Shown piece by piece: positions 1 to 64,000 of a DNA stretch of 64,000 bases (position 1 is its first letter; every line of letters begins with the position of its first letter). The DNA is from Pseudomonas laurylsulfativorans (GTDB taxonomy: Bacteria > Pseudomonadota > Gammaproteobacteria > Pseudomonadales > Pseudomonadaceae). A program made the position numbers and the translations under genes. Where the stretch lies: the NCBI RefSeq assembly GCF_002906155.1, contig NZ_MUJK01000002.1, positions 620,001 through 684,000 of the forward strand, given 5' to 3'. The notes under the pieces are model-generated. The model worked only from the letters and a program-made list of their open reading frames with translations. It ran no database searches and was not told where the DNA came from.

Positions 1-936
1 AAACACCGCCTGGCCCGTTCGCTTTTCCTGTATGCGCTGTGTAACGGCTGGCTCAAACCCGGTGCGCCGGTCATCGAGGCTTCCAGCGGTTCCACGGCGA
101 TTTCCGAAGCGTACTTCGCGCGCATGCTGGGCTTGCCGTTCATTGCGGTGATGCCGGCGACCACCTCAAAAGAAAAGATCGCGCAGATCGCCTTCTACGG
201 TGGCCAAAGTCATCTGGTGGACGATCCGACCCAGATCTACGCCGAGTCCGAGCGTCTGGCCCGTGAACACGACGGACACTTCATCGACCAGTTCACTTAC
301 GCCGAGCGCGCCACCGACTGGCGGGCGAACAACAACATTGCCGAATCGATCTTTCATCAGATGCGTTTCGAGCAGCATCCCGAGCCGAGCTGGCTGATTT
401 CCAGCCCTGGCACCGGCGGCACCACGGCCACCCTGGGTCGATACGTGCGTTATCGCCAGCATTGCACCCGCGTGCTGTGTGCCGATGCCGAGCGTTCGGT
501 GTTCTTTGATTACTACCAGACCGGTGATGCCAGCCTGCGTCTGGACCACGGTTCGCGCATCGAAGGCATTGGCCGGCCGCGTGTGGAAGCGTCGTTTCTG
601 CCCAAGGTGATCGACGCCATGGTCAAGGTGCCGGATGCCCTGTCACTGGCGGCCATGCACTACCTGGCGGAGCGTCTGGGACGGCACGTGGGTGGGTCGA
701 GCGGGACCAATCTGATCGGTGCATTGATGGCCGCTCAGCACATGAAAGCGGCGGGGGAGACTGGGTCAATGGTGGCGATCTTGTGTGACAGCGGCGAGCG
801 TTATGCCACGACCTATTACGATCAGGATTGGCTCAAGGCTCAGGGGTATGAGTTGGGGAGTTTAATGGCTGCGGTAGCGGCGACGGTGGAGCGGGGTGAG
901 GCGCTGCCGGCGAGCGTGCTGCGCGCCAATATCTAA
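1..936 (+). CDS. PLP-dependent cysteine synthase family protein, 5' end outside the window
   Basis: The reading frame is open from base 1, so the start lies upstream. The first codons read KHRLARSLF, which matches the family's S-x-K-x-R segment; the Lys at bases 1-3 is probably the PLP Schiff-base lysine. Next come EASSGSTAIS (phosphate/substrate loop, the ASSGST counterpart of TSGNTG in CysK) and SSPGTGGTTATLGRY, the glycine-rich PLP phosphate-binding loop. This is fold-type II PLP chemistry as in cysteine synthase and cysteine desulfhydrase. The exact reaction cannot be read from sequence. It ends with ASVLRANI-stop, followed by a REP pair. The family call is firm; substrate is unassigned. 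Confidence 0.85.
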   Translation, partial: KHRLARSLFLYALCNGWLKPGAPVIEASSGSTAISEAYFARMLGLPFIAVMPATTSKEKIAQIAFYGGQSHLVDDPTQIYAESERLAREHDGHFIDQFTYAERATDWRANNNIAESIFHQMRFEQHPEPSWLISSPGTGGTTATLGRYVRYRQHCTRVLCADAERSVFFDYYQTGDASLRLDHGSRIEGIGRPRVEASFLPKVIDAMVKVPDALSLAAMHYLAERLGRHVGGSSGTNLIGALMAAQHMKAAGETGSMVAILCDSGERYATTYYDQDWLKAQGYELGSLMAAVAATVERGEALPASVLRANI

Positions 937-960
937 GATCCATCAGACGCCGAATACCAT

Positions 961-1050
961 TGTGGGAGCGAGCCTGCTCGCGATGGCGGAATCACATTCA
1001 ACACATATGTTGATTGATCTACCGCTATCGCGAGCAAGCTCGCTCCCACA
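961..1050. repeat. REP inverted pair (REPIN-like)
   Basis: Two inverted copies of a Pseudomonas REP palindrome. The left arm starts TGTGGGAGCGAGCCTGCTCG and the right arm ends GAGCAAGCTCGCTCCCACA, about 30 bp apart. It lies between the end of the PLP enzyme gene and the convergent FAD dehydrogenase gene. Confidence 0.9.
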
Positions 1051-1079
1051 GGGTTTTGTATTGCTTCAGAGATCGCGTA

Positions 1080-2693
1080 TCAGGCTTCCAGGCCCAGGAT
1101 GTCCCGAGCCACCGCTTCAGCAATGCGAATCCCGTCAACACCCGCCGACAGAATCCCGCCCGCATAACCGGCGCCTTCGCCGGCCGGGAACAAGCCCTTC
1201 ACGTTCAGGCTCTGCATCGACTCGTTACGGGTCATGCGCAGCGGCGAGGAGGTGCGGGTCTCGATCCCGGTCAACACTGCGTCGTGCAACGAGTAACCAC
1301 GAATCTGCTTTTCGAACGCCGGCAAGGCTTCGCGAATCGCTTCGATGGCGAACGCCGGCAGTGCCAGCGCCAGATCACCCAGGGCAACGCCCGGCTTGTA
1401 GGACGGCTCGACACTGCCCAGTTCGGTGGACGGTTTGCCCGCGATAAAATCGCCGACCAGTTGCGCCGGCGCTTCGTAGTTGCTGCCACCCAGCACAAAG
1501 GCGTGGGATTCCAGGCGTTCCTGCAGCTCGATACCGGCCAGCGGGCCGCCCGGATAATCGACTTCCGGGGTGATGCCGACGACGATACCGGAGTTGGCAT
1601 TGCGCTCGTTACGCGAGTATTGGCTCATGCCGTTGGTAACGACACGGTTCGGCTCGGACGTCGCCGCCACCACCGTACCGCCCGGGCACATGCAGAAGCT
1701 GTAGACCGAACGACCGTTTTTGGCGTGGTGCACCAGTTTGTAGTCGGCGGCGCCCAGTTTCGGGTGGCCGGCGTACTTGCCCAGGCGTGCGCGGTCGATC
1801 AGCGACTGTGGGTGCTCGATGCGGAAACCCACCGAGAACGGCTTGGCCTCCATGAACACGCCACGGCCGTGGAGCATGCGGAAGGTGTCGCGGGCGCTGT
1901 GGCCGAGGGCCAGGATCACGTGTTTCGAATGGATTTGTTCGCCACCGTTGAGCTCGACGCCGACCAGTTGGCCGTCTTCGATCAATACGTCTGTGACGCG
2001 CTGCTGGAAGCGTACTTCGCCGCCGAGGGCGCGAATCTGCTCACGCATGTTTTCCACAACGCCGGTCAGACGGAACGTACCGATGTGCGGTTTGCTGACG
2101 TAGAGGATTTCTTCCGGGGCACCGGCCTTGACGAATTCGTGCAGGACTTTGCGACCTAGGAATTTCGGATCCTTGATCTGGCTGTAGAGCTTGCCGTCGG
2201 AGAATGTCCCCGCGCCGCCTTCGCCGAATTGCACGTTGGATTCCGGGTTGAGCACGCTTTTGCGCCACAGGCCCCAGGTGTCCTTGGTGCGCTGGCGTAC
2301 TTCGGTGCCGCGTTCGAGGATGATCGGCTTGAAGCCCATTTGCGCCAGCAGCAGCCCGGCGAAAATCCCGCACGGACCGAAGCCGACAACGATCGGGCGC
2401 GCGCTCAGGTCGGCGGGTGCCTGGCCAACCATTTTGTAGCTGACATCCGGTGCCACGTTGACGTTACGGTCATCGGCGAACTTGTGCAGCACCGCCGCCT
2501 CGTCGCGAACTTCAAGGTCGATGGTGTAGATGAAACACAGTTCGGAAGACTTTTTACGCGCATCGTAGCTGCGCTTGAACAAGGTGAAATCGAGCAGGTC
2601 ATCGCTGGCGAGCCCTAAGCGCTGCACGATGGCAGGGCGCAGGTCTTCATCGGGATGGTCGATCGGCAACTTGAGTTCGGTGATTCGTAACAT
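1080..2693 (-). CDS. NAD(P)/FAD-dependent dehydrogenase, COG2509-like
   Basis: 537-aa flavoprotein. The Rossmann-type FAD motif VVGFGPCGIFAGL lies near residue 102, after an N-terminal domain of about 95 residues that is typical of this family. Then come FGEGGAGTFSDGKL, ALGHSARDTF and a C-terminal FAD-contact segment, PAGEGAGYAGGILSAG. These motifs belong to the uncharacterised FAD-dependent dehydrogenases (COG2509), distantly related to geranylgeranyl reductase/HI0933 flavoproteins. No substrate is known. It is monocistronic, with convergent and divergent neighbours unrelated in function. No membrane segment or signal peptide is visible, so it should be cytoplasmic. Confidence 0.85.
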   Translation of the reverse strand: MLRITELKLPIDHPDEDLRPAIVQRLGLASDDLLDFTLFKRSYDARKKSSELCFIYTIDLEVRDEAAVLHKFADDRNVNVAPDVSYKMVGQAPADLSARPIVVGFGPCGIFAGLLLAQMGFKPIILERGTEVRQRTKDTWGLWRKSVLNPESNVQFGEGGAGTFSDGKLYSQIKDPKFLGRKVLHEFVKAGAPEEILYVSKPHIGTFRLTGVVENMREQIRALGGEVRFQQRVTDVLIEDGQLVGVELNGGEQIHSKHVILALGHSARDTFRMLHGRGVFMEAKPFSVGFRIEHPQSLIDRARLGKYAGHPKLGAADYKLVHHAKNGRSVYSFCMCPGGTVVAATSEPNRVVTNGMSQYSRNERNANSGIVVGITPEVDYPGGPLAGIELQERLESHAFVLGGSNYEAPAQLVGDFIAGKPSTELGSVEPSYKPGVALGDLALALPAFAIEAIREALPAFEKQIRGYSLHDAVLTGIETRTSSPLRMTRNESMQSLNVKGLFPAGEGAGYAGGILSAGVDGIRIAEAVARDILGLEA

Positions 2694-2788
2694 GGCGGGA
2701 TCCGGTTCGCGGGGCGCACAACTGCGCCAGGGCGTTTGAAGCCCGCGATTATAAGCCCCAAAGGCGCAGGCCTGTGAGGCTTAAACGA

Positions 2789-3457
2789 TCAGTCGTCGCG
2801 CGAGCCGCCAAAATACCCGCATCCACGCTGGACCTGACCGTCAACCCGCAGTTCGGCACTCATGTGCTGGATGCTGCCGGTGCTGCTGTCGACGCAACGT
2901 TGTGGCGCCACCCAGAGTTCGATGTGCTGGTTGTTGGCTTCGGTGCTGAGGTTGAAACGGCCATCACCCAGTTGCTCTTCGACGTAAGGCACGGCCAGCG
3001 GCGGCTGGCCGGCCCGGTCGACGACCATGCCTTTGCCGCTGACTCTCACGCTCCACTCCGGCGTATGGCCGGCGGCGCGCAGGATCAGCAGTTTGAAATT
3101 CGGATCATCGCAAGCGGTGCCCGAGCGCTCGACACGGTACAACTGCTCCAGATCGAGCTGGCCGTCACCGCTGCTGCCGGCCACAACCCGCCCGCGCACG
3201 TCGGCAAACAGCTTGCCCTGTTTATCCGCCAGGCTTGCAGCCTGCTGCAGGACGCTGGTGCCGCCCGTGTCGTTGACCACGTAGCGGTTTGCCTGGTTGC
3301 ACGGCTGGAACAGCAGTTTGCCGTCCGCCGCGGTCAACTGGCCTTGCATGCGTGTCTGGCCAACATGGGAGGCGCTCTGCCGCTCACCCTCGAACAACTG
3401 GCAAGCGGCGAACAGCGGAAGCAGGGCAACGAGGACTAAGGAACGGACAGCACGCAT
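2789..3457 (-). CDS. Putative lipoprotein, COG3650-like
   Basis: 222 aa counted from the ATG at 3457, chosen because AGGAGA sits 7 nt upstream; an ATG six codons earlier lacks that spacing. The N-terminus MRAVRSLVLVALLPLFAAC is a lipoprotein signal peptide with lipobox FAAC-Q, so the product should be anchored in the periplasm. The remainder resembles COG3650 envelope proteins: a block around LYRVERSGTACDDPNFKLLI and a C-terminal half with CVDSSTG and RGCGYFG, whose cysteines could form a disulfide. Function is unknown. It is transcribed alone and diverges from the small secreted protein gene at 3630. Confidence 0.7.
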   Translation of the reverse strand: MRAVRSLVLVALLPLFAACQLFEGERQSASHVGQTRMQGQLTAADGKLLFQPCNQANRYVVNDTGGTSVLQQAASLADKQGKLFADVRGRVVAGSSGDGQLDLEQLYRVERSGTACDDPNFKLLILRAAGHTPEWSVRVSGKGMVVDRAGQPPLAVPYVEEQLGDGRFNLSTEANNQHIELWVAPQRCVDSSTGSIQHMSAELRVDGQVQRGCGYFGGSRDD

Positions 3458-3629
3458 CTTGGGGTCTCCTGACAAGTGCCGACACGTTACTCAGCCTGAC
3501 CGTTCATCACAAGACTCGTATTGGTCCGTCGCCGATCCGATGGCTGTTTGCAGCAACATTTTGTGTATTGTTTCGGTGCCGGGAATCAGGGCGCAAAGGT
3601 AGGCTGCCAGGTTTTTGCAGGTGCAGGGC

Positions 3630-3986
3630 ATGAAGAAGGTTATGGTTTGGAAGGTTTGGATGTTTTTGCTGGCGATGACAGGGGCGACGTGCAGTCAGGC
3701 TGCCGAGATCAATTTGTCCTCGGCAACCGACTTTATCCGGATGGAGTTAGTACTCAAAGACGTCGAAAGACGGCATTCAAGTTATGAAATGAATGTCATG
3801 CTCAGCCCTGAAGCAACTGAGCGTATACAGCGTATTTCTCGAGAGTCGATCGGCCAACAAATGACGGTTTCGATCAATGGTTGGAGGATATCTACAGCGA
3901 CAGTGCAGTCCGTCATGGGCTCACAGTTTCGCATCGCCATCCCGAAATCCATCGCCAAGGATCTTCTGCCAACGCTCATTGATTGA
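3630..3986 (+). CDS. Small secreted protein resembling the SecD P1 head subdomain
   Basis: 118 aa from the ATG at 3630; a TTG five codons upstream is a poorer start. A signal peptide (MKKVMVWKVWMFLLAMTGA ... SQA-A) precedes a mature domain of about 95 residues. The segment LSPEATERIQRISRESIGQQ followed by MTVSINGWRISTATVQSVM resembles the periplasmic P1 head of SecD, where helix 'F...T.ENIGK' is followed by 'ldg.visap.i'. SecD is a large membrane protein, so this is a free-standing version without membrane domains. A periplasmic role is inferred; the partner is unknown. No obvious operon partner: the next gene is convergent. Confidence 0.6.
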   Translation: MKKVMVWKVWMFLLAMTGATCSQAAEINLSSATDFIRMELVLKDVERRHSSYEMNVMLSPEATERIQRISRESIGQQMTVSINGWRISTATVQSVMGSQFRIAIPKSIAKDLLPTLID

Positions 3987-3997
3987 TCGGAACGGGC

Positions 3998-4597
3998 TCA
4001 ACCCACGTGAAAGGTCTGGCCTGTTTGCAGGCCTTCCACGCTCTTGGCGTAGGCCAAGGCCACATCCGCCGCAGGAACCGGCTTGAAGCCACGGAAGTAC
4101 GGCGCGTATTTGCCCATGGCTTCGACCAGGACGTTCGGGCTGATCGAATTCACTCGCAGGCTACGCGGCAGTTCGATGGCGGCGGCGCGGACGAAGCTGT
4201 CCAGTGCACCGTTGACCAACGCTGCCGAGGCACCGCTGTAAATCGGATCGTGACTGAGCACACCGGTGGTGAAGGTGAACGAAGCGCCGTCATTGGCGAA
4301 CTCGCGACCGATCAGCAGCAGGTTGACCTGGCCCATGAGTTTGTCTTTGAGGCCCAGGGCAAAACTCTCTTCGGTCATCTCGTTGAGCGGTGCGAAGGTC
4401 ACGTTGCCTGCGGCACAGATCAGCGCATCGAATTTTCCGGTCCGCTCGAACAGTTTGCGAATCGAGGCGCTGTCGCTGATATCCACCTGAAAGTCGCCGC
4501 TGTTGCGACCAATGCGGATGATTTCGTGGCGCTGGGACAGCTCTTTGTCCACTGCCGAACCGATGGTGCCGCCTGCGCCGATCAAAAGAATTTTCAT
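3998..4597 (-). CDS. Short-chain dehydrogenase/reductase, atypical active site
   Basis: 199 aa, shorter than classical SDRs (about 250 aa). It opens with KILLIGAGGTIGSAV, a glycine-rich NAD(P)-binding motif, followed by the ALICAAGNV segment equivalent to the NNAG motif. The presumed active-site stretch reads TTGVLSHDPIYSGASAAL: the Tyr aligns with the catalytic Tyr, but the usual YxxxK lysine position is Ser. Catalysis by the standard Ser-Tyr-Lys set is therefore doubtful. The gene diverges from the LysR regulator whose start is 106 bp away, an arrangement that often means regulation by that neighbour (inference). Confidence 0.85.
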   Translation of the reverse strand: MKILLIGAGGTIGSAVDKELSQRHEIIRIGRNSGDFQVDISDSASIRKLFERTGKFDALICAAGNVTFAPLNEMTEESFALGLKDKLMGQVNLLLIGREFANDGASFTFTTGVLSHDPIYSGASAALVNGALDSFVRAAAIELPRSLRVNSISPNVLVEAMGKYAPYFRGFKPVPAADVALAYAKSVEGLQTGQTFHVG

Positions 4598-4703
4598 GGA
4601 GGCTGATCCTCATGGGGGTTGGGTGAGGTTTCAGTTTAGAGTGATTTTTTCTGCGGATAAGCGCACTAATAGGCAACCTTTGGTTTTCAAATGGAAACAA
4701 TCC

Positions 4704-5612
4704 ATGAGCGAGATGGATGACCTGGCCGCGTTTGCGGTATTGATCGAAGCGGGCAGTTTCACCTTGGCGGCGCAACAGCTCGGTTGCAGCAAAGGCCAGT
4801 TGTCCAAGCGCATCAGCCAGTTGGAGGCGCAGTTTTGCGTGGTGTTGCTGCAACGTACCACCCGCCGATTGAGCCTCACCGCCGCCGGTGCTGCGTTGTT
4901 GCCACAGGCCCAGGCGCTGGTGGTGCAAGTCGAGCGGGCACGTCAGGCGCTGGCGAGATTGAAGGACGACATGGCCGGTCCGGTGCGGATGACGGTGCCG
5001 GTATCGCTCGGGGAAACTTTCTTCGATGGCCTGTTGCTGGAGTTCTCCGCCAAGTATCCCCAGGTGCAGATCGAGCTGGAGCTCAACAACAGCTACCGCG
5101 ATCTGTCCCGCGACGGCTTCGACCTGGCGATTCGTTCTGACGTGGCCATTGACCAGCGGCTGGTGGCGCGCCCACTGCTGGCGTGGCAAGAGCTGACCTG
5201 TGCCAGCCCGGCCTATCTGGAGCAATACGGTGAACCGCAAACACCCCAGGCGCTGGCTGAGCATCGCTGCCTGCTCAACAGCCATTACAGCGGTCGCGAA
5301 GAATGGCTGTATCACCAGCAGCATGAGTTGTTGCGTGTGCGGGTGTCGGGGCCGTTCGCCAGCAACCACTACAACCTATTGAAGAAAGCCGCACTGGTCG
5401 GCGCCGGTATTGCGCGCCTGCCATCCTACTGTTTGCCAACAGAATTGGCCGATGGGCGTTTGCGCTGGTTGCTGCGCGATTATCAGACCCGCAGCATGCC
5501 GATGTATCTGGTGCACCCGTATCAGGGTGGTTTGCCTAAGCGCACACAGGTGCTCGCGGATTATTTGATCGGGTGGTTCAAGCGCAGTGGGGAGGTGCTG
5601 GATCGGTTGTAA
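4704..5612 (+). CDS. LysR-family transcriptional regulator
   Basis: 302 aa from the ATG at 4704 (MSEMDDLAAF), the usual LysR length and N-terminus. The frame is open further upstream but that extension overlaps the divergent SDR gene. Residues 1-60 form the winged HTH (LAAFAVLIEAGSFTLAAQQL, then SKGQLSKRISQLEAQFCVVL). The remainder is a periplasmic-binding-protein-like effector domain, including FDLAIRSDVAIDQRLVARPL, typical of the CrgA/YafC-like subgroup. The likely target is the divergent SDR gene (inference). A REP pair follows the stop. Confidence 0.9.
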   Translation: MSEMDDLAAFAVLIEAGSFTLAAQQLGCSKGQLSKRISQLEAQFCVVLLQRTTRRLSLTAAGAALLPQAQALVVQVERARQALARLKDDMAGPVRMTVPVSLGETFFDGLLLEFSAKYPQVQIELELNNSYRDLSRDGFDLAIRSDVAIDQRLVARPLLAWQELTCASPAYLEQYGEPQTPQALAEHRCLLNSHYSGREEWLYHQQHELLRVRVSGPFASNHYNLLKKAALVGAGIARLPSYCLPTELADGRLRWLLRDYQTRSMPMYLVHPYQGGLPKRTQVLADYLIGWFKRSGEVLDRL

Positions 5613-5620
5613 CGACCCCC

Positions 5621-5720
5621 TGTAGGAGCGAGCTTGCTCGCGAAGAACGTATAGACACCACGTTCATCCAGCCAGCCCCCGTCATCGTTAACGTCCATCG
5701 CGAGCGAGCTCGCTCCTACA
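5621..5720. repeat. REP inverted pair
   Basis: The left arm begins TGTAGGAGCGAGCTTGCTCG and the right arm ends CGAGCGAGCTCGCTCCTACA. It lies just after the LysR gene and 31 bp before the left target duplication of the IS4 element. Confidence 0.9.
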
Positions 5721-5750
5721 AGGGATCTCATGGTGGGCATAAAAAAACGG

Positions 5751-5761
5751 CCCGCAAAGGC
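5751..5761. repeat. IS4 target-site duplication, left copy
   Basis: CCCGCAAAGGC directly outside the left inverted repeat. It is identical to 7188-7198. A near copy (ACCGCAAAGGC) also stands at 7210-7220, next to the livF stop. Confidence 0.9.
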
Positions 5762-5765
5762 TAAT

Positions 5766-5798
5766 GCCAGTCAGTTAAGCTGACTGGCATTTTTATTT
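5766..5798 (+). terminator. Rho-independent terminator inside the left IS end
   Basis: The 9-bp perfect stem GCCAGTCAG / CTGACTGGC with loop TTAAG is followed on the + strand by ATTTTTATTT. It overlaps the left inverted repeat and the last codons of the transposase. It would stop + strand transcription entering the IS from the LysR side. Confidence 0.7.
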
Positions 5799-7129
5799 CT
5801 GATCGGATACTTCGGCGATTTGAGCCGGATGGCGCGAGGATAAATACGCTCCTCTCGCCGATGAGGCAGGACATAGTGCAGGGCTGAGGCATGAAGCTCG
5901 CCCAGGTACTTGGGGATGTTCCCGGAGCGGTCGGCCGAGACACTGTTGATAAACCCTAAAATCGCCCAGGTACACGCGCTAAAACTCATTTCACACGGGT
6001 AAATACCTGGACAGTGACGGCTCATTTCCACCATCTGATAGCGCAACAAGTTGTAGCCCAGCAACACCCCCCACAGTTCCTGCTCGATCATCTCGGGTGT
6101 CTTGCTGCGCAGCGTATAGCTGCTGTTAAGCAGCGTCTGTTTCATCTCGCGAAACCCTAATTCGATCTCCCATCGCTGGCTGTACAGGTCGACGATTTCG
6201 TCGGACGGAAAGCGCAGCGGGTCGGCCATCGACGTCAGGATCTGACACACCTTGCCCTTGACGGTTTTGCTCAGGAGTCGCGCAGTCAGGCGCTCGGGCA
6301 GCCCCGGCCATTGTTTGCGGGCTTGCGGCGAAGTACTTAACAAGACAACCGCATCCTGGCGCCCCAAACGCTGAACCACTTCGTACTGCGTGCCTTTTTT
6401 CAGTGGCATCAGCCAATGCCGCTCGGTGCCTGCTTGCTGCCATTGGTGCAGCAAACCCAAGGAGTAAAAGCCTCGATCGAACAGGGTCAACGAGTGATCG
6501 GGCGTGGTGTCGATCAGTTGTTCGGCCAGCTTCATTTCGTTGCTGCGATAGCCATCAAACGCACTGCCGATCAGCATGTGGCTGGTCAATTCCATTTGGC
6601 AGACCATGCGCACCTGAGGAAAGCCAGTGTCGCCATGCTGATTGCTGGCCGAGTCGTAGCGCGCCCGATTTTCCGGGGTATCCGGTGTTCGCCAGACCAC
6701 ACCGTCGACGCCCAGCAAACGCAAGCCGGCCCAAGTTGGGTGATCCACGGCCTCATGCCAACTTTTCTGAGTCAGATGGAAGACCTGTCGAACAGCCTCG
6801 CAGCCCAACCGCTGACGGGCTTGAACCACAGCGCTGGGTGCCACCAGCGGACGTTGGCCCGGCAGCATGATGTTCATGCGGCTGACCACATCCCATGCCG
6901 ACATGCGTCGAAAGAAGGCCATGGAAATCACGCACCAGAGCATCATTTCCAGCGGCAAACGCCGCTTGCGCAGGGTCGCCACACCGGCCTGTTCAAGGGC
7001 CAGCTCGACCAAAGACGGATCGAGTAAAGAATCCAGTCCCTCGATTGAATTGGGAGTGGAGGCGATGTTGTGGGTCAGTTCCAGGGCCCGAGCGAGACGC
7101 ATAAAAAAATCCGATGCCAGTACAGGCAT
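5771..7129 (-). CDS. IS4-family transposase
   Basis: 452 aa from the ATG at 7129; the frame extends to a TTG at 7153 with no visible ribosome site. The N-terminal region ([20 protein letters not shown] ... [18 protein letters not shown]) matches the IS4 N-terminal domain. The DDE residues are visible: D in [12 protein letters not shown] in [13 protein letters not shown], and E in [16 protein letters not shown], the YREK signature. The stop codon lies inside the left inverted repeat. The gene reads in the same direction as the liv operon upstream, whose terminator the insertion broke, so read-through expression is possible (inference). Confidence 0.93.
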
Positions 7130-7187
7130 CGGATTTTGATTTCTTGCGGCCAAAGGTCAAGCGAGAAGGCTTAACTGATCGGCATTA

Positions 7188-7198
7188 CCCGCAAAGGC
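7188..7198. repeat. IS4 target-site duplication, right copy
   Basis: CCCGCAAAGGC directly outside the right inverted repeat. It is followed by CGTTTTTTG, the separated half of the former liv terminator stem. Confidence 0.9.
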
Positions 7199-7221
7199 CG
7201 TTTTTTGTTTACCGCAAAGGC

Positions 7222-7923
7222 TTAGCCACCCAGGTACGCTTCGCGCACTTTCGGGTCGGTCAGCAATGCTTCTCCGGTGCCTTGCATCACCACCCGGCCG
7301 TTCTCCAGAACGTAGGCGCGGTCAGCGATCTTCAGCGCCTGGTTGGCGTTCTGTTCGACCAGGAACACCGTCACACCGTCCTTGCGCAGTTGTTCGATGA
7401 TGTCGAAGATCTGCTGGATGATGATCGGTGCCAGGCCCAGCGACGGCTCGTCGAGCAGCAACAGCTTGGGCTTGCTCATCAGCGCACGGCCGATGGCGAG
7501 CATTTGCTGTTCGCCACCGGACATGGTACCGCCGCGCTGGCTGAAGCGTTCTTTCAGGCGTGGGAAAAGTCCGAGAACCTTGTCCATCTGTTCCTGATAG
7601 TCGCCCTTGGCGGTGAAGAAACCGCCCATGGACAGGTTCTCTTCCACGGTCAGGCGGGAAAATACCCGACGACCTTCCGGCACCACGGCAATGCTCTTGC
7701 GCATGATCTGCGAAGAGTCCTGGCCGACCAGTTCCTCACCCATGTAACGGATGCTGCCGCTGTGGGCGCGCGGCGAACCGCAAAGCGTCATCAGCAGCGT
7801 GGACTTGCCGGCACCGTTGGCACCGATCAGGGTCACGATCTCGCCCTGGCGGACTTCGACGTTGACGCTGTGCAGGGCCTGGATCTTGCCGTAGAAGGTG
7901 GAAACGTTTTCGAACTGCAGCAT
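7222..7923 (-). CDS. livF: Branched-chain amino acid ABC transporter, ATP-binding protein LivF (BraG)
   Basis: 233-aa ATPase of the high-affinity branched-chain amino acid importer. Walker A is GANGAGKST (about residues 34-42), the ABC signature is MSGGEQQ, and Walker B is LLLLDEPS. Length and the C-terminal LLTDPKVREAYLGG fit LivF. Its start is adjacent to the stop of livG, and it is last in the livHMGF operon, read right to left. Its original terminator, just downstream, was split by the IS4 element. Confidence 0.95.
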   Translation of the reverse strand: MLQFENVSTFYGKIQALHSVNVEVRQGEIVTLIGANGAGKSTLLMTLCGSPRAHSGSIRYMGEELVGQDSSQIMRKSIAVVPEGRRVFSRLTVEENLSMGGFFTAKGDYQEQMDKVLGLFPRLKERFSQRGGTMSGGEQQMLAIGRALMSKPKLLLLDEPSLGLAPIIIQQIFDIIEQLRKDGVTVFLVEQNANQALKIADRAYVLENGRVVMQGTGEALLTDPKVREAYLGG

Positions 7924-8691
7924 TTACGCTTCCCCCAGGTAGGCTTTGATCACTTCAGGATTGTCGCGGATCTGTTCCGGCGTACCGTTGGCCAGGGGCG
8001 TGCCCTGGTTGATCACGACGATGTGGTCGGAAATGCTCATGACCAGCTTCATGTCGTGTTCGATCAGCAGAACGGTGACGTTGTGCTCTTCACGCAGCAT
8101 GCTGATCAGCGCCTTGAGGTCTTCGGTTTCCTTCGGGTTCAGGCCGGCGGCTGGTTCGTCGAGCATGAGGATCCGCGGGCGGGTCATCATGCAACGGGCG
8201 ATTTCCAGGCGACGTTGCTGACCATAGGCCAGGGTGCCGGCCGGACGGTTGGCGAATTCCTTGAGGTGCACCTTTTCCAGCCAGTACTCGGCGAAATCCA
8301 TGGCCTCGCGCTCGCTTTTGCGGAACGACGGGGTCTTGAACAGGCCGGACAGGAAGTTGGTGTTCAGGTGACGGTGCTGGGCGATCAGGAGGTTCTCGAC
8401 CGCCGTCATGTCCTTGAACAACCGCACGTTCTGGAAGGTACGCACCACGCCCTTGAGGGCAATCTTGTGGCCGGGCAGGCCCTGGATCGGCTCGCCGTCC
8501 AGCAGGATGCTGCCGCCGCTCGGCTTGTAGAAGCCGGTCAGGCAGTTGAACACGGTGGTCTTGCCGGCGCCGTTAGGGCCGATCAATGCCACGACCTGTT
8601 TTTCCTTCACGCTCAGGGCTACGCCGTTGACCGCCAGCAAGCCGCCGAAGCGCATGCTCAGGTTTTCTACTTTAAGGATCTCGCGGCTCAT
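7924..8691 (-). CDS. livG: Branched-chain amino acid ABC transporter, ATP-binding protein LivG (BraF)
   Basis: 255 aa. Walker A is GPNGAGKTT (residues about 38-46). The signature region [13 protein letters not shown] and Walker [15 protein letters not shown], with the extended LNPKET linker, are characteristic of LivG rather than LivF. It pairs with LivF as the heterodimeric motor on the LivHM permease. Its start overlaps the livM stop by 4 bp, pointing to translational coupling. Confidence 0.95.
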
Positions 8692-9944
8692 TTGCGCAGC
8701 TCCATGTGAGGACGTTGCATGGGCAGCAGACCCTGAGGGCGCCAGATCATCATCAGCACCATCAAGGCGCCGAACATCAACATGCGGTACTCACTGAACT
8801 CACGCATCATTTCCGGCAGCAGGATCATCACGATCGCCGCCAGGATCACACCCAGCTGCGAGCCCATGCCACCGAGCACCACGATGGCGAGAATGATCGC
8901 CGACTCGATGAAGGTGAAGGACTCCGGTGTTACCAGACCCTGACGGGCCGCGAAGAAGCTGCCGGCGAAACCGGCGAAGCTGGCACCGAGGGTGAAGGCC
9001 GACAGTTTGATGATGGTCGGGTTCAGGCCCAGCGCACGGCAGGCGATTTCGTCTTCACGCAACGCTTCCCAGGCGCGGCCCAGGGGCATGCGCAGCAGGC
9101 GGTTGATGACGAACAGCGCACCCAGGGCAAGCAACAGTGCAACCAGGTAAAGGAAGATCACCTTGTTGATCGAGTTGTATTCCAGGCCGAAATACTCATG
9201 GAAGGTTTGCATTCCTTCGGCGGCTTTGCGTTCGAAGGTCAGGCCGAAGAACGTCGGTTTCTCGATGTTGCTGATGCCGTTCGGACCGCCAGTGAGGCCG
9301 GTCAGGTTACGCAGGAATAGACGAATGATTTCACCGAAGCCCAGGGTCACGATCGCCAGGTAGTCGCCACGCAAGCGCAGCACCGGGAAACCGAGCAGGA
9401 AGCCGAAGGTGGCCGCCATCAGGCCGGCAATCGGCAGGCAGATCCAGAAGCTCAGGCCGTAGTAGTGCGACAACAGCGCGTAGCTGTAGGCGCCGACGGC
9501 GTAGAAGCCGACGTAACCGAGGTCGAGCAGACCGGCCAGGCCGACCACGATGTTCAGGCCGAGGCCGAGCATCACGTAGATCAGCACCAGGGTTGCGATA
9601 TCCACCGCACCACGAGAGCCGAAGAACGGCCAGACCAGCGCACCGGCGATCAGCGCGATGATGATCCAGCGCTGCGTGGTTGGCAGGGTCAGGAAGTTGC
9701 TGGCCTTGGCCGGAATCAGCGGCATGCTTGGCGACGAACGCCAGGCCGAGCTGATCTGCTGGTCGAACAGCACACGCAGGAACATCAGTACCGAGCACAC
9801 CGCGATGGTGATCAGGGTGGCGTCGCTGGTGCCATGAACTTCGAGGTTGATGCCGACGATGGTCAGCTTCAGACCGAGTACCGGGTAGGCCACGGCCCAC
9901 ACCAGCAAGGCGCTGAAAAACGCCTGTTTAAGATTCCTAGTCAT
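8688..9944 (-). CDS. livM: Branched-chain amino acid ABC transporter permease LivM (BraE)
   Basis: 418 aa, longer than the core LivM domain because of an N-terminal DUF3382-like extension (about residues 1-95, two hydrophobic helices) typical of pseudomonad and enterobacterial LivM. The core permease has conserved blocks [20 protein letters not shown] and [15 protein letters not shown], the coupling-helix region that contacts the ATPases. It is an inner-membrane subunit. It overlaps livH by 4 bp and livG by 4 bp within the operon. Confidence 0.93.
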
Positions 9945-10864
9945 ACCTTCTCAACCTCCGGACGGCCCAACAGGCCGGTTGGCCGGAACAACAGCACCAG
10001 AACCAGCAGACCGAACGCCACGACGTCCTTGTACTGGTCGCCGAAGATATCGGCACCAAAGGCTTCCGCCACACCCAGTACCAGCCCGCCGAGCATGGCG
10101 CCCGGAATACTGCCGATACCGCCCAGCACCGCTGCGGTGAAGGCCTTGAGGCCGACGAGGAAACCGGCGTTCGGGTTGATCACGCCGTACTGCATGCTCA
10201 GCAGGACGGCGGCAATGGCGGCCAGTGCGGCACCGATGACGAAGGTCAGGGCGATGATGTTGTTAGTGTTGATGCCCAGCAGGTTGGCCATCTTGATGTC
10301 TTCGGCACAGGCGCGGCAGGCGCGACCCAAGCGAGAGCGGGAGATGAACAGGGTCAGGCCGAGCATGGCGACCAGGGTCACCACGAACACCACGATTTGC
10401 ATGTAGGAAATCAGCACTTCATGTGCGCCACCTGGGCCGAAGGCAAAGTTGCCCGGAATCAGGTTGGGAATGGATTTGTCCTTGGAGTCTTGCGCCAGCA
10501 GAACCGTGTTCTGCAGGAAGATCGACATGCCGATGGCGGAAATCAGCGGGATCAGACGGTTGCTGCCGCGCAAGGGGCGGTAGGCGATCCGTTCGATGCT
10601 GTAGCCATAGGCACTGGTGACGACGATGGTTGCCAGGAAAGCGGCGGTCATCAACAGCGGAACGCTGTCGAGTCCCAGCATGGCCAGCCCGGCGATGGCG
10701 ATGAACGCCACGTAGGAGCCGATCATGTACACCTCGCCATGGGCGAAGTTGATCATTCCAATGATGCCGTAAACCATCGTATAGCCGATGGCGATCAGGG
10801 CATACGTGCTGCCAATGGTCAGGCCATTAACCAGCTGTTGGAAAAAGTGATAGATGTCAGGCAT
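9941..10864 (-). CDS. livH: Branched-chain amino acid ABC transporter permease LivH (BraD)
   Basis: 307-aa inner-membrane permease of about eight helices. Family blocks are [20 protein letters not shown] and [12 protein letters not shown] near the N-terminus and [16 protein letters not shown], the EAA-like coupling loop. The ribosome site GGAG lies 7-10 nt before ATG 10864. It is the first gene of the livHMGF unit, 233 bp after the binding-protein gene with a terminator between them, so its transcription is at least partly separate. Confidence 0.94.
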
Positions 10865-11045
10865 TACAGCGCTCCTAAAAACCTGATACGCATTTCACTG
10901 GTGGAGTCATTTTCCCGCCCGGGCCCCGTGGATCTGCATCCACTTCGAATCCGGGGTTTGCCAGCGAACCGCTGATGACGGTTTTGAGATTTTCAGGTGG
11001 GGAGACTGGCGGATCACGCCAGCGCGGCCCAGATACGTTCGTAAA

Positions 11046-11076
11046 ACAAAGCCCACGGCACGCCGTGGGCTTTGTT
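11046..11076 (-). terminator. Terminator after the binding-protein gene
   Basis: Stem GCCCACGGC/GCCGTGGGC flanked by AAA/TTT, followed on the minus strand by TTTGTTTTAC. It lies between the binding-protein stop and livH and may attenuate read-through so that binding protein is made in excess over the permease. Confidence 0.8.
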
Positions 11077-11097
11077 GGCAGTCAGTCAGGCAACGCC

Positions 11098-12225
11098 TTA
11101 CTGAGGCTTGGCTTCAGTTTTTGGTTTGCCGAAGTGCCACTCGTAAACCACGAATTTGAAGTCTTTCAGGTCGCCTTTCTCGTCGAAGCTCAGGTCGCCG
11201 GTAGGCGTCTTGAAGGTGCCTTTGTGGATGGCTTCAGCCACTTTGGCGGAGTCTTCGGACTTGGCAGCCTTGATGCCTTCGGCGATCACTTCCACAGCCG
11301 AATAGGCCGGGAACACGAACGGACCGCTCGGGTCTTCTTTCTTGGCCTTGAATGCGTCAGCCAGGGCAATGTTGGCAGGATCCTGGTCGAAGGATTTCGG
11401 CAGGGTCACCAGCAGGCCTTCGGAAGCGTCCTTGGCGATCTGCGAAATGGAGTCGTTACCCACGCCTTCCGGACCCATGAACTTGGCTTTCAGGCCTTTT
11501 TCCTGGGATTGACGCAAGATCAGGCCCAGCTCCGGGTGGTAGCCGCCGTAGTAGACGAAGTCGACGTTGGCTTGCTTGAGCTTGGCGATCATCGACGAGA
11601 AGTCCTTGTCGCCGGCGTTGACGCCTTCGAACACGGCAACCTTGACGCCTTTACCTTCCAGGGTTTTCTTCACGGCGGTGGCGATGCCTTCACCGTATTG
11701 CTGTTTGTCGTGCAGGACGGCAACGATTTTCGGTTTTACGAAGTCGGCGATGTAGTTACCGGCGGCAGGGCCCTGGGCGCTGTCCAGACCGATGGTGCGG
11801 AACACCATTTTGTAACCACGATTGGTGATGTCCGGGCTGGTGGCAGCCGGGGTGATCATGATCACGCCTTCGTCTTCGTAGATGTCCGAAGCCGGTTGAG
11901 TGGAGCTGGAGCACAGGTGACCGACCACGAACTTGACGCCGTCGTTGACGACTTTGTTTGCGACCGCAACAGCTTGTTTTGGATCACAGGCGTCATCGTA
12001 TTCAACGGCTTCGAGTTTCTTGCCGTCTACGCCACCCTTGGCGTTGATCTGTTCGATGGCCATTTTTGCGCCACTGAACTGCATGTCGCCGTATTGGGCT
12101 ACAGGGCCGGTTTTAGGGCCGGCGATGCCGATCTTGATGGTGTCAGCTGCGAACGAATGGCTGGCAACCCCGGCCAGAACCATAGCGGCAAACAGTTTGG
12201 AAATCTGCTTAGTAGCCTTAGTCAT
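11098..12225 (-). CDS. livK: Branched-chain amino acid ABC transporter substrate-binding protein (BraC/LivK)
   Basis: 375-aa periplasmic protein with an N-terminal signal peptide (KLFAAMVLAGVASHSFA-A). The mature part has the LivJ/LivK fold: IKIGIAGPKTGPVAQYGDMQ at its start and the AINAKGG-like EQINAKGGVDGKKLE. CDPKQAVAVANK and VGHLCSSSTQPAS carry the two cysteines that form the conserved disulfide, and STQPAS is a ligand-contact loop. It delivers Leu/Ile/Val to LivHMGF. The pseudomonad homologue is BraC. Confidence 0.93.
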   Translation of the reverse strand: MTKATKQISKLFAAMVLAGVASHSFAADTIKIGIAGPKTGPVAQYGDMQFSGAKMAIEQINAKGGVDGKKLEAVEYDDACDPKQAVAVANKVVNDGVKFVVGHLCSSSTQPASDIYEDEGVIMITPAATSPDITNRGYKMVFRTIGLDSAQGPAAGNYIADFVKPKIVAVLHDKQQYGEGIATAVKKTLEGKGVKVAVFEGVNAGDKDFSSMIAKLKQANVDFVYYGGYHPELGLILRQSQEKGLKAKFMGPEGVGNDSISQIAKDASEGLLVTLPKSFDQDPANIALADAFKAKKEDPSGPFVFPAYSAVEVIAEGIKAAKSEDSAKVAEAIHKGTFKTPTGDLSFDEKGDLKDFKFVVYEWHFGKPKTEAKPQ

Positions 12226-12575
12226 AGTGCTCCACTCTTACTGTTGTAGTTTTTATAGTCCTGGCGCCGAAAGCAGCAGAACCGGGTCAGATATCTGCGA
12301 CATTCCCCGGAAAAGTCCCTCGGCAACTGTACCGGTACAGTGTAGAGCGCCGATTGTCAGCCTGGGAAGGCAGCGCTGGGGGACAAAACCTGCAGGTGTC
12401 GCTTTATTGAAAGTAAAAGACAGAATTGCGGCGGGGCGTTGAGGGGCTTATAGCCGGATTCTCTGCATTCCCTGGCTTTCCTGCGCTTTTCATTTCGGTC
12501 ACTCAATTGCATCCGGGTTTTTCTGCCAGACCACCGACGTTATCATTCACGTCGATTTCTTTTCCGGACAGTCCC
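12226..12575. promoter_or_regulatory. Intergenic region between livK and the DUF2288 gene with a 16-bp palindrome
   Basis: 350 bp without a convincing gene, between divergent genes. It contains the perfect palindrome ACTGTACCGGTACAGT at 12326-12341, about 100 bp upstream of livK. This looks like a dimeric-regulator operator (GntR/MocR-type sites often share CTGTAC half-sites). Which gene it controls is not evident. Confidence 0.45.
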
Positions 12576-12881
12576 ATGAATCAAGAACCTAGCACCCTCT
12601 ATGCCAAGCTGCTTGGTGAAACCGCATCTATTACCTGGAAAGAACTGGAGCCGTTCTTCGCCAAGGGTGCCCTATTGTGGGTCGATCCCGGTCTGGATTT
12701 GATCGCCGCCGCCGAGGCCGTGGCGACCGATGAGGGCGAGAAAGTGGCTGCCTGGCTGGCTGACGACAAGGTCGCCAAGCTGTCTGAAACGCGGGCGCTG
12801 GATCTTTTTGAGCGTGATCCTCAGTTGTGGGCGGTGGTTGTTTCGCCGTGGATTCTTGTCCAGGAAAGGGCGCAAGCTTAA
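12576..12881 (+). CDS. DUF2288 family protein
   Basis: 101 aa (MNQEPSTLYAKLLGETASIT). It matches the short DUF2288 family: an LYAKLLGETA segment, then WKELEPFFAKGALLWVDPGL and a C-terminal WLADDKVAKL. It has no signal peptide, and function is unknown across the family. It is followed by a GC hairpin (GCGCACC-TTTTT-GGTGCGC, about 12895-12914) without a clear T-tract, then by the convergent tubulin-like gene. Confidence 0.75.
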   Translation: MNQEPSTLYAKLLGETASITWKELEPFFAKGALLWVDPGLDLIAAAEAVATDEGEKVAAWLADDKVAKLSETRALDLFERDPQLWAVVVSPWILVQERAQA

Positions 12882-13068
12882 AAGCGCGCACCTTTTTGGT
12901 GCGCTCCCTGCAGGGGGAAAAGTGTGTAGCCGAGTAGCGTGATGGCATGTTGCCGTAGAGAAAGGCCACAGCTTCACGGTGACGTAAACGTAACGGGAAC
13001 AGTTGGGAGGGCAACTGAACGGCTGCTCAATTGTTTCTGGATGTTGATGTGCAGTGAATTCGAGGTCG

Positions 13069-13092
13069 CCATCGCGAGCAAGCTCGCGATGG
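13069..13092. repeat. Single REP-like palindrome
   Basis: CCATCGCGAGCAAGCTCGCGATGG, one palindromic REP core, just downstream of the tubulin-like gene stop at 13113. Confidence 0.7.
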
Positions 13093-13112
13093 GCGCGACG
13101 CGGTTTCGCGCC

Positions 13113-15317
13113 TTAGCCTTGGTAAGCCGTCTTGCCCGTATGGTTATTCAGCGAAATAACCTTGGTCTTGCCGATACGGTGACGGTAGATCTCGCGCAGG
13201 TACTTGATCGACTTCTTCACGCAATCCCGGGACAGGCGGATGTCGTTGATCGAGACAAATTTTTCCTTGTCGTTGATCAGCTCACGGTACTTCTTCTCGT
13301 ACATCGGCTTGATCGCGTACCAGTTGGTATCGAGGATCTTCGCCGGGTTCTCGAATTCGTTGAGCAACTCGTCGATCCGGTCTTCATCGAACTGTTCGTT
13401 AATGATGAAGTCCAGGATTGAGTTGTCCAGGGTCTCGTCGAAGCGGTACGGGGTTTTCGCGAAGCAGCGCTTGATGAAGGCCACGATCAGCGTCAGGAAG
13501 TCGTCCGACAGGCACGGGCTCTTGGCGATCAGGGTGGTCAGCGACAGGTTGGCCGAGGCGCCGATCACCAGCGCGTAGCGCTTGAGCGTGGTGTTGGGGA
13601 ACAGGCTGTTGAGGTGAGTCTTCAACCGGTTCAGGTCCATGTAGGACAGCTTGTAGTCCTTAGGCAAGGAAACGATCGACACCACCGACGAGCAATTCTT
13701 GAAGAAGTGCAGGTCATGCAGGGCCGCCGCGTCGTAACCCGAGTTCTTGTACTGCTCCAGCGACGCGCGATAGCGCTTGGACTCGATTGGCAACAGGCTG
13801 ATGCCTTCGATAGCCTGGGTGACCTTGTTGAAGTGCGGCAGGTCGATCGAGCGGAAGAACAGGTCGTCGATGTTCAGGCGCTGCGGCTCTTTCTCGAACA
13901 CCTTGAATTTGTCACTGCTCGGCGGCGGGGTTTCCGGCACCACGGACTCGGCATAGGCAATTGCCACCGGGCCTGCCAGGCTCATGAACAGGTCGTTGGC
14001 GTCCAGGCGGATGGTTTCGCCGATGTCGATACCAGCGCGACGGAAATAGTTCTGGTCGTAGTCGGTGGTCACCGCCTGGGCCGTCAGAATGTTGAAGATC
14101 TGCTGCGAGATGTATTGGTTGGCATGCTTTTCCATGGCATTGACATCAATGTTCTGGATATTGCCGTCATCGTTTTCTTCGGCGTAACGCATGATGTCGT
14201 TGGAGATCAGCATCATTGCGTTCCATGGACGGATGCGGCCCATGACGCTGGCTTCGCTGCTGTCTTCGTTGGCGAAGTTGTAGGAGAAGTCCCACTCTTC
14301 CGACAGGTATTTGCACAGCAGGCGGCCAGCGTTGATGTGCAGCGCCTCGGACATTTCACTGCGGTGGTCGGAAATGTTCGGCAGTACACAGATGCCGCTG
14401 GTGAAGATCGGTTCGAAGACGAAGGAGTGACCGCTCTTGCTGTCGTGCTCGTCCATCGGTTTGGTGTCGAACGTCTTGTTCATGTACGAGTGCTGCTGGG
14501 CCAGGCCGAACTCCGAGGCCATGCCCGAGCCGGTACCGCCGCCAGCACTGAAGATCGAGAAATACAGGCGCGACTGGTTGGCCTTGATGCCGCAGCTGTC
14601 GATCAGGTACGAGTGAATCATTTTCCAGTCAGGGCTGGAGAAACGCTGGGTATCCTTGTTCAGAATGATCTTGGCCAGGTACTGACCGAGGATCGGCGCG
14701 TTACCGGCGCCACCGGCGTGGACTTCCGACAAATCCATGATTTTCATCTTGCTGTAGTCGCGCAGGAAACCGCTTTTTTCGCCCTTGCGCGAGAAGCGGA
14801 TGCGTCCGGCGATGTCCTTGTCCAAGTCACCGAGCATCACCAGCGGCTCGACCAGAAACACCGGTTTGGTGTTCTTGCTCTGACCCAGGCGCAGGTTGTT
14901 GCGGATCCACTGGGCCGGGCTGTAGCCCTTTTCGGCAAAACGCTTGTCCGGTGACAGGCGATCTTCGTTGTTGAATTCGTTGAGGTAGAACTTGCGGGCG
15001 TTGTACACCAGCTCCGCCACGTCCAGCGCAATGTTCGAGCCGCAGCGGCCCAGGCCGATCAGGCACACCGATGGGAATTCCTGATCATTGTGCTGTTCGC
15101 TGTCGCCTTCCAGATGCGGTGCGCGCGGGAACACCATGTCGCGCAGGCCGTCGAGGTTATCGAGGATGCGGTCGGTGTTGGTTTCGGTGAAGTAGAGGTA
15201 TTGCTGGGTCGCCAACGGGCGGGATTGAATCAATGGCTTCGGTGATGACGGGCTGTTGGCCGCGGGGCTCAACGTCAAATCGGTTACCGCAGTGGCCGGG
15301 TTGTTTTTAGAAGTCAT
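13113..15317 (-). CDS. Tubulin/FtsZ-like GTPase family protein
   Basis: 734 aa. Residues 1-80 are Pro/Ser/Asn-rich and probably disordered. SVCLIGLGRCGSNIALDVAE (83-102) matches the first glycine loop of tubulin/FtsZ nucleotide-binding domains. HAGGAGNAPILGQY (200-213) resembles a T3-type loop. FSAGGGTGSGMASEFG (256-271) contains the tubulin signature GGGTGSG that holds GTP phosphates. The rest, about 450 aa, is longer than in FtsZ and resembles the 'tubulin-like' family (Pfam Tubulin_2) as I recall it. It is neither ftsZ (no division cluster) nor a PhuZ-sized phage tubulin. It is monocistronic, with no evident partner. GTP binding is well supported; polymerisation and role are inference. Confidence 0.75.
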   Translation of the reverse strand: MTSKNNPATAVTDLTLSPAANSPSSPKPLIQSRPLATQQYLYFTETNTDRILDNLDGLRDMVFPRAPHLEGDSEQHNDQEFPSVCLIGLGRCGSNIALDVAELVYNARKFYLNEFNNEDRLSPDKRFAEKGYSPAQWIRNNLRLGQSKNTKPVFLVEPLVMLGDLDKDIAGRIRFSRKGEKSGFLRDYSKMKIMDLSEVHAGGAGNAPILGQYLAKIILNKDTQRFSSPDWKMIHSYLIDSCGIKANQSRLYFSIFSAGGGTGSGMASEFGLAQQHSYMNKTFDTKPMDEHDSKSGHSFVFEPIFTSGICVLPNISDHRSEMSEALHINAGRLLCKYLSEEWDFSYNFANEDSSEASVMGRIRPWNAMMLISNDIMRYAEENDDGNIQNIDVNAMEKHANQYISQQIFNILTAQAVTTDYDQNYFRRAGIDIGETIRLDANDLFMSLAGPVAIAYAESVVPETPPPSSDKFKVFEKEPQRLNIDDLFFRSIDLPHFNKVTQAIEGISLLPIESKRYRASLEQYKNSGYDAAALHDLHFFKNCSSVVSIVSLPKDYKLSYMDLNRLKTHLNSLFPNTTLKRYALVIGASANLSLTTLIAKSPCLSDDFLTLIVAFIKRCFAKTPYRFDETLDNSILDFIINEQFDEDRIDELLNEFENPAKILDTNWYAIKPMYEKKYRELINDKEKFVSINDIRLSRDCVKKSIKYLREIYRHRIGKTKVISLNNHTGKTAYQG

Positions 15318-15513
15318 TGTTTGCCATCTACCTGGGCTGATTGGTTGGCCGACTCGCTGTCGTCAAACCGTCACGGAATACAATCGCGTCTTTTTTCAGC
15401 GCGTACTTGGACCATGCCTTGGTCTTTTGCCTGAGCATTACTCGGAGTGAGTCCTTTCCTAAGTCATGATGGATCGGCCAATATTTGGCGATCTTTAATC
15501 AAAAGGAGGCTAA

Positions 15514-16410
15514 ATGATGTCAATGCTACCTTCGCTGGGGTTTGCCGGGATCGGCCTGATGGGGTTGCCGATGTGCCAGCGCCTGCTGGCCGCGGGTTAT
15601 CCGCTGGCGGTATGGAATCGCAACCCGGAAAAGTGCAAGCCCTTGGTGGAGGCAGGCGCACGCCAGGTCGCCAGCCCGGCCGAACTGTGCCAGCACGCTG
15701 ACGTGGTGATGTTGTGCCTGGCGGATACGTCGGTCGTACGCGAGGTAGTGTTTGGTCCGGCAGGCATTGTCGAGGGGGCAAAAACAGGCCAGTTACTGGT
15801 GGACTTTTCCAGCCTGGAGCCCAACGCCACGCGGGAAATGGCCGCCGAGCTCGTGGGCAAGGCCGGCATGGGCTGGCTCGACACGCCGGTGTCCGGTGGT
15901 GTGGTTGGGGCGCAAGCCGGGAGCCTGGCGATCATGGTCGGTGGTGATGTGCAGGATCTGGAGCGGGTCCGGCCTGTGCTGTTGAACCTGGGTCAACGTG
16001 TGACGCACATGGGTGGCGTCGGGGCAGGGCAGGTGACCAAGGCGTGCAACCAGATGATCGTTGCCTGCAATGCTCTGGTGATTGCCGAAGTGGTCGCGCT
16101 GGCGGAACGTTCCGGGGTTGATGCCAGCCTGATTGCCGAAGCGCTGGCGGGCGGCTTTGCCGATTCGAAACCCTTGCAGATCCTCGCCCCACAGATGGCT
16201 GAAAACCGTTTCGAGCCGATCAAGTGGCACGTGCGCACGTTGCTCAAGGATCTGGATACAGCGGTGAAGTTTTCCCGTGAGCAAGGCTCGGCGACACCGA
16301 TAAGCGGTCTGGCCGCGCAGTTGATGCGCCTGCATGGGAGTCAGGGTTTCCTTGAAAAGGACCCCTCTACATTAGTGCAGATGTACCGTGAGCCAGACTC
16401 AGCGTCGTGA
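15514..16410 (+). CDS. 3-hydroxyisobutyrate dehydrogenase-family NAD(P)-dependent oxidoreductase
   Basis: 298 aa. A perfect AAGGAGG at 15503-15509 precedes ATG 15514 and ATG 15517; either could be used. The Rossmann motif is GFAGIGLMGLPMCQRLLAAG, the substrate-binding signature is DTPVSGGVVGAQAGSLAIMV (about residues 127-146), and the catalytic lysine lies in GAGQVTKACNQM. It belongs to the beta-hydroxyacid dehydrogenase family (MmsB, GarR, glyoxylate reductase). The absence of mmsA or garL nearby leaves the substrate open. Its last 44 bp overlap the convergent c-di-GMP gene. Confidence 0.88.
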   Translation: MMSMLPSLGFAGIGLMGLPMCQRLLAAGYPLAVWNRNPEKCKPLVEAGARQVASPAELCQHADVVMLCLADTSVVREVVFGPAGIVEGAKTGQLLVDFSSLEPNATREMAAELVGKAGMGWLDTPVSGGVVGAQAGSLAIMVGGDVQDLERVRPVLLNLGQRVTHMGGVGAGQVTKACNQMIVACNALVIAEVVALAERSGVDASLIAEALAGGFADSKPLQILAPQMAENRFEPIKWHVRTLLKDLDTAVKFSREQGSATPISGLAAQLMRLHGSQGFLEKDPSTLVQMYREPDSAS

Positions 16411-18595
16411 CGGTATAGGCATGCTTGCGCTGGTTGATTTCATTCAGCACCGGAAGCAACTCGGCCAGCGGCACCGGCCGACTGAGCAAATAGCCCTGAA
16501 CGAAGTCACAGCCATGGTTTTCCAGGAACTGGTATTGCTCGAAGGTTTCGACCCCTTCGGTGACCACTTGCAGTTGCAGGGTATGGGCCATGACGATAAT
16601 CGCCTGGACAATCTCCATGTCCTGGGTGGCCTTGGGGATGTCCTGGATGAACGAGCGGTCGATTTTCAGCGTGTTGAGCGGCAAGCGCTTGAGATAGGCC
16701 AGGGATGAATAACCGGTCCCGAAGTCATCGATCGACAACGACACGCCGAGGGCGCGAATCTGTCGCAGCAACACCAGTGTGTTGGCGATATTGCCCATCA
16801 GGGCGTTTTCCGTGACTTCCAGTTCCAGCCGATGGGGCGCCACACCGGCGGCCCGCAATGCGTACTCGATTTCATCGGCCAGCTCTTCGCGCGCCAGGTT
16901 CAGGGGTGAGCAATTCACGGCGATCTTGAGGTCTTCACAGCCTTGGCGCGACAACTCGCCCAGATCCTCGCAGGCCTTGCGCAGTACCCAGTTGTCCAGT
17001 TCGGCGATCAGGCCGTTGGCCTCGGCGATAGCGATGAAACGATCCGGTACGAGGAAACCGTGGACCGGGTGTTGCCAGCGGATCAAGGCCTCGAGCTTGC
17101 TGACCTGACCGGTCTTGAGGTCATAGATCGGCTGGTAATAGAGCATCAGGCCGGTGTCCTCACGCAGGGCGTGGCGCAACTCTTCTTCCAGTTGCAGCTC
17201 AAGTGTGGCGCGGGTTTTCAGGTTGGCACTGAAAAAGTTCAGGCCGTTGCGGCCGCTGCCCTTGGACTGATATAGCGCCAGGTCAGCATTCTTCAACAAT
17301 TCCTCACACGTCTTGCCGTCTTCCGGAAACAGGCTGATGCCGATGCTGGTGGTCATGACCATGCGCCGGCCGGCCAGTTCGATGGGCTCTTTCATTTTCA
17401 GCATGATGCGTTGGGCCAACTGCCGTGCTTCGTCACGATCATGCAGGTCGATGAGCAGGCAGAACTCGTCGCCGCCGAAGCGTGCTACCACATCCTCGTG
17501 ACTGCGAATCGAACTCTTGATGTGCCCGGCAAGCACTTTGAGCAGTTCATCACCGGCATCGTGGCCAAGGCTGTCATTGATCCGCTTGAAGTGGTCGATG
17601 TCCAGGAACAGGACCGCCAGCATCCCGCCTTCGTTGGTTTTCTCGATGAGTTTTTCGGCGAAGATCTGGTTGAACCCGCGGCGGTTGATCAGGTTGGTCA
17701 GCGGGTCGTAGTGCGCCACCTGCTGCAGCGACATGCGCGCCTGGTCCAGCTGGCTGAGCAGGGAGTTGACCCGTTGCAGGTCGTGGTCCTTGTGTTGCAG
17801 TTTTTTGTCCGCCAGTGCCGCGCTGATGCTGCTGCCGATGATCAGCAAGGTCATGACCGTCACGGTCAGCGCCAGTTGCAGGTGGCTATGCTCGCCGGTC
17901 TGCGCTGGCAGGCTGTCACTGGGTAGCACCAGGTTGAAGGCGGCCATGGCAGTGAGGTGCATGCTCAGGATGCCCGCGCCGAGCAACAGGCTGGCGCAGT
18001 ATTTGAAGAGCTGATGCAGCATGCCGGCACCGTCGCGCAGATACCATGCCAGCAACAAGGCCGCCAGCGCGGCACCCATCGCGATCACGATGGAAAGGGC
18101 AAACAGTCCCGGGTGGTAATAGACCGAGGCATTGGAGTGCATGGCCGTCATGCCCACGTAATGCATGGTCGCGATACCCAGGCCGATCCCGATCGATGCC
18201 TTGAGACACTGTTTCAGGCTCAAATCCGGGAGGCTGAGGGTATGCATTGCCAACCACGCGGCGAGCAGCGCGATGGTCAGCGAGAACACCGTGACAGGCA
18301 GTTGATAGTGAAGATCGATAGGCGCCTGGAATGCCAGCATCCCGACGAAGTGCATGGCCCAGATCCCGCCAGCCAGGCATGCGCTACCCACCCAGCGCCA
18401 GCGCGTCTGGGAAGCGGAATTTTCCGCGTGAGCAACACGTTCGGCCATGTCCAGTGTCGCGAAACAGCCTACGCAGACGACCAGATAAGCCAGCAGCACC
18501 AGAAACGGGTCATGTGTGCAATTGAGTATGACCTGCTCACTCTCTGGTAGCTCGGTAATGAAATGCAGACCAAGCCACTCCATAGCATGCCCCAT
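16367..18595 (-). CDS. MHYT-GGDEF-EAL cyclic-di-GMP protein (MucR/NbdA-like)
   Basis: 742 aa. The N-terminal seven-helix MHYT sensor (about residues 28-235) shows three repeats: MHFVGM, MHYVGM and MHLTAM, proposed to bind metal and sense a diatomic gas. A GGDEF domain follows (RINDSLGHDAGDEL, with an intact FGGDEF at about 373-377), then an EAL domain with KLEALIRWQHP near residue 500 and the downstream DDFGTGYSSL and E-V-T-E-N motifs. Both the cyclase and phosphodiesterase motifs look catalytic. The architecture equals MucR and NbdA of P. aeruginosa, which affect alginate and biofilm dispersal. It is monocistronic; the 3' end overlaps the neighbouring dehydrogenase gene. Confidence 0.92.
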   Translation of the reverse strand: MGHAMEWLGLHFITELPESEQVILNCTHDPFLVLLAYLVVCVGCFATLDMAERVAHAENSASQTRWRWVGSACLAGGIWAMHFVGMLAFQAPIDLHYQLPVTVFSLTIALLAAWLAMHTLSLPDLSLKQCLKASIGIGLGIATMHYVGMTAMHSNASVYYHPGLFALSIVIAMGAALAALLLAWYLRDGAGMLHQLFKYCASLLLGAGILSMHLTAMAAFNLVLPSDSLPAQTGEHSHLQLALTVTVMTLLIIGSSISAALADKKLQHKDHDLQRVNSLLSQLDQARMSLQQVAHYDPLTNLINRRGFNQIFAEKLIEKTNEGGMLAVLFLDIDHFKRINDSLGHDAGDELLKVLAGHIKSSIRSHEDVVARFGGDEFCLLIDLHDRDEARQLAQRIMLKMKEPIELAGRRMVMTTSIGISLFPEDGKTCEELLKNADLALYQSKGSGRNGLNFFSANLKTRATLELQLEEELRHALREDTGLMLYYQPIYDLKTGQVSKLEALIRWQHPVHGFLVPDRFIAIAEANGLIAELDNWVLRKACEDLGELSRQGCEDLKIAVNCSPLNLAREELADEIEYALRAAGVAPHRLELEVTENALMGNIANTLVLLRQIRALGVSLSIDDFGTGYSSLAYLKRLPLNTLKIDRSFIQDIPKATQDMEIVQAIIVMAHTLQLQVVTEGVETFEQYQFLENHGCDFVQGYLLSRPVPLAELLPVLNEINQRKHAYTVTTLSLAHGTSALM

Positions 18596-18730
18596 CTTTA
18601 TCCCTCAGGCCGACGCAAGGAGCGCCAGCGAATGTCTTGGAGTATAGAGGGCATGGATGGAGCGCAAGCGGTAGTGGCACATTGGTGCCAATCATTTTTA
18701 CATTAGCCTAATAGCGATTAGTGCTATTTA

Positions 18731-19096
18731 TCAGGCGATTTGCTTCTGAGGCGTCTCGAACGCAGGTTGCAGTGCCGGCAAGCCGAAAGCTGCACGGGCC
18801 GCGTCGCAATCGGGATTGGCCAGGCCATCGACATAGGAAGCCTCGAACTCCCGACAGGTACTGGAGCGTTTTTCATAAATCGAGCACTGCACCGTACTGC
18901 CGACGTCTCCCACCAGGCTGTTGCAGCGCACGGGTTTGCAACCGGTGCCGATCATCGCGACCCGACTGGGGCTGATCTGCTCGACAAGCTCATCGGGTAC
19001 CGTCCCCCCGGACGAGGCGCATTCACCCCAGAAAAATGACACGCGAAAATGAGAACAGCAGGCACCGCAATTCAGACACGGACTGGCTTCGGACAT
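18731..19096 (-). CDS. YkgJ-family cysteine cluster protein
   Basis: 121 aa. The N-terminus has C-x2-C-x2-CC (PCLNCGACCSHFRVSFFWGE), followed by CKPVRCNSL, CSIYEKRSSTCREFE and a later Cys near LANPDCDAA. This is the YkgJ/UPF0153 zinc- or iron-binding cysteine cluster family, of unknown function. No signal peptide is seen. It stands between the diguanylate cyclase gene and a divergent MFS gene. Confidence 0.85.
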   Translation of the reverse strand: MSEASPCLNCGACCSHFRVSFFWGECASSGGTVPDELVEQISPSRVAMIGTGCKPVRCNSLVGDVGSTVQCSIYEKRSSTCREFEASYVDGLANPDCDAARAAFGLPALQPAFETPQKQIA

Positions 19097-19346
19097 GGGC
19101 GATTATCGTAAGGAAGAGTGGAGAAACAGGGGGGAGCAAGGCCGCTATTCTAGGCTTCGCCAACGGCTTGGGAAGGGGGGGCGAGAGGTATTTTTCATCA
19201 ACCGGACGGGCTGCGAAATACCCTGTGGGTGTGCGCCATGGGCAGGTATCAGCCTGGCGAATAATGAAAGACAGTCGTGCCTGGCCTGTCTAGATTGCAA
19301 AGTCCGGGGGCAGTGACGCCCCAAAAACAATAAAAGAGACGGATCC

Positions 19347-20696
19347 ATGCAGAACTCGACCCAAGCGGCCAATGCCTGGCGCATCCTGTTCCTGTTGTTC
19401 CTGGCCAACCTGTTCAATTTTTTCGACCGCACCATCCCGGCCATCATCATCGAGCCCATTCGCATGGAATGGCACCTCAGTGATTTCCAGTTGGGGATCA
19501 TCGGTACGGCATTCACCATCGTCTACGCCATTGCCGGCTTGCCGCTGGGGCGCATGGCCGATACCGGTTCGCGCAGCAAGCTGATGGGTTGGGGGCTGGC
19601 GGTGTGGAGCGGGCTTACGGCCGTCAACGGCATGGTGGGCAGTTTCTGGGCCTTCCTTGTCGTGCGCATGGGCATCGGCATCGGCGAGGCCAGTTATGCA
19701 CCGGCGGCCAATTCGCTGATCGGCGACCTGTTTCCGGCGCACCGTCGGGCGCGGGCCATGGGTATCTTCATGCTCGGCTTGCCATTGGGGCTGCTGCTGG
19801 CGTTCTTCACCATCGGCGCGATGGTCAAGGCCTTCGATAGCTGGCGCGCGCCGTTCTTTATCGCGGCGGTACCTGGGCTGATCCTCGCGATTTTCATGTT
19901 TTTCATCAAGGAACCGAAACGCGGCGCCGCCGAGAGCGTCCAGGTGTCACAGGAGAAGATCGATCGGCCGATCCGCCGGGTGTTGGCTGTACCGACCTTC
20001 CTGTGGCTGGTGATGGCCGGGCTGTGTTTCAACTTCGCCACCTATGCCTGCAACTCGTTTCTGGTGCCGATGCTGCAGCGTTATTTCCTGATGCCATTGC
20101 AGGAAGCGGCGGTCGCTACCGGGGTTATCGTCGGCGTGACCGGGTTGGTCGGCCTGACCCTGGGCGGCTGGATCGCGGACAAGATTCACCAGCGAGTCGC
20201 CAACGGTCGACTGTTGTTTGCGGCGTTCAGCCTGGTGATTTCGACGGTGTGCACCGCGTGGGCACTGCATTCCGGTCGCATCGAAATCGGCGTTTTTGTT
20301 GCGGTGTTCAGTCTGGGTTGGCTGTTCGCCTACAACTTCTACACCTGCGTGTACACGGCGATTCAGGATGTGGTCGAGCCGCGGTTGCGGGCAACGGCGA
20401 TGGCGCTGTTCTTTGCCGGGTTGTATCTGTTGGGCGGTGGTCTTGGACCGGTAGTGGTCGGCGCGTTGTCCGATCACTTCGCCCACACGGCGATGCTCGC
20501 GGCGGGTGCCGAGCAGATGACCGAGGCTTTCAAGGCGGTCGGCCTGCATGACGCGATGTACCTGATTCCGGTGGCGCTGATGTTCACCGTGGTGTTTCTG
20601 TTCCTGGCTTCGCGGTGTTTCGTGCGCGATGCCAAGCGGATGAAGGAAGGGTTGGTGGCGGTGGTTGAGCCAGAAAATACTGCAGTGACTGCTTAA
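19347..20696 (+). CDS. MFS transporter (Spinster-like subgroup)
   Basis: 449 aa, twelve predicted helices. Helix 1 begins LFLLFLANLFNFFDRTIPAI, the loop 2-3 motif is PLGRMADTGSRSKLMGWG, and GIGIGEASYAPAANSLIGDL is typical of the Spinster-like/hexuronate group. The central loop carries KEPKRGAAE. It is an inner-membrane secondary transporter; the substrate cannot be told. It is a single gene, followed by a REP pair and a bidirectional terminator. Confidence 0.85.
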   Translation: MQNSTQAANAWRILFLLFLANLFNFFDRTIPAIIIEPIRMEWHLSDFQLGIIGTAFTIVYAIAGLPLGRMADTGSRSKLMGWGLAVWSGLTAVNGMVGSFWAFLVVRMGIGIGEASYAPAANSLIGDLFPAHRRARAMGIFMLGLPLGLLLAFFTIGAMVKAFDSWRAPFFIAAVPGLILAIFMFFIKEPKRGAAESVQVSQEKIDRPIRRVLAVPTFLWLVMAGLCFNFATYACNSFLVPMLQRYFLMPLQEAAVATGVIVGVTGLVGLTLGGWIADKIHQRVANGRLLFAAFSLVISTVCTAWALHSGRIEIGVFVAVFSLGWLFAYNFYTCVYTAIQDVVEPRLRATAMALFFAGLYLLGGGLGPVVVGALSDHFAHTAMLAAGAEQMTEAFKAVGLHDAMYLIPVALMFTVVFLFLASRCFVRDAKRMKEGLVAVVEPENTAVTA

Positions 20697-20794
20697 CCGC
20701 TATCGCGAGAAAGCTTGTTCCCACAGTCTCTGTGGTGTTCACAGATTCTTTGTACGACGCGGACACTGTGGGAGCGAGCTTGCTCGCGATGAGG
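20697..20794. repeat. REP inverted pair
   Basis: A degenerate left arm (TATCGCGAGAAAGCTTGTTC) and a clean right arm (CTGTGGGAGCGAGCTTGCTC) in inverted orientation, directly after the MFS stop. Confidence 0.85.
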
Positions 20795-20826
20795 CCATCA
20801 GCAGCACTACTGAAATTGAAGTAAAC

Positions 20827-20856
20827 AAAAAGGCCCGCATCGCTGCGGGCCTTTTT
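20827..20856. terminator. Bidirectional terminator between the MFS gene and rapA
   Basis: AAAAAGGCCCGCA TCGC TGCGGGCCTTTTT: an 8-bp GC stem with A- and T-tracts on both sides, serving the convergent genes. Confidence 0.9.
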
Positions 20857-20877
20857 ATTTGCGGGTCGGGGAGGGGA

Positions 20878-23724
20878 TTAACCCGCCACCAACACCCGAA
20901 TCGCTTCCAGTCGCAGCGCCGCCTTGTCGAGCATGGCCAGGCCTTGCTCGCGTTGTTTGCGCAGGGCTACCAGTTCGCTGTCGCGCACGGTCGGGTTGAC
21001 CGCTTGCAAGGCAGTCAGGCGCGCCAGTTCTTCATCGGTATCGGCAGCCAGGCGACGCTGCGCCTCGGCGACACGTTCATTGTGGCGAGGCAGGATCTTC
21101 GCTTCGCCGGCGTTGATCCGCGGCGTCAACTGGTCACGCTGGGCCTGGATGAACTTGTTGGCGCTGGCACGCGGCACGCTTTCGAGTTGATCGTTCAAGG
21201 TTTCGAACGCCACGCGAGCCGACAGGTCGTTGCCGTTGGTATCGAGCAGGCAACGCAGGGCGGCCGGCGGCAGGTAGCGGCCCAGTTGCAGCGAGCGCGG
21301 GGCAACCACTTCGCTTACATACAGCAGTTCCAGCAACACGGTGCCAGGCTTGAGCGCCTTGTTCTTGATCAGCGCCACGGCGGTGTTGCCCATGGAGCCG
21401 GACAGCACCAGATCCATGCCGCCTTGCACCATCGGGTGCTCCCAGGTGATGAACTGCATGTCCTCGCGGGACAACGCCTGGTTGCGATCGTAGGTAATGG
21501 TCACGCCTTCGTCGTCGCCCAGCGGGAAGCTGGCGTCGAGCATTTTTTCGCTCGGCTTGAGGATCAGGGCGTTTTCCGAATGGTCTTCGCTGTCGATGCC
21601 GAAGGCGTCGAACAGGGTTTCCATGTAGATCGGCAGCGCGAACTGGTCGTCTTGCTCAAGGATATCTTCCACCAGCGCATCGCCTTCGCCCGCGCCACCA
21701 GAGTTCAGCTCGAGCAAGCGGTCACGGCCGGTGTGCAACTCGGCTTCCAGGCGTTCACGCTCGGTGCGAGCTTCGTCGATCAGCGCTTGCCACTCGCCGT
21801 CGTCGGCTTCTTCGAGCAGCGGCAGCAGGCGCGGGCCGAACTGGTGCTGCAACGCGTTGCCGGTCGGGCAGGTGTTGAGGAAAGCGTTCAGTGCTTCGTG
21901 GTACCACTGGAACAGACGCTCTTGCGGGCTGGTTTCCAGGTACGGCACGTGCAGTTCGATGATGTGCTTCTGGCCAATCCGGTCCAGTCGACCAATACGT
22001 TGTTCGAGCAGGTCCGGGTGGGACGGCAGGTCGAACAGTACCAAGTGGTGGGAGAACTGGAAGTTTCGGCCTTCACTGCCGATTTCCGAGCAGATCAGCA
22101 CCTGCGCGCCAAACTCTTCGTCGGCGAAGTAGGCGGCGGCGCGGTCACGCTCGAGGATGTTCATGCCTTCATGGAACACCGTGGCCGGGATGCCGGAGCG
22201 CACGCGCAGGGCGTCTTCCAGGTCCATGGCCGTTTCGGCGTGGGCGCAGATCACCAGTACTTTAGTGCGCTTGAGCATCTTCAGTTGGTCGATCAGCCAT
22301 TCGACGCGCGGGTCGAATTTCCACCACCGTTCTTCTTCGCTGGCGTCCGGTTGGGCCTGGAAGCTGACTTCCGGGTACAGCTCGGCGTGATCGCCCAACG
22401 GCAGTTCGAGGTATTCGTCCGGGCATGGCAGCGGATACGGGTGCAGCTTGCGCTCCGGGAAACCCTGCACGGCGGCGCGGGTGTTGCGGAACAGCACGCG
22501 GCCGGTGCCGTGGCGGTCGAGCAGTTCGCGCACCAGGCGCGCCCCGGCTTCGGTGTCGCCATCGTTGACGGCGGCTAGCAGGGCTTCGCCTTCGTTACCG
22601 AGGAAACCGTGGATGGTCTTGTGGGCTTGCGGCGACAGGCGACCCTGGTCCAGCAACTCCTGAACGGCTTCGGCCACCGGGCGATAGTTTTCGCTCTCGG
22701 CGCGGAAGGCTTGCAGGTCATGGAAGCGGTTCGGGTCGAGCAGGCGCAGACGGGCGAAATGGCTGTCCTGGCCCAGTTGTTCCGGGGTGGCGGTCAGCAG
22801 CAGTACGCCGGGAATGGTTTCGGCGAGTTGCTCGACCAGCGAGTATTCAGGGCTGACCTGATCTTCGTGCCACACCAGGTGGTGAGCCTCGTCGACCACC
22901 AGCAAATCCCAGCCCGCCGCGAACAGCGCATCCTGGGCCTTTTCGTCGTCCACCAGCCACTCGAGCGCGACCAGCGCGAGTTGGGTGTCTTCGAACGGGT
23001 TGCTGGCATCGCTTTCGATGAAGCGCTCTTCGTCGAACAGCGCGACCTGCAGGTTGAAGCGGCGGCGCATTTCAACCAGCCACTGGTGCTGCAGGTTCTC
23101 CGGAACCAGGATCAGCACGCGGTTGGCGCGGCCCGAGAGCAATTGGCGATGGATCACCAGGCCGGCTTCGATGGTTTTACCCAGGCCCACTTCGTCGGCC
23201 AGGAGAACCCGCGGTGCGATACGGTCGGCGACTTCGCGGGCAATGTGCAACTGGTGCGCGATCGGTTGCGCACGCACGCCACCCAGCCCCCACAACGCGG
23301 ACTGCAACTGGCGACTGGTGTGTTCCAGTGTGTGATAGCGCAGGGAGAACCAGGCCAGCGGGTCGATCTGGCCGGCGAACAAACGGTCGCTGGCCAGGCG
23401 GAACTGGATGAAGTTCGACAGTTGGGTTTCCGGCAGGGTGACCACTTCGTTCTGTGCGTTGAGGCCGTGGTAAACCAGCAGGCCATCAATGTCGTCGACT
23501 TCGCGGACGGTCAGTTTCCAGCCTTCGAAATGAGTGATGGAGTCACCCGGCGAAAACCGCACGCGGGTAAGGGGCGCATTCCGTAGCGCGTACTGGCGAG
23601 TGTCGCCAGTGGCCGGGTAGAGCACGGTCAACAAGCGGCCGTCCTGTGCCAGAACGGTGCCTAAACCCAGCTCGGCTTCGCTGTCACTGATCCAGCGTTG
23701 CCCCGGTTGATACTGCTGCGCCAT
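20878..23724 (-). CDS. rapA: RNA polymerase-associated ATPase RapA (HepA)
   Basis: 948 aa, close to E. coli RapA (968). The N-terminal tandem Tudor-like region (residues 1-110) begins [18 protein letters not shown]. The SNF2 ATPase core has motif I DEVGLGKT (177-184) and the DEAH box [10 protein letters not shown] (276-285). Helicase C-terminal motifs include [17 protein letters not shown] and [11 protein letters not shown]. It binds core RNA polymerase and recycles it from post-termination complexes. It is monocistronic, with a terminator just downstream. Confidence 0.96.
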
Positions 23725-23942
23725 GCTGCCTGACTCCCACCTTGAAAAAGCGGGCTATCTTAACGGAATGAGGGCTTCAGGGCCAAAGGACTCTCAGAAA
23801 AACTCACAGTCTTACGTTAGCCCACCTATTCATGAAGTGCCGCTCGGTGCATTAATGAGTGCCAATTGGGTCACAGTTTGCGACCGATGGCTCAAGTCGC
23901 CATCCCCGCAGCCGACAGCCTGCTGACAGGAGACCGAAAACC

Positions 23943-24284
23943 ATGCTGCCACCGATGCTCCCCTTGAGTGCCGTGCCGATCACTTCACAAACCGATCCGA
24001 TCCGCCAGCGTCCGGATATTCCACCGGTGGTGCCGGTGCAGGAAAGCTCGAGTGAAAGCACCATTGACCTGCAAAAACGCAATCCTGAAGAGGACGGCTT
24101 AGTGCTGCGCGAGGAACAGCGCCGCAGGCAGGAGCAGGAACGCCGTCGCCACGAAGCAGACAATGATCCCGAGGCGCACCTGGCGATTCCCGGCGATGAG
24201 CTCAATGCCGACAACACCGTGCCAGTGGCGCCGCTGATGGAAGATCAGCCACGGCAGGGGCTGTGGGTCGATATCGAGATTTGA
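23943..24284 (+). CDS. Small proline/charge-rich protein of unknown function
   Basis: 113 aa from ATG 23943, chosen because AGGAGA stands about 8 nt upstream. The sequence is low-complexity: a proline-rich N-terminal half (MLPPMLPLSAVP ... IPPVVPVQ), then a highly charged Arg/Glu helix (REEQRRRQEQERRRHEAD) and an acidic tail ending GLWVDIEI. No signal peptide or known domain is recognised. It is followed at 100 bp by another small charged protein on the same strand. It is likely a real gene because of the ribosome site and codon use. Confidence 0.6.
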   Translation: MLPPMLPLSAVPITSQTDPIRQRPDIPPVVPVQESSSESTIDLQKRNPEEDGLVLREEQRRRQEQERRRHEADNDPEAHLAIPGDELNADNTVPVAPLMEDQPRQGLWVDIEI

Positions 24285-24383
24285 GCGCAGGCTGGTCAGC
24301 GCGGCCGTCAGGACGCATTATTGGCGCAGGGTCGCCGAACGCTACGGCGGCTGAATTTCATTTCAAGCGATGCACTGACCGCC

Positions 24384-24545
24384 ATGAGCCAAGACGACAA
24401 ACTGATTGACCTCAACGCTGAACGCGCCAAGCGTGTTCATGACCTCAATGACAAACGGCTCAATGAAGTTCGCCAGGCGTTCGAGCAGGCCATGCCACTG
24501 GGCAAACCAAAGAAAAAGCCGAAAAACAAACCGAAAAAGCGCTGA
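24384..24545 (+). CDS. Small basic protein of unknown function
   Basis: 53 aa from ATG 24384 (MSQDDKLIDLNAERAKRVHD). A predicted helix is followed by a lysine/proline tail (KPKKKPKNKPKKR) that could bind nucleic acid. No family is recognised. It is on the same strand as the 113-aa gene upstream and lies just before the Anr boxes of ccoM. Confidence 0.55.
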   Translation: MSQDDKLIDLNAERAKRVHDLNDKRLNEVRQAFEQAMPLGKPKKKPKNKPKKR

Positions 24546-24561
24546 AGTCCCCCCGCATACA

Positions 24562-24575
24562 TTGATGCGGGTCAA
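24562..24575 (+). promoter_or_regulatory. Anr (FNR-type) box, distal
   Basis: TTGATGCGGGTCAA, matching TTGAT-N4-(A/G)TCAA. It is 115 bp before the ccoM start. Confidence 0.75.
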
Positions 24576-24610
24576 ACTTTCCCCTTCCTCTTGCCCAGTC
24601 TCGGGCGACA

Positions 24611-24624
24611 TTGATCCCGGTCAA
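24611..24624 (+). promoter_or_regulatory. Anr (FNR-type) box, proximal
   Basis: TTGATCCCGGTCAA, a canonical Anr/FNR site 66 bp before the ccoM start, at a distance suited to activation near -40. It implies induction under low oxygen. Confidence 0.85.
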
Positions 24625-24689
24625 TATTCTCTCCTGCCCATTTGGTTAACTTAGCCCTATCGCAACAGGCCAAGTGCAGGAGACGCGTC

Positions 24690-24800
24690 ATGTTTTTCGA
24701 CAACGTGGTGATTGCCGGAGTGCTGACTGTCAGCCTCATGTTTGTGTTTTTTGCAGGGTTCGGACTTTTTATCTGGAAGGATTCGCAGAAGCGGAAATAA
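24690..24800 (+). CDS. ccoM: cbb3-type cytochrome oxidase small subunit CcoM
   Basis: 36-aa single-helix membrane protein. It begins MFFDNVVIAGVLTV, a hydrophobic span follows, and it ends in the cytoplasmic-looking FIWKDSQKRK. Length, MF-DNVV-AGV start and the F-IWKD tail agree with CcoM of Pseudomonas stutzeri, a small subunit that stabilises cbb3 oxidase. GCAGGAGA at 24676-24683 is the ribosome site. Two Anr boxes upstream and a strong terminator directly downstream make it a stand-alone oxygen-regulated gene, away from ccoNOQP. The match is from memory of the family; the regulatory context supports it. Confidence 0.85.
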   Translation: MFFDNVVIAGVLTVSLMFVFFAGFGLFIWKDSQKRK

Positions 24801-24841
24801 CCGTAGTTCTTTCTGGATGTAATGAGCACGCAAGGCATTTT

Positions 24842-24867
24842 GGGCAACTTCGGTTGCCCTTTTTTTT
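24842..24867 (+). terminator. Terminator of ccoM
   Basis: Stem GGGCAAC / GTTGCCC, TTCG tetraloop, then eight T: a textbook intrinsic terminator 41 bp after the ccoM stop. Confidence 0.93.
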
Positions 24868-24899
24868 GCCTGTAGAACTCTATCGATACACTTAAACCC

Positions 24900-24989
24900 T
24901 GTGGGAGCGAGCTTGCTCGCGATGAGGCCATAACATTCAGCATCTATATTGGCTGTAAGGCCGCTATCGCGAGCAAGCTCGCTCCCACA
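24900..24989. repeat. REP inverted pair
   Basis: Left arm TGTGGGAGCGAGCTTGCTCG and right arm GAGCAAGCTCGCTCCCACA, between the ccoM terminator and the Pit terminator. Confidence 0.9.
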
Positions 24990-25021
24990 ATGAGTTGTGG
25001 TGTGGCGAATATTTTGGCGAT

Positions 25022-25056
25022 AAAAAAGGCGCGGTCCTTGCGGAACGCGCCTTTTT
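25022..25056 (-). terminator. Terminator of the Pit gene
   Basis: AAAAAGGCGCG ... CGCGCCTTTTT with a short interior stem; A/T tracts lie on both sides. It is 15 bp past the Pit stop. Confidence 0.85.
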
Positions 25057-25070
25057 CGTTTGGCTGCTTA

Positions 25071-26546
25071 TCAGCTGCCAAGCGCCTTCGAAGCGAGCCA
25101 GAACAACCCGGCCGACAGGGCCACCGTGGCTGGCAGGGTCAGTACCCAGGCCAGCAGGATGGTTTTGACGGTGCCACCTTGCAGGCCGCTCTTGTTGGCG
25201 ACCATGGTGCCCGCCACGCCAGAGGACAGCACGTGGGTGGTGGAAACCGGCAGGCTGAAGATGTTCGCCATGCCGATCAGACTGGCTGTGGTGATCTGCG
25301 CCGACATGCCTTGGGAGTAAGTCATGCCTTGCTTGCCGATCTTCTCGCCAATGGTCAGGACCACGCGTTTCCAGCCGACCATGGTGCCCAGGCCCAAGGC
25401 CAGTGCAACCGCCAGGATCACCCAGAACGGGGCGTACTCAGTGGTGGTGGTCAGGTCTTTGCGCAGCTTGTCCAGGTCAGCCTTTTCACGGGCTCCGAGG
25501 GTTGGCAGCTTGCTGACTTTCTTCGCGGTGTCGTCCAGGCAGAGCAGGTAGCGACGGACTTCGATGCGGCTTTCCGCCGACAGCGAGTGGTAGTCTGCTA
25601 CACCTTTGAGGGTGCCGAGCAGGGCGCTGATGGTCGGTTCGGTCTGTTGCGGGTTGCAACGGAACTTCTCCGGCAGATCGCCTTCCACACTCTTGCCCAG
25701 GGCCAGGAACTCACCCAGGGTTTCGGAGTTGCGCTGATAGAACTGGCTCAGGTGCAGCGTGGCGTCGCGGGTGCGCTCGATCTGATAGGTCGTGCTGTTC
25801 AGGTCGAGGACGAACTGCGCCGGCACGATACCGATCAGGACCAGCATGATCAGGCCGATACCTTTCTGGCCATCGTTGGAGCCGTGCACGAAACTCACGG
25901 CCATGGCCGAGATCACCAGTACCAGGCGATTCCAGAACGGCGGGTGTTTCTTGTCGTCGATCTTGCGGCGCTGTTCCGGCGTCTTGTGCATCTTCGACAG
26001 CGGACGCCACCATTTAAGACCGATCAGGATCAGCGCGGCGATCAGGAAACCGGCCATTGGCGAGAACACAAGCGACATGCCGATATCGATCGCCTTCTGC
26101 CAGTTCACGCCATCGGCCAACGGAATTTCGTTGATCAAGGCGTTTGCCAGGCCCACGCCGAGGATCGAACCGATCAGCGTATGGGAGCTGGAGGCGGGGA
26201 TACCGAAGTACCAGGTGCCCAAGTTCCAGGTGATGGCTGCGGCGAGCAATGAGAACACCATCGCCAGACCATGGCCGGTGTTCACATTGATCAGCAGCTC
26301 TACCGGCAGCAGGTGGACAATGGCATAGGCCACGCCGACCCCGCCCAGCAGCACGCCGAGGAAGTTGAACACACCTGAGAAGAACACCGCCAGGTGAGGC
26401 GGCATGGCTTTGGTGTAGATAACGGTGGCCACCGCGTTAGCGGTGTCATGAAAGCCGTTGATGAACTCGAAGGCGAGGACAAAGGCCAGGGCGAGCAAGA
26501 GGCTCACAAGCACCCAAGCATCCAGTCCGCTGAATAAATCGATCAT
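25071..26546 (-). CDS. Inorganic phosphate transporter, PiT family
   Basis: 491 aa, similar in size to E. coli PitA (499). It has the two inverted Pit signatures: EFINGFHDTANAVATVIYT near the N-terminus and VSFVHGSNDGQKGIGL in the middle. A hydrophilic central region of about 150 aa lies before the last helices. It is a low-affinity, metal-phosphate:H+ symporter of the inner membrane. It is a single gene, with an AT-rich 5' region of 376 bp. Confidence 0.92.
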   Translation of the reverse strand: MIDLFSGLDAWVLVSLLLALAFVLAFEFINGFHDTANAVATVIYTKAMPPHLAVFFSGVFNFLGVLLGGVGVAYAIVHLLPVELLINVNTGHGLAMVFSLLAAAITWNLGTWYFGIPASSSHTLIGSILGVGLANALINEIPLADGVNWQKAIDIGMSLVFSPMAGFLIAALILIGLKWWRPLSKMHKTPEQRRKIDDKKHPPFWNRLVLVISAMAVSFVHGSNDGQKGIGLIMLVLIGIVPAQFVLDLNSTTYQIERTRDATLHLSQFYQRNSETLGEFLALGKSVEGDLPEKFRCNPQQTEPTISALLGTLKGVADYHSLSAESRIEVRRYLLCLDDTAKKVSKLPTLGAREKADLDKLRKDLTTTTEYAPFWVILAVALALGLGTMVGWKRVVLTIGEKIGKQGMTYSQGMSAQITTASLIGMANIFSLPVSTTHVLSSGVAGTMVANKSGLQGGTVKTILLAWVLTLPATVALSAGLFWLASKALGS

Positions 26547-26922
26547 GAAGGTTTTCTGACCCGGTCATAAGGGGGCGCGATTATGCCAGAAAAGAGTGTC
26601 AATCAATGCACTAGCTGCTCGTCGGTAACATTCTTCAATGATTTTTTTGGCCGCAACGCCCAAAACCCAAGGGTTTTGCTGTGTTTTTTAAGTCATTGAT
26701 TTTATTTGAAAAGATTGCCGTCGCAGGAGATTCGCGCCCCAGGGGGATGGGCTTGAAAGCTTGTGCGAAAAATCTGAGAAATAGGTCAGATATCGAAAAT
26801 CTGCCTGATTCGATGACGTTGATGGCCGCTGCCCGCTGGTAGCGGGCGCGCAAGGCAAGATCGATACATCCCGCTTTTAACGGGTGCAGAGGCAGGCCTA
26901 TATAAGGAACAGACCGAAGCAG
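26547..26922. other. Intergenic region, no gene seen
   Basis: 376 bp, more AT-rich than its surroundings. It holds the Pit promoter region on the right of the gene. No convincing coding frame, REP or hairpin with a T-tract was found. Confidence 0.5.
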
Positions 26923-27123
26923 TCACGGCTCTTCGGCTTTGAGTTCCTTTTCCATTTTTTGAAGTTCCTGCTGGAAAACCTGATCCTGAACGGTGGCGCG
27001 TTTACGCCAGGGTTTGCGTTCCGGTTCGGGTTGAGCGGCGTAAGTGGTGACTTCTCCGCCGTAAACTTCCTTGTAACGTTGTTCCTGGCGCTCTAGTTCC
27101 GCGCGCAGTTCGTCTTTCGTCAC
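26923..27123 (-). CDS. Small charged protein of unknown function
   Basis: 66 aa, [20 protein letters not shown] at the N-terminus, then [19 protein letters not shown] and a C-terminal amphipathic helix ([19 protein letters not shown]). It is probably soluble and largely helical. No family recognised. A structured inverted repeat at 27180-27244 lies 57-121 bp upstream of its start and may belong to its leader. Confidence 0.6.
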
Positions 27124-27179
27124 AGTGCTACCTGATTGAGTTGAGATAAATTCTGGTGAAAACGCGCTGCATCAAATCG

Positions 27180-27244
27180 ATTGATCACGTTTGTCGAATG
27201 GGCAATGCCCGTCAAGGCATCGTTGTGCCAACGACGTGATCAAT
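27180..27244. repeat. Cloverleaf-like inverted repeat
   Basis: Outer arms ATTGATCACGT (27180-27190) and ACGTGATCAAT (27234-27244) are perfect complements. Between them are two small hairpins, GGGCA-ATGCCC and GGCA-TCGTTG-TGCC. The arrangement would fold into a junction structure. It may be a leader RNA of the 66-aa gene, an operator or a small mobile remnant. Confidence 0.4.
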
Positions 27245-27701
27245 ACTTCCATGTTACAGGCGGCCACGGCACCAGAGATAAATAGCTGACGTAGCTTCAG
27301 TTTCCTGTTTCAGCAAGCGCACTGGCAAGGCTGTGCAATGCGGATGTGGCGCTTGTGAAGGGCAACGCAGATGGGACATCGCATCGCCGGGCAGCGGGTC
27401 CGGAAAGTAAAAAACCGAAGCGCTACTGAATTGTATTATAGCGGCCGATTTGAAGAACACTATCTCCAAAGAGTTAAAAGTGGGTCTTGGGTGTGACAGT
27501 GTTGTTGCCCGAAACTTTACGATCAACTAGAACGTCGACTGATACCTCATTGGTGCGATGCCTTTCTGGCGCCATTAAGTCGAACAAGTTACGGTATTTA
27601 GAATGCCCCATTAAGTCCTGCGTCGAGTCGATGTAATCATGAGTGCGTGAGTCAGTGAAAAAACGGATATCAGCGGATCGGGTGATTGACACGATGGATT
27701 G

Positions 27702-27732
27702 CGATTATCGGTCGAGCGTTCGATAATCGCCC
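27702..27732. promoter_or_regulatory. PcaR operator before pcaR
   Basis: GTTCGATAATCGCCC at 27718-27732, with an inverted CGATTATCG at 27702-27710. The first sequence fits the known PcaR box of P. putida (GTTCGATAATCGCAC). It lies about 80 bp before pcaR and suggests autoregulation. Confidence 0.8.
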
Positions 27733-27812
27733 GGTGTTGGCGGGTTGGGCTTGAGCGTCAGGCGCTAGCCCTTTGTAATAGTCGCTGATCCGAGTGGGTA
27801 AAAGGACCTTGT

Positions 27813-28655
27813 ATGAACGATCAAATGCGCAATTCCTTCGCGTCAGTGGCTCCACCCATCGTTGCCTCACCGGCCAAACGGATCCAGGCACTGACCGGTG
27901 ACCCGGATTTCATGACGTCCCTGGCCCGTGGCCTGGCCGTGGTGCAAGCGTTTCAGGAGCGCAAACGGCACCTGACCATCGCCCAGATCAGCCACCGCAC
28001 GGAAATTCCCCGCGCCGCTGTGCGCCGTTGCCTGCATACCCTGATCAAACTCGGCTACGCCACTACCGACGGCCGCACCTATTCGTTGCTGCCCAAGGTG
28101 CTGACCCTCGGCCATGCCTATGTGTCATCAACGCCGCTGGCGGTTTCCGCCCAGCCTTATCTGGACCGCATGAGCGAACAACTGCACGAGGCTTGCAACA
28201 TGGCCACGCTGGAAGGAGATGACATTCTGTACATCGCCCGCTCCGCGACCACGCAGCGCCTGATTTCGGTGGACCTGTCGGTAGGCGGGCGCTTGCCGGC
28301 CTATTGCACGTCTATGGGGCGGATTCTGCTGGCCGCGCTGGATGACACGTCACTGGGCGAATACCTCGATCACGCCGAATTGCAGGCCAAGACCAGTCGT
28401 ACGATTCACACCCCCGAGGCATTGCTTGAATGCCTGCAAGAAGTACGACTGCAAGGCTGGTGCATCGTCGACCAGGAACTCGAGCAAGGGCTGCGTTCGA
28501 TTGCGGTCCCGGTGTACGACGCTTCCGGGCAGGTAGTGGCGGCCCTCAACGTCAGCACCCATGCGGGGCGGGTCAGCCGCAATGAACTTGAACAGCGTTT
28601 CCTGCCCGGTTTGTTGAGCGCCAGCCGCGACCTCAGTGCCCAACTGTTTGCCTAA
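27813..28655 (+). CDS. pcaR: Beta-ketoadipate pathway regulator PcaR (IclR family)
   Basis: 280 aa. The N-terminal winged HTH is LARGLAVVQAFQERKRHLTI followed by AQISHRTEIPRAAVRRCLHT. The C-terminal IclR effector domain contains STHAGRVSRNELEQRFLPGL, typical of the PcaR/PcaU/PobR branch. It activates pca genes with beta-ketoadipate as inducer in P. putida. AAGGA lies 7 nt before ATG 27813. It heads the pca cluster; boxes for it occur before pcaR, pcaK, pcaI and the porin gene. Confidence 0.95.
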   Translation: MNDQMRNSFASVAPPIVASPAKRIQALTGDPDFMTSLARGLAVVQAFQERKRHLTIAQISHRTEIPRAAVRRCLHTLIKLGYATTDGRTYSLLPKVLTLGHAYVSSTPLAVSAQPYLDRMSEQLHEACNMATLEGDDILYIARSATTQRLISVDLSVGGRLPAYCTSMGRILLAALDDTSLGEYLDHAELQAKTSRTIHTPEALLECLQEVRLQGWCIVDQELEQGLRSIAVPVYDASGQVVAALNVSTHAGRVSRNELEQRFLPGLLSASRDLSAQLFA

Positions 28656-28658
28656 GCT

Positions 28659-28692
28659 GTTCGATAAACGCACAGAGTTGCGTTTATCGAAT
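28659..28692. promoter_or_regulatory. PcaR operator before pcaK
   Basis: GTTCGATAAACGCAC (28659-28673) faces TTGCGTTTATCGAAT (28678-28692). The arms TTCGATAAACGCA and TGCGTTTATCGAA are perfect inverted repeats. About 90 bp before pcaK. Confidence 0.8.
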
Positions 28693-28778
28693 TGACGCTG
28701 TTTCCTCCGGATCATTACTGTCGCGGCTTCATCAGCGTCTGCTGACACCGTTCGACTGCGATCCGTGGAATAAAAATA

Positions 28779-30125
28779 ATGAACCAGCCTCAGTCTGCTG
28801 TAGGTAACTGCCTCGACGTGCAGTCCTTCATCAATGCCCAACCCATTTCGCGCTACCAGTGGCGGGTGGTGATCCTGTGTTTCCTGATTGTCTTCCTCGA
28901 TGGCCTCGATACCGCGGCCATGGGGTTCATCGCTCCGGCCCTGTCCCAGGACTGGGGTATCGACCGTGCCAGTCTCGGCCCGGTAATGAGCGCGGCTCTG
29001 ATCGGCATGGTCTTCGGCGCGCTCGGATCGGGGCCCTTGGCTGACCGTTTCGGACGCAAAGTCGTACTGGTCGGGGCCGTGCTTTTGTTCGGCGCCTTCA
29101 GCCTGGCCTCGGCCTACAGCAGCAATGTGGACCAGCTACTGGTATTGCGCTTCCTGACCGGCCTGGGTTTGGGTGCCGGCATGCCGAATGCCACGACCCT
29201 GCTGTCGGAATACACTCCCGAGCGCAAAAAGTCCCTGCTGGTGACCAGCATGTTCTGCGGTTTCAACCTCGGCATGGCCGGTGGCGGGTTTATTTCGGCC
29301 AAGCTCATTCCGGCCTTTGGCTGGCACAGCCTGTTGCTGATCGGCGGGATTCTGCCGCTGATCCTCGCCGTCGTCTTGTTGCTCTGGCTGCCGGAGTCGG
29401 CGCGTTACCTGGTGGTACGCAACCGTGGCACGGACAAAGTGCGCAAGGCACTGGCGCCGATTGACCCGACGGTGGTGGCCCAGGCGTCCAGCTTCAGCGT
29501 ACCGGAACAGAAAACCGTGAAGGCGCGCAATGTGTTCGCGGTGATCTTCTCCGGCACCTACAGCACCGGCACCTTGCTGTTGTGGCTGACCTACTTCATG
29601 GGCCTGGTGATCGTTTACCTGCTGACCAGCTGGCTGCCGACGCTGATGCGTGACAGTGGCGCGAGCATGGAGCAGGCCGCCTTCATCGGCGCGCTATTCC
29701 AGTTCGGCGGCGTGTTGAGTGCGGTGGGCGTGGGTTGGGCGATGGACCGGTTCAATCCGCACAAGGTCATCGGCACTTTCTACCTGCTGGCCGGGGTGTT
29801 TGCCTACGCGGTAGGCCAGAGCCTGGGCAACATCGCGCTGCTGGCGACGCTGGTGCTGGTGGCCGGTATGTGTGTCAACGGTGCGCAATCGGCGATGCCG
29901 TCGCTGGCGGCGCGTTTTTATCCGACTCAGGGGCGGGCCACCGGGGTGTCGTGGATGCTCGGGATCGGCCGCTTCGGCGCCATCCTCGGGGCGTGGATGG
30001 GCGCGACGCTGCTGGGGCTGGGCTGGAACTTCGAGCAAGTGCTGACGGCGTTGGTGATTCCGGCGGCGCTGGCAACCGCGGCCGTGGTGATCAAGGGCAT
30101 GGTCAGTCATGCGGATGCGACCTGA
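28779..30125 (+). CDS. pcaK: 4-hydroxybenzoate/protocatechuate MFS transporter PcaK
   Basis: 448 aa, twelve helices, of the aromatic acid:H+ symporter family. The helix 1 motif FLDGLDTAAMGFIAPAL holds the D-G-x-D residues important in PcaK. The loop 2-3 motif is GPLADRFGRKVVL, and NATTLLSEYTPER follows helix 4. It imports 4-hydroxybenzoate and protocatechuate and is linked to chemotaxis toward them in P. putida. It lies directly after pcaR with its own PcaR operator. Confidence 0.93.
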   Translation: MNQPQSAVGNCLDVQSFINAQPISRYQWRVVILCFLIVFLDGLDTAAMGFIAPALSQDWGIDRASLGPVMSAALIGMVFGALGSGPLADRFGRKVVLVGAVLLFGAFSLASAYSSNVDQLLVLRFLTGLGLGAGMPNATTLLSEYTPERKKSLLVTSMFCGFNLGMAGGGFISAKLIPAFGWHSLLLIGGILPLILAVVLLLWLPESARYLVVRNRGTDKVRKALAPIDPTVVAQASSFSVPEQKTVKARNVFAVIFSGTYSTGTLLLWLTYFMGLVIVYLLTSWLPTLMRDSGASMEQAAFIGALFQFGGVLSAVGVGWAMDRFNPHKVIGTFYLLAGVFAYAVGQSLGNIALLATLVLVAGMCVNGAQSAMPSLAARFYPTQGRATGVSWMLGIGRFGAILGAWMGATLLGLGWNFEQVLTALVIPAALATAAVVIKGMVSHADAT

Positions 30126-30159
30126 GGCTGATTCCCGGATTTTGTAGTGAGTTTTCGGG

Positions 30160-30185
30160 CCTCATCGCGGGCTTGCCCGCGAAGC
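30160..30185. repeat. Solitary REP-like palindrome
   Basis: CCTCATCGCGGGCTTGCCCGCGAAG, one arm of the GCGGGCTTGCCCGC variant, between pcaK and pcaI. Confidence 0.6.
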
Positions 30186-30215
30186 TTTTGGGGATCGGTA
30201 GCAGAGCAACAATAT

Positions 30216-30246
30216 GTTCGATAATCGAACGCTTAGTCGATTATCG
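30216..30246. promoter_or_regulatory. PcaR operator before pcaI
   Basis: GTTCGATAATCGAAC at 30216-30230 and an inverted CGATTATCG at 30238-30246, about 100 bp before pcaI. It probably drives pcaIJF and perhaps the genes after it. Confidence 0.8.
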
Positions 30247-30347
30247 GATTGTTTGACGTTTTGCACAGGCTTAATCTTCAGTCATTCCGGCGCTGCGCAT
30301 CGGCGCCTTCTTCCACTGTCGGTTAACAATAAACGGGAGCCTGCCCC

Positions 30348-31205
30348 ATGGCTGAAATCCTTTCGCTGCACGACGCGGTGAAGCAATTCGTAAACGACGG
30401 CGATACGGTCGCGCTCGAAGGCTTTACCCATCTGATCCCGACGGCGGCGGGTCACGAAATCATTCGTCAGGGCAAAAAAGATCTGACCCTGGTACGGATG
30501 ACCCCTGACCTGATCTACGACCAGTTGATCGGAGCCGGTTGTGCCCGCAAGCTGATTTTTTCCTGGGGCGGCAACCCGGGTGTCGGCTCCCTGCATCGTC
30601 TGCGTGACGCCGTAGAGAAGCAGTGGCCCCACGCGCTGGAAATCGAAGAACACAGCCACGCCGACCTGGCCAATGCCTATGTCGCCGGTGCTTCGGGCCT
30701 GCCGTTCGCGGTGCTGCGTGCCTACGCAGGTTCCGACTTGCCGAAGGTCAACCCGCTGATCAAATCCGTCACCTGTCCATTCACCGGCGAAGTGCTGGCG
30801 GCCGTGCCTTCGGTGCGCCCGGACATTACCGTGATCCACGCGCAGAAAGCCGATCGCAAGGGCAACGTGCTGCTCTGGGGCATCCTCGGCGTGCAGAAAG
30901 AAGCCGCATTGGCCGCCAAGCGCTGCATCGTCACCGTTGAAGAGATCGTCGACGACCTCAATGCACCGATGAATTCCTGTGTACTGCCAACCTGGGCCTT
31001 GAGCGCGGTTTGCCACGTGCCTGGCGGTGCGCATCCGTCCTACGCCCACGGCTACAACGAACGCGACAACCGCTTCTACCAGGCCTGGGACCCGATTGCC
31101 CGCGACCGTGAAACCTTCACCGCGTGGATCAACGAATACATTCATGGCAGCGCTGACTTCAGCGAGTTCCAGGCCAAACTGGCCGCCGCTTCGGAGGCGA
31201 AGTAA
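30348..31205 (+). CDS. pcaI: 3-oxoadipate CoA-transferase subunit A
   Basis: 285 aa, the CoA-transferase family I alpha subunit. The glycine-rich block KLIFSWGGNPGVGSLHRLRD is the CoA-binding region, and VIHAQKADRKGNVLLWGILG is a conserved family segment. With PcaJ it moves CoA from succinyl-CoA to beta-ketoadipate. At 285 aa it is the longer PcaI form found in the P. fluorescens group, compared with about 230 aa in P. putida. Its stop touches the pcaJ start (TAATG). Confidence 0.9.
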   Translation: MAEILSLHDAVKQFVNDGDTVALEGFTHLIPTAAGHEIIRQGKKDLTLVRMTPDLIYDQLIGAGCARKLIFSWGGNPGVGSLHRLRDAVEKQWPHALEIEEHSHADLANAYVAGASGLPFAVLRAYAGSDLPKVNPLIKSVTCPFTGEVLAAVPSVRPDITVIHAQKADRKGNVLLWGILGVQKEAALAAKRCIVTVEEIVDDLNAPMNSCVLPTWALSAVCHVPGGAHPSYAHGYNERDNRFYQAWDPIARDRETFTAWINEYIHGSADFSEFQAKLAAASEAK

Positions 31206-31984
31206 TGACTTACACCACCAATGAAATGATGACCGTCGCCGCTGCCCGTCGCTTGAAGAACGGTTCGGTGTGCTTCGTCGGTATCGGCCTGCCTTCGAAA
31301 GCGGCCAACCTGGCACGCCTCACTTCCTCTCCGGACGTGGTCCTGATCTACGAATCGGGTCCGATCGGTGCCAAGCCGAGCGTACTGCCACTGTCGATCG
31401 GTGACGGTGAGTTGGCGGAAACCGCTGACACCGTGGTGCCGACCGGCGAGATTTTCCGCTACTGGCTGCAGGGCGGGCGTATTGACGTCGGCTTCCTTGG
31501 CGCGGCGCAAGTCGACCGTTTCGGCAACATCAACACCACCGTGGTCGGCGATTACCACGCGCCGAAAGTACGCCTGCCAGGCGCCGGCGGCGCGCCGGAA
31601 ATTGCCGGTTCCGCCAAGAGCGTGCTGATCATCCTCAAACAGTCGGCGCGCTCTTTCGTCGACAAACTGGACTTCATCACTTCGGTCGGCCATGGCGAGG
31701 GCGGCGATTCGCGCAAGCGTCTCGGCCTGCCGGGCGCCGGCCCGGTCGGGATCATCACCGACCTGTGCATCATGGAACCGGAGGAGGGTACTCACGAATT
31801 CGTGGTCACCGCACTGCACCCGGGCGTAACCCGCGAGCAAGTGGTTGCTGCCACTGGCTGGGCGATTCGCTTTGCTGACCATGTAGAGCAAACTGCTGAG
31901 CCGACTGAAGTCGAACTGACCGCGCTGCGCGACCTCGAAGCCCGTACCGCTGCCGCACACGGCCAAGCCCCCGGAGAAGCGTGA
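31205..31984 (+). CDS. pcaJ: 3-oxoadipate CoA-transferase subunit B
   Basis: 259 aa, the beta subunit. LIYESGPIGAKPSVLPLSIG carries the catalytic glutamate of the E-S-G motif (near residue 50) that forms the glutamyl-CoA thioester. The GGRIDVGFLGAAQVDRFGNI segment is conserved in CoA-transferases. It is translationally coupled to pcaI (start overlapping stop) and to pcaF (ATG 31984 overlapping its TGA). Confidence 0.93.
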   Translation: MTYTTNEMMTVAAARRLKNGSVCFVGIGLPSKAANLARLTSSPDVVLIYESGPIGAKPSVLPLSIGDGELAETADTVVPTGEIFRYWLQGGRIDVGFLGAAQVDRFGNINTTVVGDYHAPKVRLPGAGGAPEIAGSAKSVLIILKQSARSFVDKLDFITSVGHGEGGDSRKRLGLPGAGPVGIITDLCIMEPEEGTHEFVVTALHPGVTREQVVAATGWAIRFADHVEQTAEPTEVELTALRDLEARTAAAHGQAPGEA

Positions 31985-33186
31985 TGCGTGACGTTTATAT
32001 CTGCGACGCAATTCGCACCCCCATCGGCCGTTTCGGCGGTGGCCTGTCGACGGTGCGTGCCGATGACCTGGCTGCCGTGCCGATCAAAGCCTTGATGGAG
32101 CGCAACCCGTCGGTGGACTGGAGTTCCGTGGACGAGGTGTTCCTCGGCTGCGCCAACCAGGCCGGCGAAGACAACCGCAACGTCGCGCGCATGGCTCTGC
32201 TGCTGGCCGGCCTGCCGGAAACCATTCCCGGCGTGACCCTCAATCGTCTTTGCGCTTCGGGTATGGATGCCATCGGCACCGCGTTCCGCGCGATCGCCAG
32301 CGGCGAGATGGAGCTGGCAATTGCCGGTGGCGTCGAATCGATGTCCCGTGCGCCGTTCGTGATGGGCAAGGCCGATGCCGCGTTTTCGCGCAACATGAAG
32401 CTCGAAGACACCACCATCGGCTGGCGCTTCATCAACCCGCTGATGAAAGCCCAGTACGGCGTGGACGCGATGCCGCAGACCGCCGACAACGTGGCTGACG
32501 ATTACAAGGTCTCCCGCGAAGATCAGGACGCCTTTGCCTTGCGCAGTCAGCTGCGCACCGCCGCCGCGCAAGCCGCCGGGTTCTTCGCCGAAGAAATTGT
32601 CGAAGTGCGGATCGCCCACAAGAAGGGTGAAACCGTGGTCAGTCAGGACGAGCATCCTCGCGCCGACACCACCCTGGAAGCCCTGACCAAACTCAAACCG
32701 GTCAACGGCCCCGACAAGACCGTCACCGCTGGCAATGCCTCGGGTGTGAACGACGGCGCCGCCGCGTTGATCCTGGCTTCGGCCGAAGCAGTGAAGAAAC
32801 ACGGACTGACCGCTCGCGCCAAAGTGCTGGGCATGGCCAGCGCCGCAGTTGCCCCTCGGGTGATGGGCATCGGCCCGGTGCCGGCAGTGCGCAAACTGAT
32901 CGAGCGCCTCGGCGTGGCGGTCAGCGATTTCGACGTGATCGAACTCAATGAGGCATTTGCCAGCCAGGGTTTGGCGGTGCTGCGTGAACTGGGGATCGCA
33001 GACGACGCGGCCCAGGTCAATCCGAACGGTGGCGCGATTGCCTTGGGCCATCCGTTGGGCATGAGCGGTGCGCGATTGGTGTTGACCGCGTTGCATCAGT
33101 TGGAAAAAACCGGTGGCAAGAAAGGTCTGGCGACCATGTGCGTCGGTGTCGGTCAAGGTCTGGCCCTGGCGATCGAGCGCGTCTGA
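31984..33186 (+). CDS. pcaF: 3-oxoadipyl-CoA thiolase
   Basis: 400 aa from ATG 31984; the GTG one codon earlier is not needed. Thiolase residues are all present: the nucleophile Cys in TLNRLCASGMDAI (about residue 90), His in GGAIALGHPLGMSGAR and the second Cys in MCVGVGQGLAL near the C-terminus. It splits 3-oxoadipyl-CoA into succinyl-CoA and acetyl-CoA, the last pathway step. It overlaps pcaJ. Confidence 0.95.
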   Translation: MRDVYICDAIRTPIGRFGGGLSTVRADDLAAVPIKALMERNPSVDWSSVDEVFLGCANQAGEDNRNVARMALLLAGLPETIPGVTLNRLCASGMDAIGTAFRAIASGEMELAIAGGVESMSRAPFVMGKADAAFSRNMKLEDTTIGWRFINPLMKAQYGVDAMPQTADNVADDYKVSREDQDAFALRSQLRTAAAQAAGFFAEEIVEVRIAHKKGETVVSQDEHPRADTTLEALTKLKPVNGPDKTVTAGNASGVNDGAAALILASAEAVKKHGLTARAKVLGMASAAVAPRVMGIGPVPAVRKLIERLGVAVSDFDVIELNEAFASQGLAVLRELGIADDAAQVNPNGGAIALGHPLGMSGARLVLTALHQLEKTGGKKGLATMCVGVGQGLALAIERV

Positions 33187-33223
33187 CGCGCTCTGAAGAC
33201 TTATAAGAACTGAGGAATGCTTC

Positions 33224-33928
33224 ATGACTGACAAGCCTGGTTACCGTCGCCCGCAGGCGGGCACTCAGCCGGAGTACCTGCACCCGACCTATCAATCCAC
33301 CAATCTGCGCTCGCCGTCCAAGCCGTTGGTGTTTTTGCCCCATTCGTTGTCGGAAATTACCGGCCCGACCGTAGGTGCCGAGCGCATCAACGAGAAGGAC
33401 AACGACCTGACCGCCCAGCACGAGGGGCAGCCACAGGGTGAGCGCATCATCATTCACGGCCGCGTGCTCGATGAAAACGGTCTGCCGGTGCCGGGGATTC
33501 TGGTGGAGATCTGGCAGGCCAACGCCGCCGGTCGCTACGCCCATGCCCGCGACCTGCACGACGCGCCGCTGGACCCGAACTTCACTGGCACAGGCCGCAC
33601 AGTGACCGACGCCGATGGCTGGTATCAGTTCCAGACCATCAAGCCCGGCGCCTATCCGTGGGGCAACCACCACAACGCGTGGCGCCCGGCGCATATTCAC
33701 TTCTCGTTGTTCGGGCCGAGCATCCTGACGCGCCTGGTGACGCAGATGTATTTCCCGGGCGACCCGCTGCTGGCGTACGACCCGATTTACAACTGCGTGC
33801 CCGATACCCGCGCCAAAGAGCGCCTGATCGCCACGTTCGACCTGGAAAAAACCATCCCTTCCTATGCCCTCGGTTATCGCTGGGACATCGTATTGCGCGG
33901 CCGTGATGCCACGCCGATGGAGAAATAA
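33224..33928 (+). CDS. pcaH: Protocatechuate 3,4-dioxygenase beta subunit
   Basis: 234 aa. The non-heme Fe(III) ligands can be placed: Tyr in GRYAHARDLHDAPLDPNF and the set Tyr/His/His in YPWGNHHNAWRPAHIHFS. VLDENGLPVPGILVEIWQAN is the conserved beta-sandwich core. With PcaG it performs intradiol cleavage of protocatechuate to 3-carboxy-cis,cis-muconate. It lies 37 bp after pcaF and 1 bp before pcaG. Confidence 0.96.
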   Translation: MTDKPGYRRPQAGTQPEYLHPTYQSTNLRSPSKPLVFLPHSLSEITGPTVGAERINEKDNDLTAQHEGQPQGERIIIHGRVLDENGLPVPGILVEIWQANAAGRYAHARDLHDAPLDPNFTGTGRTVTDADGWYQFQTIKPGAYPWGNHHNAWRPAHIHFSLFGPSILTRLVTQMYFPGDPLLAYDPIYNCVPDTRAKERLIATFDLEKTIPSYALGYRWDIVLRGRDATPMEK

Positions 33929-33929
33929 G

Positions 33930-34496
33930 ATGACGCTGACTGCGACCACGTCCCACACCGTCGGGCCGTACTACCACATCGGCCTGACCTGGCTGAACCG
34001 CGAAAACCTGACCGTCGAGCAAACCCTGGGCGAGCGCGTGGCGATCACCGGGCAAGTGGTCGACGGCAATGGCGACATCGTCAACGACGCGATGCTGGAA
34101 GTCTGGCAGGCCAACGCCGCCGGCAAGTATGACCACCCGGAGGACGACCAGGACAAACCCCTGGACCCGAACTTCGAAGGTTTTGGCCGGGTACCGGTGG
34201 ATGCCGAAGGGCGCTTCCGTTTCACCACCATCAAGCCGGGCACGGTCGAGGGACTCAAAGGCACGACCCAGGCACCGCACCTTGTGGTACTGGTGTTTGC
34301 CCGGGGCCTGGTGAAGCACTTGCTGACGCGGATTTACTTTGATGGCGAGGCGGCCAACATCGATGACCCGCTGCTGGAGTGCGTGCCGGCCGAGCGTCGC
34401 GGTACTTTGCTGGCGAAAAAGGATGCGTCGGGTGTGTACCAGTGGAATGTGATTCTGCAGGGTACCGATGCCGAGACGGTGTTCTTCGACTATTAA
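33930..34496 (+). CDS. pcaG: Protocatechuate 3,4-dioxygenase alpha subunit
   Basis: 188 aa from ATG 33930. It has the same fold as PcaH (SHTVGPYYHIGL at the start, then DAMLEVWQANAAGKYDHPED). It lacks the metal-binding Tyr-His-His set, as expected for the non-catalytic alpha subunit that shapes the active-site pocket. Its start follows the pcaH stop by one base. A REP pair follows, so the upstream transcript may end here. Confidence 0.95.
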   Translation: MTLTATTSHTVGPYYHIGLTWLNRENLTVEQTLGERVAITGQVVDGNGDIVNDAMLEVWQANAAGKYDHPEDDQDKPLDPNFEGFGRVPVDAEGRFRFTTIKPGTVEGLKGTTQAPHLVVLVFARGLVKHLLTRIYFDGEAANIDDPLLECVPAERRGTLLAKKDASGVYQWNVILQGTDAETVFFDY

Positions 34497-34514
34497 GTGA
34501 ACACGGCAAATCCC

Positions 34515-34603
34515 TGTAGGAGCGGGCTTGCTGGCGATTACGGTGTGTCAGTGTCATCAATGTTTAATGACACACCGCAATCGCCAGCAAGCCGGCTCCT
34601 ACA
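34515..34603. repeat. REP inverted pair, TGTAGGAGCGGGC variant
   Basis: TGTAGGAGCGGGCTTGCTGG on the left and CCAGCAAGCCGGCTCCTACA on the right, with extra pairing of GTGTGTCA/TGACACAC inside. Located between pcaG and pcaT. Confidence 0.9.
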
Positions 34604-34692
34604 GAGGGAACTGCGTAGGCTAATGCATCTGCGGAACGGGACTGTTGCAAAGTGTGTCTAGACTCTCACTGTCCCCACAGAGTGAAAAAACA

Positions 34693-35997
34693 ATGGCAAC
34701 CCCTATAGCTACTACAGCGCTATACACCGGTGAGGAGCGCAGCAAGCGGATCTTCGCGATTGTCGGTGCTTCGTCCGGCAACCTGGTTGAATGGTTCGAC
34801 TTCTACGTCTACGCCTTCTGTGCGATCTATTTCGCCCCGGCCTTTTTTCCGTCCGATAACCCCACGGTGCAGCTGGTCAATACCGCTGGCGTGTTCGCTG
34901 CCGGGTTCCTGATGCGGCCGATTGGCGGCTGGATTTTCGGGCGGTTGGCGGACAAGCACGGTCGCAAGAACTCGATGCTGATCTCGATTCTGATGATGTG
35001 CTTCGGCTCGTTGCTGATCGCCTGTCTGCCGACCTACAACAGCATCGGGGTCTGGGCGCCGATCCTGTTGCTGTTCGCCCGTTTGCTGCAAGGTTTGTCG
35101 GTGGGCGGAGAGTACGGCACGACCGCGACCTACATGAGTGAAGTGGCGCTCAAGGGCCAGCGCGGATTCTTCGCATCGTTCCAGTACGTGACCCTGATTG
35201 GCGGTCAGTTGCTGGCAGTGTCGCTGGTGGTAATCCTGCAGCAGTTCCTCACCGAAGATGACTTGCGCGCCTACGGCTGGCGGATTCCGTTTGTGGTCGG
35301 TGCCATGGCGGCGTTGGTTTCGCTGTATTTGCGTCGTTCTCTGAAAGAAACCTCCAGCAAGGAAATGCGCGAAAACAAGGACGCCGGCAGCATCAGCGCG
35401 CTGTTTCGTGACCATAAAGCCGCATTCATCACCGTGCTTGGCTACACCGCCGGCGGCTCGCTGATTTTCTACACCTTTACCACGTACATGCAGAAGTACC
35501 TGGTGAACACCGCCGGCATGCCGGCCAAGACCGCCAGTTACATCATGACCGGCGCGTTGTTCCTCTATATGTGCATGCAGCCGATCTTCGGCATGCTCGC
35601 CGACAAGATTGGCCGACGTAGCTCGATGCTCTGGTTCGGCGCCCTTGGTACGCTGTGCACCGTGCCGATCCTGCTCAGCCTGAAAAGCGTCAGCAGTCCG
35701 TTCCTCGCCTTTGTGTTGATTACCCTGGCCCTGGCGATCGTCAGTTTCTACACCTCGATCAGCGGTCTGGTGAAAGCCGAAATGTTCCCGCCCGAGGTGC
35801 GTGCACTGGGCGTTGGCCTGGCGTATGCGGTGGCGAATGCGATCTTCGGTGGTTCAGCGGAGTATGTGGCCTTGAGCCTGAAGGCCGTGGGCATGGAAAA
35901 CTCCTTCTACTGGTACGTGACGGTGATGATGGCGATAGCGTTCCTGTTCAGCCTGCGTCTGCCGAAACAGGCGAAGTACCTGCATCACGATCTTTGA
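34693..35997 (+). CDS. pcaT: MFS transporter of the alpha-ketoglutarate permease type, PcaT-like
   Basis: 434 aa from ATG 34693, with twelve helices. [40 protein letters not shown] and [17 protein letters not shown] are hallmarks of the KgtP/ShiA metabolite:H+ symporter family. Its position between the pca genes and before pcaB matches pcaT of P. putida, proposed to take up dicarboxylates such as beta-ketoadipate. It sits after a REP pair with its own promoter region; no PcaR box was seen there. Confidence 0.85.
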
Positions 35998-36040
35998 TCT
36001 TCACGCGCGGACCGCAGGCCCGCGCCTTCAGGAATTGTTT

Positions 36041-37405
36041 ATGAACCAGCGACCGGGCAATCAATTGTTCGATGCCTATTTCACTGCCCGCGATATGCGT
36101 GAAGTGTTCTGCGATCAGGGCCGGGTCCAGGCCATGCTTGATTTCGAAGCGGCATTGGCCCGGGCCGAAGCGCAGGTCGGGTTGATTCCGTCGAGTGCTG
36201 TCGCGCCGATTGAAGCCGCTTGCAGCGCCGGACTTTATGACTTCGCCGCGTTGGGCGAGGCGATTGCCACCGCGGGTAACTCGGCGATTCCGCTGGTCAA
36301 GGCACTGGGCAAACAGATTGCTTCGCAGAATGCCGAGGCTGAGCGTTACGTGCATCTGGGCGCGACCAGTCAGGATGTGATGGACAGCGGCCTGGTGCTG
36401 CAACTGCGCCGCGCACTGGAACTGATCGAAAGCGATCTGGCGCAACTGGGCCAAACCCTTGCGATGCAGGCCCAACGTTATGCGGCGACGCCGCTGGCCG
36501 GGCGCACCTGGTTGCAGCATGCAACGCCGGTCACCCTCGGCATGAAAATCGCTGGCTGGCTGGGGGCGGTGACGCGCAGTCGCCGGCGCTTGGCCGAGCT
36601 CAAGCCGCGGCTGCTGGTGCTGCAATTTGGCGGTGCATCCGGAACCCTGGCGGCCCTGGGAGAACAGGCCATGCCGATTGCCCGTGCGCTGGCCGAAGAG
36701 CTGCAACTGGCCTTGCCCGAACAGCCGTGGCACACCCAGCGCGATCGCGTGGTGGAGTTCGGTGCCGCACTCGGCCTGATCGCCGGCAGTCTCGGCAAAT
36801 TGGGTCGCGACATCAGCCTGTTGATGCAAACCGAGGCCGCCGAAGTGTTCGAACCCTCGGCGCCGGGCAAGGGCGGCTCTTCGACCATGCCGCATAAGCG
36901 CAATCCAGTGGGCGCGGCGGTGCTGATTGGCGCGGCGACGCGTGTACCCGGTCTGCTCTCGACGCTGTTCAGCGCCATGCCCCAGGAGCACGAACGCAGC
37001 CTCGGCCTGTGGCATGCCGAGTGGGAAACCCTGCCGGAGATTTGCTGCCTGGTGTCGGGCAGCCTGCAGCAAGCGTTGTTGATTGCGCAGGGGCTGGAAG
37101 TGGATGCCGCGCGCATGACCCGCAACCTCGATTTGACCCAAGGCCTGGTGCTCGCCGAAGCGGTGAGCATCGTCCTCGCCCAACGGGTCGGCCGCGATAC
37201 CGCGCATCATCTGCTCGAACACTGCTGCAAGCGCGCCGTGGCCGAACAGCGTCACCTGCGTGCAGTCCTCGGCGACGAACCGCAAGTGACCGCCGAACTG
37301 TCGGCGGCTGAACTCGATCATCTGCTGGACCCCGCCCATTACCTCGGCCAGGCGAAAAACTGGGTCGAGCGTGCGGTGGCTGAACATTCTGCATTGACTG
37401 CCTGA
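36041..37405 (+). CDS. pcaB: 3-carboxy-cis,cis-muconate cycloisomerase
   Basis: 454 aa from ATG 36041 (AGGA 8 nt upstream). It is a fumarase/argininosuccinate lyase superfamily member with the signature GKGGSSTMPHKRNPVGAA (about residues 275-292). HLGATSQDVMDSGLVLQL is the first active-site region. It lactonises carboxymuconate to 4-carboxymuconolactone. It is followed 12 bp later by pcaD. Confidence 0.95.
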   Translation: MNQRPGNQLFDAYFTARDMREVFCDQGRVQAMLDFEAALARAEAQVGLIPSSAVAPIEAACSAGLYDFAALGEAIATAGNSAIPLVKALGKQIASQNAEAERYVHLGATSQDVMDSGLVLQLRRALELIESDLAQLGQTLAMQAQRYAATPLAGRTWLQHATPVTLGMKIAGWLGAVTRSRRRLAELKPRLLVLQFGGASGTLAALGEQAMPIARALAEELQLALPEQPWHTQRDRVVEFGAALGLIAGSLGKLGRDISLLMQTEAAEVFEPSAPGKGGSSTMPHKRNPVGAAVLIGAATRVPGLLSTLFSAMPQEHERSLGLWHAEWETLPEICCLVSGSLQQALLIAQGLEVDAARMTRNLDLTQGLVLAEAVSIVLAQRVGRDTAHHLLEHCCKRAVAEQRHLRAVLGDEPQVTAELSAAELDHLLDPAHYLGQAKNWVERAVAEHSALTA

Positions 37406-37417
37406 AGGAGACTTGCT

Positions 37418-38209
37418 GTGGCTTTTGTACAACTCGCCGAGGGCGAACTGCATTACCAACTCGATGGGCCGGTCGATGCGCCGGTGCTGGTGCTGTCCAA
37501 CTCCCTGGGCACTGACCTGCACATGTGGGACGCGCAGATCCCAGCGTTTACCGAGCATTTTCGCGTGTTGCGTTTTGACACCCGTGGTCACGGCCAATCG
37601 CTGGTGACGCCGGGCCCGTACAGCATCGAGCAACTGGGCCACGACGTGCTCGCCTTGCTGGATGCCTTGCACATCGAACGCGCGCATTTCTGCGGATTGT
37701 CCATGGGCGGGCTGATCGGCCAGTGGCTGGGAATCAATGCCGGTTTACGCCTGAACAAGCTGATCGTGTGCAACACCGCAGCGAAAATCGGCGATACGTC
37801 GGTGTGGGACCCGCGCATTGAAATGGTGCTGCGCGATGGTCAGGCGGCCATGGTTGCCCTGCGCGATGCGTCGATTGCCCGCTGGTTCACCGCGGATTTT
37901 TCCGAGGCCAATCCGGCAGCTGCCAAGCAAATCACCGACATGCTCGCAGCCACTTCGCCCGAAGGTTACGCGGCCAACTGCGCGGCGGTGCGCGATGCCG
38001 ATTTCCGCGAGCAGTTGTCCTCGATCAAGGCGCCGCTGCTGGTGATCGCAGGCGCTCTGGATGCGGTGACGCCGCCGTCCGGCGGGCACTTCATTCAGGA
38101 ACATGTGCCGGGCGCCGAGTACGCCGAGTTCTATGCGGCACACTTGTCCAACGTCCAGGCAGGCAACGCGTTCAGCGAGCGCGTGCTGGCGTTTCTGTCG
38201 GCTGATTGA
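37418..38209 (+). CDS. pcaD: 3-oxoadipate enol-lactonase
   Basis: 263 aa with a GTG start at 37418, supported by GAAGGAG at 37403-37409. It is an alpha/beta hydrolase with nucleophile elbow FCGLSMGGLIGQW (Ser near residue 93) and catalytic His in YAAHLSNVQAGNAF near the C-terminus. It hydrolyses beta-ketoadipate enol-lactone to beta-ketoadipate, the inducer of PcaR. pcaC follows at 10 bp. Confidence 0.95.
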   Translation: MAFVQLAEGELHYQLDGPVDAPVLVLSNSLGTDLHMWDAQIPAFTEHFRVLRFDTRGHGQSLVTPGPYSIEQLGHDVLALLDALHIERAHFCGLSMGGLIGQWLGINAGLRLNKLIVCNTAAKIGDTSVWDPRIEMVLRDGQAAMVALRDASIARWFTADFSEANPAAAKQITDMLAATSPEGYAANCAAVRDADFREQLSSIKAPLLVIAGALDAVTPPSGGHFIQEHVPGAEYAEFYAAHLSNVQAGNAFSERVLAFLSAD

Positions 38210-38219
38210 GGGTTTTCCT

Positions 38220-38612
38220 GTGGATGAGAAACAACGTTACGACGAGGGGATGGAAGTCCGTCGCGCGGTACTGGGCGACGCCCACGTCGACCGAAGCCTG
38301 ACAACCCTGACCGAGTTCAACTCGGAGTTCCAGGAGATGATCACCCGTCACGCCTGGGGCGACATCTGGACCCGCCCGGGCCTGCCGCGCCACACCCGCA
38401 GCCTGATCACCATCGCCATGCTGATCGGCATGAACCGCGAGGGCGAACTCAAACTGCACCTGCGCGCCGCTGCCAACAACGGCGTGAGCCGTGGCGAGAT
38501 CAAGGAAGTGATCATGCAGAGTGCGATCTACTGCGGGATTCCGGCGGCCAATGCGACCTTCCACCTGGCGGAGTCGGTGTGGGATGAGTTGGGGGTTGAG
38601 TCGCGGGAATAG
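38220..38612 (+). CDS. pcaC: 4-carboxymuconolactone decarboxylase
   Basis: 130 aa from GTG 38220, the standard PcaC length. The CMD domain has TRHAWGDIWTRPGLPRHTRS and LHLRAAANNGVSRGEIKEVI, including the conserved His-containing helix, and QSAIYCGIPAANATF. It removes the carboxyl group from 4-carboxymuconolactone to give the enol-lactone. It is a separate gene rather than a PcaD-PcaC fusion. Last gene of the pcaTBDC set. Confidence 0.95.
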   Translation: MDEKQRYDEGMEVRRAVLGDAHVDRSLTTLTEFNSEFQEMITRHAWGDIWTRPGLPRHTRSLITIAMLIGMNREGELKLHLRAAANNGVSRGEIKEVIMQSAIYCGIPAANATFHLAESVWDELGVESRE

Positions 38613-38629
38613 AATGATCGCATGACACC

Positions 38630-38713
38630 TGTAGGAGCCGGCTTGCCGGCGAAGGGGCCTCTGGATGATGCGTTGTTTTCGAGGACGCCTTCGCTGGCAA
38701 GCCAGCTCCTACA
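38630..38713. repeat. REP inverted pair
   Basis: TGTAGGAGCCGGCTTGCCGG ... CTGGCAAGCCAGCTCCTACA, between the convergent pcaC and porin genes. It ends 4 bp from the porin stop. Confidence 0.88.
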
Positions 38714-38717
38714 GGGT

Positions 38718-39977
38718 TTAGAGCAGGCTGATCGGATAGCTGATGATCAGGCGGTTTTCATCGAACTCGTTGTTGCTGTAGTCGCGACGCATGGTCGAGT
38801 TGCGCCATTTCAGGTTCAGGTCTTTCAGCGCACCACTCTGCACGGTGTAGCCCAGCTCCGATTCACGTCCCCATTCCTTGCCGTCAGTGATGCTGCCGGT
38901 GTGCACGTTGTCGCCACTGATGTAGCGGTTCATCAGGGTCAGACCCGGCACGCCGAGGGCGGCGAAGTTGTAGTCGTGGCGTACTTGCCATGAGCGTTCC
39001 TGGGCGTTGTCGTAGCTGGAGTTGTAGCTGTCGTTGGCCAGGGTGCCGCCGCTGGTGCCGTTGACCCGCATCCAGGCGTTGTCGCCGGTGAGTTTTTGCA
39101 GGCCCACGTAGAAGGTGTTACCGCCGTATTTGGCCGAAAACAAGCCGTACAGGGTTTTGTTGTCCAGCTCGCCGGCCCGGGCGCTGCCGTCATCCTTGCC
39201 ATAGAAGAAGCCCAGGTTGGCGCCCAGAGTCCAGTCGCCAAGCGGTTGGCTGTGAATCAAATTGACGAATTGCTGGCTGTAGATGTCCTTCAGTTCGGCG
39301 TTCCACAGGCCGATCTGGGTACGTTTGTCGTTGAACATGTACTCGCCGCCCTGGAAGTTGAAACGGTCGGAGGTGAACGCGGCTTTGCCGGTCATCGACA
39401 TGTCGTCCATGCTGCTGTCGTCGCGCGGGCTGTTCTGACGGAACTGGCCGCCGTAGAGCGTCAGGCCATTGATTTCCTTCGAGGTGATCTGGCCGCCACG
39501 GAAGGTTTGCGGCAGCGAACGGCCATCGTCCGAGCGCAGGATCGGCAATACTGGCATCCACTCGCCGACCTTGATTTCGGTCTGCGACAGCTTGGCCTTG
39601 AACGCCACGTTGGTGCGGCCGAAGTTATCTGCCGGGCGACCGTCGTGATCCAGCGGCAGCAGTTGCGTGCCGCCGGTGCCTTTGCCGCCGTCGAGCTTCA
39701 CCGAATACAAACCGAGCACATCCATGCCGAATCCGACAGTGCCCTGGGTGAACCCGGACTTGGCGTCGAGGATGAAACTCTGCGTCCACTCCTCAGCCTT
39801 GCCTTGGGCCTTGGTCGGGTTGGTGAAGTTGCGGTTGATGTAGAAGTTGCGCAGGTTCAGGTTGACCTTGGCGCCTTCGACAAAACCCGATTCTTCGGCG
39901 CTGGCGGGCAGGGCAGCGCTGGCCAGGGTCATGGCGATCAGGCTGGGAACGAAGTACTGCGCGGAAGAAGGCGTCAT
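38718..39977 (-). CDS. pcaP: OprD-family outer-membrane porin (PcaP/OpdK-like)
   Basis: 419 aa. A signal peptide (FVPSLIAMTLASAALPASA-E) precedes an 18-strand OprD barrel. FVEGAKVNLNLRNFYINRNF at the mature N-terminus, ERSWQVRHDYNFAALGVPGL and the C-terminal NRLIISYPISLL are OprD-family marks. OprD/OpdK subfamilies take up basic amino acids or aromatic acids. Here a PcaR box identical to that of pcaR lies about 210 bp upstream, and the gene abuts the pca cluster, so an aromatic-acid channel is likely. This matches the porin pcaP of the P. putida pca cluster. Confidence 0.85.
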   Translation of the reverse strand: MTPSSAQYFVPSLIAMTLASAALPASAEESGFVEGAKVNLNLRNFYINRNFTNPTKAQGKAEEWTQSFILDAKSGFTQGTVGFGMDVLGLYSVKLDGGKGTGGTQLLPLDHDGRPADNFGRTNVAFKAKLSQTEIKVGEWMPVLPILRSDDGRSLPQTFRGGQITSKEINGLTLYGGQFRQNSPRDDSSMDDMSMTGKAAFTSDRFNFQGGEYMFNDKRTQIGLWNAELKDIYSQQFVNLIHSQPLGDWTLGANLGFFYGKDDGSARAGELDNKTLYGLFSAKYGGNTFYVGLQKLTGDNAWMRVNGTSGGTLANDSYNSSYDNAQERSWQVRHDYNFAALGVPGLTLMNRYISGDNVHTGSITDGKEWGRESELGYTVQSGALKDLNLKWRNSTMRRDYSNNEFDENRLIISYPISLL

Positions 39978-40186
39978 GGGCTCGGGTCTCTCTAATTCTT
40001 TGGGATGAAGCGGGGTGATGCCGCAACCCTGGGTTGCAGACGAATATTCGAAATCAGCACAAACGAAGCGGATCAGCCGGAGAGGGCGGGGCGCGGGGGC
40101 ATGGCGTCGAACCTGTTGTTATTGGTTTTGTGGTTCGGATGGTGCGTGGAATGTACTGAATGGTTCAATTGTTGAAAACGGATTTT

Positions 40187-40201
40187 GGGCGATTATCGAA
40201 C
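40187..40201 (-). promoter_or_regulatory. PcaR box before the porin gene
   Basis: GGGCGATTATCGAAC, the reverse complement of GTTCGATAATCGCCC and identical over 15 bp to the box before pcaR. It is oriented toward the porin gene. Confidence 0.78.
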
Positions 40202-40236
40202 GAAGATTGCCGCTGACTTTGTATTGATAGTGCGGG

Positions 40237-40335
40237 CCCCATCGCGGGCAAGCCCGCTCCCACAGTTGCCCGGTATGGACGCAAATTCTGTGTTCATAAA
40301 AGAACCCTGTGGGAGCGGGCTTGCCCGCGATGGGG
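40237..40335. repeat. REP inverted pair, GCGGGC variant
   Basis: ATCGCGGGCAAGCCCGCTCC on the left and GGAGCGGGCTTGCCCGCGAT on the right, between the PcaR box and the emhC terminator. Confidence 0.9.
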
Positions 40336-40370
40336 TCGGATTTAACAATGCACCTTTTCCCGCAGGCAAC

Positions 40371-40403
40371 AAAAAGCCCACCATTCGGTGGGCTTCGTGT
40401 TTT
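40371..40403 (-). terminator. Terminator of emhABC
   Basis: Stem GCCCACC / GGTGGGC, loop ATTC. On the minus strand it is followed by TTTTT. 11 bp past the emhC stop. Confidence 0.88.
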
Positions 40404-40413
40404 CACAGCGCTA

Positions 40414-41874
40414 TCAGAAGTACTTCATCTTCGGCGCTTCTTCTTTCAACGGCTCGTTCTTTGCCGTCTGTTCGTTCCAGCCACCGCCCAGGGCCTTGTA
40501 CAGGTTTACCTGGCTGACCAGTTGCGCCAGGCGGTCGGTGATCAGTACCTGTTGCGCACTGAACAGCTGACGCTGGGCATCGAGGAAGGTCAGGTTGCTG
40601 TCGACACCGATGCGGTAACGACGCTCGGCCAGCCGGTAGTAGTCCTGGTTGGCACTGACGAAATCTTTCTGTGCCTGCAACTGCTGGACGTAGGTCTGGC
40701 GGGCGGCCAGGCCGTCGGCGACTTCCTGGAAGGCCGTTTGAATGGACTTCTCGTAGTTCGCCACGCCGATGTCTTTCTGGATTTTCGAGTAATCCAGGCT
40801 GGCGCTCAGGGCGCCGGCGTTGAAGATCGGCAGGTTGATCTGCGGCTGGAACAGCCAGGTACCCGAACCGCCCTTGAACAGACCGGACAGGTCCGGGCTC
40901 AGGGTGCCGGCATTGGCTGTCAGGCTGATGCTCGGGAAGAACGCAGCCCGCGCCGCGCCGATGTTGGCGTTGGCGGCCTTGAGGTTGTACTCGGCCTGAA
41001 GGATGTCCGGACGACGATGCAACAGGTCCGACGGCAGGCCGGGCGGAACGTCGCTCAGCAAGTTGTCGTCAAGCGGTTTGGCCGCTTGCAGGTTGGCCGG
41101 GATACCGGTGCCGAGCAGCAGCACCAGGCTGTTCTCGTCCTGCGCGACCTGACGGGTGTACTTGGCCAGTTGTGCACGGGCGTTTTCCACCGAGGTGCGC
41201 GACTGAGCCAGGTCCAGGGCCGAGGCGACGCCGACTTCGTTGCTGCGGGCGGTGAGCTTGTAGCTCTCCTCGAAGGCGGCCAGGGTGTCCTGGGTCAGCT
41301 TGTACAGCTCCTTGTCGGCCTGCCAGGTCAGGTAGGCATTGGCCACGCTGGCCACCAGGCTGATCTGTGTGCTGCGACGGCCTTCTTCAGTGGCGAAGTA
41401 CTTCTGCAGGGCTTCTTCGTTCAGGCTGCGAACCCGACCGAACAGGTCGAGTTCATAGGCGCTGACGCCAACAGTTGCCGAGTAGGAACTGGTGATGCCG
41501 GCTTCGCCGGTCTGCGAAGCGTTAGCCGGAACCCGCTGCCGGCTGCCAGTGCCGTTGGCCGAGACGGCCGGGAACAAATCGGCGCGGGAGATGCGGTACT
41601 GCGCGGCAAACGCATCGATGTTCAGGGCCGCGACACGCAGGTCACGGTTGTTTTCCAGGGCCACCTGGATCAGCTGTTGCAGCGCCGGGTCATGGAAAAA
41701 CTGCTTCCAGCCCTGCTCGGCAGCCGCTTGCGCCGGTGCCTGGGCCGGCGAGTACGCCAGGCCCTGCGGGTACTGGCCCGCCACCGGTGCTTCGGGCTGC
41801 TGATAATCAGGTATCAGCGAGCAGCCACCGAGCACGAAGGCGGCGACTGCCAGGGAGAGTAGCGACTTGCTCAT
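40414..41874 (-). CDS. emhC: RND efflux outer-membrane channel (EmhC/TtgC/OprM type)
   Basis: 486-aa lipoprotein: signal with lipobox VLGGC-S. The TolC-fold repeats include [20 protein letters not shown] and a second half beginning [20 protein letters not shown], the usual duplicated RPDI motif. It forms the outer-membrane trimer of a tripartite pump. Its start touches the emhB stop. Equivalent names are ttgC in P. putida and oprM in P. aeruginosa. Confidence 0.92.
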
Positions 41875-44800
41875 TAGCCAGCCTCTTTAGGAGTTTCAGT
41901 AGCGTCATCCTGGTCGACCTTTTTACGTTGGCCAATGGACGACACGGTGACGAAAAACAGCGGGACCCAGAAGATCGCCAGCACAGTGGCGGTGATCATA
42001 CCGCCGATCACGCCGGTACCGATTGCATGTTGGCTACCGGAACCTGCGCCCGTGGATATCGCCAGTGGTACCACACCGAGGACGAAGGCGAGCGAGGTCA
42101 TGATGATCGGTCGCAGACGCATGCGGCAGGCTTCGATCGCCGCGTCGCGCAGGCTACGCCCTTGTTCATGCAGTTCCTTTGCAAATTCGACAATCAGAAT
42201 GGCGTTTTTCGCCGCCAGACCGATAGTCGTCAACAAACCTACCTGGAAGTACACGTCATTGGACAAACCGCGCAGGCTGGTGGCCATCAGTGCACCGATG
42301 ATCCCCAGCGGTACCACCAACATGACCGCGATCGGAATCGACCAGCTTTCATACAACGCCGCCAGACACAGGAACACCATCAGCAGCGACAGGGCGTACA
42401 GCGCTGGCGCTTGCGAACCGGACAGACGTTCTTCGTACGACAGGCCGGTCCAGGAAATACCGACACCCGCCGGCAGTTTCTTGGCAATGGCTTCGACTTC
42501 GAGCATGGCTTCACCGGTGGAATAGCCTGGCGCCGGGGCACCGAGGATTTCCATCGCTTCCACACCGTTGTAGCGGGCCAGTTTCGGCGAACCGTAGATC
42601 CACTCGCCCTTGGCGAACGCCGAGAACGGAACCATGGTGCCGGCGCTGTTGCGCACGTACCACTTCTGCAGGTCTTCAGGGCCCATTCGAGAGCCTGGCT
42701 TGCCTTGCACGTAAACCTTCTTCACCCGACCACGGTCGATGAAGTCGTTGACGTAGCTACTGCCCAGGGCAATCGACAGGGTGTTGTTGATGTCGGCGAT
42801 GGTAATGCCCAGGGCACTGGCCTTCTCGTCATCGATTTCCAGCTGGTATTGCGGTTCGTCGTTCAGGCCGTTCGGACGCACCTGAGTCAGAATCTTGCTT
42901 TGCGCGGCCATACCAAGGAACTGGTTACGCGCTTCCATCAGTTTTTCGTGACCGATACCGGCGCGGTCCTGCAGGAACACGTCGAAACCGGTGGCGTTAC
43001 CCAGTTCCAGTACCGCCGGTGGCGCGAAGGCGAACACCATGGCATCGCGGAAGGTGAAGAAGTGCTGCTGGGCACGGGCCGCCACCTTGAACACGTTGTT
43101 GTCGGCGTTACGTTCGTCCCAAGGACGCAGCATGATGAACGCCATACCCGAGCTCTGGCCACGGCCGGCGAAGTTGAAGCCGGTCACGGTAAACACCGAG
43201 TTCACCGCATCGCCTTCGCCGCCATCCTTGCCAGGGCGCAGGAGGAATTCACGCATTTCATCGACGACCACTTGGGTACGCTGGGCGGTGGAACCGGCCG
43301 GGGTTTGCACCTGGGCGAACAGTACACCCTGGTCTTCTTCCGGCAGGAACGCCGTTGGAATGCGGGTGAACAGCCAGATCATGCCAACCACGATCAGCAG
43401 GTACGCCAGCAGGTACGGGATCTTGCGCTGCAGGATATTGCCGACACCACGTTCGTAGCCACGAACGCCGCGGTCGAAATTGCGGTTGAACCAGCCAAAG
43501 AAACCGCGTTTCGGGGTGCCGTGTTCGCCTTTCGGGATCGGCTTGAGCATGGTTGCGCAAAGCGCCGGGGTGAAGATCAGTGCAACCAGTACCGACAGGG
43601 CCATGGCCGAGACGATGGTGATCGAGAACTGCTTGTAGATCACACCGGTGGAACCGCTGAAGAACGCCATCGGCAGCAAAACCGCCGACAGCACCAGGGC
43701 GATACCGACCAGTGCGCCCTGGATCTGGCCCATGGACTTCTTGGTGGCTTCCTTGGGTGACAGGCCTTCCTCGCTCATCACCCGTTCGACGTTTTCCACC
43801 ACGACGATGGCGTCGTCCACCAGCAAGCCGATGGCCAGCACCATGCCGAACATGGTCAGGGTGTTGATGCTGAACCCGGCGGCCGCGAGGATGCCGAACG
43901 TACCGAGCAATACCACCGGTACGGTCATGGTGGTGATCACCGTGGCGCGGAAGTTTTGCAGGAACAGGAACATCACCAGGAACACCAGCGCGATCGCTTC
44001 GACCAGGGTGTGAACCACGCCCTTGATCGATTCCGTTACGACCGGGGTGGTGTCATACGGGAACACCACTTCCATCCCTTGCGGGAAGAACGGCTTGAGG
44101 CTGTCGATGGTTGTGCGCAGGGCCTTGGCGGTATCCAGAGCGTTGGCGCCAGTGGCCAGTTTCACCGCCAGACCGGAAGCCGGGGCACCGTTGAACTGGG
44201 CGTTGATGCTGTAGTTCTCACCACCCAGACCGACTTCGGCAACGTCTTTCAAGCGAACCTGGGAACCGTCCTTGTTGACCTTGAGCAGAATCTTGTCGAA
44301 TTGCTCCGCGGTCTGCAGACGGGTCTTGCCAATGATCGTCGCGTTCAACTGGGTGCCGGGCAGGGCAGGCAGGCCGCCGAGCTGGCCGGACGACACCTGG
44401 ACGTTCTGCGCGGCGATGGCGGTTTTGACGTCGATCGGGGTCAGGTTGTAGTTGTTCAACTTGGCCGGGTCCAGCCAGATACGCATGGCGTACTGCGAAC
44501 CGAACACCTGGAAGTCGCCGACACCGGCGGTCCGGGAGATCGGGTCCTGCATGTTCGACACGATGTAGTTGGACAGGTCGTCCTTGGTCATGCTGCCGTC
44601 ACGCGACACCACGCCGATCACCAACAGGAAGTTCTTCACCGCCTTGGTGACGCGGATACCCTGCTGTTGCACTTCTTGCGGCAGCAACGGGGTGGCCAGG
44701 TTCAGCTTGTTCTGCACCTGAACCTGTGCGGTGTCGGAGTTGGTGCCTTGCTCGAAGGTCGCGGTAATGGTCATGGTGCCGTCGGAGTTACTTTCCGACG

Positions 44801-45035
44801 AGACATAACGCAGGTTGTCGATACCGTTGAGCTGTTGCTCGATCACCTGAACCACGGTGTCCTGTACCGTTTGTGCCGAAGCACCCGGGTAGGTCACGGA
44901 GATGGCGATCGCTGGAGGCGCAATGCTCGGGTACTGGTTGATCGGCAACCGGAGGATCGATAGTGCCCCGACCAACATGATCACCAGGGCAATTACCCAG
45001 GCGAAAATCGGACGGTCGATAAAAAATTTCGACAT
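41874..45035 (-). CDS. emhB: RND efflux permease (EmhB/TtgB/MexB type)
   Basis: 1053 aa, the HAE1 RND transporter size. [20 protein letters not shown] opens the protein, [20 protein letters not shown] has the two proton-relay aspartates of TM4, and [20 protein letters not shown] is in TM10-11. Two large periplasmic domains form the drug-binding porter. It exports hydrophobic compounds, antibiotics and aromatics by proton antiport. It is the middle gene of emhABC, 3 bp after emhA. Confidence 0.96.
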
Positions 45036-45038
45036 GGT

Positions 45039-46196
45039 TTACTCCCCTTTGCCGCCGGAGGCTTTATCAGCTGCCTGGGCGGGGGCCGGGTTCTTTGCGG
45101 CTACGTTGGTCGCTTCACTGGCCTTGACTTCGATGCCAGGTTTGACGAATTGCAGACCTTCGGTGATCAGGCGATCGCCGGCTTTCAGGCCATCTTCGAT
45201 CAGCCACTGGTTACCGACGGTGCGGTTGGCCTTGAGTTGACGCAGTTCGACCTTGTTGTCCGGGCCGACAACCAGTGCGGTCGGTGTACCTTTGAGGTCG
45301 CGGGTCACGCCTTGCTGCGGGGCCAGGATCGCCGCGCTGTTCACACCGGCCAGCAACTTGGCGTGCACGAACATGCCAGGCAGAAGCGTGTGGTCAGGGT
45401 TCGGGAAAATGGCGCGCAGGGTGACGGAACCGGTGGTCTGGTCAACCGAGATTTCGGAGAACTCCAGCTTGCCGTCCAGCTTGTAGTCGCTGCCGTCTTC
45501 GAGGGTCAGCTTGACCGAGGCCGCGTTATCGCCGGCTTTTTGCAGGCGACCGCTTTCCAGCTCACGGCGCAATTGCAATAACTCGACCGAGGACTGCGTC
45601 ACGTCGACGTAGATCGGGTCGATTTGCTGAATCACCGCCATCGCATCGACCTGGGCATTGCTGACCAGTGCGCCTTCGGTCACCGAGGAGCGGCCGATAC
45701 GGCCGGTCAACGGGGCATAGACCTTGGTGTAGCGCACGTTGATCTGAGCGGTTTGCAGCGCGGCTTCCGATTGCAGGCGGTTGGCCACGGCGGTGTCGTA
45801 TTCCTGACGGCTTACGGCTTGTTCGTCGACCAGTTGCTTGTAGCGATCGGAAACCGACTTGGTCGAACGCAGGTTGGCTTCGGCGCTGGCGAGCGTAGCT
45901 TCATAGATCGAAGGGTCGATCTGATAGAGCTGCTGGCCGGCCTTGACGTCGCTGCCTTCCTTGAACAGGCGCTTGAGAATGATGCCGTTGACCTGAGGAC
46001 GGACTTCGGCAATGCGGAACGCACTGGTACGGCCGGGCAGATCGGATGTCAGGGTGAAAGCTTGCGGTTGCAGAGTCACGACGCCGACCTGAGGCGGTGG
46101 GGCGGCCGGTGCTGCCTCTTCCTTTTTGCATCCGCTGAGTAGCGATGCCAAGGCGACGGCGGCGACCAGGGCGGTAACGGCTGGCTTGAATTGCAT
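45039..46196 (-). CDS. emhA: RND efflux periplasmic adaptor (EmhA/TtgA/MexA type)
   Basis: 385-aa lipoprotein with lipobox LLSGC-K. Membrane-fusion-protein order is clear: a beta-barrel/lipoyl half (VTLQPQAFTLTSDLPGRTSA, IILKRLFKEGSDVKAGQQLY), an alpha-helical hairpin, then VYAPLTGRIGRSSVTEGALV. A low-complexity C-terminus is rich in Ala and Lys. It joins EmhB and EmhC. The gene is first in emhABC and diverges from emhR across the operator region. Confidence 0.94.
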   Translation of the reverse strand: MQFKPAVTALVAAVALASLLSGCKKEEAAPAAPPPQVGVVTLQPQAFTLTSDLPGRTSAFRIAEVRPQVNGIILKRLFKEGSDVKAGQQLYQIDPSIYEATLASAEANLRSTKSVSDRYKQLVDEQAVSRQEYDTAVANRLQSEAALQTAQINVRYTKVYAPLTGRIGRSSVTEGALVSNAQVDAMAVIQQIDPIYVDVTQSSVELLQLRRELESGRLQKAGDNAASVKLTLEDGSDYKLDGKLEFSEISVDQTTGSVTLRAIFPNPDHTLLPGMFVHAKLLAGVNSAAILAPQQGVTRDLKGTPTALVVGPDNKVELRQLKANRTVGNQWLIEDGLKAGDRLITEGLQFVKPGIEVKASEATNVAAKNPAPAQAADKASGGKGE

Positions 46197-46283
46197 GAAA
46201 ATCCTCGGGTCAGGCGCGCAACGTGCGCACTAGAAAGGTGGAAGGTTGAAAAGTGTTTGCCGAGTGGATAAGTAGCTTGCTAA

Positions 46284-46317
46284 GGAATATACTTACGTAC
46301 ATGGCTGTTTGTAAATA
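46284..46317. promoter_or_regulatory. EmhR/TtgR operator
   Basis: On the minus strand it reads TATTTACAAACAGCCATG then TACGTAAGTATATTCC. From memory, it differs in about three positions from the TtgR operator of P. putida. It lies in the 277-bp divergent region, 88 bp before emhA and 157 bp before emhR, and would repress both. Confidence 0.85.
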
Positions 46318-46473
46318 CCCAGGCTGCGTATCAACGTCCTTACACAAGCCGTTACACAAGCCGTTGAAAGGTTGGAATTGTAGGCCGGGGACGAACCCCT
46401 AGAACGTTCGCCCCACTTTTATTCAGCTGATATTCAGACATCGCTGAAGCACCCTGATTGAGGTTGTACTGCC

Positions 46474-47106
46474 ATGGTCCGTCGTACCAAAGAGGAAGCT
46501 CAGGAAACCCGCGCGCAAATTCTCGTGGCGGCCGAAAAGGCCTTTTTCGAGCGAGGCGTGGCGCGCACGACCCTGGCGGACATCGCGACCCTGGCCGGCG
46601 TCACTCGCGGGGCTATTTACTGGCATTTCAGCAACAAGGCGGATCTGGTGCAGGCCATGCTCGATACCTTGCATGAGCCGCTGGAAGAAATGGCCAAGGC
46701 CAGCGAGAGCGAAGACGAACTCGATCCCCTGGGCTGCATGCGCAAGCTGCTGATTCATTTGTTTCATCAAATTGCGCTGGACCCGAAAACCCGACGCATT
46801 AATGAGATTCTGTTTCATAAGTGCGAATTCACCGATGAAATGTGCGACCTGCGCCAACAGCGCGTGGCAGCCAGCCTCGAATGCAATGTGCGAATCGGCC
46901 TGGCCCTGAGTAATGCCGTGAATCGCGGCCAGTTGCCGGAAAACCTCGACACTGCCCGCGCCGCCATCAGCCTGCATGCTTATATTGACGGCATTCTGTA
47001 CCAGTGGTTGCTGGCCCCCGACAGCTTTGAATTGCACACCGAAGCCGAGCGTTGGGTCGATACAGGGCTGGACATGCTGCGCTTGAGCCCGAGCCTGCGC
47101 AAATAA
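46474..47106 (+). CDS. emhR: TetR-family repressor of the RND pump (EmhR/TtgR)
   Basis: 210 aa, the same length as TtgR. The N-terminal HTH is [20 protein letters not shown] followed by [20 protein letters not shown], and [20 protein letters not shown] opens the protein as in TtgR/MexR-like TetR proteins. The C-terminal ligand domain includes [20 protein letters not shown], the multidrug pocket. Divergence from emhA over a TtgR-like operator gives the regulatory loop: drug binding releases repression. Confidence 0.95.
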
Positions 47107-47291
47107 AGCAAAATGCGTAATCGGCGTCTTGTGTGTCAACCGTTGAAGCCGAAGATGAACAGTTCTTCACGCGCCCTTCGACAATGGGGTGCTTTTATAT
47201 ACTTACAGTCGGCAGGTTGACAGGTAGCAAGCTCAGTAATTTGTAGGGATTTTGTGTCGAGTCTGTGAGCATCTGCCGATGATCGCGGCCC

Positions 47292-47317
47292 CTGTGGGAG
47301 CAAGCTCGCTCCCACAG
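47292..47317. repeat. Solitary REP palindrome
   Basis: CTGTGGGAGC AAGCTC GCTCCCACAG: a compact perfect palindrome between emhR and the reductase terminator. Confidence 0.8.
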
Positions 47318-47343
47318 TGGATAGTGTCAAACCGTCAGATATT

Positions 47344-47377
47344 AAAAAGCCCCGGCTCTTTCGAGTCGGGGCTTTTG
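47344..47377 (-). terminator. Terminator of the old-yellow-enzyme gene
   Basis: AAAAGCCCCGGCTC TTTC GAGTCGGGGCTTTT, one G-T pair. It ends the minus-strand set arsR-MFS-reductase. Confidence 0.88.
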
Positions 47378-47395
47378 CGTTTCAATGGCTGCCGA

Positions 47396-48445
47396 TTACA
47401 GCGTCGGGTAGTCGATGTAGCCAACCGGGCCCTTGGCGTAGAACAGTTCCGGACGCGCTTCGTTCAGCGGCGCGTCAGCCTGCAGACGTGCCGGCAGGTC
47501 AGGGTTGGCAATGAAAGGTACGCCGAAGGCGACTGCATCGGCCTTGCCGCTGGCGAGCAACGCGTTGGCGCTGTCCTTGGTGAAGCGCTCATTGGCGATG
47601 TAAGGGCCACCGAAGGCTTCCTTGAGTTGTGGGCCGAGGCTGTCGGCACCTTCTTTCTCCCGTGAGCAAATGAAGGCAATGCCACGCTTGCCCAGTTCGC
47701 GAGCGACGTAGGTGAAGGTCTCGGCCAGGTTGTCGTCGCCCATGTCATGCAGGTCGGCGCGTGGCGACAGGTGCACGCCCACACGGCCGGCCCCCCAGAT
47801 TTCGATCGCCGCGTCAGTCACTTCCAGCAGCAGGCGGGCACGGTTTTCCAGGGAGCCGCCGTAGTTGTCGGTGCGCTGGTTGGTGCTGCTTTGCAGGAAC
47901 TGGTCGAGCAGGTAACCGTTGGCGGCATGAATTTCCACACCGTCGAAGCCGGCGGCCTTGGCGTTCTCGGCACCGACGCGGTAAGCATCGACGATGTCGG
48001 CGATTTCAGCGGTTTCCAGGGCGCGCGGCACAGGGAAGTCGGCCAACGGACGCACCAGGCTGACGTGGCCCTTTGGCTGGATGGCGCTCGGCGCGACCGG
48101 GGCTTCATCGTTCAGGTACAAACCATGGGAAATACGACCCACGTGCCACAGTTGCAGGAAGATCTTGCCGCCAGCGCCATGGATAGCCTTGGTCACGTTT
48201 GACCAGCCACGCACCTGATCGTTGGACCAGATGCCGGGGGTGTCCGGGTAGCCGACGCCCATCGGGGTGACCGAGGTCGCTTCGCTGAGGATCAGGCCGG
48301 CCGAAGCACGCTGCACGTAGTATTCAGCCATCAGCGCGTTGGGCACGCGGCCTTCGTCGGCGCGGCAGCGGGTCAGTGGCGCCATGATGATGCGGTTGGC
48401 CAACTCGAGGTCGCCCAGTTTGATCGGATCGAAAATAGTGGTCAT
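47396..48445 (-). CDS. Alkene reductase of the old yellow enzyme family (NemA/XenB-like)
   Basis: 349 aa, the OYE TIM-barrel length. FMN and substrate residues are visible: NRIIMAPLTRCRADEGRVPN, HGAGGKIFLQLWHVGRISH, the H-x-x-N pair in EIHAANGYLLDQFLQSSTNQ and RTDNYGGSLENRARLLLEV. It reduces activated C=C bonds and nitro compounds with NADPH. It is the last gene of the set with the MFS and ArsR genes, 21 bp after the MFS gene, suggesting detoxification of electrophiles. Confidence 0.92.
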   Translation of the reverse strand: MTTIFDPIKLGDLELANRIIMAPLTRCRADEGRVPNALMAEYYVQRASAGLILSEATSVTPMGVGYPDTPGIWSNDQVRGWSNVTKAIHGAGGKIFLQLWHVGRISHGLYLNDEAPVAPSAIQPKGHVSLVRPLADFPVPRALETAEIADIVDAYRVGAENAKAAGFDGVEIHAANGYLLDQFLQSSTNQRTDNYGGSLENRARLLLEVTDAAIEIWGAGRVGVHLSPRADLHDMGDDNLAETFTYVARELGKRGIAFICSREKEGADSLGPQLKEAFGGPYIANERFTKDSANALLASGKADAVAFGVPFIANPDLPARLQADAPLNEARPELFYAKGPVGYIDYPTL

Positions 48446-48466
48446 TCAGCATCTCTCTTTTGAAGA

Positions 48467-49630
48467 TCAATTAGCAGGTGCCAGCTCGGGATTGCCGCTC
48501 TGACGGAAAGTAATCAGGGTCACCAGCAGGGCGAGTACCGCCAGTACGGCTGCCGCGAGCGGCACGCTGGTCAGGCCGAAGCCGTGGGCGATCACGCTGC
48601 CGCCGACCCAGGCACCGAGTGCGTTGCCGACGTTGAAAGCGCCGATGTTCAAGGTCGACACCAGGTTCGGTGCGGCCTTGCCGAAGGTCACTACGTTCAC
48701 TTGCAGCGCCGGTACGGCGGCAAAACACGCGGTGGCCCAGAGGAACAGGGTGATTTCGGTCGGAATCAGCGCGACGCTGGTCCAGGTCAGCACGGTGGAC
48801 ACCACCGCCATGGTGATGAATACGCCGATCAGCGTCGCGGCCATGCCTTTGTCGGCCAGCTTGCCGCCGATGATGTTGCCGACCGTCAGGCCCAGACCGA
48901 TGAGCATCAGGGTCCAGGTCACGCCGCGGGGCGAAACACCGGTGACTTCGCCAAGCAGCGGCGCGACGTAGGTGAACAGGGTGAACACCGAGGCGGCGAA
49001 CAGTGCGGTCATGCTCAGGGACAGCCAGATGCCGCCGCCCTTGAGTGCGGCCAGTTCGGCACGCATGTCGAGTTTTTCTTCATCACGCTTGGCCGGCAGG
49101 AAACGGATCAAACCGATCAGCGCAATCACGCCGATCACGGTCACGGCCCAGAAGGTCGAACGCCAGCCGGCTTCCTGACCAAGGGCGGTGCCCAGCGGTA
49201 CACCGAGGACGTTGGCCAGGGTCAGGCCGGTGAACATCAGGGCTACGGCCGAGGCGCGTTTGTTCGCCGGCACCAGGCCGGCGGCTACCACTGAACCGAT
49301 ACCGAAGAAGGCGCCGTGGCACAGGGCGGTGACCACACGAGCGAACATCAGCACGTTGTAGTCACCGGCCACTGCGCAGAGCAGGTTGCCGATAATGAAG
49401 ATGCCCATCAACGCCACCAGGGCTGCCTTGCGCGGCAGTTTGGCGGTGACCAGCGCCATGAACGGCGCGCCGATGGCCACGCCCAGGGCGTAACCGGTCA
49501 CCAGCCAGCCGGCACCGGGAATCGACACGCCGAGGTCAGCCGCCACGTTGGGCAGCAGGCCCATGATGACGAACTCGGTAGTGCCGATGGCGAAGGCGCT
49601 CAAGGCGAGGATGAGTAGCGAGAGGGGCAT
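48467..49630 (-). CDS. MFS efflux transporter (AraJ/YdhP-like DHA1)
   Basis: 387 aa. The N-terminus LILALSAFAIGTTEFVIMGL is the diagnostic first helix of the AraJ/YdhP/NepI drug:H+ antiporter group. The loop GAPFMALVTAKLPRKAALVA and VPLGTALGQEAGWRSTFW, antiporter motif C region, follow. It likely exports a small toxic compound. It is co-directional with the ArsR gene upstream and the OYE gene downstream; a large stem-loop lies between ArsR and this gene. Confidence 0.88.
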   Translation of the reverse strand: MPLSLLILALSAFAIGTTEFVIMGLLPNVAADLGVSIPGAGWLVTGYALGVAIGAPFMALVTAKLPRKAALVALMGIFIIGNLLCAVAGDYNVLMFARVVTALCHGAFFGIGSVVAAGLVPANKRASAVALMFTGLTLANVLGVPLGTALGQEAGWRSTFWAVTVIGVIALIGLIRFLPAKRDEEKLDMRAELAALKGGGIWLSLSMTALFAASVFTLFTYVAPLLGEVTGVSPRGVTWTLMLIGLGLTVGNIIGGKLADKGMAATLIGVFITMAVVSTVLTWTSVALIPTEITLFLWATACFAAVPALQVNVVTFGKAAPNLVSTLNIGAFNVGNALGAWVGGSVIAHGFGLTSVPLAAAVLAVLALLVTLITFRQSGNPELAPAN

Positions 49631-49660
49631 TGTTTAATTCCTTGTCGGCTGGCTGACGTG

Positions 49661-49718
49661 GGGGGCGTTCTTAATTGGCTTTCCCTGCGCTGCGTGAAAA
49701 CCAATTGAGAACGCCCCC
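49661..49718. repeat. Long stem-loop between the ArsR and MFS genes
   Basis: GGGGGCGTTCTTAATTGG (49661-49678) pairs with CCAATTGAGAACGCCCCC (49701-49718), 17 of 18 positions, with a 22-nt loop. No T-tract follows on the minus strand. It could stabilise or attenuate the transcript between arsR and the MFS gene. Confidence 0.65.
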
Positions 49719-49724
49719 ACAGGG

Positions 49725-50027
49725 TCAGAGCTCTTTACTGAAGGTTTTGAGGAACTCCTGAATGGTTTCCTCATTGCGTTTGAAGAAATGCCACTGGCCG
49801 ACTTTTCGGCTGCTGATCAGGCCGGCGCGTTGCAGGGTCGCCAGGTGTGCGGACACCGTGGACTGCGACAGGCCGCAACGTTGATCGATCTGCCCGGCGC
49901 AAACGCCGTGCTCGTTGCTGTGGGACTGGTCGGGAAATTCGACGGTCGGGTCCTTGAGCCAGTGCAGGATTTCTCGCCGTACTGGGTGCGCCAGGGCTTT
50001 TATTATTTCGTCGAGATTGATGGTCAT
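49725..50027 (-). CDS. ArsR-family transcriptional regulator
   Basis: 100 aa winged HTH. IIKALAHPVRREILHWLKDP is the ArsR N-terminal helix pair. CGLSQSTVSAHLATLQRAGL is the recognition helix region, followed by the wing ISSRKVGQWHFFKRNEETI. Cys residues at VCAGQIDQRCGLS do not form the classical CxC metal site, so a metal sensor is unlikely; it may sense the compound handled by the MFS and OYE proteins. Palindromes upstream of its start suggest autoregulation. Confidence 0.9.
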   Translation of the reverse strand: MTINLDEIIKALAHPVRREILHWLKDPTVEFPDQSHSNEHGVCAGQIDQRCGLSQSTVSAHLATLQRAGLISSRKVGQWHFFKRNEETIQEFLKTFSKEL

Positions 50028-50054
50028 GATGTGGGCTCGTGATGTGTAAAACGC

Positions 50055-50155
50055 TATATCGCGATGAGGCGAACTTTAAATCGGTATTTCGCGATATACA
50101 AATATGATTTGGCTCTGACCAACTCACATTTCGGTATATCGAGTTATAACGATAT
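50055..50155. promoter_or_regulatory. AT-rich palindromic operators before the ArsR gene
   Basis: TATATCGCGA (50055-50064) and TCGCGATATA (50089-50098) are perfect inverted repeats. ATATCG-AGTTATAA-CGATAT lies at 50136-50155. They share the ATATCG half-site and lie between the divergent ArsR and acpH genes. Confidence 0.6.
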
Positions 50156-50197
50156 GTTGAGTGTAACAAGACAAGGGGGCAGTGCTAAGCTGCGCCC

Positions 50198-50776
50198 ATG
50201 AACTATCTCGCACATCTTCACCTCGGTGGCCAGCGTCCCGGCCAATTGCTCGGCAGTCTGTATGGCGATTTCGTCAAGGGGCGGCTGCAAGGGCAGTTCG
50301 CTCCGGAAATCGAAGGGGCCATCCAGTTGCATCGCAGCATCGACGTGTTCACCGATCGCCATCCGCTGGTGGACGTCGCGTTGTCACGCTTCTCCCTGAC
50401 CCGTCGTCGCTACGCGGGGATCGTCCTCGACGTGTTTTTCGACCATTGCCTGGCCCGGGACTGGGCGCTGTATGCCGACCGGCCGCTGGAGCTGTTCACT
50501 TCAGACGTGTACCGCGTGCTGTCCAGCGAACGACAATTGCCGGAGCGGCTGGCGAAGATTGCGCCGCACATGGTGGCCAATGACTGGTTGGGTTCGTATC
50601 AGGAATTCGAAGTGTTGGAGCAGGTGTTGCGCGGGATCTCGCGACGCCTGACCCGGCCGGAGGAGCTGGCGGCGGCGATGCAAGAGTTGCGGCGGTTGTA
50701 TGAACCGTTGAGCGATGACTTCAGGTTGTTCTATCCACAGCTGCAGGATTTTGCCCGGAACTACCCAACGACATAA
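50198..50776 (+). CDS. acpH: ACP phosphodiesterase
   Basis: 192 aa, the AcpH/DUF479 family length. MNYLAHLHLGGQRPGQLLGS and LYGDFVKGRL at the start, then LHRSIDVFTDRHPLVDVALS and YAGIVLDVFFDHCLARDW, contain the His and Asp residues of the metal-dependent HD-like site. It hydrolyses 4'-phosphopantetheine from holo-ACP. It is a single gene followed by a REP pair. Confidence 0.93.
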   Translation: MNYLAHLHLGGQRPGQLLGSLYGDFVKGRLQGQFAPEIEGAIQLHRSIDVFTDRHPLVDVALSRFSLTRRRYAGIVLDVFFDHCLARDWALYADRPLELFTSDVYRVLSSERQLPERLAKIAPHMVANDWLGSYQEFEVLEQVLRGISRRLTRPEELAAAMQELRRLYEPLSDDFRLFYPQLQDFARNYPTT

Positions 50777-50781
50777 CCCCC

Positions 50782-50869
50782 CTGTAGGAGCCTGCTCGCG
50801 AAGGCGATCGATCATTCAACATCTTCGTTGAATGTTAATCCGCATTCGCGAGCAGGCTCGCTCCCACAG
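50782..50869. repeat. REP inverted pair
   Basis: CTGTAGGAGCCTGCTCGCGA (a shortened left arm) and TCGCGAGCAGGCTCGCTCCC on the right, between the convergent acpH and acyltransferase genes. Confidence 0.85.
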
Positions 50870-50895
50870 GGTATTTCGGTGAATCAAGGATTGTG

Positions 50896-51687
50896 TCAGG
50901 CCGCAATAGCCGGGCGCATCGGTGCTCGTTGCGGTTCGACAATTTCACCAAACAACACCTTCTGCACTGCCTGCTGCGCCTCGAACGCCAGGGCCGCGCG
51001 TTCCCGGCCCTGGCACTCGATGGGCTTGAGCAGATGAATCTCCACGCCGCCACGGTCATTGGCGAACAGACGCATCAAGTGCGAGAGCAGATCATCATCG
51101 CCAATGAACGGCGCCAGTGCGCAAGGCTCGCCGTTACGCACATAACGAATCGCTACCGGCTGCATCGCCACTTCGGAATCGATGGCAGCGGACAGCAGGC
51201 GACCATGGAAGGTACGCAGCGAACGGCCATCCGTGGTGGTGCCTTCCGGGAACATCAGCAGTGGGTGTGCTTGTTCCAGGTGGCGGGTCATCTGCTTGCG
51301 GATCAACTGGCTGTCACCCGAGCCACGGCGGATAAACAGGCTGCCGGCCTTGGCCGCCAACCAGCCGGCCACCGGCCAGGTGCGCACTTCGGCCTTGGAC
51401 AGGAACGATAGCGGTGTGAGCATGCCCAGCAGCGGGATATCGGTCCAGGACACGTGGTTGCTGACCCAGAGCATCGGTGCCTTCGGCAGCTCGCCGTGGA
51501 CGGTCACGTCAAAGGGCAGGGCATTGCTCAGGCGCGCCATGAAAAACCGCGACCAGCGCTGCCGGCGCGTCATCGAATGGGCCAGGCCCAAGCGCTCGAA
51601 CACCCCGAACACACTGGCCATGCCCAGGCCCAGCGTCACCACCATCAGCACTCGCGCGATTCGCGCGTACACCCGCAACCGGCTCAT
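50896..51687 (-). CDS. olsA: Lyso-ornithine lipid O-acyltransferase OlsA
   Basis: 263 aa PlsC-like acyltransferase. The H-x4-D motif lies in LWVSNHVSWTDIPLLG (about residues 76-91) and the FPEGTTTDGRSLRTFHGRLL block is block III. One N-terminal membrane helix (ARVLMVVTLGLGMASVFGVF). Alone it would be called 1-acyl-glycerol-3-phosphate acyltransferase, but the stop/start contact with the olsB gene makes OlsA likely. It adds the second fatty acid to lyso-ornithine lipid. Confidence 0.88.
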   Translation of the reverse strand: MSRLRVYARIARVLMVVTLGLGMASVFGVFERLGLAHSMTRRQRWSRFFMARLSNALPFDVTVHGELPKAPMLWVSNHVSWTDIPLLGMLTPLSFLSKAEVRTWPVAGWLAAKAGSLFIRRGSGDSQLIRKQMTRHLEQAHPLLMFPEGTTTDGRSLRTFHGRLLSAAIDSEVAMQPVAIRYVRNGEPCALAPFIGDDDLLSHLMRLFANDRGGVEIHLLKPIECQGRERAALAFEAQQAVQKVLFGEIVEPQRAPMRPAIAA

Positions 51688-52442
51688 TACACAGCCGCCT
51701 TGAAGTGTTTTGCATAGCGCGGGCAGAGTTCATCGCGCTTGAGCAGGATGAACACGTCGGCGACCTGGAAGTCTTCGTCCCAGCATGGCTCGCCGCAGAT
51801 CTTCGCGCCCAGGCGCATGTAGGCCTTGAGCAGCGGTGGCATTTCGGCGATCACGTTCGATGGGATGTCCAGGCTCGGCAGCGGTTTTTTCGGCTCGGCG
51901 CGCAGGTGTTCGGTGCACAGGTAACGTTCGCGCAGACGCTGCATGATCGCGTGGGCCTGCACGCCGCCATCCTGCATCGGAATGCTCGCGCAACCCATCA
52001 GGTAGCTGTAGCCGCCCTGGTTCAGGACTTCGGCCAGTTCGCCCCAGAGTACGGCGATGGTGCCGCCATTGCGGTAGGCCGGGTCGACGCAGGTACGGCC
52101 GATTTCCAGGATCGGGCCTTGCAGGTGCACCAGGCCGTGGAGACTGAATTCTTCTTCACTGTAAAACCTGCCCAGGCTGCTGGCAGCCGTGTGGTCGAGC
52201 AAACGGGTGGTCGCCACCAAGCGCCCGGTATTCAAGTCGCGCACGCCGATGTGGGCGCAGTGAACGTCGTAGTCATCCATGTCCAGACCCAGCTCGGCAC
52301 CCTTGAGCTTGGCGTTGAATTCGCCGCTGAACACGTTGAAGCGCAAGGCCTGGGCCTCCTGCAACGCCTCGGCGCCCACCAGGCGTTCGGCTTGCAGGCG
52401 GCGTTCGTTGCCGGTGTCGCTGATGCGGGCGATCTGAGTCAT
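51687..52442 (-). CDS. olsB: L-ornithine N-acyltransferase OlsB
   Basis: 251 aa GNAT-like acyl-ACP-dependent acyltransferase. [20 protein letters not shown] and [20 protein letters not shown], then [14 protein letters not shown], agree with the OlsB/hemolysin-like family. It attaches a 3-hydroxy fatty acid to ornithine, the first step to ornithine lipids, which pseudomonads raise under phosphate limitation. It is first in the olsBA operon and overlaps olsA by one base. Start ATG 52442. Confidence 0.9.
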
Positions 52443-52587
52443 GGCGAATCTCCGTGCGGGCTGCTCACCCGTCTTTGGGCTACAGCGAATCGACTTTCTT
52501 TGTCTGGCAAAGTCAGGCTATGTAGCCCCGGTGTCATCGCCATTAAGCTTTGGTGATGCTTATATGACAGCCCACAAGGAGCCTCTT

Positions 52588-53466
52588 ATGCCCTGGCAAA
52601 CCCTGTTGAATCGCCGTGATCGCTTGCCCGCCAACCCGGATCTGGCCGAAGGTTTCGCGACCTTGTTGCAGCAGTTGGGGCCGGTCACACCGTTTGAATT
52701 GGCTGTGCTTGGCGGGCGGTTGATGGCGACGCCGGGGCTGGCGTTTCTGGTGGGGTATCAGGCGGCCTTGCGCATGCTCTGGCCGAGCGCGCCACTGAGC
52801 CTGGGCGCGCTGTGCGCCACCGAACAGCGCAGCCTGCGCCCGGCCGACATGCAAACCCGCCTGAGCGGTTTGCGCCTGAGCGGACGCAAGGATTTCGTCA
52901 CCGCCGGCGATGCCGCCGACTGGCTGCTGGTGGCGGCGCGCAGCGAAGAGCCCGGTGCCGATCCGCGCTTGAGCCTGGCGGTGATCTATCGCGATGAGCC
53001 GGGTGTGCGCGTTGAAAAACTGGCGCCGATCCCGTTGATGCCGGACATCAGCCATGGCCGGTTGTTTCTGGAAAATGCCTTGTGCGAATTGCTCGCGGGG
53101 GATGGCTGGGATGCGTACGTCAAACCGTTCCGCACGCTTGAGGACATCTATGTACTGAGCGCCATGACGGCGTGGTTGTACGGTATCGGTCATGACTGTG
53201 CCTGGCCGCAATCCTTGCAATTGCGTTTGCTGGGGTTGCTGGCCGGGTGCGCGGAAGCCAGCCGCCAGCCACCGACCAGTCTGGCCGGGCATGTGGTGCT
53301 AGGCGGGTTGTTTGCGCAGTTTGACGGGCTCAAGACTGAGGTGAACGCAGCGTTGGTCGCAGGGCCTGCGGAGTGGGCGGCGATGTGGCAGCGGGATCAG
53401 GCGGTGATGGATCTGGCGGCGGCCGCGCGGGGGAAGCGGTTGGCCAAGGCGTTGGCGGCGTATTGA
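52588..53466 (+). CDS. Acyl-CoA dehydrogenase-like protein
   Basis: 292 aa from ATG 52588, which has AAGGAG 8 nt upstream; the frame is open upstream to 52441. The sequence RRDRLPANPDLAEGFATLLQ, then LRLSGRKDFVTAGDAADWLL and VAARSEEPGADPRLSLAVIY, follows the middle beta-domain of acyl-CoA dehydrogenases. The C-terminal helical FAD domain appears short and there is no clear catalytic Glu, so it may be a degenerate member. It is an isolated gene, divergent from olsBA. Confidence 0.6.
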   Translation: MPWQTLLNRRDRLPANPDLAEGFATLLQQLGPVTPFELAVLGGRLMATPGLAFLVGYQAALRMLWPSAPLSLGALCATEQRSLRPADMQTRLSGLRLSGRKDFVTAGDAADWLLVAARSEEPGADPRLSLAVIYRDEPGVRVEKLAPIPLMPDISHGRLFLENALCELLAGDGWDAYVKPFRTLEDIYVLSAMTAWLYGIGHDCAWPQSLQLRLLGLLAGCAEASRQPPTSLAGHVVLGGLFAQFDGLKTEVNAALVAGPAEWAAMWQRDQAVMDLAAAARGKRLAKALAAY

Positions 53467-53472
53467 CGGGTC

Positions 53473-53540
53473 TCATCGCTGGCAAGCCAGCTCCTACAGA
53501 TGATCATCGCCTTTTGTAGGAGCTGGCTTGCCAGCGATGG
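53473..53540. repeat. REP inverted pair, tight spacing
   Basis: TCATCGCTGGCAAGCCAGCT and AGCTGGCTTGCCAGCGATGG with about 15 bp between arms, between the dehydrogenase-like and serine hydrolase genes. Confidence 0.88.
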
Positions 53541-53620
53541 CGCCCTCACCGGCAGCACAAATTCCAGAACTGTCATCAACCTCGACTAGGCTCAGCAGGT
53601 TCAACCTCCGAGCTCCCGCC

Positions 53621-54715
53621 ATGCCCAAAGGCTTGTCCCTGATTTTCCTGCTGCTGCTCAGCTTCATGGTCCGGGCCGAATCCTGGCCCACCGAGCAATG
53701 GCCGACCGCCCCGACACCCGCCGGCCCGGTACTTCAAGCCCTGGAGGCCTACGCCTTCCCATCCCGCGATAACGCCACTCGCCAGGGTATTCGCACCGAT
53801 GCCTTGCTGGTGATCCGCGACGGCCAGTTGATCTACGAACGCTACGCCGGCCCGACGACGGCCGAGACCCCGCACCTGACCTGGTCGATCAGCAAAAGCC
53901 TGATGGCGACGGTCCTCGGTGTGGCCTATGGCGAAGGGTTGTTCAAACTCACTGACCCCGTGGCGAAGTACTATCCACCCCTGCAAAAATACCCCGACAT
54001 GACCATGGCCGACCTGCTGCACTGGGCCTCGGGCCTGGATTGGCAAGAAGACTACGAATACGCACCGCTGAAATCTTCGGTGGTGGCCATGCTCTATACC
54101 CGCGGTCGCCACGACATGGCCGCATTCACTGCGGCACATGAGGCGCACGCCGCGTCGGGCCAGGCGTTTCGCTACTCCAGCGGTGACAGCAACCTGTTGT
54201 CCGCCGCATTGAAAGCCATGGTCGGCCCCGGCCGTTATCCCGACTATCCGTGGGCAGCGCTGTTCGAGCCGCTGGGCATTCGTCATGCCGTGTGGGAAAC
54301 CGATGCCACCGGCATTTTCGTTGCGTCGTCCTATGCCTACCTCACGGCACGGGATCTGGCCCGGATCGGTCTATTGATGGCCCGCGAGGGTCGCTGGGGC
54401 GACAGGCAGCTACTGCCCAAGGATTGGGTGGCGTTCAACCGCGAGCCGTTCGCTCACTATCACGCGCACGAAGACGATGCCGTCCCCGGTGGCCATTGGT
54501 GGCTCAATCGGGCCGTTGAGGGCGCGGCACGGCCTTGGCCCGATGCCCCCGCCGACACCTTCGCCGCTCTGGGTCATTGGGGGCAGGCGATGTATGTGAT
54601 TCCCAGTGAACGGTTGGTGATCGTGCGCTACGGCGATGACCGCGACGGCAGCTACCGGCATAACGAATTGCTCAAGCTCGCGCTCAAGGCCTTTGCCGGG
54701 AGGGTGCAGCCATGA
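53621..54715 (+). CDS. Secreted serine hydrolase, class C beta-lactamase fold
   Basis: 364 aa from ATG 53621. Signal peptide LIFLLLLSFMVRA-E. The SxxK motif is in LTWSISKSLMATVLG (Ser about residue 93), followed by a Tyr motif YSSGDSN (about 185) and a GHWGQAMYVIP region near the end. It resembles the 6-aminohexanoate-dimer hydrolase/esterase VIII branch of the beta-lactamase superfamily rather than a true AmpC. The substrate is unknown. Its stop overlaps the start of the next gene by 4 bp (ATGA). Confidence 0.85.
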   Translation: MPKGLSLIFLLLLSFMVRAESWPTEQWPTAPTPAGPVLQALEAYAFPSRDNATRQGIRTDALLVIRDGQLIYERYAGPTTAETPHLTWSISKSLMATVLGVAYGEGLFKLTDPVAKYYPPLQKYPDMTMADLLHWASGLDWQEDYEYAPLKSSVVAMLYTRGRHDMAAFTAAHEAHAASGQAFRYSSGDSNLLSAALKAMVGPGRYPDYPWAALFEPLGIRHAVWETDATGIFVASSYAYLTARDLARIGLLMAREGRWGDRQLLPKDWVAFNREPFAHYHAHEDDAVPGGHWWLNRAVEGAARPWPDAPADTFAALGHWGQAMYVIPSERLVIVRYGDDRDGSYRHNELLKLALKAFAGRVQP

Positions 54716-55035
54716 CCGGTTTCCTTCGCCGCCGACCGGTCAGTTCCCTGTTGCTGATCCTGCTGATCGCCTTGCTCGGCTGGATCTGGCACGAGCGGGT
54801 GGCGCTGTGGGCGTTTCCCGACATCATCAGCGCCTACACCGCCAAGGAATATTGTTCATGCCGCTACGTGATGAACAACGACGCCGAGTACTGCCACGGC
54901 TATGTGAAACAGTGGCTGCCCGCCAGCGGCTTTACCGATGATCCGGCCGGCAAGCGAGTCACGGTCAGCGGCATGGGCCGTAGCAACAGCGCGGTGTGGA
55001 TCGGCGAGCGCCAGGGGTGTCGCTTGCAGCCTTGA
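54712..55035 (+). CDS. Small membrane-anchored protein of unknown function
   Basis: 107 aa. One N-terminal helix (SSLLLILLIALLGWIW) and a periplasmic part with four cysteines (YCSCRYVMNNDAEYCHGY and a Cys in RQGCRLQP) that could form disulfides. It overlaps the serine hydrolase by 4 bp, so the two are co-translated and probably act together in the periplasm. No family recognised. Confidence 0.7.
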   Translation: MTGFLRRRPVSSLLLILLIALLGWIWHERVALWAFPDIISAYTAKEYCSCRYVMNNDAEYCHGYVKQWLPASGFTDDPAGKRVTVSGMGRSNSAVWIGERQGCRLQP

Positions 55036-55064
55036 GCGGGGAATGTGCTTTGGGTGGTGGTGAG

Positions 55065-55101
55065 TTTTTGTGGCGAGGGGGCTTGCCCCCTCGCCACAAA
55101 A
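55065..55101. repeat. Palindromic repeat, GGCGAGGGGGC type
   Basis: TTTTGTGGCGAGGGGG CTTG CCCCCTCGCCACAAAA: a perfect hairpin of a different REP family than the TGTGGGAGC elements. It may also act as a terminator. Confidence 0.85.
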
Positions 55102-55204
55102 GCTCCCTCGCCCTATGGAATGTGTTCAAGGAGCAACAGAAAGTTTGCAACCTGCGACAGGCCAGTTAAGGTTCAGCACAGGTTTATCTGCCCCACGAGT
55201 CTCT

Positions 55205-55795
55205 ATGTTCAAGCGCTCCACCCTTCAAACCCTCGCTTTCCTGCTGTTGGCCGGTGCCGCATTGTCGGCTCGTGCCGACTGGTACCTGGATGGCGAGTCA
55301 TCGCGTCTGTCATTCGTCAGCACCAAAAACGCCAATGTTTCCGAAGTGCAGCGCTTTCTGGTGTTGCACGGCAAGGTCGATCCCGAGGGGTTGGCGCAGG
55401 TGGAAGTCGAGCTGGAGTCGATCAACAGCGGCATTCCGTTGCGCGATGAGCGCATGCGTAAGGAACTGTTCCAGGTCGACCAGTTTTCCGACGCCTTGAT
55501 CACTACGAAAATCGATCTGCGCCCGATCAACGACCTCGCTCCCGGCGCGCAACAGGAATTGCGCCTGCCGCTGACCGTCGACCTGCACGGCAAGCAACAC
55601 ACCTACAACGCCGAACTGCTGGCGACCCGTCTCGATGACCGTCGCTTCCAGGTGGTGACCTTAGAACCACTCGTGATCAACGCCGAGGATTTCGATTTGG
55701 CTACCGGCCTGGAAGCGTTGCGCAAAATGGCCGGTCTGTCGGCGATCAGTCTGTCGGTACCGGTGAGTGCGGTACTGATTTTCACGGCGCGCTGA
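55205..55795 (+). CDS. YceI-family periplasmic protein
   Basis: 196 aa from ATG 55205. Signal peptide LAFLLLAGAALSARA-D. The mature part starts WYLDGESSRLSFVSTKNANV, the YceI lipocalin-like N-terminus, and ends in strand SLSVPVSAVLIFTAR. It probably binds an isoprenoid or other hydrophobic ligand in the periplasm. The next gene begins 2 bp after its stop. Confidence 0.9.
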   Translation: MFKRSTLQTLAFLLLAGAALSARADWYLDGESSRLSFVSTKNANVSEVQRFLVLHGKVDPEGLAQVEVELESINSGIPLRDERMRKELFQVDQFSDALITTKIDLRPINDLAPGAQQELRLPLTVDLHGKQHTYNAELLATRLDDRRFQVVTLEPLVINAEDFDLATGLEALRKMAGLSAISLSVPVSAVLIFTAR

Positions 55796-55796
55796 C

Positions 55797-56954
55797 ATGG
55801 CCGGAGCGATTTTTCCCTGGCGTGAAGGCAACCACTTCGAACTGCTGGTCGATGGTCCGCAGTTCTTCCCGCGCATGCTGGTGGCGATTGCGCGGGCCGA
55901 AGAACAGGTCGAGCTGGAGCTGTATCTGGTGGAGGCGGGCGCCTGTGCCGAAGCCATGGTCCAGGCATTGGTGCAGGCCGCCGAGCGCGGTGTGCGGGTG
56001 CGCTGCCTGTTCGATGATTACGGCAGCCTCGCCTTCACCCTGGCCTTGCGTCAGCGGCTGACGGCGGCCGGCGTGGAGCTGCGTTTTTACAATCGCCTGA
56101 GCTGGCGACGCTGGGTCGGCAACTTCTACCGTGATCACCGTAAACTGTTACTGGTGGACCAGAACCTGGCAGTGGTTGGTGGCACAGGCGTCACTGATGA
56201 ATTCTGGACACCGGGTGAAGACGTCAGCGAATGGCACGAGGTGATGGTGGAAATCACCGGGCCGCTGGTGCTCGACTGGCAGTTTCTGTTCGATCGCCAG
56301 TGGATCGCCAACCGCCATCGTCGCGCTTGGCGGCCCGCCTCGCATTTCGGCTTGCCGCGCCTGCCACGAGTGCCATCCATGGGCGAGGGTATGGGGCGGG
56401 TGGCCTATGCCGACGCCCGCCAGCACCGGGACATTCTGCAATCGCTGGTGCGTGCCCTGAATAGCGGTCAGCGACGGATCTGGCTGGCCACGCCGTACTT
56501 TTTGCCGACCTGGAAAGTCCGCCGTTCCCTGCGTCGGGCGGCTGCCCGGGGCGTTGATGTGCGGTTGCTGCTGACCGGCCCCCGTACCGATCACCCGTCC
56601 GTGCGCTACGCCGGGCATCGTTACTATCCGCGACTGCTCAAGGCCGGGGTGAAGATCTTCGAGTACCAGCCGTGTTTCCTGCACCTGAAAATGGTCTTGA
56701 TCGATGACTGGGTGAGCATCGGCTCGTGCAATTTCGATCACTGGAATTTGCGCTTCAACCTGGAAGCCAACCTGGAAGCCCTGGACCCCGGGTTGACCCG
56801 AGCGGTGGCGGCGAGTTTCGAACGGGACTTCGGGTTGAGTGAGCAAGTCAGCCTGGAAGAATGGCAACGCCGGCCGTTATGGCGGCGGGTCAAGCAGCGG
56901 GTGTGGGGATGGGTGGATCGGGTGGTGGTGAATCTGCTGGATCGGCGGGGCTAA
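55797..56954 (+). CDS. clsB: Phospholipase D-family cardiolipin synthase (ClsB-like)
   Basis: 385 aa with two HKD motifs: YRDHRKLLLVDQNLAVVGGT (about residue 113) and FLHLKMVLIDDWVSIGSCNF (about 300). ClsB proteins have this length and no long N-terminal membrane helices. It condenses phosphatidylglycerol, or PG and another lipid, to cardiolipin. It is 1 bp after the YceI gene and probably co-transcribed. A REP pair follows. Confidence 0.85.
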   Translation: MAGAIFPWREGNHFELLVDGPQFFPRMLVAIARAEEQVELELYLVEAGACAEAMVQALVQAAERGVRVRCLFDDYGSLAFTLALRQRLTAAGVELRFYNRLSWRRWVGNFYRDHRKLLLVDQNLAVVGGTGVTDEFWTPGEDVSEWHEVMVEITGPLVLDWQFLFDRQWIANRHRRAWRPASHFGLPRLPRVPSMGEGMGRVAYADARQHRDILQSLVRALNSGQRRIWLATPYFLPTWKVRRSLRRAAARGVDVRLLLTGPRTDHPSVRYAGHRYYPRLLKAGVKIFEYQPCFLHLKMVLIDDWVSIGSCNFDHWNLRFNLEANLEALDPGLTRAVAASFERDFGLSEQVSLEEWQRRPLWRRVKQRVWGWVDRVVVNLLDRRG

Positions 56955-56981
56955 CCCCTATCTTCCAAACACCATATACCA

Positions 56982-57072
56982 CTGTGGGAGCGAGCTTGCT
57001 CGCGATGAGGCCACAACATTCAACATCTCTGTCGACTGTCAGACCGCCATCGCGAGCAAGCTCGCTCCCACA
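56982..57072. repeat. REP inverted pair
   Basis: CTGTGGGAGCGAGCTTGCTC and GAGCAAGCTCGCTCCCACAG, between the convergent clsB-like and bglX genes. Confidence 0.9.
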
Positions 57073-57095
57073 GGTTTTTTGCAGTGTTTGAACGG

Positions 57096-59387
57096 TTACA
57101 ACAATTCAAAACTCTGCTGCGTCACGTCCTCTGAATCCAGACCGATCTGCACATTGAACTTGCCTGGTTCCGCCGCGTATTTGAGCTGGGTGTTGTAGAA
57201 CTTCAGGTCGTCCTCGGTGAGGGTGAAGTGCACGACTTTCTGCTCGCCGGCCTTGATCATCACTTTCTGGAAGTTCTTCAGTTCCTTGATCGGGCGGATC
57301 ATCGAACCGGCCACGTCCTGGATGTACAACTGCACCACGGTTTCGCCGTCACGCTTGCCGGTGTTCTTCACCGTGACGCTGGCGTCGAGCTTGCCGGTCT
57401 TGTTCAGTGTGGTCGACGACAGGGCCATGTCGCTCAGGCTGAAGTCGGTGTAGCTCAGGCCGTAACCGAACGGGTACAGGGGGCCGGTGGTGTCATCGAA
57501 ATACTGCGAGGTGTAGTTGCCCGGTTTGCCCGGGGTGAACGGCCGGCCAATAGTCAGGTGGTTGTAGTAGGTCGGAATCTGGCCCACCGAGCGCGGGATG
57601 CTGATCGGCAGTTTGCCCGACGGGTTGTAGTCGCCGAACAGCACGTCGGCGATGGCGTTGCCGCCTTCGGTGCCGGTGAACCAGGTTTCCAGGATTGCGT
57701 CAGCCTGTTCTTTCTCTTCGAGGATCGTCAGCGGGCGGCCGTTCATCAACACCAGCACCAGCGGTTTGCCAGTGGCTTTCAGGGCGCGGATCAGCTCGCG
57801 CTGGTTTTCTGGGATGTTCAGGTCGGTGCGGCTCGACGATTCGTGGGACATGCCACGGGATTCGCCGACGGCGGCCACGACGACATCAGCCTCCTTGGCC
57901 GCTTTCACCGCTTCTTCGATCAGCACGTTCGCCGGGCGCGGGTCATCCACCACTTCCGGGGCATCGAAGTTGAGGAAGTTCAGGTAGCCGAGGATTTTTG
58001 GGTCGCTGGTGATGTTGGCGCCTCGGGCGTAGATCAGTGTCGACTTATCACTCAGGGCGTTGGTCATGCCGTCGAACAGGGTCACCGATTGCGTCGGCTT
58101 ACCGGCTGCGGCCCAGCTGCCCATCATGTCGATCGGCGCCTTGGCCAGCGGACCGACCAGAGCGATTTTCGCGGTTTTCTTCAGCGGCAGGGTTTCGTTC
58201 TGGTTCTTCAACAGTACCTGGCTGCGGCGCGCCACATCACGGGCCTCGGCGCGGTGCAGGCGGCTGTCGGCGTAGGTGTCGACCGGGTCATCCTCGGCCT
58301 TGCCGATGCGCAGGTACGGGTCCTTGAACAGGCCCATGTCGTACTTGGCGTCCAGCACCGCACGCACGGCGTTGTCGATATCGCTCTGCTGGATCTCGCC
58401 GGACTTCAGCAGCCCTGGCAGCTCTTTGCCGTACAGGGTGTCGTTCATGCTCATGTGGATGCCGGCCTTGATCGCCAGCTTCGCCGCTTCGCGACCGTCG
58501 GCGGCAACGCCGTGCTTGATCAGCTCGAAAATCGCTCCGTGGTCGCTGACGGCCAGGCCCTTGAAGCCCCACTCCTTGCGCAACAGGTCGTTCATCAGCC
58601 AGGTGTTGGCCGTGGCCGGCACGCCGTTGATCGAGTTCAGCGCGACCATCACGCCGCCCGCGCCGGCATCGATGGCGGCGCGGTACGGCGGCAGGTAGTC
58701 CTGGTACATCTTGACCGGGCTCATGTCGACCACGTTGTAGTCACGGCCACCCTCGACCGCGCCGTACAGGGCGAAGTGCTTGACGCTGGCCATGATGCTG
58801 TCGGCGGCGTTGGCGCCGGTGCCCTGGAACGCCTTGACCATTACGCCGGCAATGCGCGACACCAGGTAGGTGTCTTCGCCGAAGCCTTCGGAGGTACGTC
58901 CCCAGCGTGGGTCGCGAGAGATGTCGACCATCGGCGCGAAGGTGATGTCGAGGCTGTCAGCCGCGGCTTCCTTGGCGGCGATGCGCCCGGACAGGCCAAT
59001 GGCGTCCATGTCCCAGCTCGAAGCCAGGGCCAGCGGAATCGGGAAAATGGTGCGGTGACCGTGGATCACGTCGTAGGCGAAGAACATCGGGATCTTCAGG
59101 CGGCTGCGCATGGCCGCGTCCTGCATCGGGCGGTTTTCCGGGCGGGTGATCGAGTTGAACGTACCGCCGATGTTGCCCGCCGCGATTTCCTTGCGGATCA
59201 TTTCGCGAGGCATTTCCGGGCCGATGCTGATCAGGCGCAACTGACCGATTTTTTCATCGAGGGTCATTTGCTTCATCAGGTTGCTGACGAAGGCTTCCTT
59301 GTTCTCCAGGGGTGCGGGCGTCGTGGCGGCCAATACGTTATGACTGGCCAGGCTGACGAACAGGCCCAGCAAACACAGCTTCTTCAT
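57096..59387 (-). CDS. bglX: Periplasmic beta-glucosidase BglX (GH3)
   Basis: 763 aa from ATG 59387 (MKKLCLLGLFVSL, signal peptide cut after LA), like E. coli BglX (765 aa). The catalytic nucleophile is Asp in GLAVSDHGAIFELIKHG (about residue 285). GESRGMSHESSSRTDLNIPE includes the acid/base region. The C-terminal fibronectin-like domain starts near DFSLSDMALSS and ends TQQSFELL. It hydrolyses beta-glucosides and gluco-oligomers. It is monocistronic. A longer frame to 59477 lacks a signal peptide. Confidence 0.94.
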   Translation of the reverse strand: MKKLCLLGLFVSLASHNVLAATTPAPLENKEAFVSNLMKQMTLDEKIGQLRLISIGPEMPREMIRKEIAAGNIGGTFNSITRPENRPMQDAAMRSRLKIPMFFAYDVIHGHRTIFPIPLALASSWDMDAIGLSGRIAAKEAAADSLDITFAPMVDISRDPRWGRTSEGFGEDTYLVSRIAGVMVKAFQGTGANAADSIMASVKHFALYGAVEGGRDYNVVDMSPVKMYQDYLPPYRAAIDAGAGGVMVALNSINGVPATANTWLMNDLLRKEWGFKGLAVSDHGAIFELIKHGVAADGREAAKLAIKAGIHMSMNDTLYGKELPGLLKSGEIQQSDIDNAVRAVLDAKYDMGLFKDPYLRIGKAEDDPVDTYADSRLHRAEARDVARRSQVLLKNQNETLPLKKTAKIALVGPLAKAPIDMMGSWAAAGKPTQSVTLFDGMTNALSDKSTLIYARGANITSDPKILGYLNFLNFDAPEVVDDPRPANVLIEEAVKAAKEADVVVAAVGESRGMSHESSSRTDLNIPENQRELIRALKATGKPLVLVLMNGRPLTILEEKEQADAILETWFTGTEGGNAIADVLFGDYNPSGKLPISIPRSVGQIPTYYNHLTIGRPFTPGKPGNYTSQYFDDTTGPLYPFGYGLSYTDFSLSDMALSSTTLNKTGKLDASVTVKNTGKRDGETVVQLYIQDVAGSMIRPIKELKNFQKVMIKAGEQKVVHFTLTEDDLKFYNTQLKYAAEPGKFNVQIGLDSEDVTQQSFELL

Positions 59388-59650
59388 GAATAGTTTTCTC
59401 AAGGGCCCAAACGGCGATGTACACGCCGGCCAGCCAAAATTTAGGGAGCGTCTATTGTTGTTCGGGTGCCGGCTCAAAAAACCAGTGCCAAAAAACGACA
59501 GCCAGGTGGCGGATGCGTTTTCGTGCAGGGCCTCTTTTTAGCCCATCGGCCCGTTGCAATCCAGAGGCGCGGGCGATTATGCCCCAAGAGCCGGCTCAGA
59601 AGGTTTCACGGTCGGTTTTTTCATGAAATGTACAAGGGAGCATCATCCTG

Positions 59651-60256
59651 ATGAATGTAAGTCCAACCTACCGCTCGCGTTTGCAGGTCGTCACGCTGTT
59701 GATGCTGGCCACGTTGCTGACCGCCTGCGGCATCAACAACATCCCGACCCTCGATGAACAGGCCAAGGCCGCCTGGGGCCAGGTGCAGAACCAGTATCAG
59801 CGGCGCGCCGACCTGATTCCCAACCTGGTGGAAACCGTCAAGGGCTATGCCAAACATGAAGAAGAGACGCTGACGGCGGTCATCGAGGCCCGGGCCAAGG
59901 CTACGTCGATCCAGGTGGATGCCTCGACGCTCGACAACCCGGAAAAACTCAAGCAGTACCAACAGGCCCAGGATCAGCTCAGCGGCGCCTTGAGCCGTTT
60001 GATGGTGGTCTCCGAACGCTATCCGGACCTGAAGGCCAACCAGAACTTCCTCGCCCTGCAGTCGCAGCTCGAAGGCACCGAGAACCGCATCAGCGTGGCC
60101 CGGCGTGACTTCATCCTCGCCGTGCAGAAATACAACACCGAGATCCGCACGTTCCCCGGCCGTTTGTGGCATACCGTGATGTACAGCGACCTGCCGATGC
60201 GCGCGACCTTCGAAGCCACACCAGGCTCGGAAAAGGCCCCCGAGGTCAAATTCTGA
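59651..60256 (+). CDS. LemA-family lipoprotein
   Basis: 201 aa. Lipobox LLTAC-G at the end of an N-terminal hydrophobic stretch. The LemA core begins LDEQAKAAWGQVQNQYQRRA and DLIPNLVETVKGYAKHEEET and ends GRLWHTVMYSDLP. It is a helical envelope protein. It is followed by two TPM-domain genes, the common lemA-TPM-TPM set whose role is not settled. Confidence 0.93.
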   Translation: MNVSPTYRSRLQVVTLLMLATLLTACGINNIPTLDEQAKAAWGQVQNQYQRRADLIPNLVETVKGYAKHEEETLTAVIEARAKATSIQVDASTLDNPEKLKQYQQAQDQLSGALSRLMVVSERYPDLKANQNFLALQSQLEGTENRISVARRDFILAVQKYNTEIRTFPGRLWHTVMYSDLPMRATFEATPGSEKAPEVKF

Positions 60257-60293
60257 AAAGCGCTGATCGGCGTCACTACGCAAGAGGTTGCCA

Positions 60294-61049
60294 ATGCGCG
60301 TGTTGAAAGCGGGCCTGATGCTGTTGTTGTGGGCGGTAGTGATCACCGCCCGGGCCGAACTGAGTTTTCCGGCGCTGACCGGGCGGGTGGTCGACAACGC
60401 ACAGATGATCGAACCATCGGTGCGCCAGCAGCTCACCCAACAACTTCAGGCCCATGAACAAGCCACCGGCGAGCAGCTTGTGGTAGTGACTTTGCCGGAT
60501 TTGCAAGGCACTGACATCGCCGACTTCGGTTACCAGCTTGGCCGGCACTGGGGAATCGGGCAGAAGGACAAGAACAACGGTGCCTTGCTGATCGTGGCCA
60601 AGGAGGAGCGCCGGCTGCGTATCGAAGTCGGCTATGGCCTGGAGGATCGCCTGACCGATGCCCAGAGTTCGGTGATCATCAACCAGGTCATCACCCCGGC
60701 GTTCAAGACCGGCAACTTCAGTAAAGGCATCAGTGACGGCGTGGCGGCGATGCTGGTGGTGCTGGGGGGCAACCCCCTGGACGAACCCTCCACGGCGTAT
60801 GAATCCAGAGGTGATCCGGGGGACGATTTCGTCTCGCGCCATCCCGGGTTGTTCGTGTTTTTGGTGATGTTGTTCATCCTGACTGTTTTTGTGTGCCAGA
60901 TGCTCGGTATTCTTCCCGCCGGCCGGGGCGGCACCGGGGGATCAGGGGGCGGTTTTGGCGGTGGTGGCTTTGGCGGCGGCGGTGGAGGTGGAGGCTTCAG
61001 CGGCGGCGGGGGCAGCTTCGGCGGTGGCGGTTCGTCCGGCGGCTGGTGA
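60294..61049 (+). CDS. TPM-domain membrane protein with Gly-rich tail
   Basis: 251 aa from ATG 60294. Signal peptide (LLLWAVVITARA-E), a periplasmic TPM domain (FPALTGRVVDNAQMIEPSVR, VVVTLPDLQGTDIADFGYQL, LLIVAKEERRLRIEVGYGLE), a helix LFVFLVMLFILTVFVCQM and a tail of glycine and serine repeats ending GGGGSSGGW. It is the YgcG family. It is coupled with LemA and the next TPM protein. Confidence 0.92.
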   Translation: MRVLKAGLMLLLWAVVITARAELSFPALTGRVVDNAQMIEPSVRQQLTQQLQAHEQATGEQLVVVTLPDLQGTDIADFGYQLGRHWGIGQKDKNNGALLIVAKEERRLRIEVGYGLEDRLTDAQSSVIINQVITPAFKTGNFSKGISDGVAAMLVVLGGNPLDEPSTAYESRGDPGDDFVSRHPGLFVFLVMLFILTVFVCQMLGILPAGRGGTGGSGGGFGGGGFGGGGGGGGFSGGGGSFGGGGSSGGW

Positions 61050-61077
61050 TCATAAAAATGAGCAGGCAATTCACGAC

Positions 61078-61695
61078 ATGGCATTACTGACTGAACACGA
61101 GCAACGCAAAGTGGCCGAGGCAATCGCCCGGGTCGAGCGCGACACCGACGCTGAACTGGTGACCGTACTCGCGGCCCGCGCCGACGACTATGCGTACATC
61201 CCGTTGCTGTGGGCCAGCCTGCTGGCGCTGCTGGTGCCGGGCATCGTGCATTACCTCACCGGTTGGCTGACCATGCACAGTCTGCTGCTGGTGCAATGGG
61301 CCATCTTCATCGTGCTGTGCCTGGTGTTCCGCTTGCCAAAGGTCACTACTCATCTCATCCCGCGCTCGGTGCGCCACTGGCGCGCCTCGAACCTGGCGCG
61401 CCGGCAATTCCTGGAGCAGAACCTGCATCACACCGAAGGCAGCACCGGCGTGCTGATTTTCGTCTCCGAGGCCGAGCGTTATGTGGAGATCCTGGTGGAT
61501 GAAGGGATTTCCAGTCGCCTGGACAACAAGAACTGGGACGCCATCGTCGCCACGTTCACCCAGCAAGTGAAGCAGGGGCAGACGCTGCAAGGGTTTGTCA
61601 GCTGCGTCGAAGCCTGTGGCGAGTTGCTCAAGGTGCATGTGCCTGTGACCCATGTGCGCAATGAGTTGCCGAACCGGTTGGTCGTGCTCGGCTAA
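61078..61695 (+). CDS. TPM-domain membrane protein
   Basis: 205 aa from ATG 61078. Begins LLTEHEQRKVAEAIARVERD, two helices (LLWASLLALLVPGIVHYLTG and LLLVQWAIFIVLCLVF) and a TPM domain (GSTGVLIFVSEAERYVEILV, DEGISSRLDNKNWDAIVATF). It is the second TPM partner of the lemA operon, 28 bp after the first. Confidence 0.92.
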   Translation: MALLTEHEQRKVAEAIARVERDTDAELVTVLAARADDYAYIPLLWASLLALLVPGIVHYLTGWLTMHSLLLVQWAIFIVLCLVFRLPKVTTHLIPRSVRHWRASNLARRQFLEQNLHHTEGSTGVLIFVSEAERYVEILVDEGISSRLDNKNWDAIVATFTQQVKQGQTLQGFVSCVEACGELLKVHVPVTHVRNELPNRLVVLG

Positions 61696-61825
61696 GTCTT
61701 GCCGTGGCGTTGTGTAGCGCTCGCGGTTACAACTCCCGCCAATTGTCCGGGTTTGGCTGTGTCGTCAGTATTTCTCTCTAACAGTGGACGCCCAGCGACG
61801 GGTGTCCCCGCGAAGAGGGATTCTT

Positions 61826-62128
61826 ATGGCAACCCAACAATCGATTGACTCTTTGGCACGGGCAGTTCGTGGCGCAGAGGGTCGTACACCCAAGGCGAAG
61901 CTGACGGCGAAAGAAACACAAATCCTGATGTGGTGTTTCAAAGGCAAAACCTCCTGGGAAATCGCCAGGATCGAGAATTGCACGGAATCTACCGTCAATT
62001 TTCACTTTGCCAATATTCGCCGAAAGTTCGACGTCAGCTCCCGCACTTGCGCATTGCTCAAAGCGATCGAGACGGGCGCAATCATCGTGGACTCGGTCGT
62101 TGCGCGAGGTGCACATGAGCCTGACTGA
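61826..62128 (+). CDS. LuxR-type HTH protein, HTH domain only
   Basis: 100 aa from ATG 61826. The GerE-type HTH is KLTAKETQILMWCFKGKTSW followed by EIARIENCTESTVNFHFANI and RRKFDVSS. There is no acyl-HSL or receiver domain. Its end overlaps the holin-like gene by 14 bp, so the two are probably expressed together. The position at the edge of phage-type genes suggests a regulator of that module. Confidence 0.82.
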   Translation: MATQQSIDSLARAVRGAEGRTPKAKLTAKETQILMWCFKGKTSWEIARIENCTESTVNFHFANIRRKFDVSSRTCALLKAIETGAIIVDSVVARGAHEPD

Positions 62129-62471
62129 CTCGGCCTACAACGGTATCAATGGGCTCATGTTGGGGATGGGGATTGCGACACTGCCAGTCATTAATGGCGA
62201 GGTACTGTTCGGTGCAATGCTCGGCGCGTGGCTGGTCACCACCACTCGCACTAACTTCAAGACCTGGCAGCGCATCGGTTCCTGGTTGCTGTCTGCGGGT
62301 GTTGGTTACCTGTTCACGCCTGCCGCACATCCGCTGGCGTCATTTCTGACGGAAGGTGTAACGGCCTTTCTTTGCGCCCTGATCGTTATTCCTATCAGTA
62401 TCAAACTCATGCGGTGGATCGATGGTGCCGGTCTCGGCGAAATCATTCGCCACCTGAGAGGGCGAAGGTGA
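62115..62471 (+). CDS. Putative holin-like membrane protein
   Basis: 118 aa from ATG 62115. Three hydrophobic spans: GLMLGMGIATLPVINGEV..., IGSWLLSAGVGYLFTPAAH and ALIVIPISIKLMRWI, then a positively charged C-terminus (LRGRR). The pattern fits the putative phage holins that stand at the start of Pseudomonas tailocin and prophage clusters. It overlaps the LuxR-HTH gene, and a 34-codon frame starts on its stop codon (62471). Confidence 0.65.
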   Translation: MSLTDSAYNGINGLMLGMGIATLPVINGEVLFGAMLGAWLVTTTRTNFKTWQRIGSWLLSAGVGYLFTPAAHPLASFLTEGVTAFLCALIVIPISIKLMRWIDGAGLGEIIRHLRGRR

Positions 62472-62575
62472 TGGTCCGTGAAAAGGCTGCTTTGGTGTGG
62501 GGAGCGAGCGTGGCTCACTTGGTCAGTGCGTTAGGTTTGTCGTGTTTTCAGCGCACTTCTGCCTGTTGTCCGTAG
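62471..62575 (+). CDS. Possible 34-aa coupled peptide
   Basis: The ATG at 62471 overlaps the TGA of the holin-like gene (TGATG). The product has a hydrophobic middle (ASVAHLVSALGLSCF) and ends ACCP. No family is recognised; coding status rests only on the overlap. Confidence 0.25.
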   Translation: MVREKAALVWGASVAHLVSALGLSCFQRTSACCP

Positions 62576-62589
62576 CACTTCTTGAAGCA

Positions 62590-62625
62590 ATGAAACTTTG
62601 GATGACATAGGTCATCAAGTTTCAT
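62590..62625. terminator. Bidirectional hairpin between convergent phage genes
   Basis: ATGAAACTT + GATGAC pairs with GTCATC + AAGTTTCAT around loop ATAG. It overlaps the repressor stop codon. No T-tract, so intrinsic termination is uncertain. Confidence 0.5.
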
Positions 62626-63040
62626 TCACAGGTTTAAGTGTTGCCAGAATAGCGGCCATTTCGGAGAGCCTGAGTTCCATATCACGCAATCGTTGCTTTT
62701 CCTCAAGTGCGTTTTGTATGGCGCAGCGATCATTTTCGTCGAGCAACCGCCAGAGCGCGAGAATGGTGTTTTCCCGTGTTGTGCTTTCCTGGTTGGCCTC
62801 TGAAGAATCAGTAACTGTTTGTCTCAAAATCGGACCTTCGCCCAGCAGCAGCCAGTCAAGGGAGATTCCCCGGGTTTGAGCGATTTCTACGCATAATGAG
62901 TATGGTGTGCTGTCGCGGCCTTTCCAGCTGCTAAGGGTTTGCGGGCTGATCTGTAGCGCTGAAGATAAAGAAGCATCGGTTTTTGTGCCGGTAACTTGCT
63001 TTAGGCGAGCCAGAACAGCTTGTGATTTTTTGCTACGCAA
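62615..63040 (-). CDS. CI-type phage repressor-like HTH protein
   Basis: 141 aa. The N-terminal HTH is ASLSSALQISPQTLSSWKGR, then DSTPYSLCVEIAQTRGISLD and WLLLGEGPILR, as in the Bacteriophage CI repressor helix-turn-helix family. The C-terminal half (ALWRLLDENDRCAIQNALEE ...) is a helical oligomerisation region without the LexA-type peptidase, so RecA cleavage is not expected. It diverges from the Ogr-like gene across about 300 bp. Confidence 0.8.
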   Translation of the reverse strand: MRSKKSQAVLARLKQVTGTKTDASLSSALQISPQTLSSWKGRDSTPYSLCVEIAQTRGISLDWLLLGEGPILRQTVTDSSEANQESTTRENTILALWRLLDENDRCAIQNALEEKQRLRDMELRLSEMAAILATLKPVNET

Positions 63041-63074
63041 TTTGAGCCTCTTCCTTTTGACATATGCTTTTTGA

Positions 63075-63344
63075 GTGCCTAATTTATGCGTAATGAGTAC
63101 TTTTTTTCTTGTAAGTAATCAATCATCAAAGATGAGTCAGAAGAATACGATGTCGAAACTTCCTAATGGTATCAGGGTGATTTCCTACGAGCATGGCTCG
63201 TCCCCATTACGCGTCTGCCCGATGCACTTCCTTATGTCTGGCAGACACTGTTCGCAAGTCCGGAGTGCCACGATGAAGGGCTCAAGCAGTATTGCGTTTG
63301 ATCAGGTTGATTGCCACCCGATGACCGCCGGAATTCAAGCATGA
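63075..63344 (+). CDS. Possible small protein upstream of the Ogr-like gene
   Basis: An open frame of up to 89 aa (starts GTG 63075, ATG 63093, 63132 or 63150) ends on a TGA that overlaps the Ogr-like start (ATGA at 63341-63344). No family resemblance is seen. The region also serves as the divergent promoter of the repressor. Coding status is uncertain. Confidence 0.3.
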   Translation: MPNLCVMSTFFLVSNQSSKMSQKNTMSKLPNGIRVISYEHGSSPLRVCPMHFLMSGRHCSQVRSATMKGSSSIAFDQVDCHPMTAGIQA

Positions 63345-63619
63345 GTACTTATAAAATGGTGTGCCCGCACTGCTTGAGCCGGATGCGCATCCGCACCAGC
63401 GAAGGCCGGCATATTTTCCTGCGGGTGGCGTATCTGCAATGCACGTCGGAGGCTTGCGGTTGGTCCGTACGTGCCGAATTTGAAATGACCCATGAACTTT
63501 CGCCCAGCGGTATGCCCAACCCCGCCGTACGCCTGCCTTGCGCTGGACCTGATTTGCGCCGTGCCGCCCGGCCCGTGGCAGTCAGTCCTGCCATGGCAGA
63601 CGTGCAGCAGGAGACGTGA
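63341..63619 (+). CDS. Ogr/Delta-like zinc finger protein
   Basis: 92 aa from ATG 63341. CPHCLSRMRIRTSEGRH and the pair CTSEACGWSV give the C-x2-C ... C-x5-C finger of P2 Ogr and satellite P4 Delta, which activate phage late promoters. The C-terminal third differs (LRRAARPVAVSPAMAD). It faces away from the CI-type repressor, as in a phage control region, and the next gene follows closely. Confidence 0.82.
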   Translation: MSTYKMVCPHCLSRMRIRTSEGRHIFLRVAYLQCTSEACGWSVRAEFEMTHELSPSGMPNPAVRLPCAGPDLRRAARPVAVSPAMADVQQET

Positions 63620-63621
63620 AC

Positions 63622-63984
63622 ATGATGCTTATCGATGAAAATGCAGAGATGAATGACGAGCTTTTGGCCATAGCCCAAGCGTTTCTGGGGCGTCATGAAA
63701 GTGAAGGGGGGATCGATGATCAAGTCCTGTTTTGTCGCGCGGTGAAGCATTTGCAGAACATGGATGTGCCGATGCACTTGGCGGAAAGGCTGGTTAGCCG
63801 TGCCTATGGGGTACTCAAGTCATACAACGACCGCCGCCGCCTGGACATCGATGCCAGTTCCGACAGGGTCGCCGTGGTGACTGACCCGGCCAATGGCCTG
63901 ACCTGGGCGGTACCAGTGGGGCTGATCGTCAAACACATCATCAACTCACCGAACAGCCGCAGGCTTCGCGTGGTGGAGCCCTGA
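63622..63984 (+). CDS. Protein of unknown function in the phage-type module
   Basis: 120 aa from ATG 63622, with AGGAGA at 63609-63614. MMLIDENAEMNDELLAIAQA opens an acidic helical N-terminus; the C-terminal half has DPANGLTWAVPVGLIVKHII. No family recognised. It is 2 bp after the Ogr-like gene and probably co-expressed with it. Confidence 0.7.
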   Translation: MMLIDENAEMNDELLAIAQAFLGRHESEGGIDDQVLFCRAVKHLQNMDVPMHLAERLVSRAYGVLKSYNDRRRLDIDASSDRVAVVTDPANGLTWAVPVGLIVKHIINSPNSRRLRVVEP

Positions 63985-64000
63985 GGTTTCAACGATTGTG

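Follow-up and report, generated by a model that had tools for sequence, protein, structure and literature searches.

Is a small subunit of the cbb3-type cytochrome c oxidase merely induced together with its oxidase, or is it tuned more sharply than ccoNOQP? This question is raised by a short ORF preceded by two Anr/FNR-type boxes in the window, a stretch of 64,000 nucleotides from Pseudomonas laurylsulfativorans. From the answer one would learn whether the quantity of a high-affinity oxidase in low-oxygen niches can be set by one of its small subunits. The locus contains the following features.

24562..24575, + strand: distal Anr/FNR-type box TTGATGCGGGTCAA, exact match; centre at about -90.5 to -91 from the probable transcription start
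24611..24624, + strand: proximal Anr/FNR-type box TTGATCCCGGTCAA, exact match; centre at about -41.5
24647..24652, + strand: probable -10 hexamer TAACTT, 22 nt after the proximal box
24678..24682, + strand: Shine-Dalgarno sequence AGGAG, read directly; 7 nt before the ATG
24690..24800, + strand: ccoM, 36 aa, cbb3-type cytochrome c oxidase subunit; NF041600 69.5 bits, 5djq_N 3.2e-12
24842..24867, + strand: intrinsic terminator, stem GGGCAAC-TTCG-GTTGCCC (24842-24859) followed by T8, from a sequence scan

The ORF starts with the ATG at 24690, ends with the stop codon at 24798-24800 and codes for the 36-residue product MFFDNVVIAGVLTVSLMFVFFAGFGLFIWKDSQKRK. The NCBIfam equivalog model for CcoM, NF041600, matches it over model positions 1-34 of 34, at 69.5 bits against a cut-off of 40. 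At E values up to 1, the only PDB sequence that matches is chain N of 5djq (E 3.2e-12, residues 1-35). The label of this chain is "Putative uncharacterized protein," and the entry is presumably the P. stutzeri cbb3 oxidase. The first-pass annotation had taken the ORF for CcoM and had made this depend in part on homology in a profile search. Since the ORF passes the curated cut-off and matches a chain of a solved structure, the identification stands. A longer version of the ORF that starts from a TTG at 24642 (52 aa) was rejected, because the ATG has the Shine-Dalgarno sequence and the solved chain begins at the same methionine. A match to the Pfam family Cap15_TM (E 0.09, 13.9 bits) falls below the cut-off of 28.2 and was taken as a chance match to a helix. 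CcoM was reportedly described and named by Kohlstaedt et al. in mBio in 2016. A passage in PMC8267372 presents it as a single transmembrane subunit that some Pseudomonas cbb3 oxidases can contain, needed for the stability of the oxidase and not for its activity. The best explanation of the ORF is that it is ccoM, the gene of a single-helix cbb3 subunit, probably expressed as a single-gene transcript with a promoter and a terminator of its own.

For comparison, 200 ccoM loci were assembled, made up of 33 from searches of the genome itself, its family and its class, 80 from named records (79 Pseudomonas and 1 Pantoea), and further sets of 53 and 34. These loci are best-listed and hand-picked matches rather than a random draw, and near-duplicates are present; their 150-bp upstream stretches comprise 194 distinct sequences, 188 with a proximal box and 135 with a tandem. 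Two partial matches below the cut-off (L036 and L037) were dropped before counting, and several second or weak matches of the order search as well as one stronger match (G752) were left out of the 200. Among matches to TTGAYN4RTCAA with no more than one mismatch and a start at -130 to -55 relative to the ATG, the one nearest the 3' end was taken as the proximal box. A tandem was defined as a second box with at most one mismatch situated 48-52 bp upstream of the proximal box. The high information content of the boxes arises partly by construction, the loci being chosen for box matches. As relatedness inflates the raw counts, figures per genus were used alongside them.

The terminator that the first-pass annotation had assigned to ccoM is real and lies just beyond position 24800, where that annotation ended. 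A perfect-stem terminator within 180 bp past the ccoM stop codon is present at 144 of 194 distinct loci, compared with 3 of 194 for a control segment. By family, it is found at 136 of 144 loci of the window's family f1, which to judge from the titles of the 80 named records is presumably Pseudomonadaceae, and at 8 of 50 loci outside it.

The genome consists of 6.69 Mb in 30 contigs, and a profile search found one ccoM and two ccoN above the cut-offs. ccoM is on contig C22 (831,903 bases), at least 187 kb from either contig end, and both ccoN, the only two matches, are on C24. ccoM is indeed far from ccoNOQP, as had been proposed from the window alone. This is usual for the gene and not special to this genome: no CcoN match was found in the flanks of the 200 ccoM loci, which covered 0.1 to 6 kb on each side. 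Among the genomes compared, the exception is formed by three from family f187 (G669, G743 and G818; loci L186, L163 and L198), in which about 9-11 kb separates ccoM from a ccoN on one contig.

In the window, the neighbours of ccoM are rapA, two small ORFs and pitA. A functional link with the neighbours was considered and rejected, because outside f1 a RapA match was found in the flanks of ccoM only in genera g290, g322 and g341. Just upstream of ccoM there is a lysine-rich ORF of 74 residues (24321-24545), which is matched upstream of ccoM in 139 of the 149 f1 loci examined; no NCBIfam or Pfam family matches it at E values up to 1. Between ccoM and pitA, an inverted repeat of the type GTGGGAGCGAGCTTGCTCGCG (24900-24989) resembles, by eye, a Pseudomonas REP-like element.

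NF041600 matches 271 of 298 genomes in the window's family, 66 of 244 genomes and 34 of 112 genera in the order, and 5 of 369 genomes in the class draw, where the five include the own genome and two weak partial matches. Fourteen control genomes gave no NF041600 match in the family, order or class searches. Among genomes hand-picked from the listings, ccoN is above the cut-off in 30 of 31 that are ccoM-positive (E up to 0.001) and in 17 of 30 that are ccoM-negative (Fisher p 1.8e-4). This distribution fits a cbb3 accessory that some carriers of the oxidase do without. Two loci of genus g6 (L153 in G113 and L154 in G099) contain a diverged ccoM-like ORF of 41.8 and 38.9 bits, respectively, with an Anr-type box, downstream of matches to RapA and to the 74-residue ORF. 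G099 has no ccoN match, and the ccoM-like subunit may be orphaned there. Five other g6 genomes have neither a ccoM nor a ccoN match. One genome (G259, locus L131) contains a second ccoM-like match of 56.7 bits, 4.7 kb from the first, at G259:C1:2480170-2480259.

The two boxes upstream of ccoM, read as a pair of FNR/Anr sites in the first-pass annotation, are exact matches to TTGATN4GTCAA with starts 49 bp apart, and they are the only exact places in the window. With up to one mismatch allowed, the window contains 10 matches; shuffled sequences gave a mean of 5.09, and 4 of 100 reached 10, so this total is not remarkable. The genome has 37 distinct exact places (counted from 54 strand rows). 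In its 6.69 Mb there is one exact pair whose boxes are separated by 25-50 bp, against none for the reversed-pattern control, and a relaxed pair pattern finds the same single place at ccoM. Across 19 genomes of the same genus, including this one, the relaxed pair is found in 14, once in each and always upstream of ccoM, and in 5 it is absent.

A proximal box is present at 194 of the 200 loci; the six without it are L152, L183, L189, L194, L207 and L211. Outside the named-record set, 42 of 45 genera have it. At 192 of the 194 loci, the proximal box is followed after 21-22 nt by a hexamer whose second base is A and whose sixth is T (A2/T6), whereas offset pairs that exclude 21 and 22 give 0-16 loci. 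The distance of this -10-like hexamer would place the box at -41.5 or -40.5, and in the window the transcription start would be near 24659. Such a position is typical of the FNR-activated promoters of E. coli that are tabulated in PMC3688515. The hexamer of the window, TAACTT, is weak when compared with TATAAT, and a consensus scan of 24000-25400 found no sigma-70-type promoter, as expected of an activator-dependent promoter.

The genome encodes a protein that could act at these boxes. Anr, its only strong FNR-family match (324 bits), is on C24, where the nearer ccoN is about 9 kb away and an ORF resembling hemN by eye lies at a distance of about 90 bp. Of the 244 positions that align with E. 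coli FNR, 122 are identical, and Anr keeps the four cluster cysteines at FNR positions 20, 23, 29 and 122. The residues Ser-73, Gly-74 and Thr-118, whose functional roles are known in FNR, are kept as well; Phe-112 is replaced by Ser. For one ccoN, an exact Anr-type box (C24:389905-389918) lies 133 nt ahead of the ATG; for the other, the stretch examined has just a match with two mismatches. The presence of the box at nearly all loci, the fixed distance of the -10-like hexamer and an encoded Anr with four cysteines strongly imply that ccoM is under oxygen control by Anr. Both features of a class II Anr/FNR promoter, the box placement and the encoded protein, are found here, and class II activation from the proximal box is well supported, although we infer it from sequence.

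The distal box raises the question of what a second Anr site would add. It is present 48-52 bp upstream of the proximal box at 141 of the 194 loci, with the spacing distributed as 48 bp (1 locus), 49 (23), 50 (76), 51 (36) and 52 (5). A scan of all other spacings from 15 to 119 bp gave just six matches, at 25 bp (1), 32 bp (3), 62 bp (1) and 87 bp (1), and the narrow range is therefore not merely an effect of the counting window. The three loci with boxes 32 bp apart are L162, L164 and L169, in genera g379 and g332. Outside the named-record set, the tandem is present at one or more loci of 20 of the 45 genera, including 11 of 16 genera of f1, and it extends to families f3, f215 and f217. With each of 21 pools (20 genera plus the named loci) represented by a single locus, the standard deviation is 0.76 bp for the spacing, held down by the 48-52 bp limit, and 11.1 bp for the interval between box and ATG. 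The spacer between the boxes has drifted, and none of its columns exceeds 0.51 bits. The drifted spacer and the empty remainder of the 15-119 bp scan are the evidence that is free of selection. Judged from these patterns, the fixed-spacing pair looks functional.

The pair is not universal. A second box at 48-52 bp is lacking at 53 of the 194 loci, and the distal box is thus dispensable. Within f1, none of the loci examined from genera g5, g6, g7, g18 and g19 has the tandem, and in the window's own genus it is missing at 5 of the 16 loci outside the named-record set. Tandem boxes also occur elsewhere in two genomes of other families, two pairs in G667 (L223 and L224) and one in G670 (L225), with no convincing ccoM beside any of the three. 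By eye, the L223 pair precedes a universal-stress-protein-like ORF (L223:2141-2575) and the L224 pair an OmpW-like ORF (L224:2050-2868).

It is unlikely that the distal box feeds a second promoter, because an A2/T6 hexamer follows that box by 21-22 nt at only 14 of 141 loci. At 28 loci it follows by 20-21 nt, which leaves a small chance of a second transcription start at some loci. The 77 loci with such a hexamer 31-32 nt after the distal box owe it to a run into the proximal box.

The reading that we favor, with about even confidence, is that Anr activates from the proximal box and that the distal box co-activates. As oxygen falls, Anr would bind the proximal box at -41.5 and recruit RNA polymerase in the class II manner. 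A second Anr dimer on the distal box near -91 would then most likely co-activate, offering a second contact for the C-terminal domains of the α subunits (class III synergy), and ccoM would rise steeply with active Anr. At E. coli ansB, FNR at -41.5 and CRP at -91.5 co-activate in a class III arrangement. In the ansB sequence, the centres of an FNR-like match and a CRP-like match are 50 bp apart, although both matches are weak, with two mismatches for FNR and three for CRP, and another CRP match with three mismatches exists. Co-activation is preferred to repression from the distal box because the spacing at ccoM, 49 bp in the window with a mode of 50 bp in the 141 loci, agrees with the 50 bp of ansB rather than with the 53 bp of yfiD. 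The loci that do without a distal box count against co-activation. In addition, five turns of 10.5 bp amount to 52-53 bp, so that 50 bp is not in exact phase, and Phe-112 of FNR is a Ser in Anr.

The pair could instead act as a band-pass, as at E. coli yfiD/grcA. Anr at the proximal box would activate and the distal box, filling as oxygen vanishes, would repress, so that ccoM would peak at low but non-zero oxygen, where the cbb3 oxidase works. This was the first idea; once the E. coli sequences showed spacings of 53 bp at yfiD and 50 bp at ansB, it became the main rival, which we now consider somewhat unlikely. The yfiD layout is the same, with two FNR-type matches whose starts are 53 bp apart in MG1655, but a second box at 53 bp was found at no ccoM locus in the 15-119 bp scan. 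The distal box of ccoM is often the weaker one and ends in CAG at many loci, whereas both boxes of the window are exact. Gly-74, which FNR needs for repression, is kept in Anr. Tandem FNR promoters are repressed when the upstream site lies near -85 or -95; the distal site of ccoM, at -91, falls between these positions. For yfiD itself, parts of PMC10208419 report that activity is higher in microaerobiosis than when oxygen is wholly absent, and that deletion of the upstream FNR site strengthens anaerobic activity; by the scoring given in a portion of PMC3688515, the promoter has one FNR site. Mild support comes from P. stutzeri, where excerpts of PMC10433244 report that cbb3 subunits fall under oxygen limitation, CcoN and CcoP being lower while Anr rises. 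Repression in anoxia fits this pattern better than simple activation does, and the authors, in the same excerpts, tie the fall to a switch to denitrification. A broader form of the proposal, which we regard as distinctly unlikely, holds that the pair is an old layout common to the window's family and three others, that it lowers ccoM in anoxia through the distal box, and that the supply of CcoM, by limiting stable cbb3, would shut the oxidase down at the switch to other respiration.

It is improbable that only the proximal box matters and that the distal box is a relic of common ancestry and of closeness to the upstream gene. The loci that manage without a second box are consistent with this, as is the distal box of the window, which starts 17 bp past the end of the upstream ORF. 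However, second boxes at one narrow spacing are found across 20 genera from four families, and hardly any lie elsewhere in the scanned range, while the spacer has drifted and the distance from box to ATG varies widely. A distal box that serves another CRP/FNR regulator, such as the nitric-oxide-responsive Dnr, which recognises almost the same motif as Anr, would let the promoter integrate oxygen and nitric oxide, but it is very improbable, as besides Anr the FNR model finds two weak matches of about 40 bits, which on inspection by eye are one Vfr/CRP-like protein and one other member of the CRP family, and no Dnr was recognised among these.

The ccoM promoters, some with two sites and some with one, form a natural series for the study of synergy or repression by FNR-family proteins. 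In the parts of the literature on Anr and CcoM that were consulted, PMC10433244 included, no account of the ccoM promoter was met; the original CcoM paper could hold one.

When compared with known systems, the ORF is like CcoM of P. stutzeri in its 36 residues, its start, its helix and its place as a separate gene in a host that carries cbb3. The two differ in sequence only, and membership of the window's product in the complex is putative. The ccoN operon with the exact box uses the same motif as ccoM, but has a single exact box where ccoM has a pair. The yfiD/grcA promoter (FNR at -40.5 and -93.5) also has tandem FNR-type boxes, the proximal one of class II. It differs in its spacing of 53 bp, against 48-52 bp at ccoM, where repression from the upstream box is putative. 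The ansB promoter is alike in having a second CRP/FNR-family match 50 bp upstream of an FNR-like match, but two different proteins bind there, whereas both boxes of ccoM are of the Anr/FNR type. The gene, its location as a separate unit and its connection with oxygen all belong to a known type, and what is added here is the widely recurrent pair of Anr boxes at a fixed spacing.
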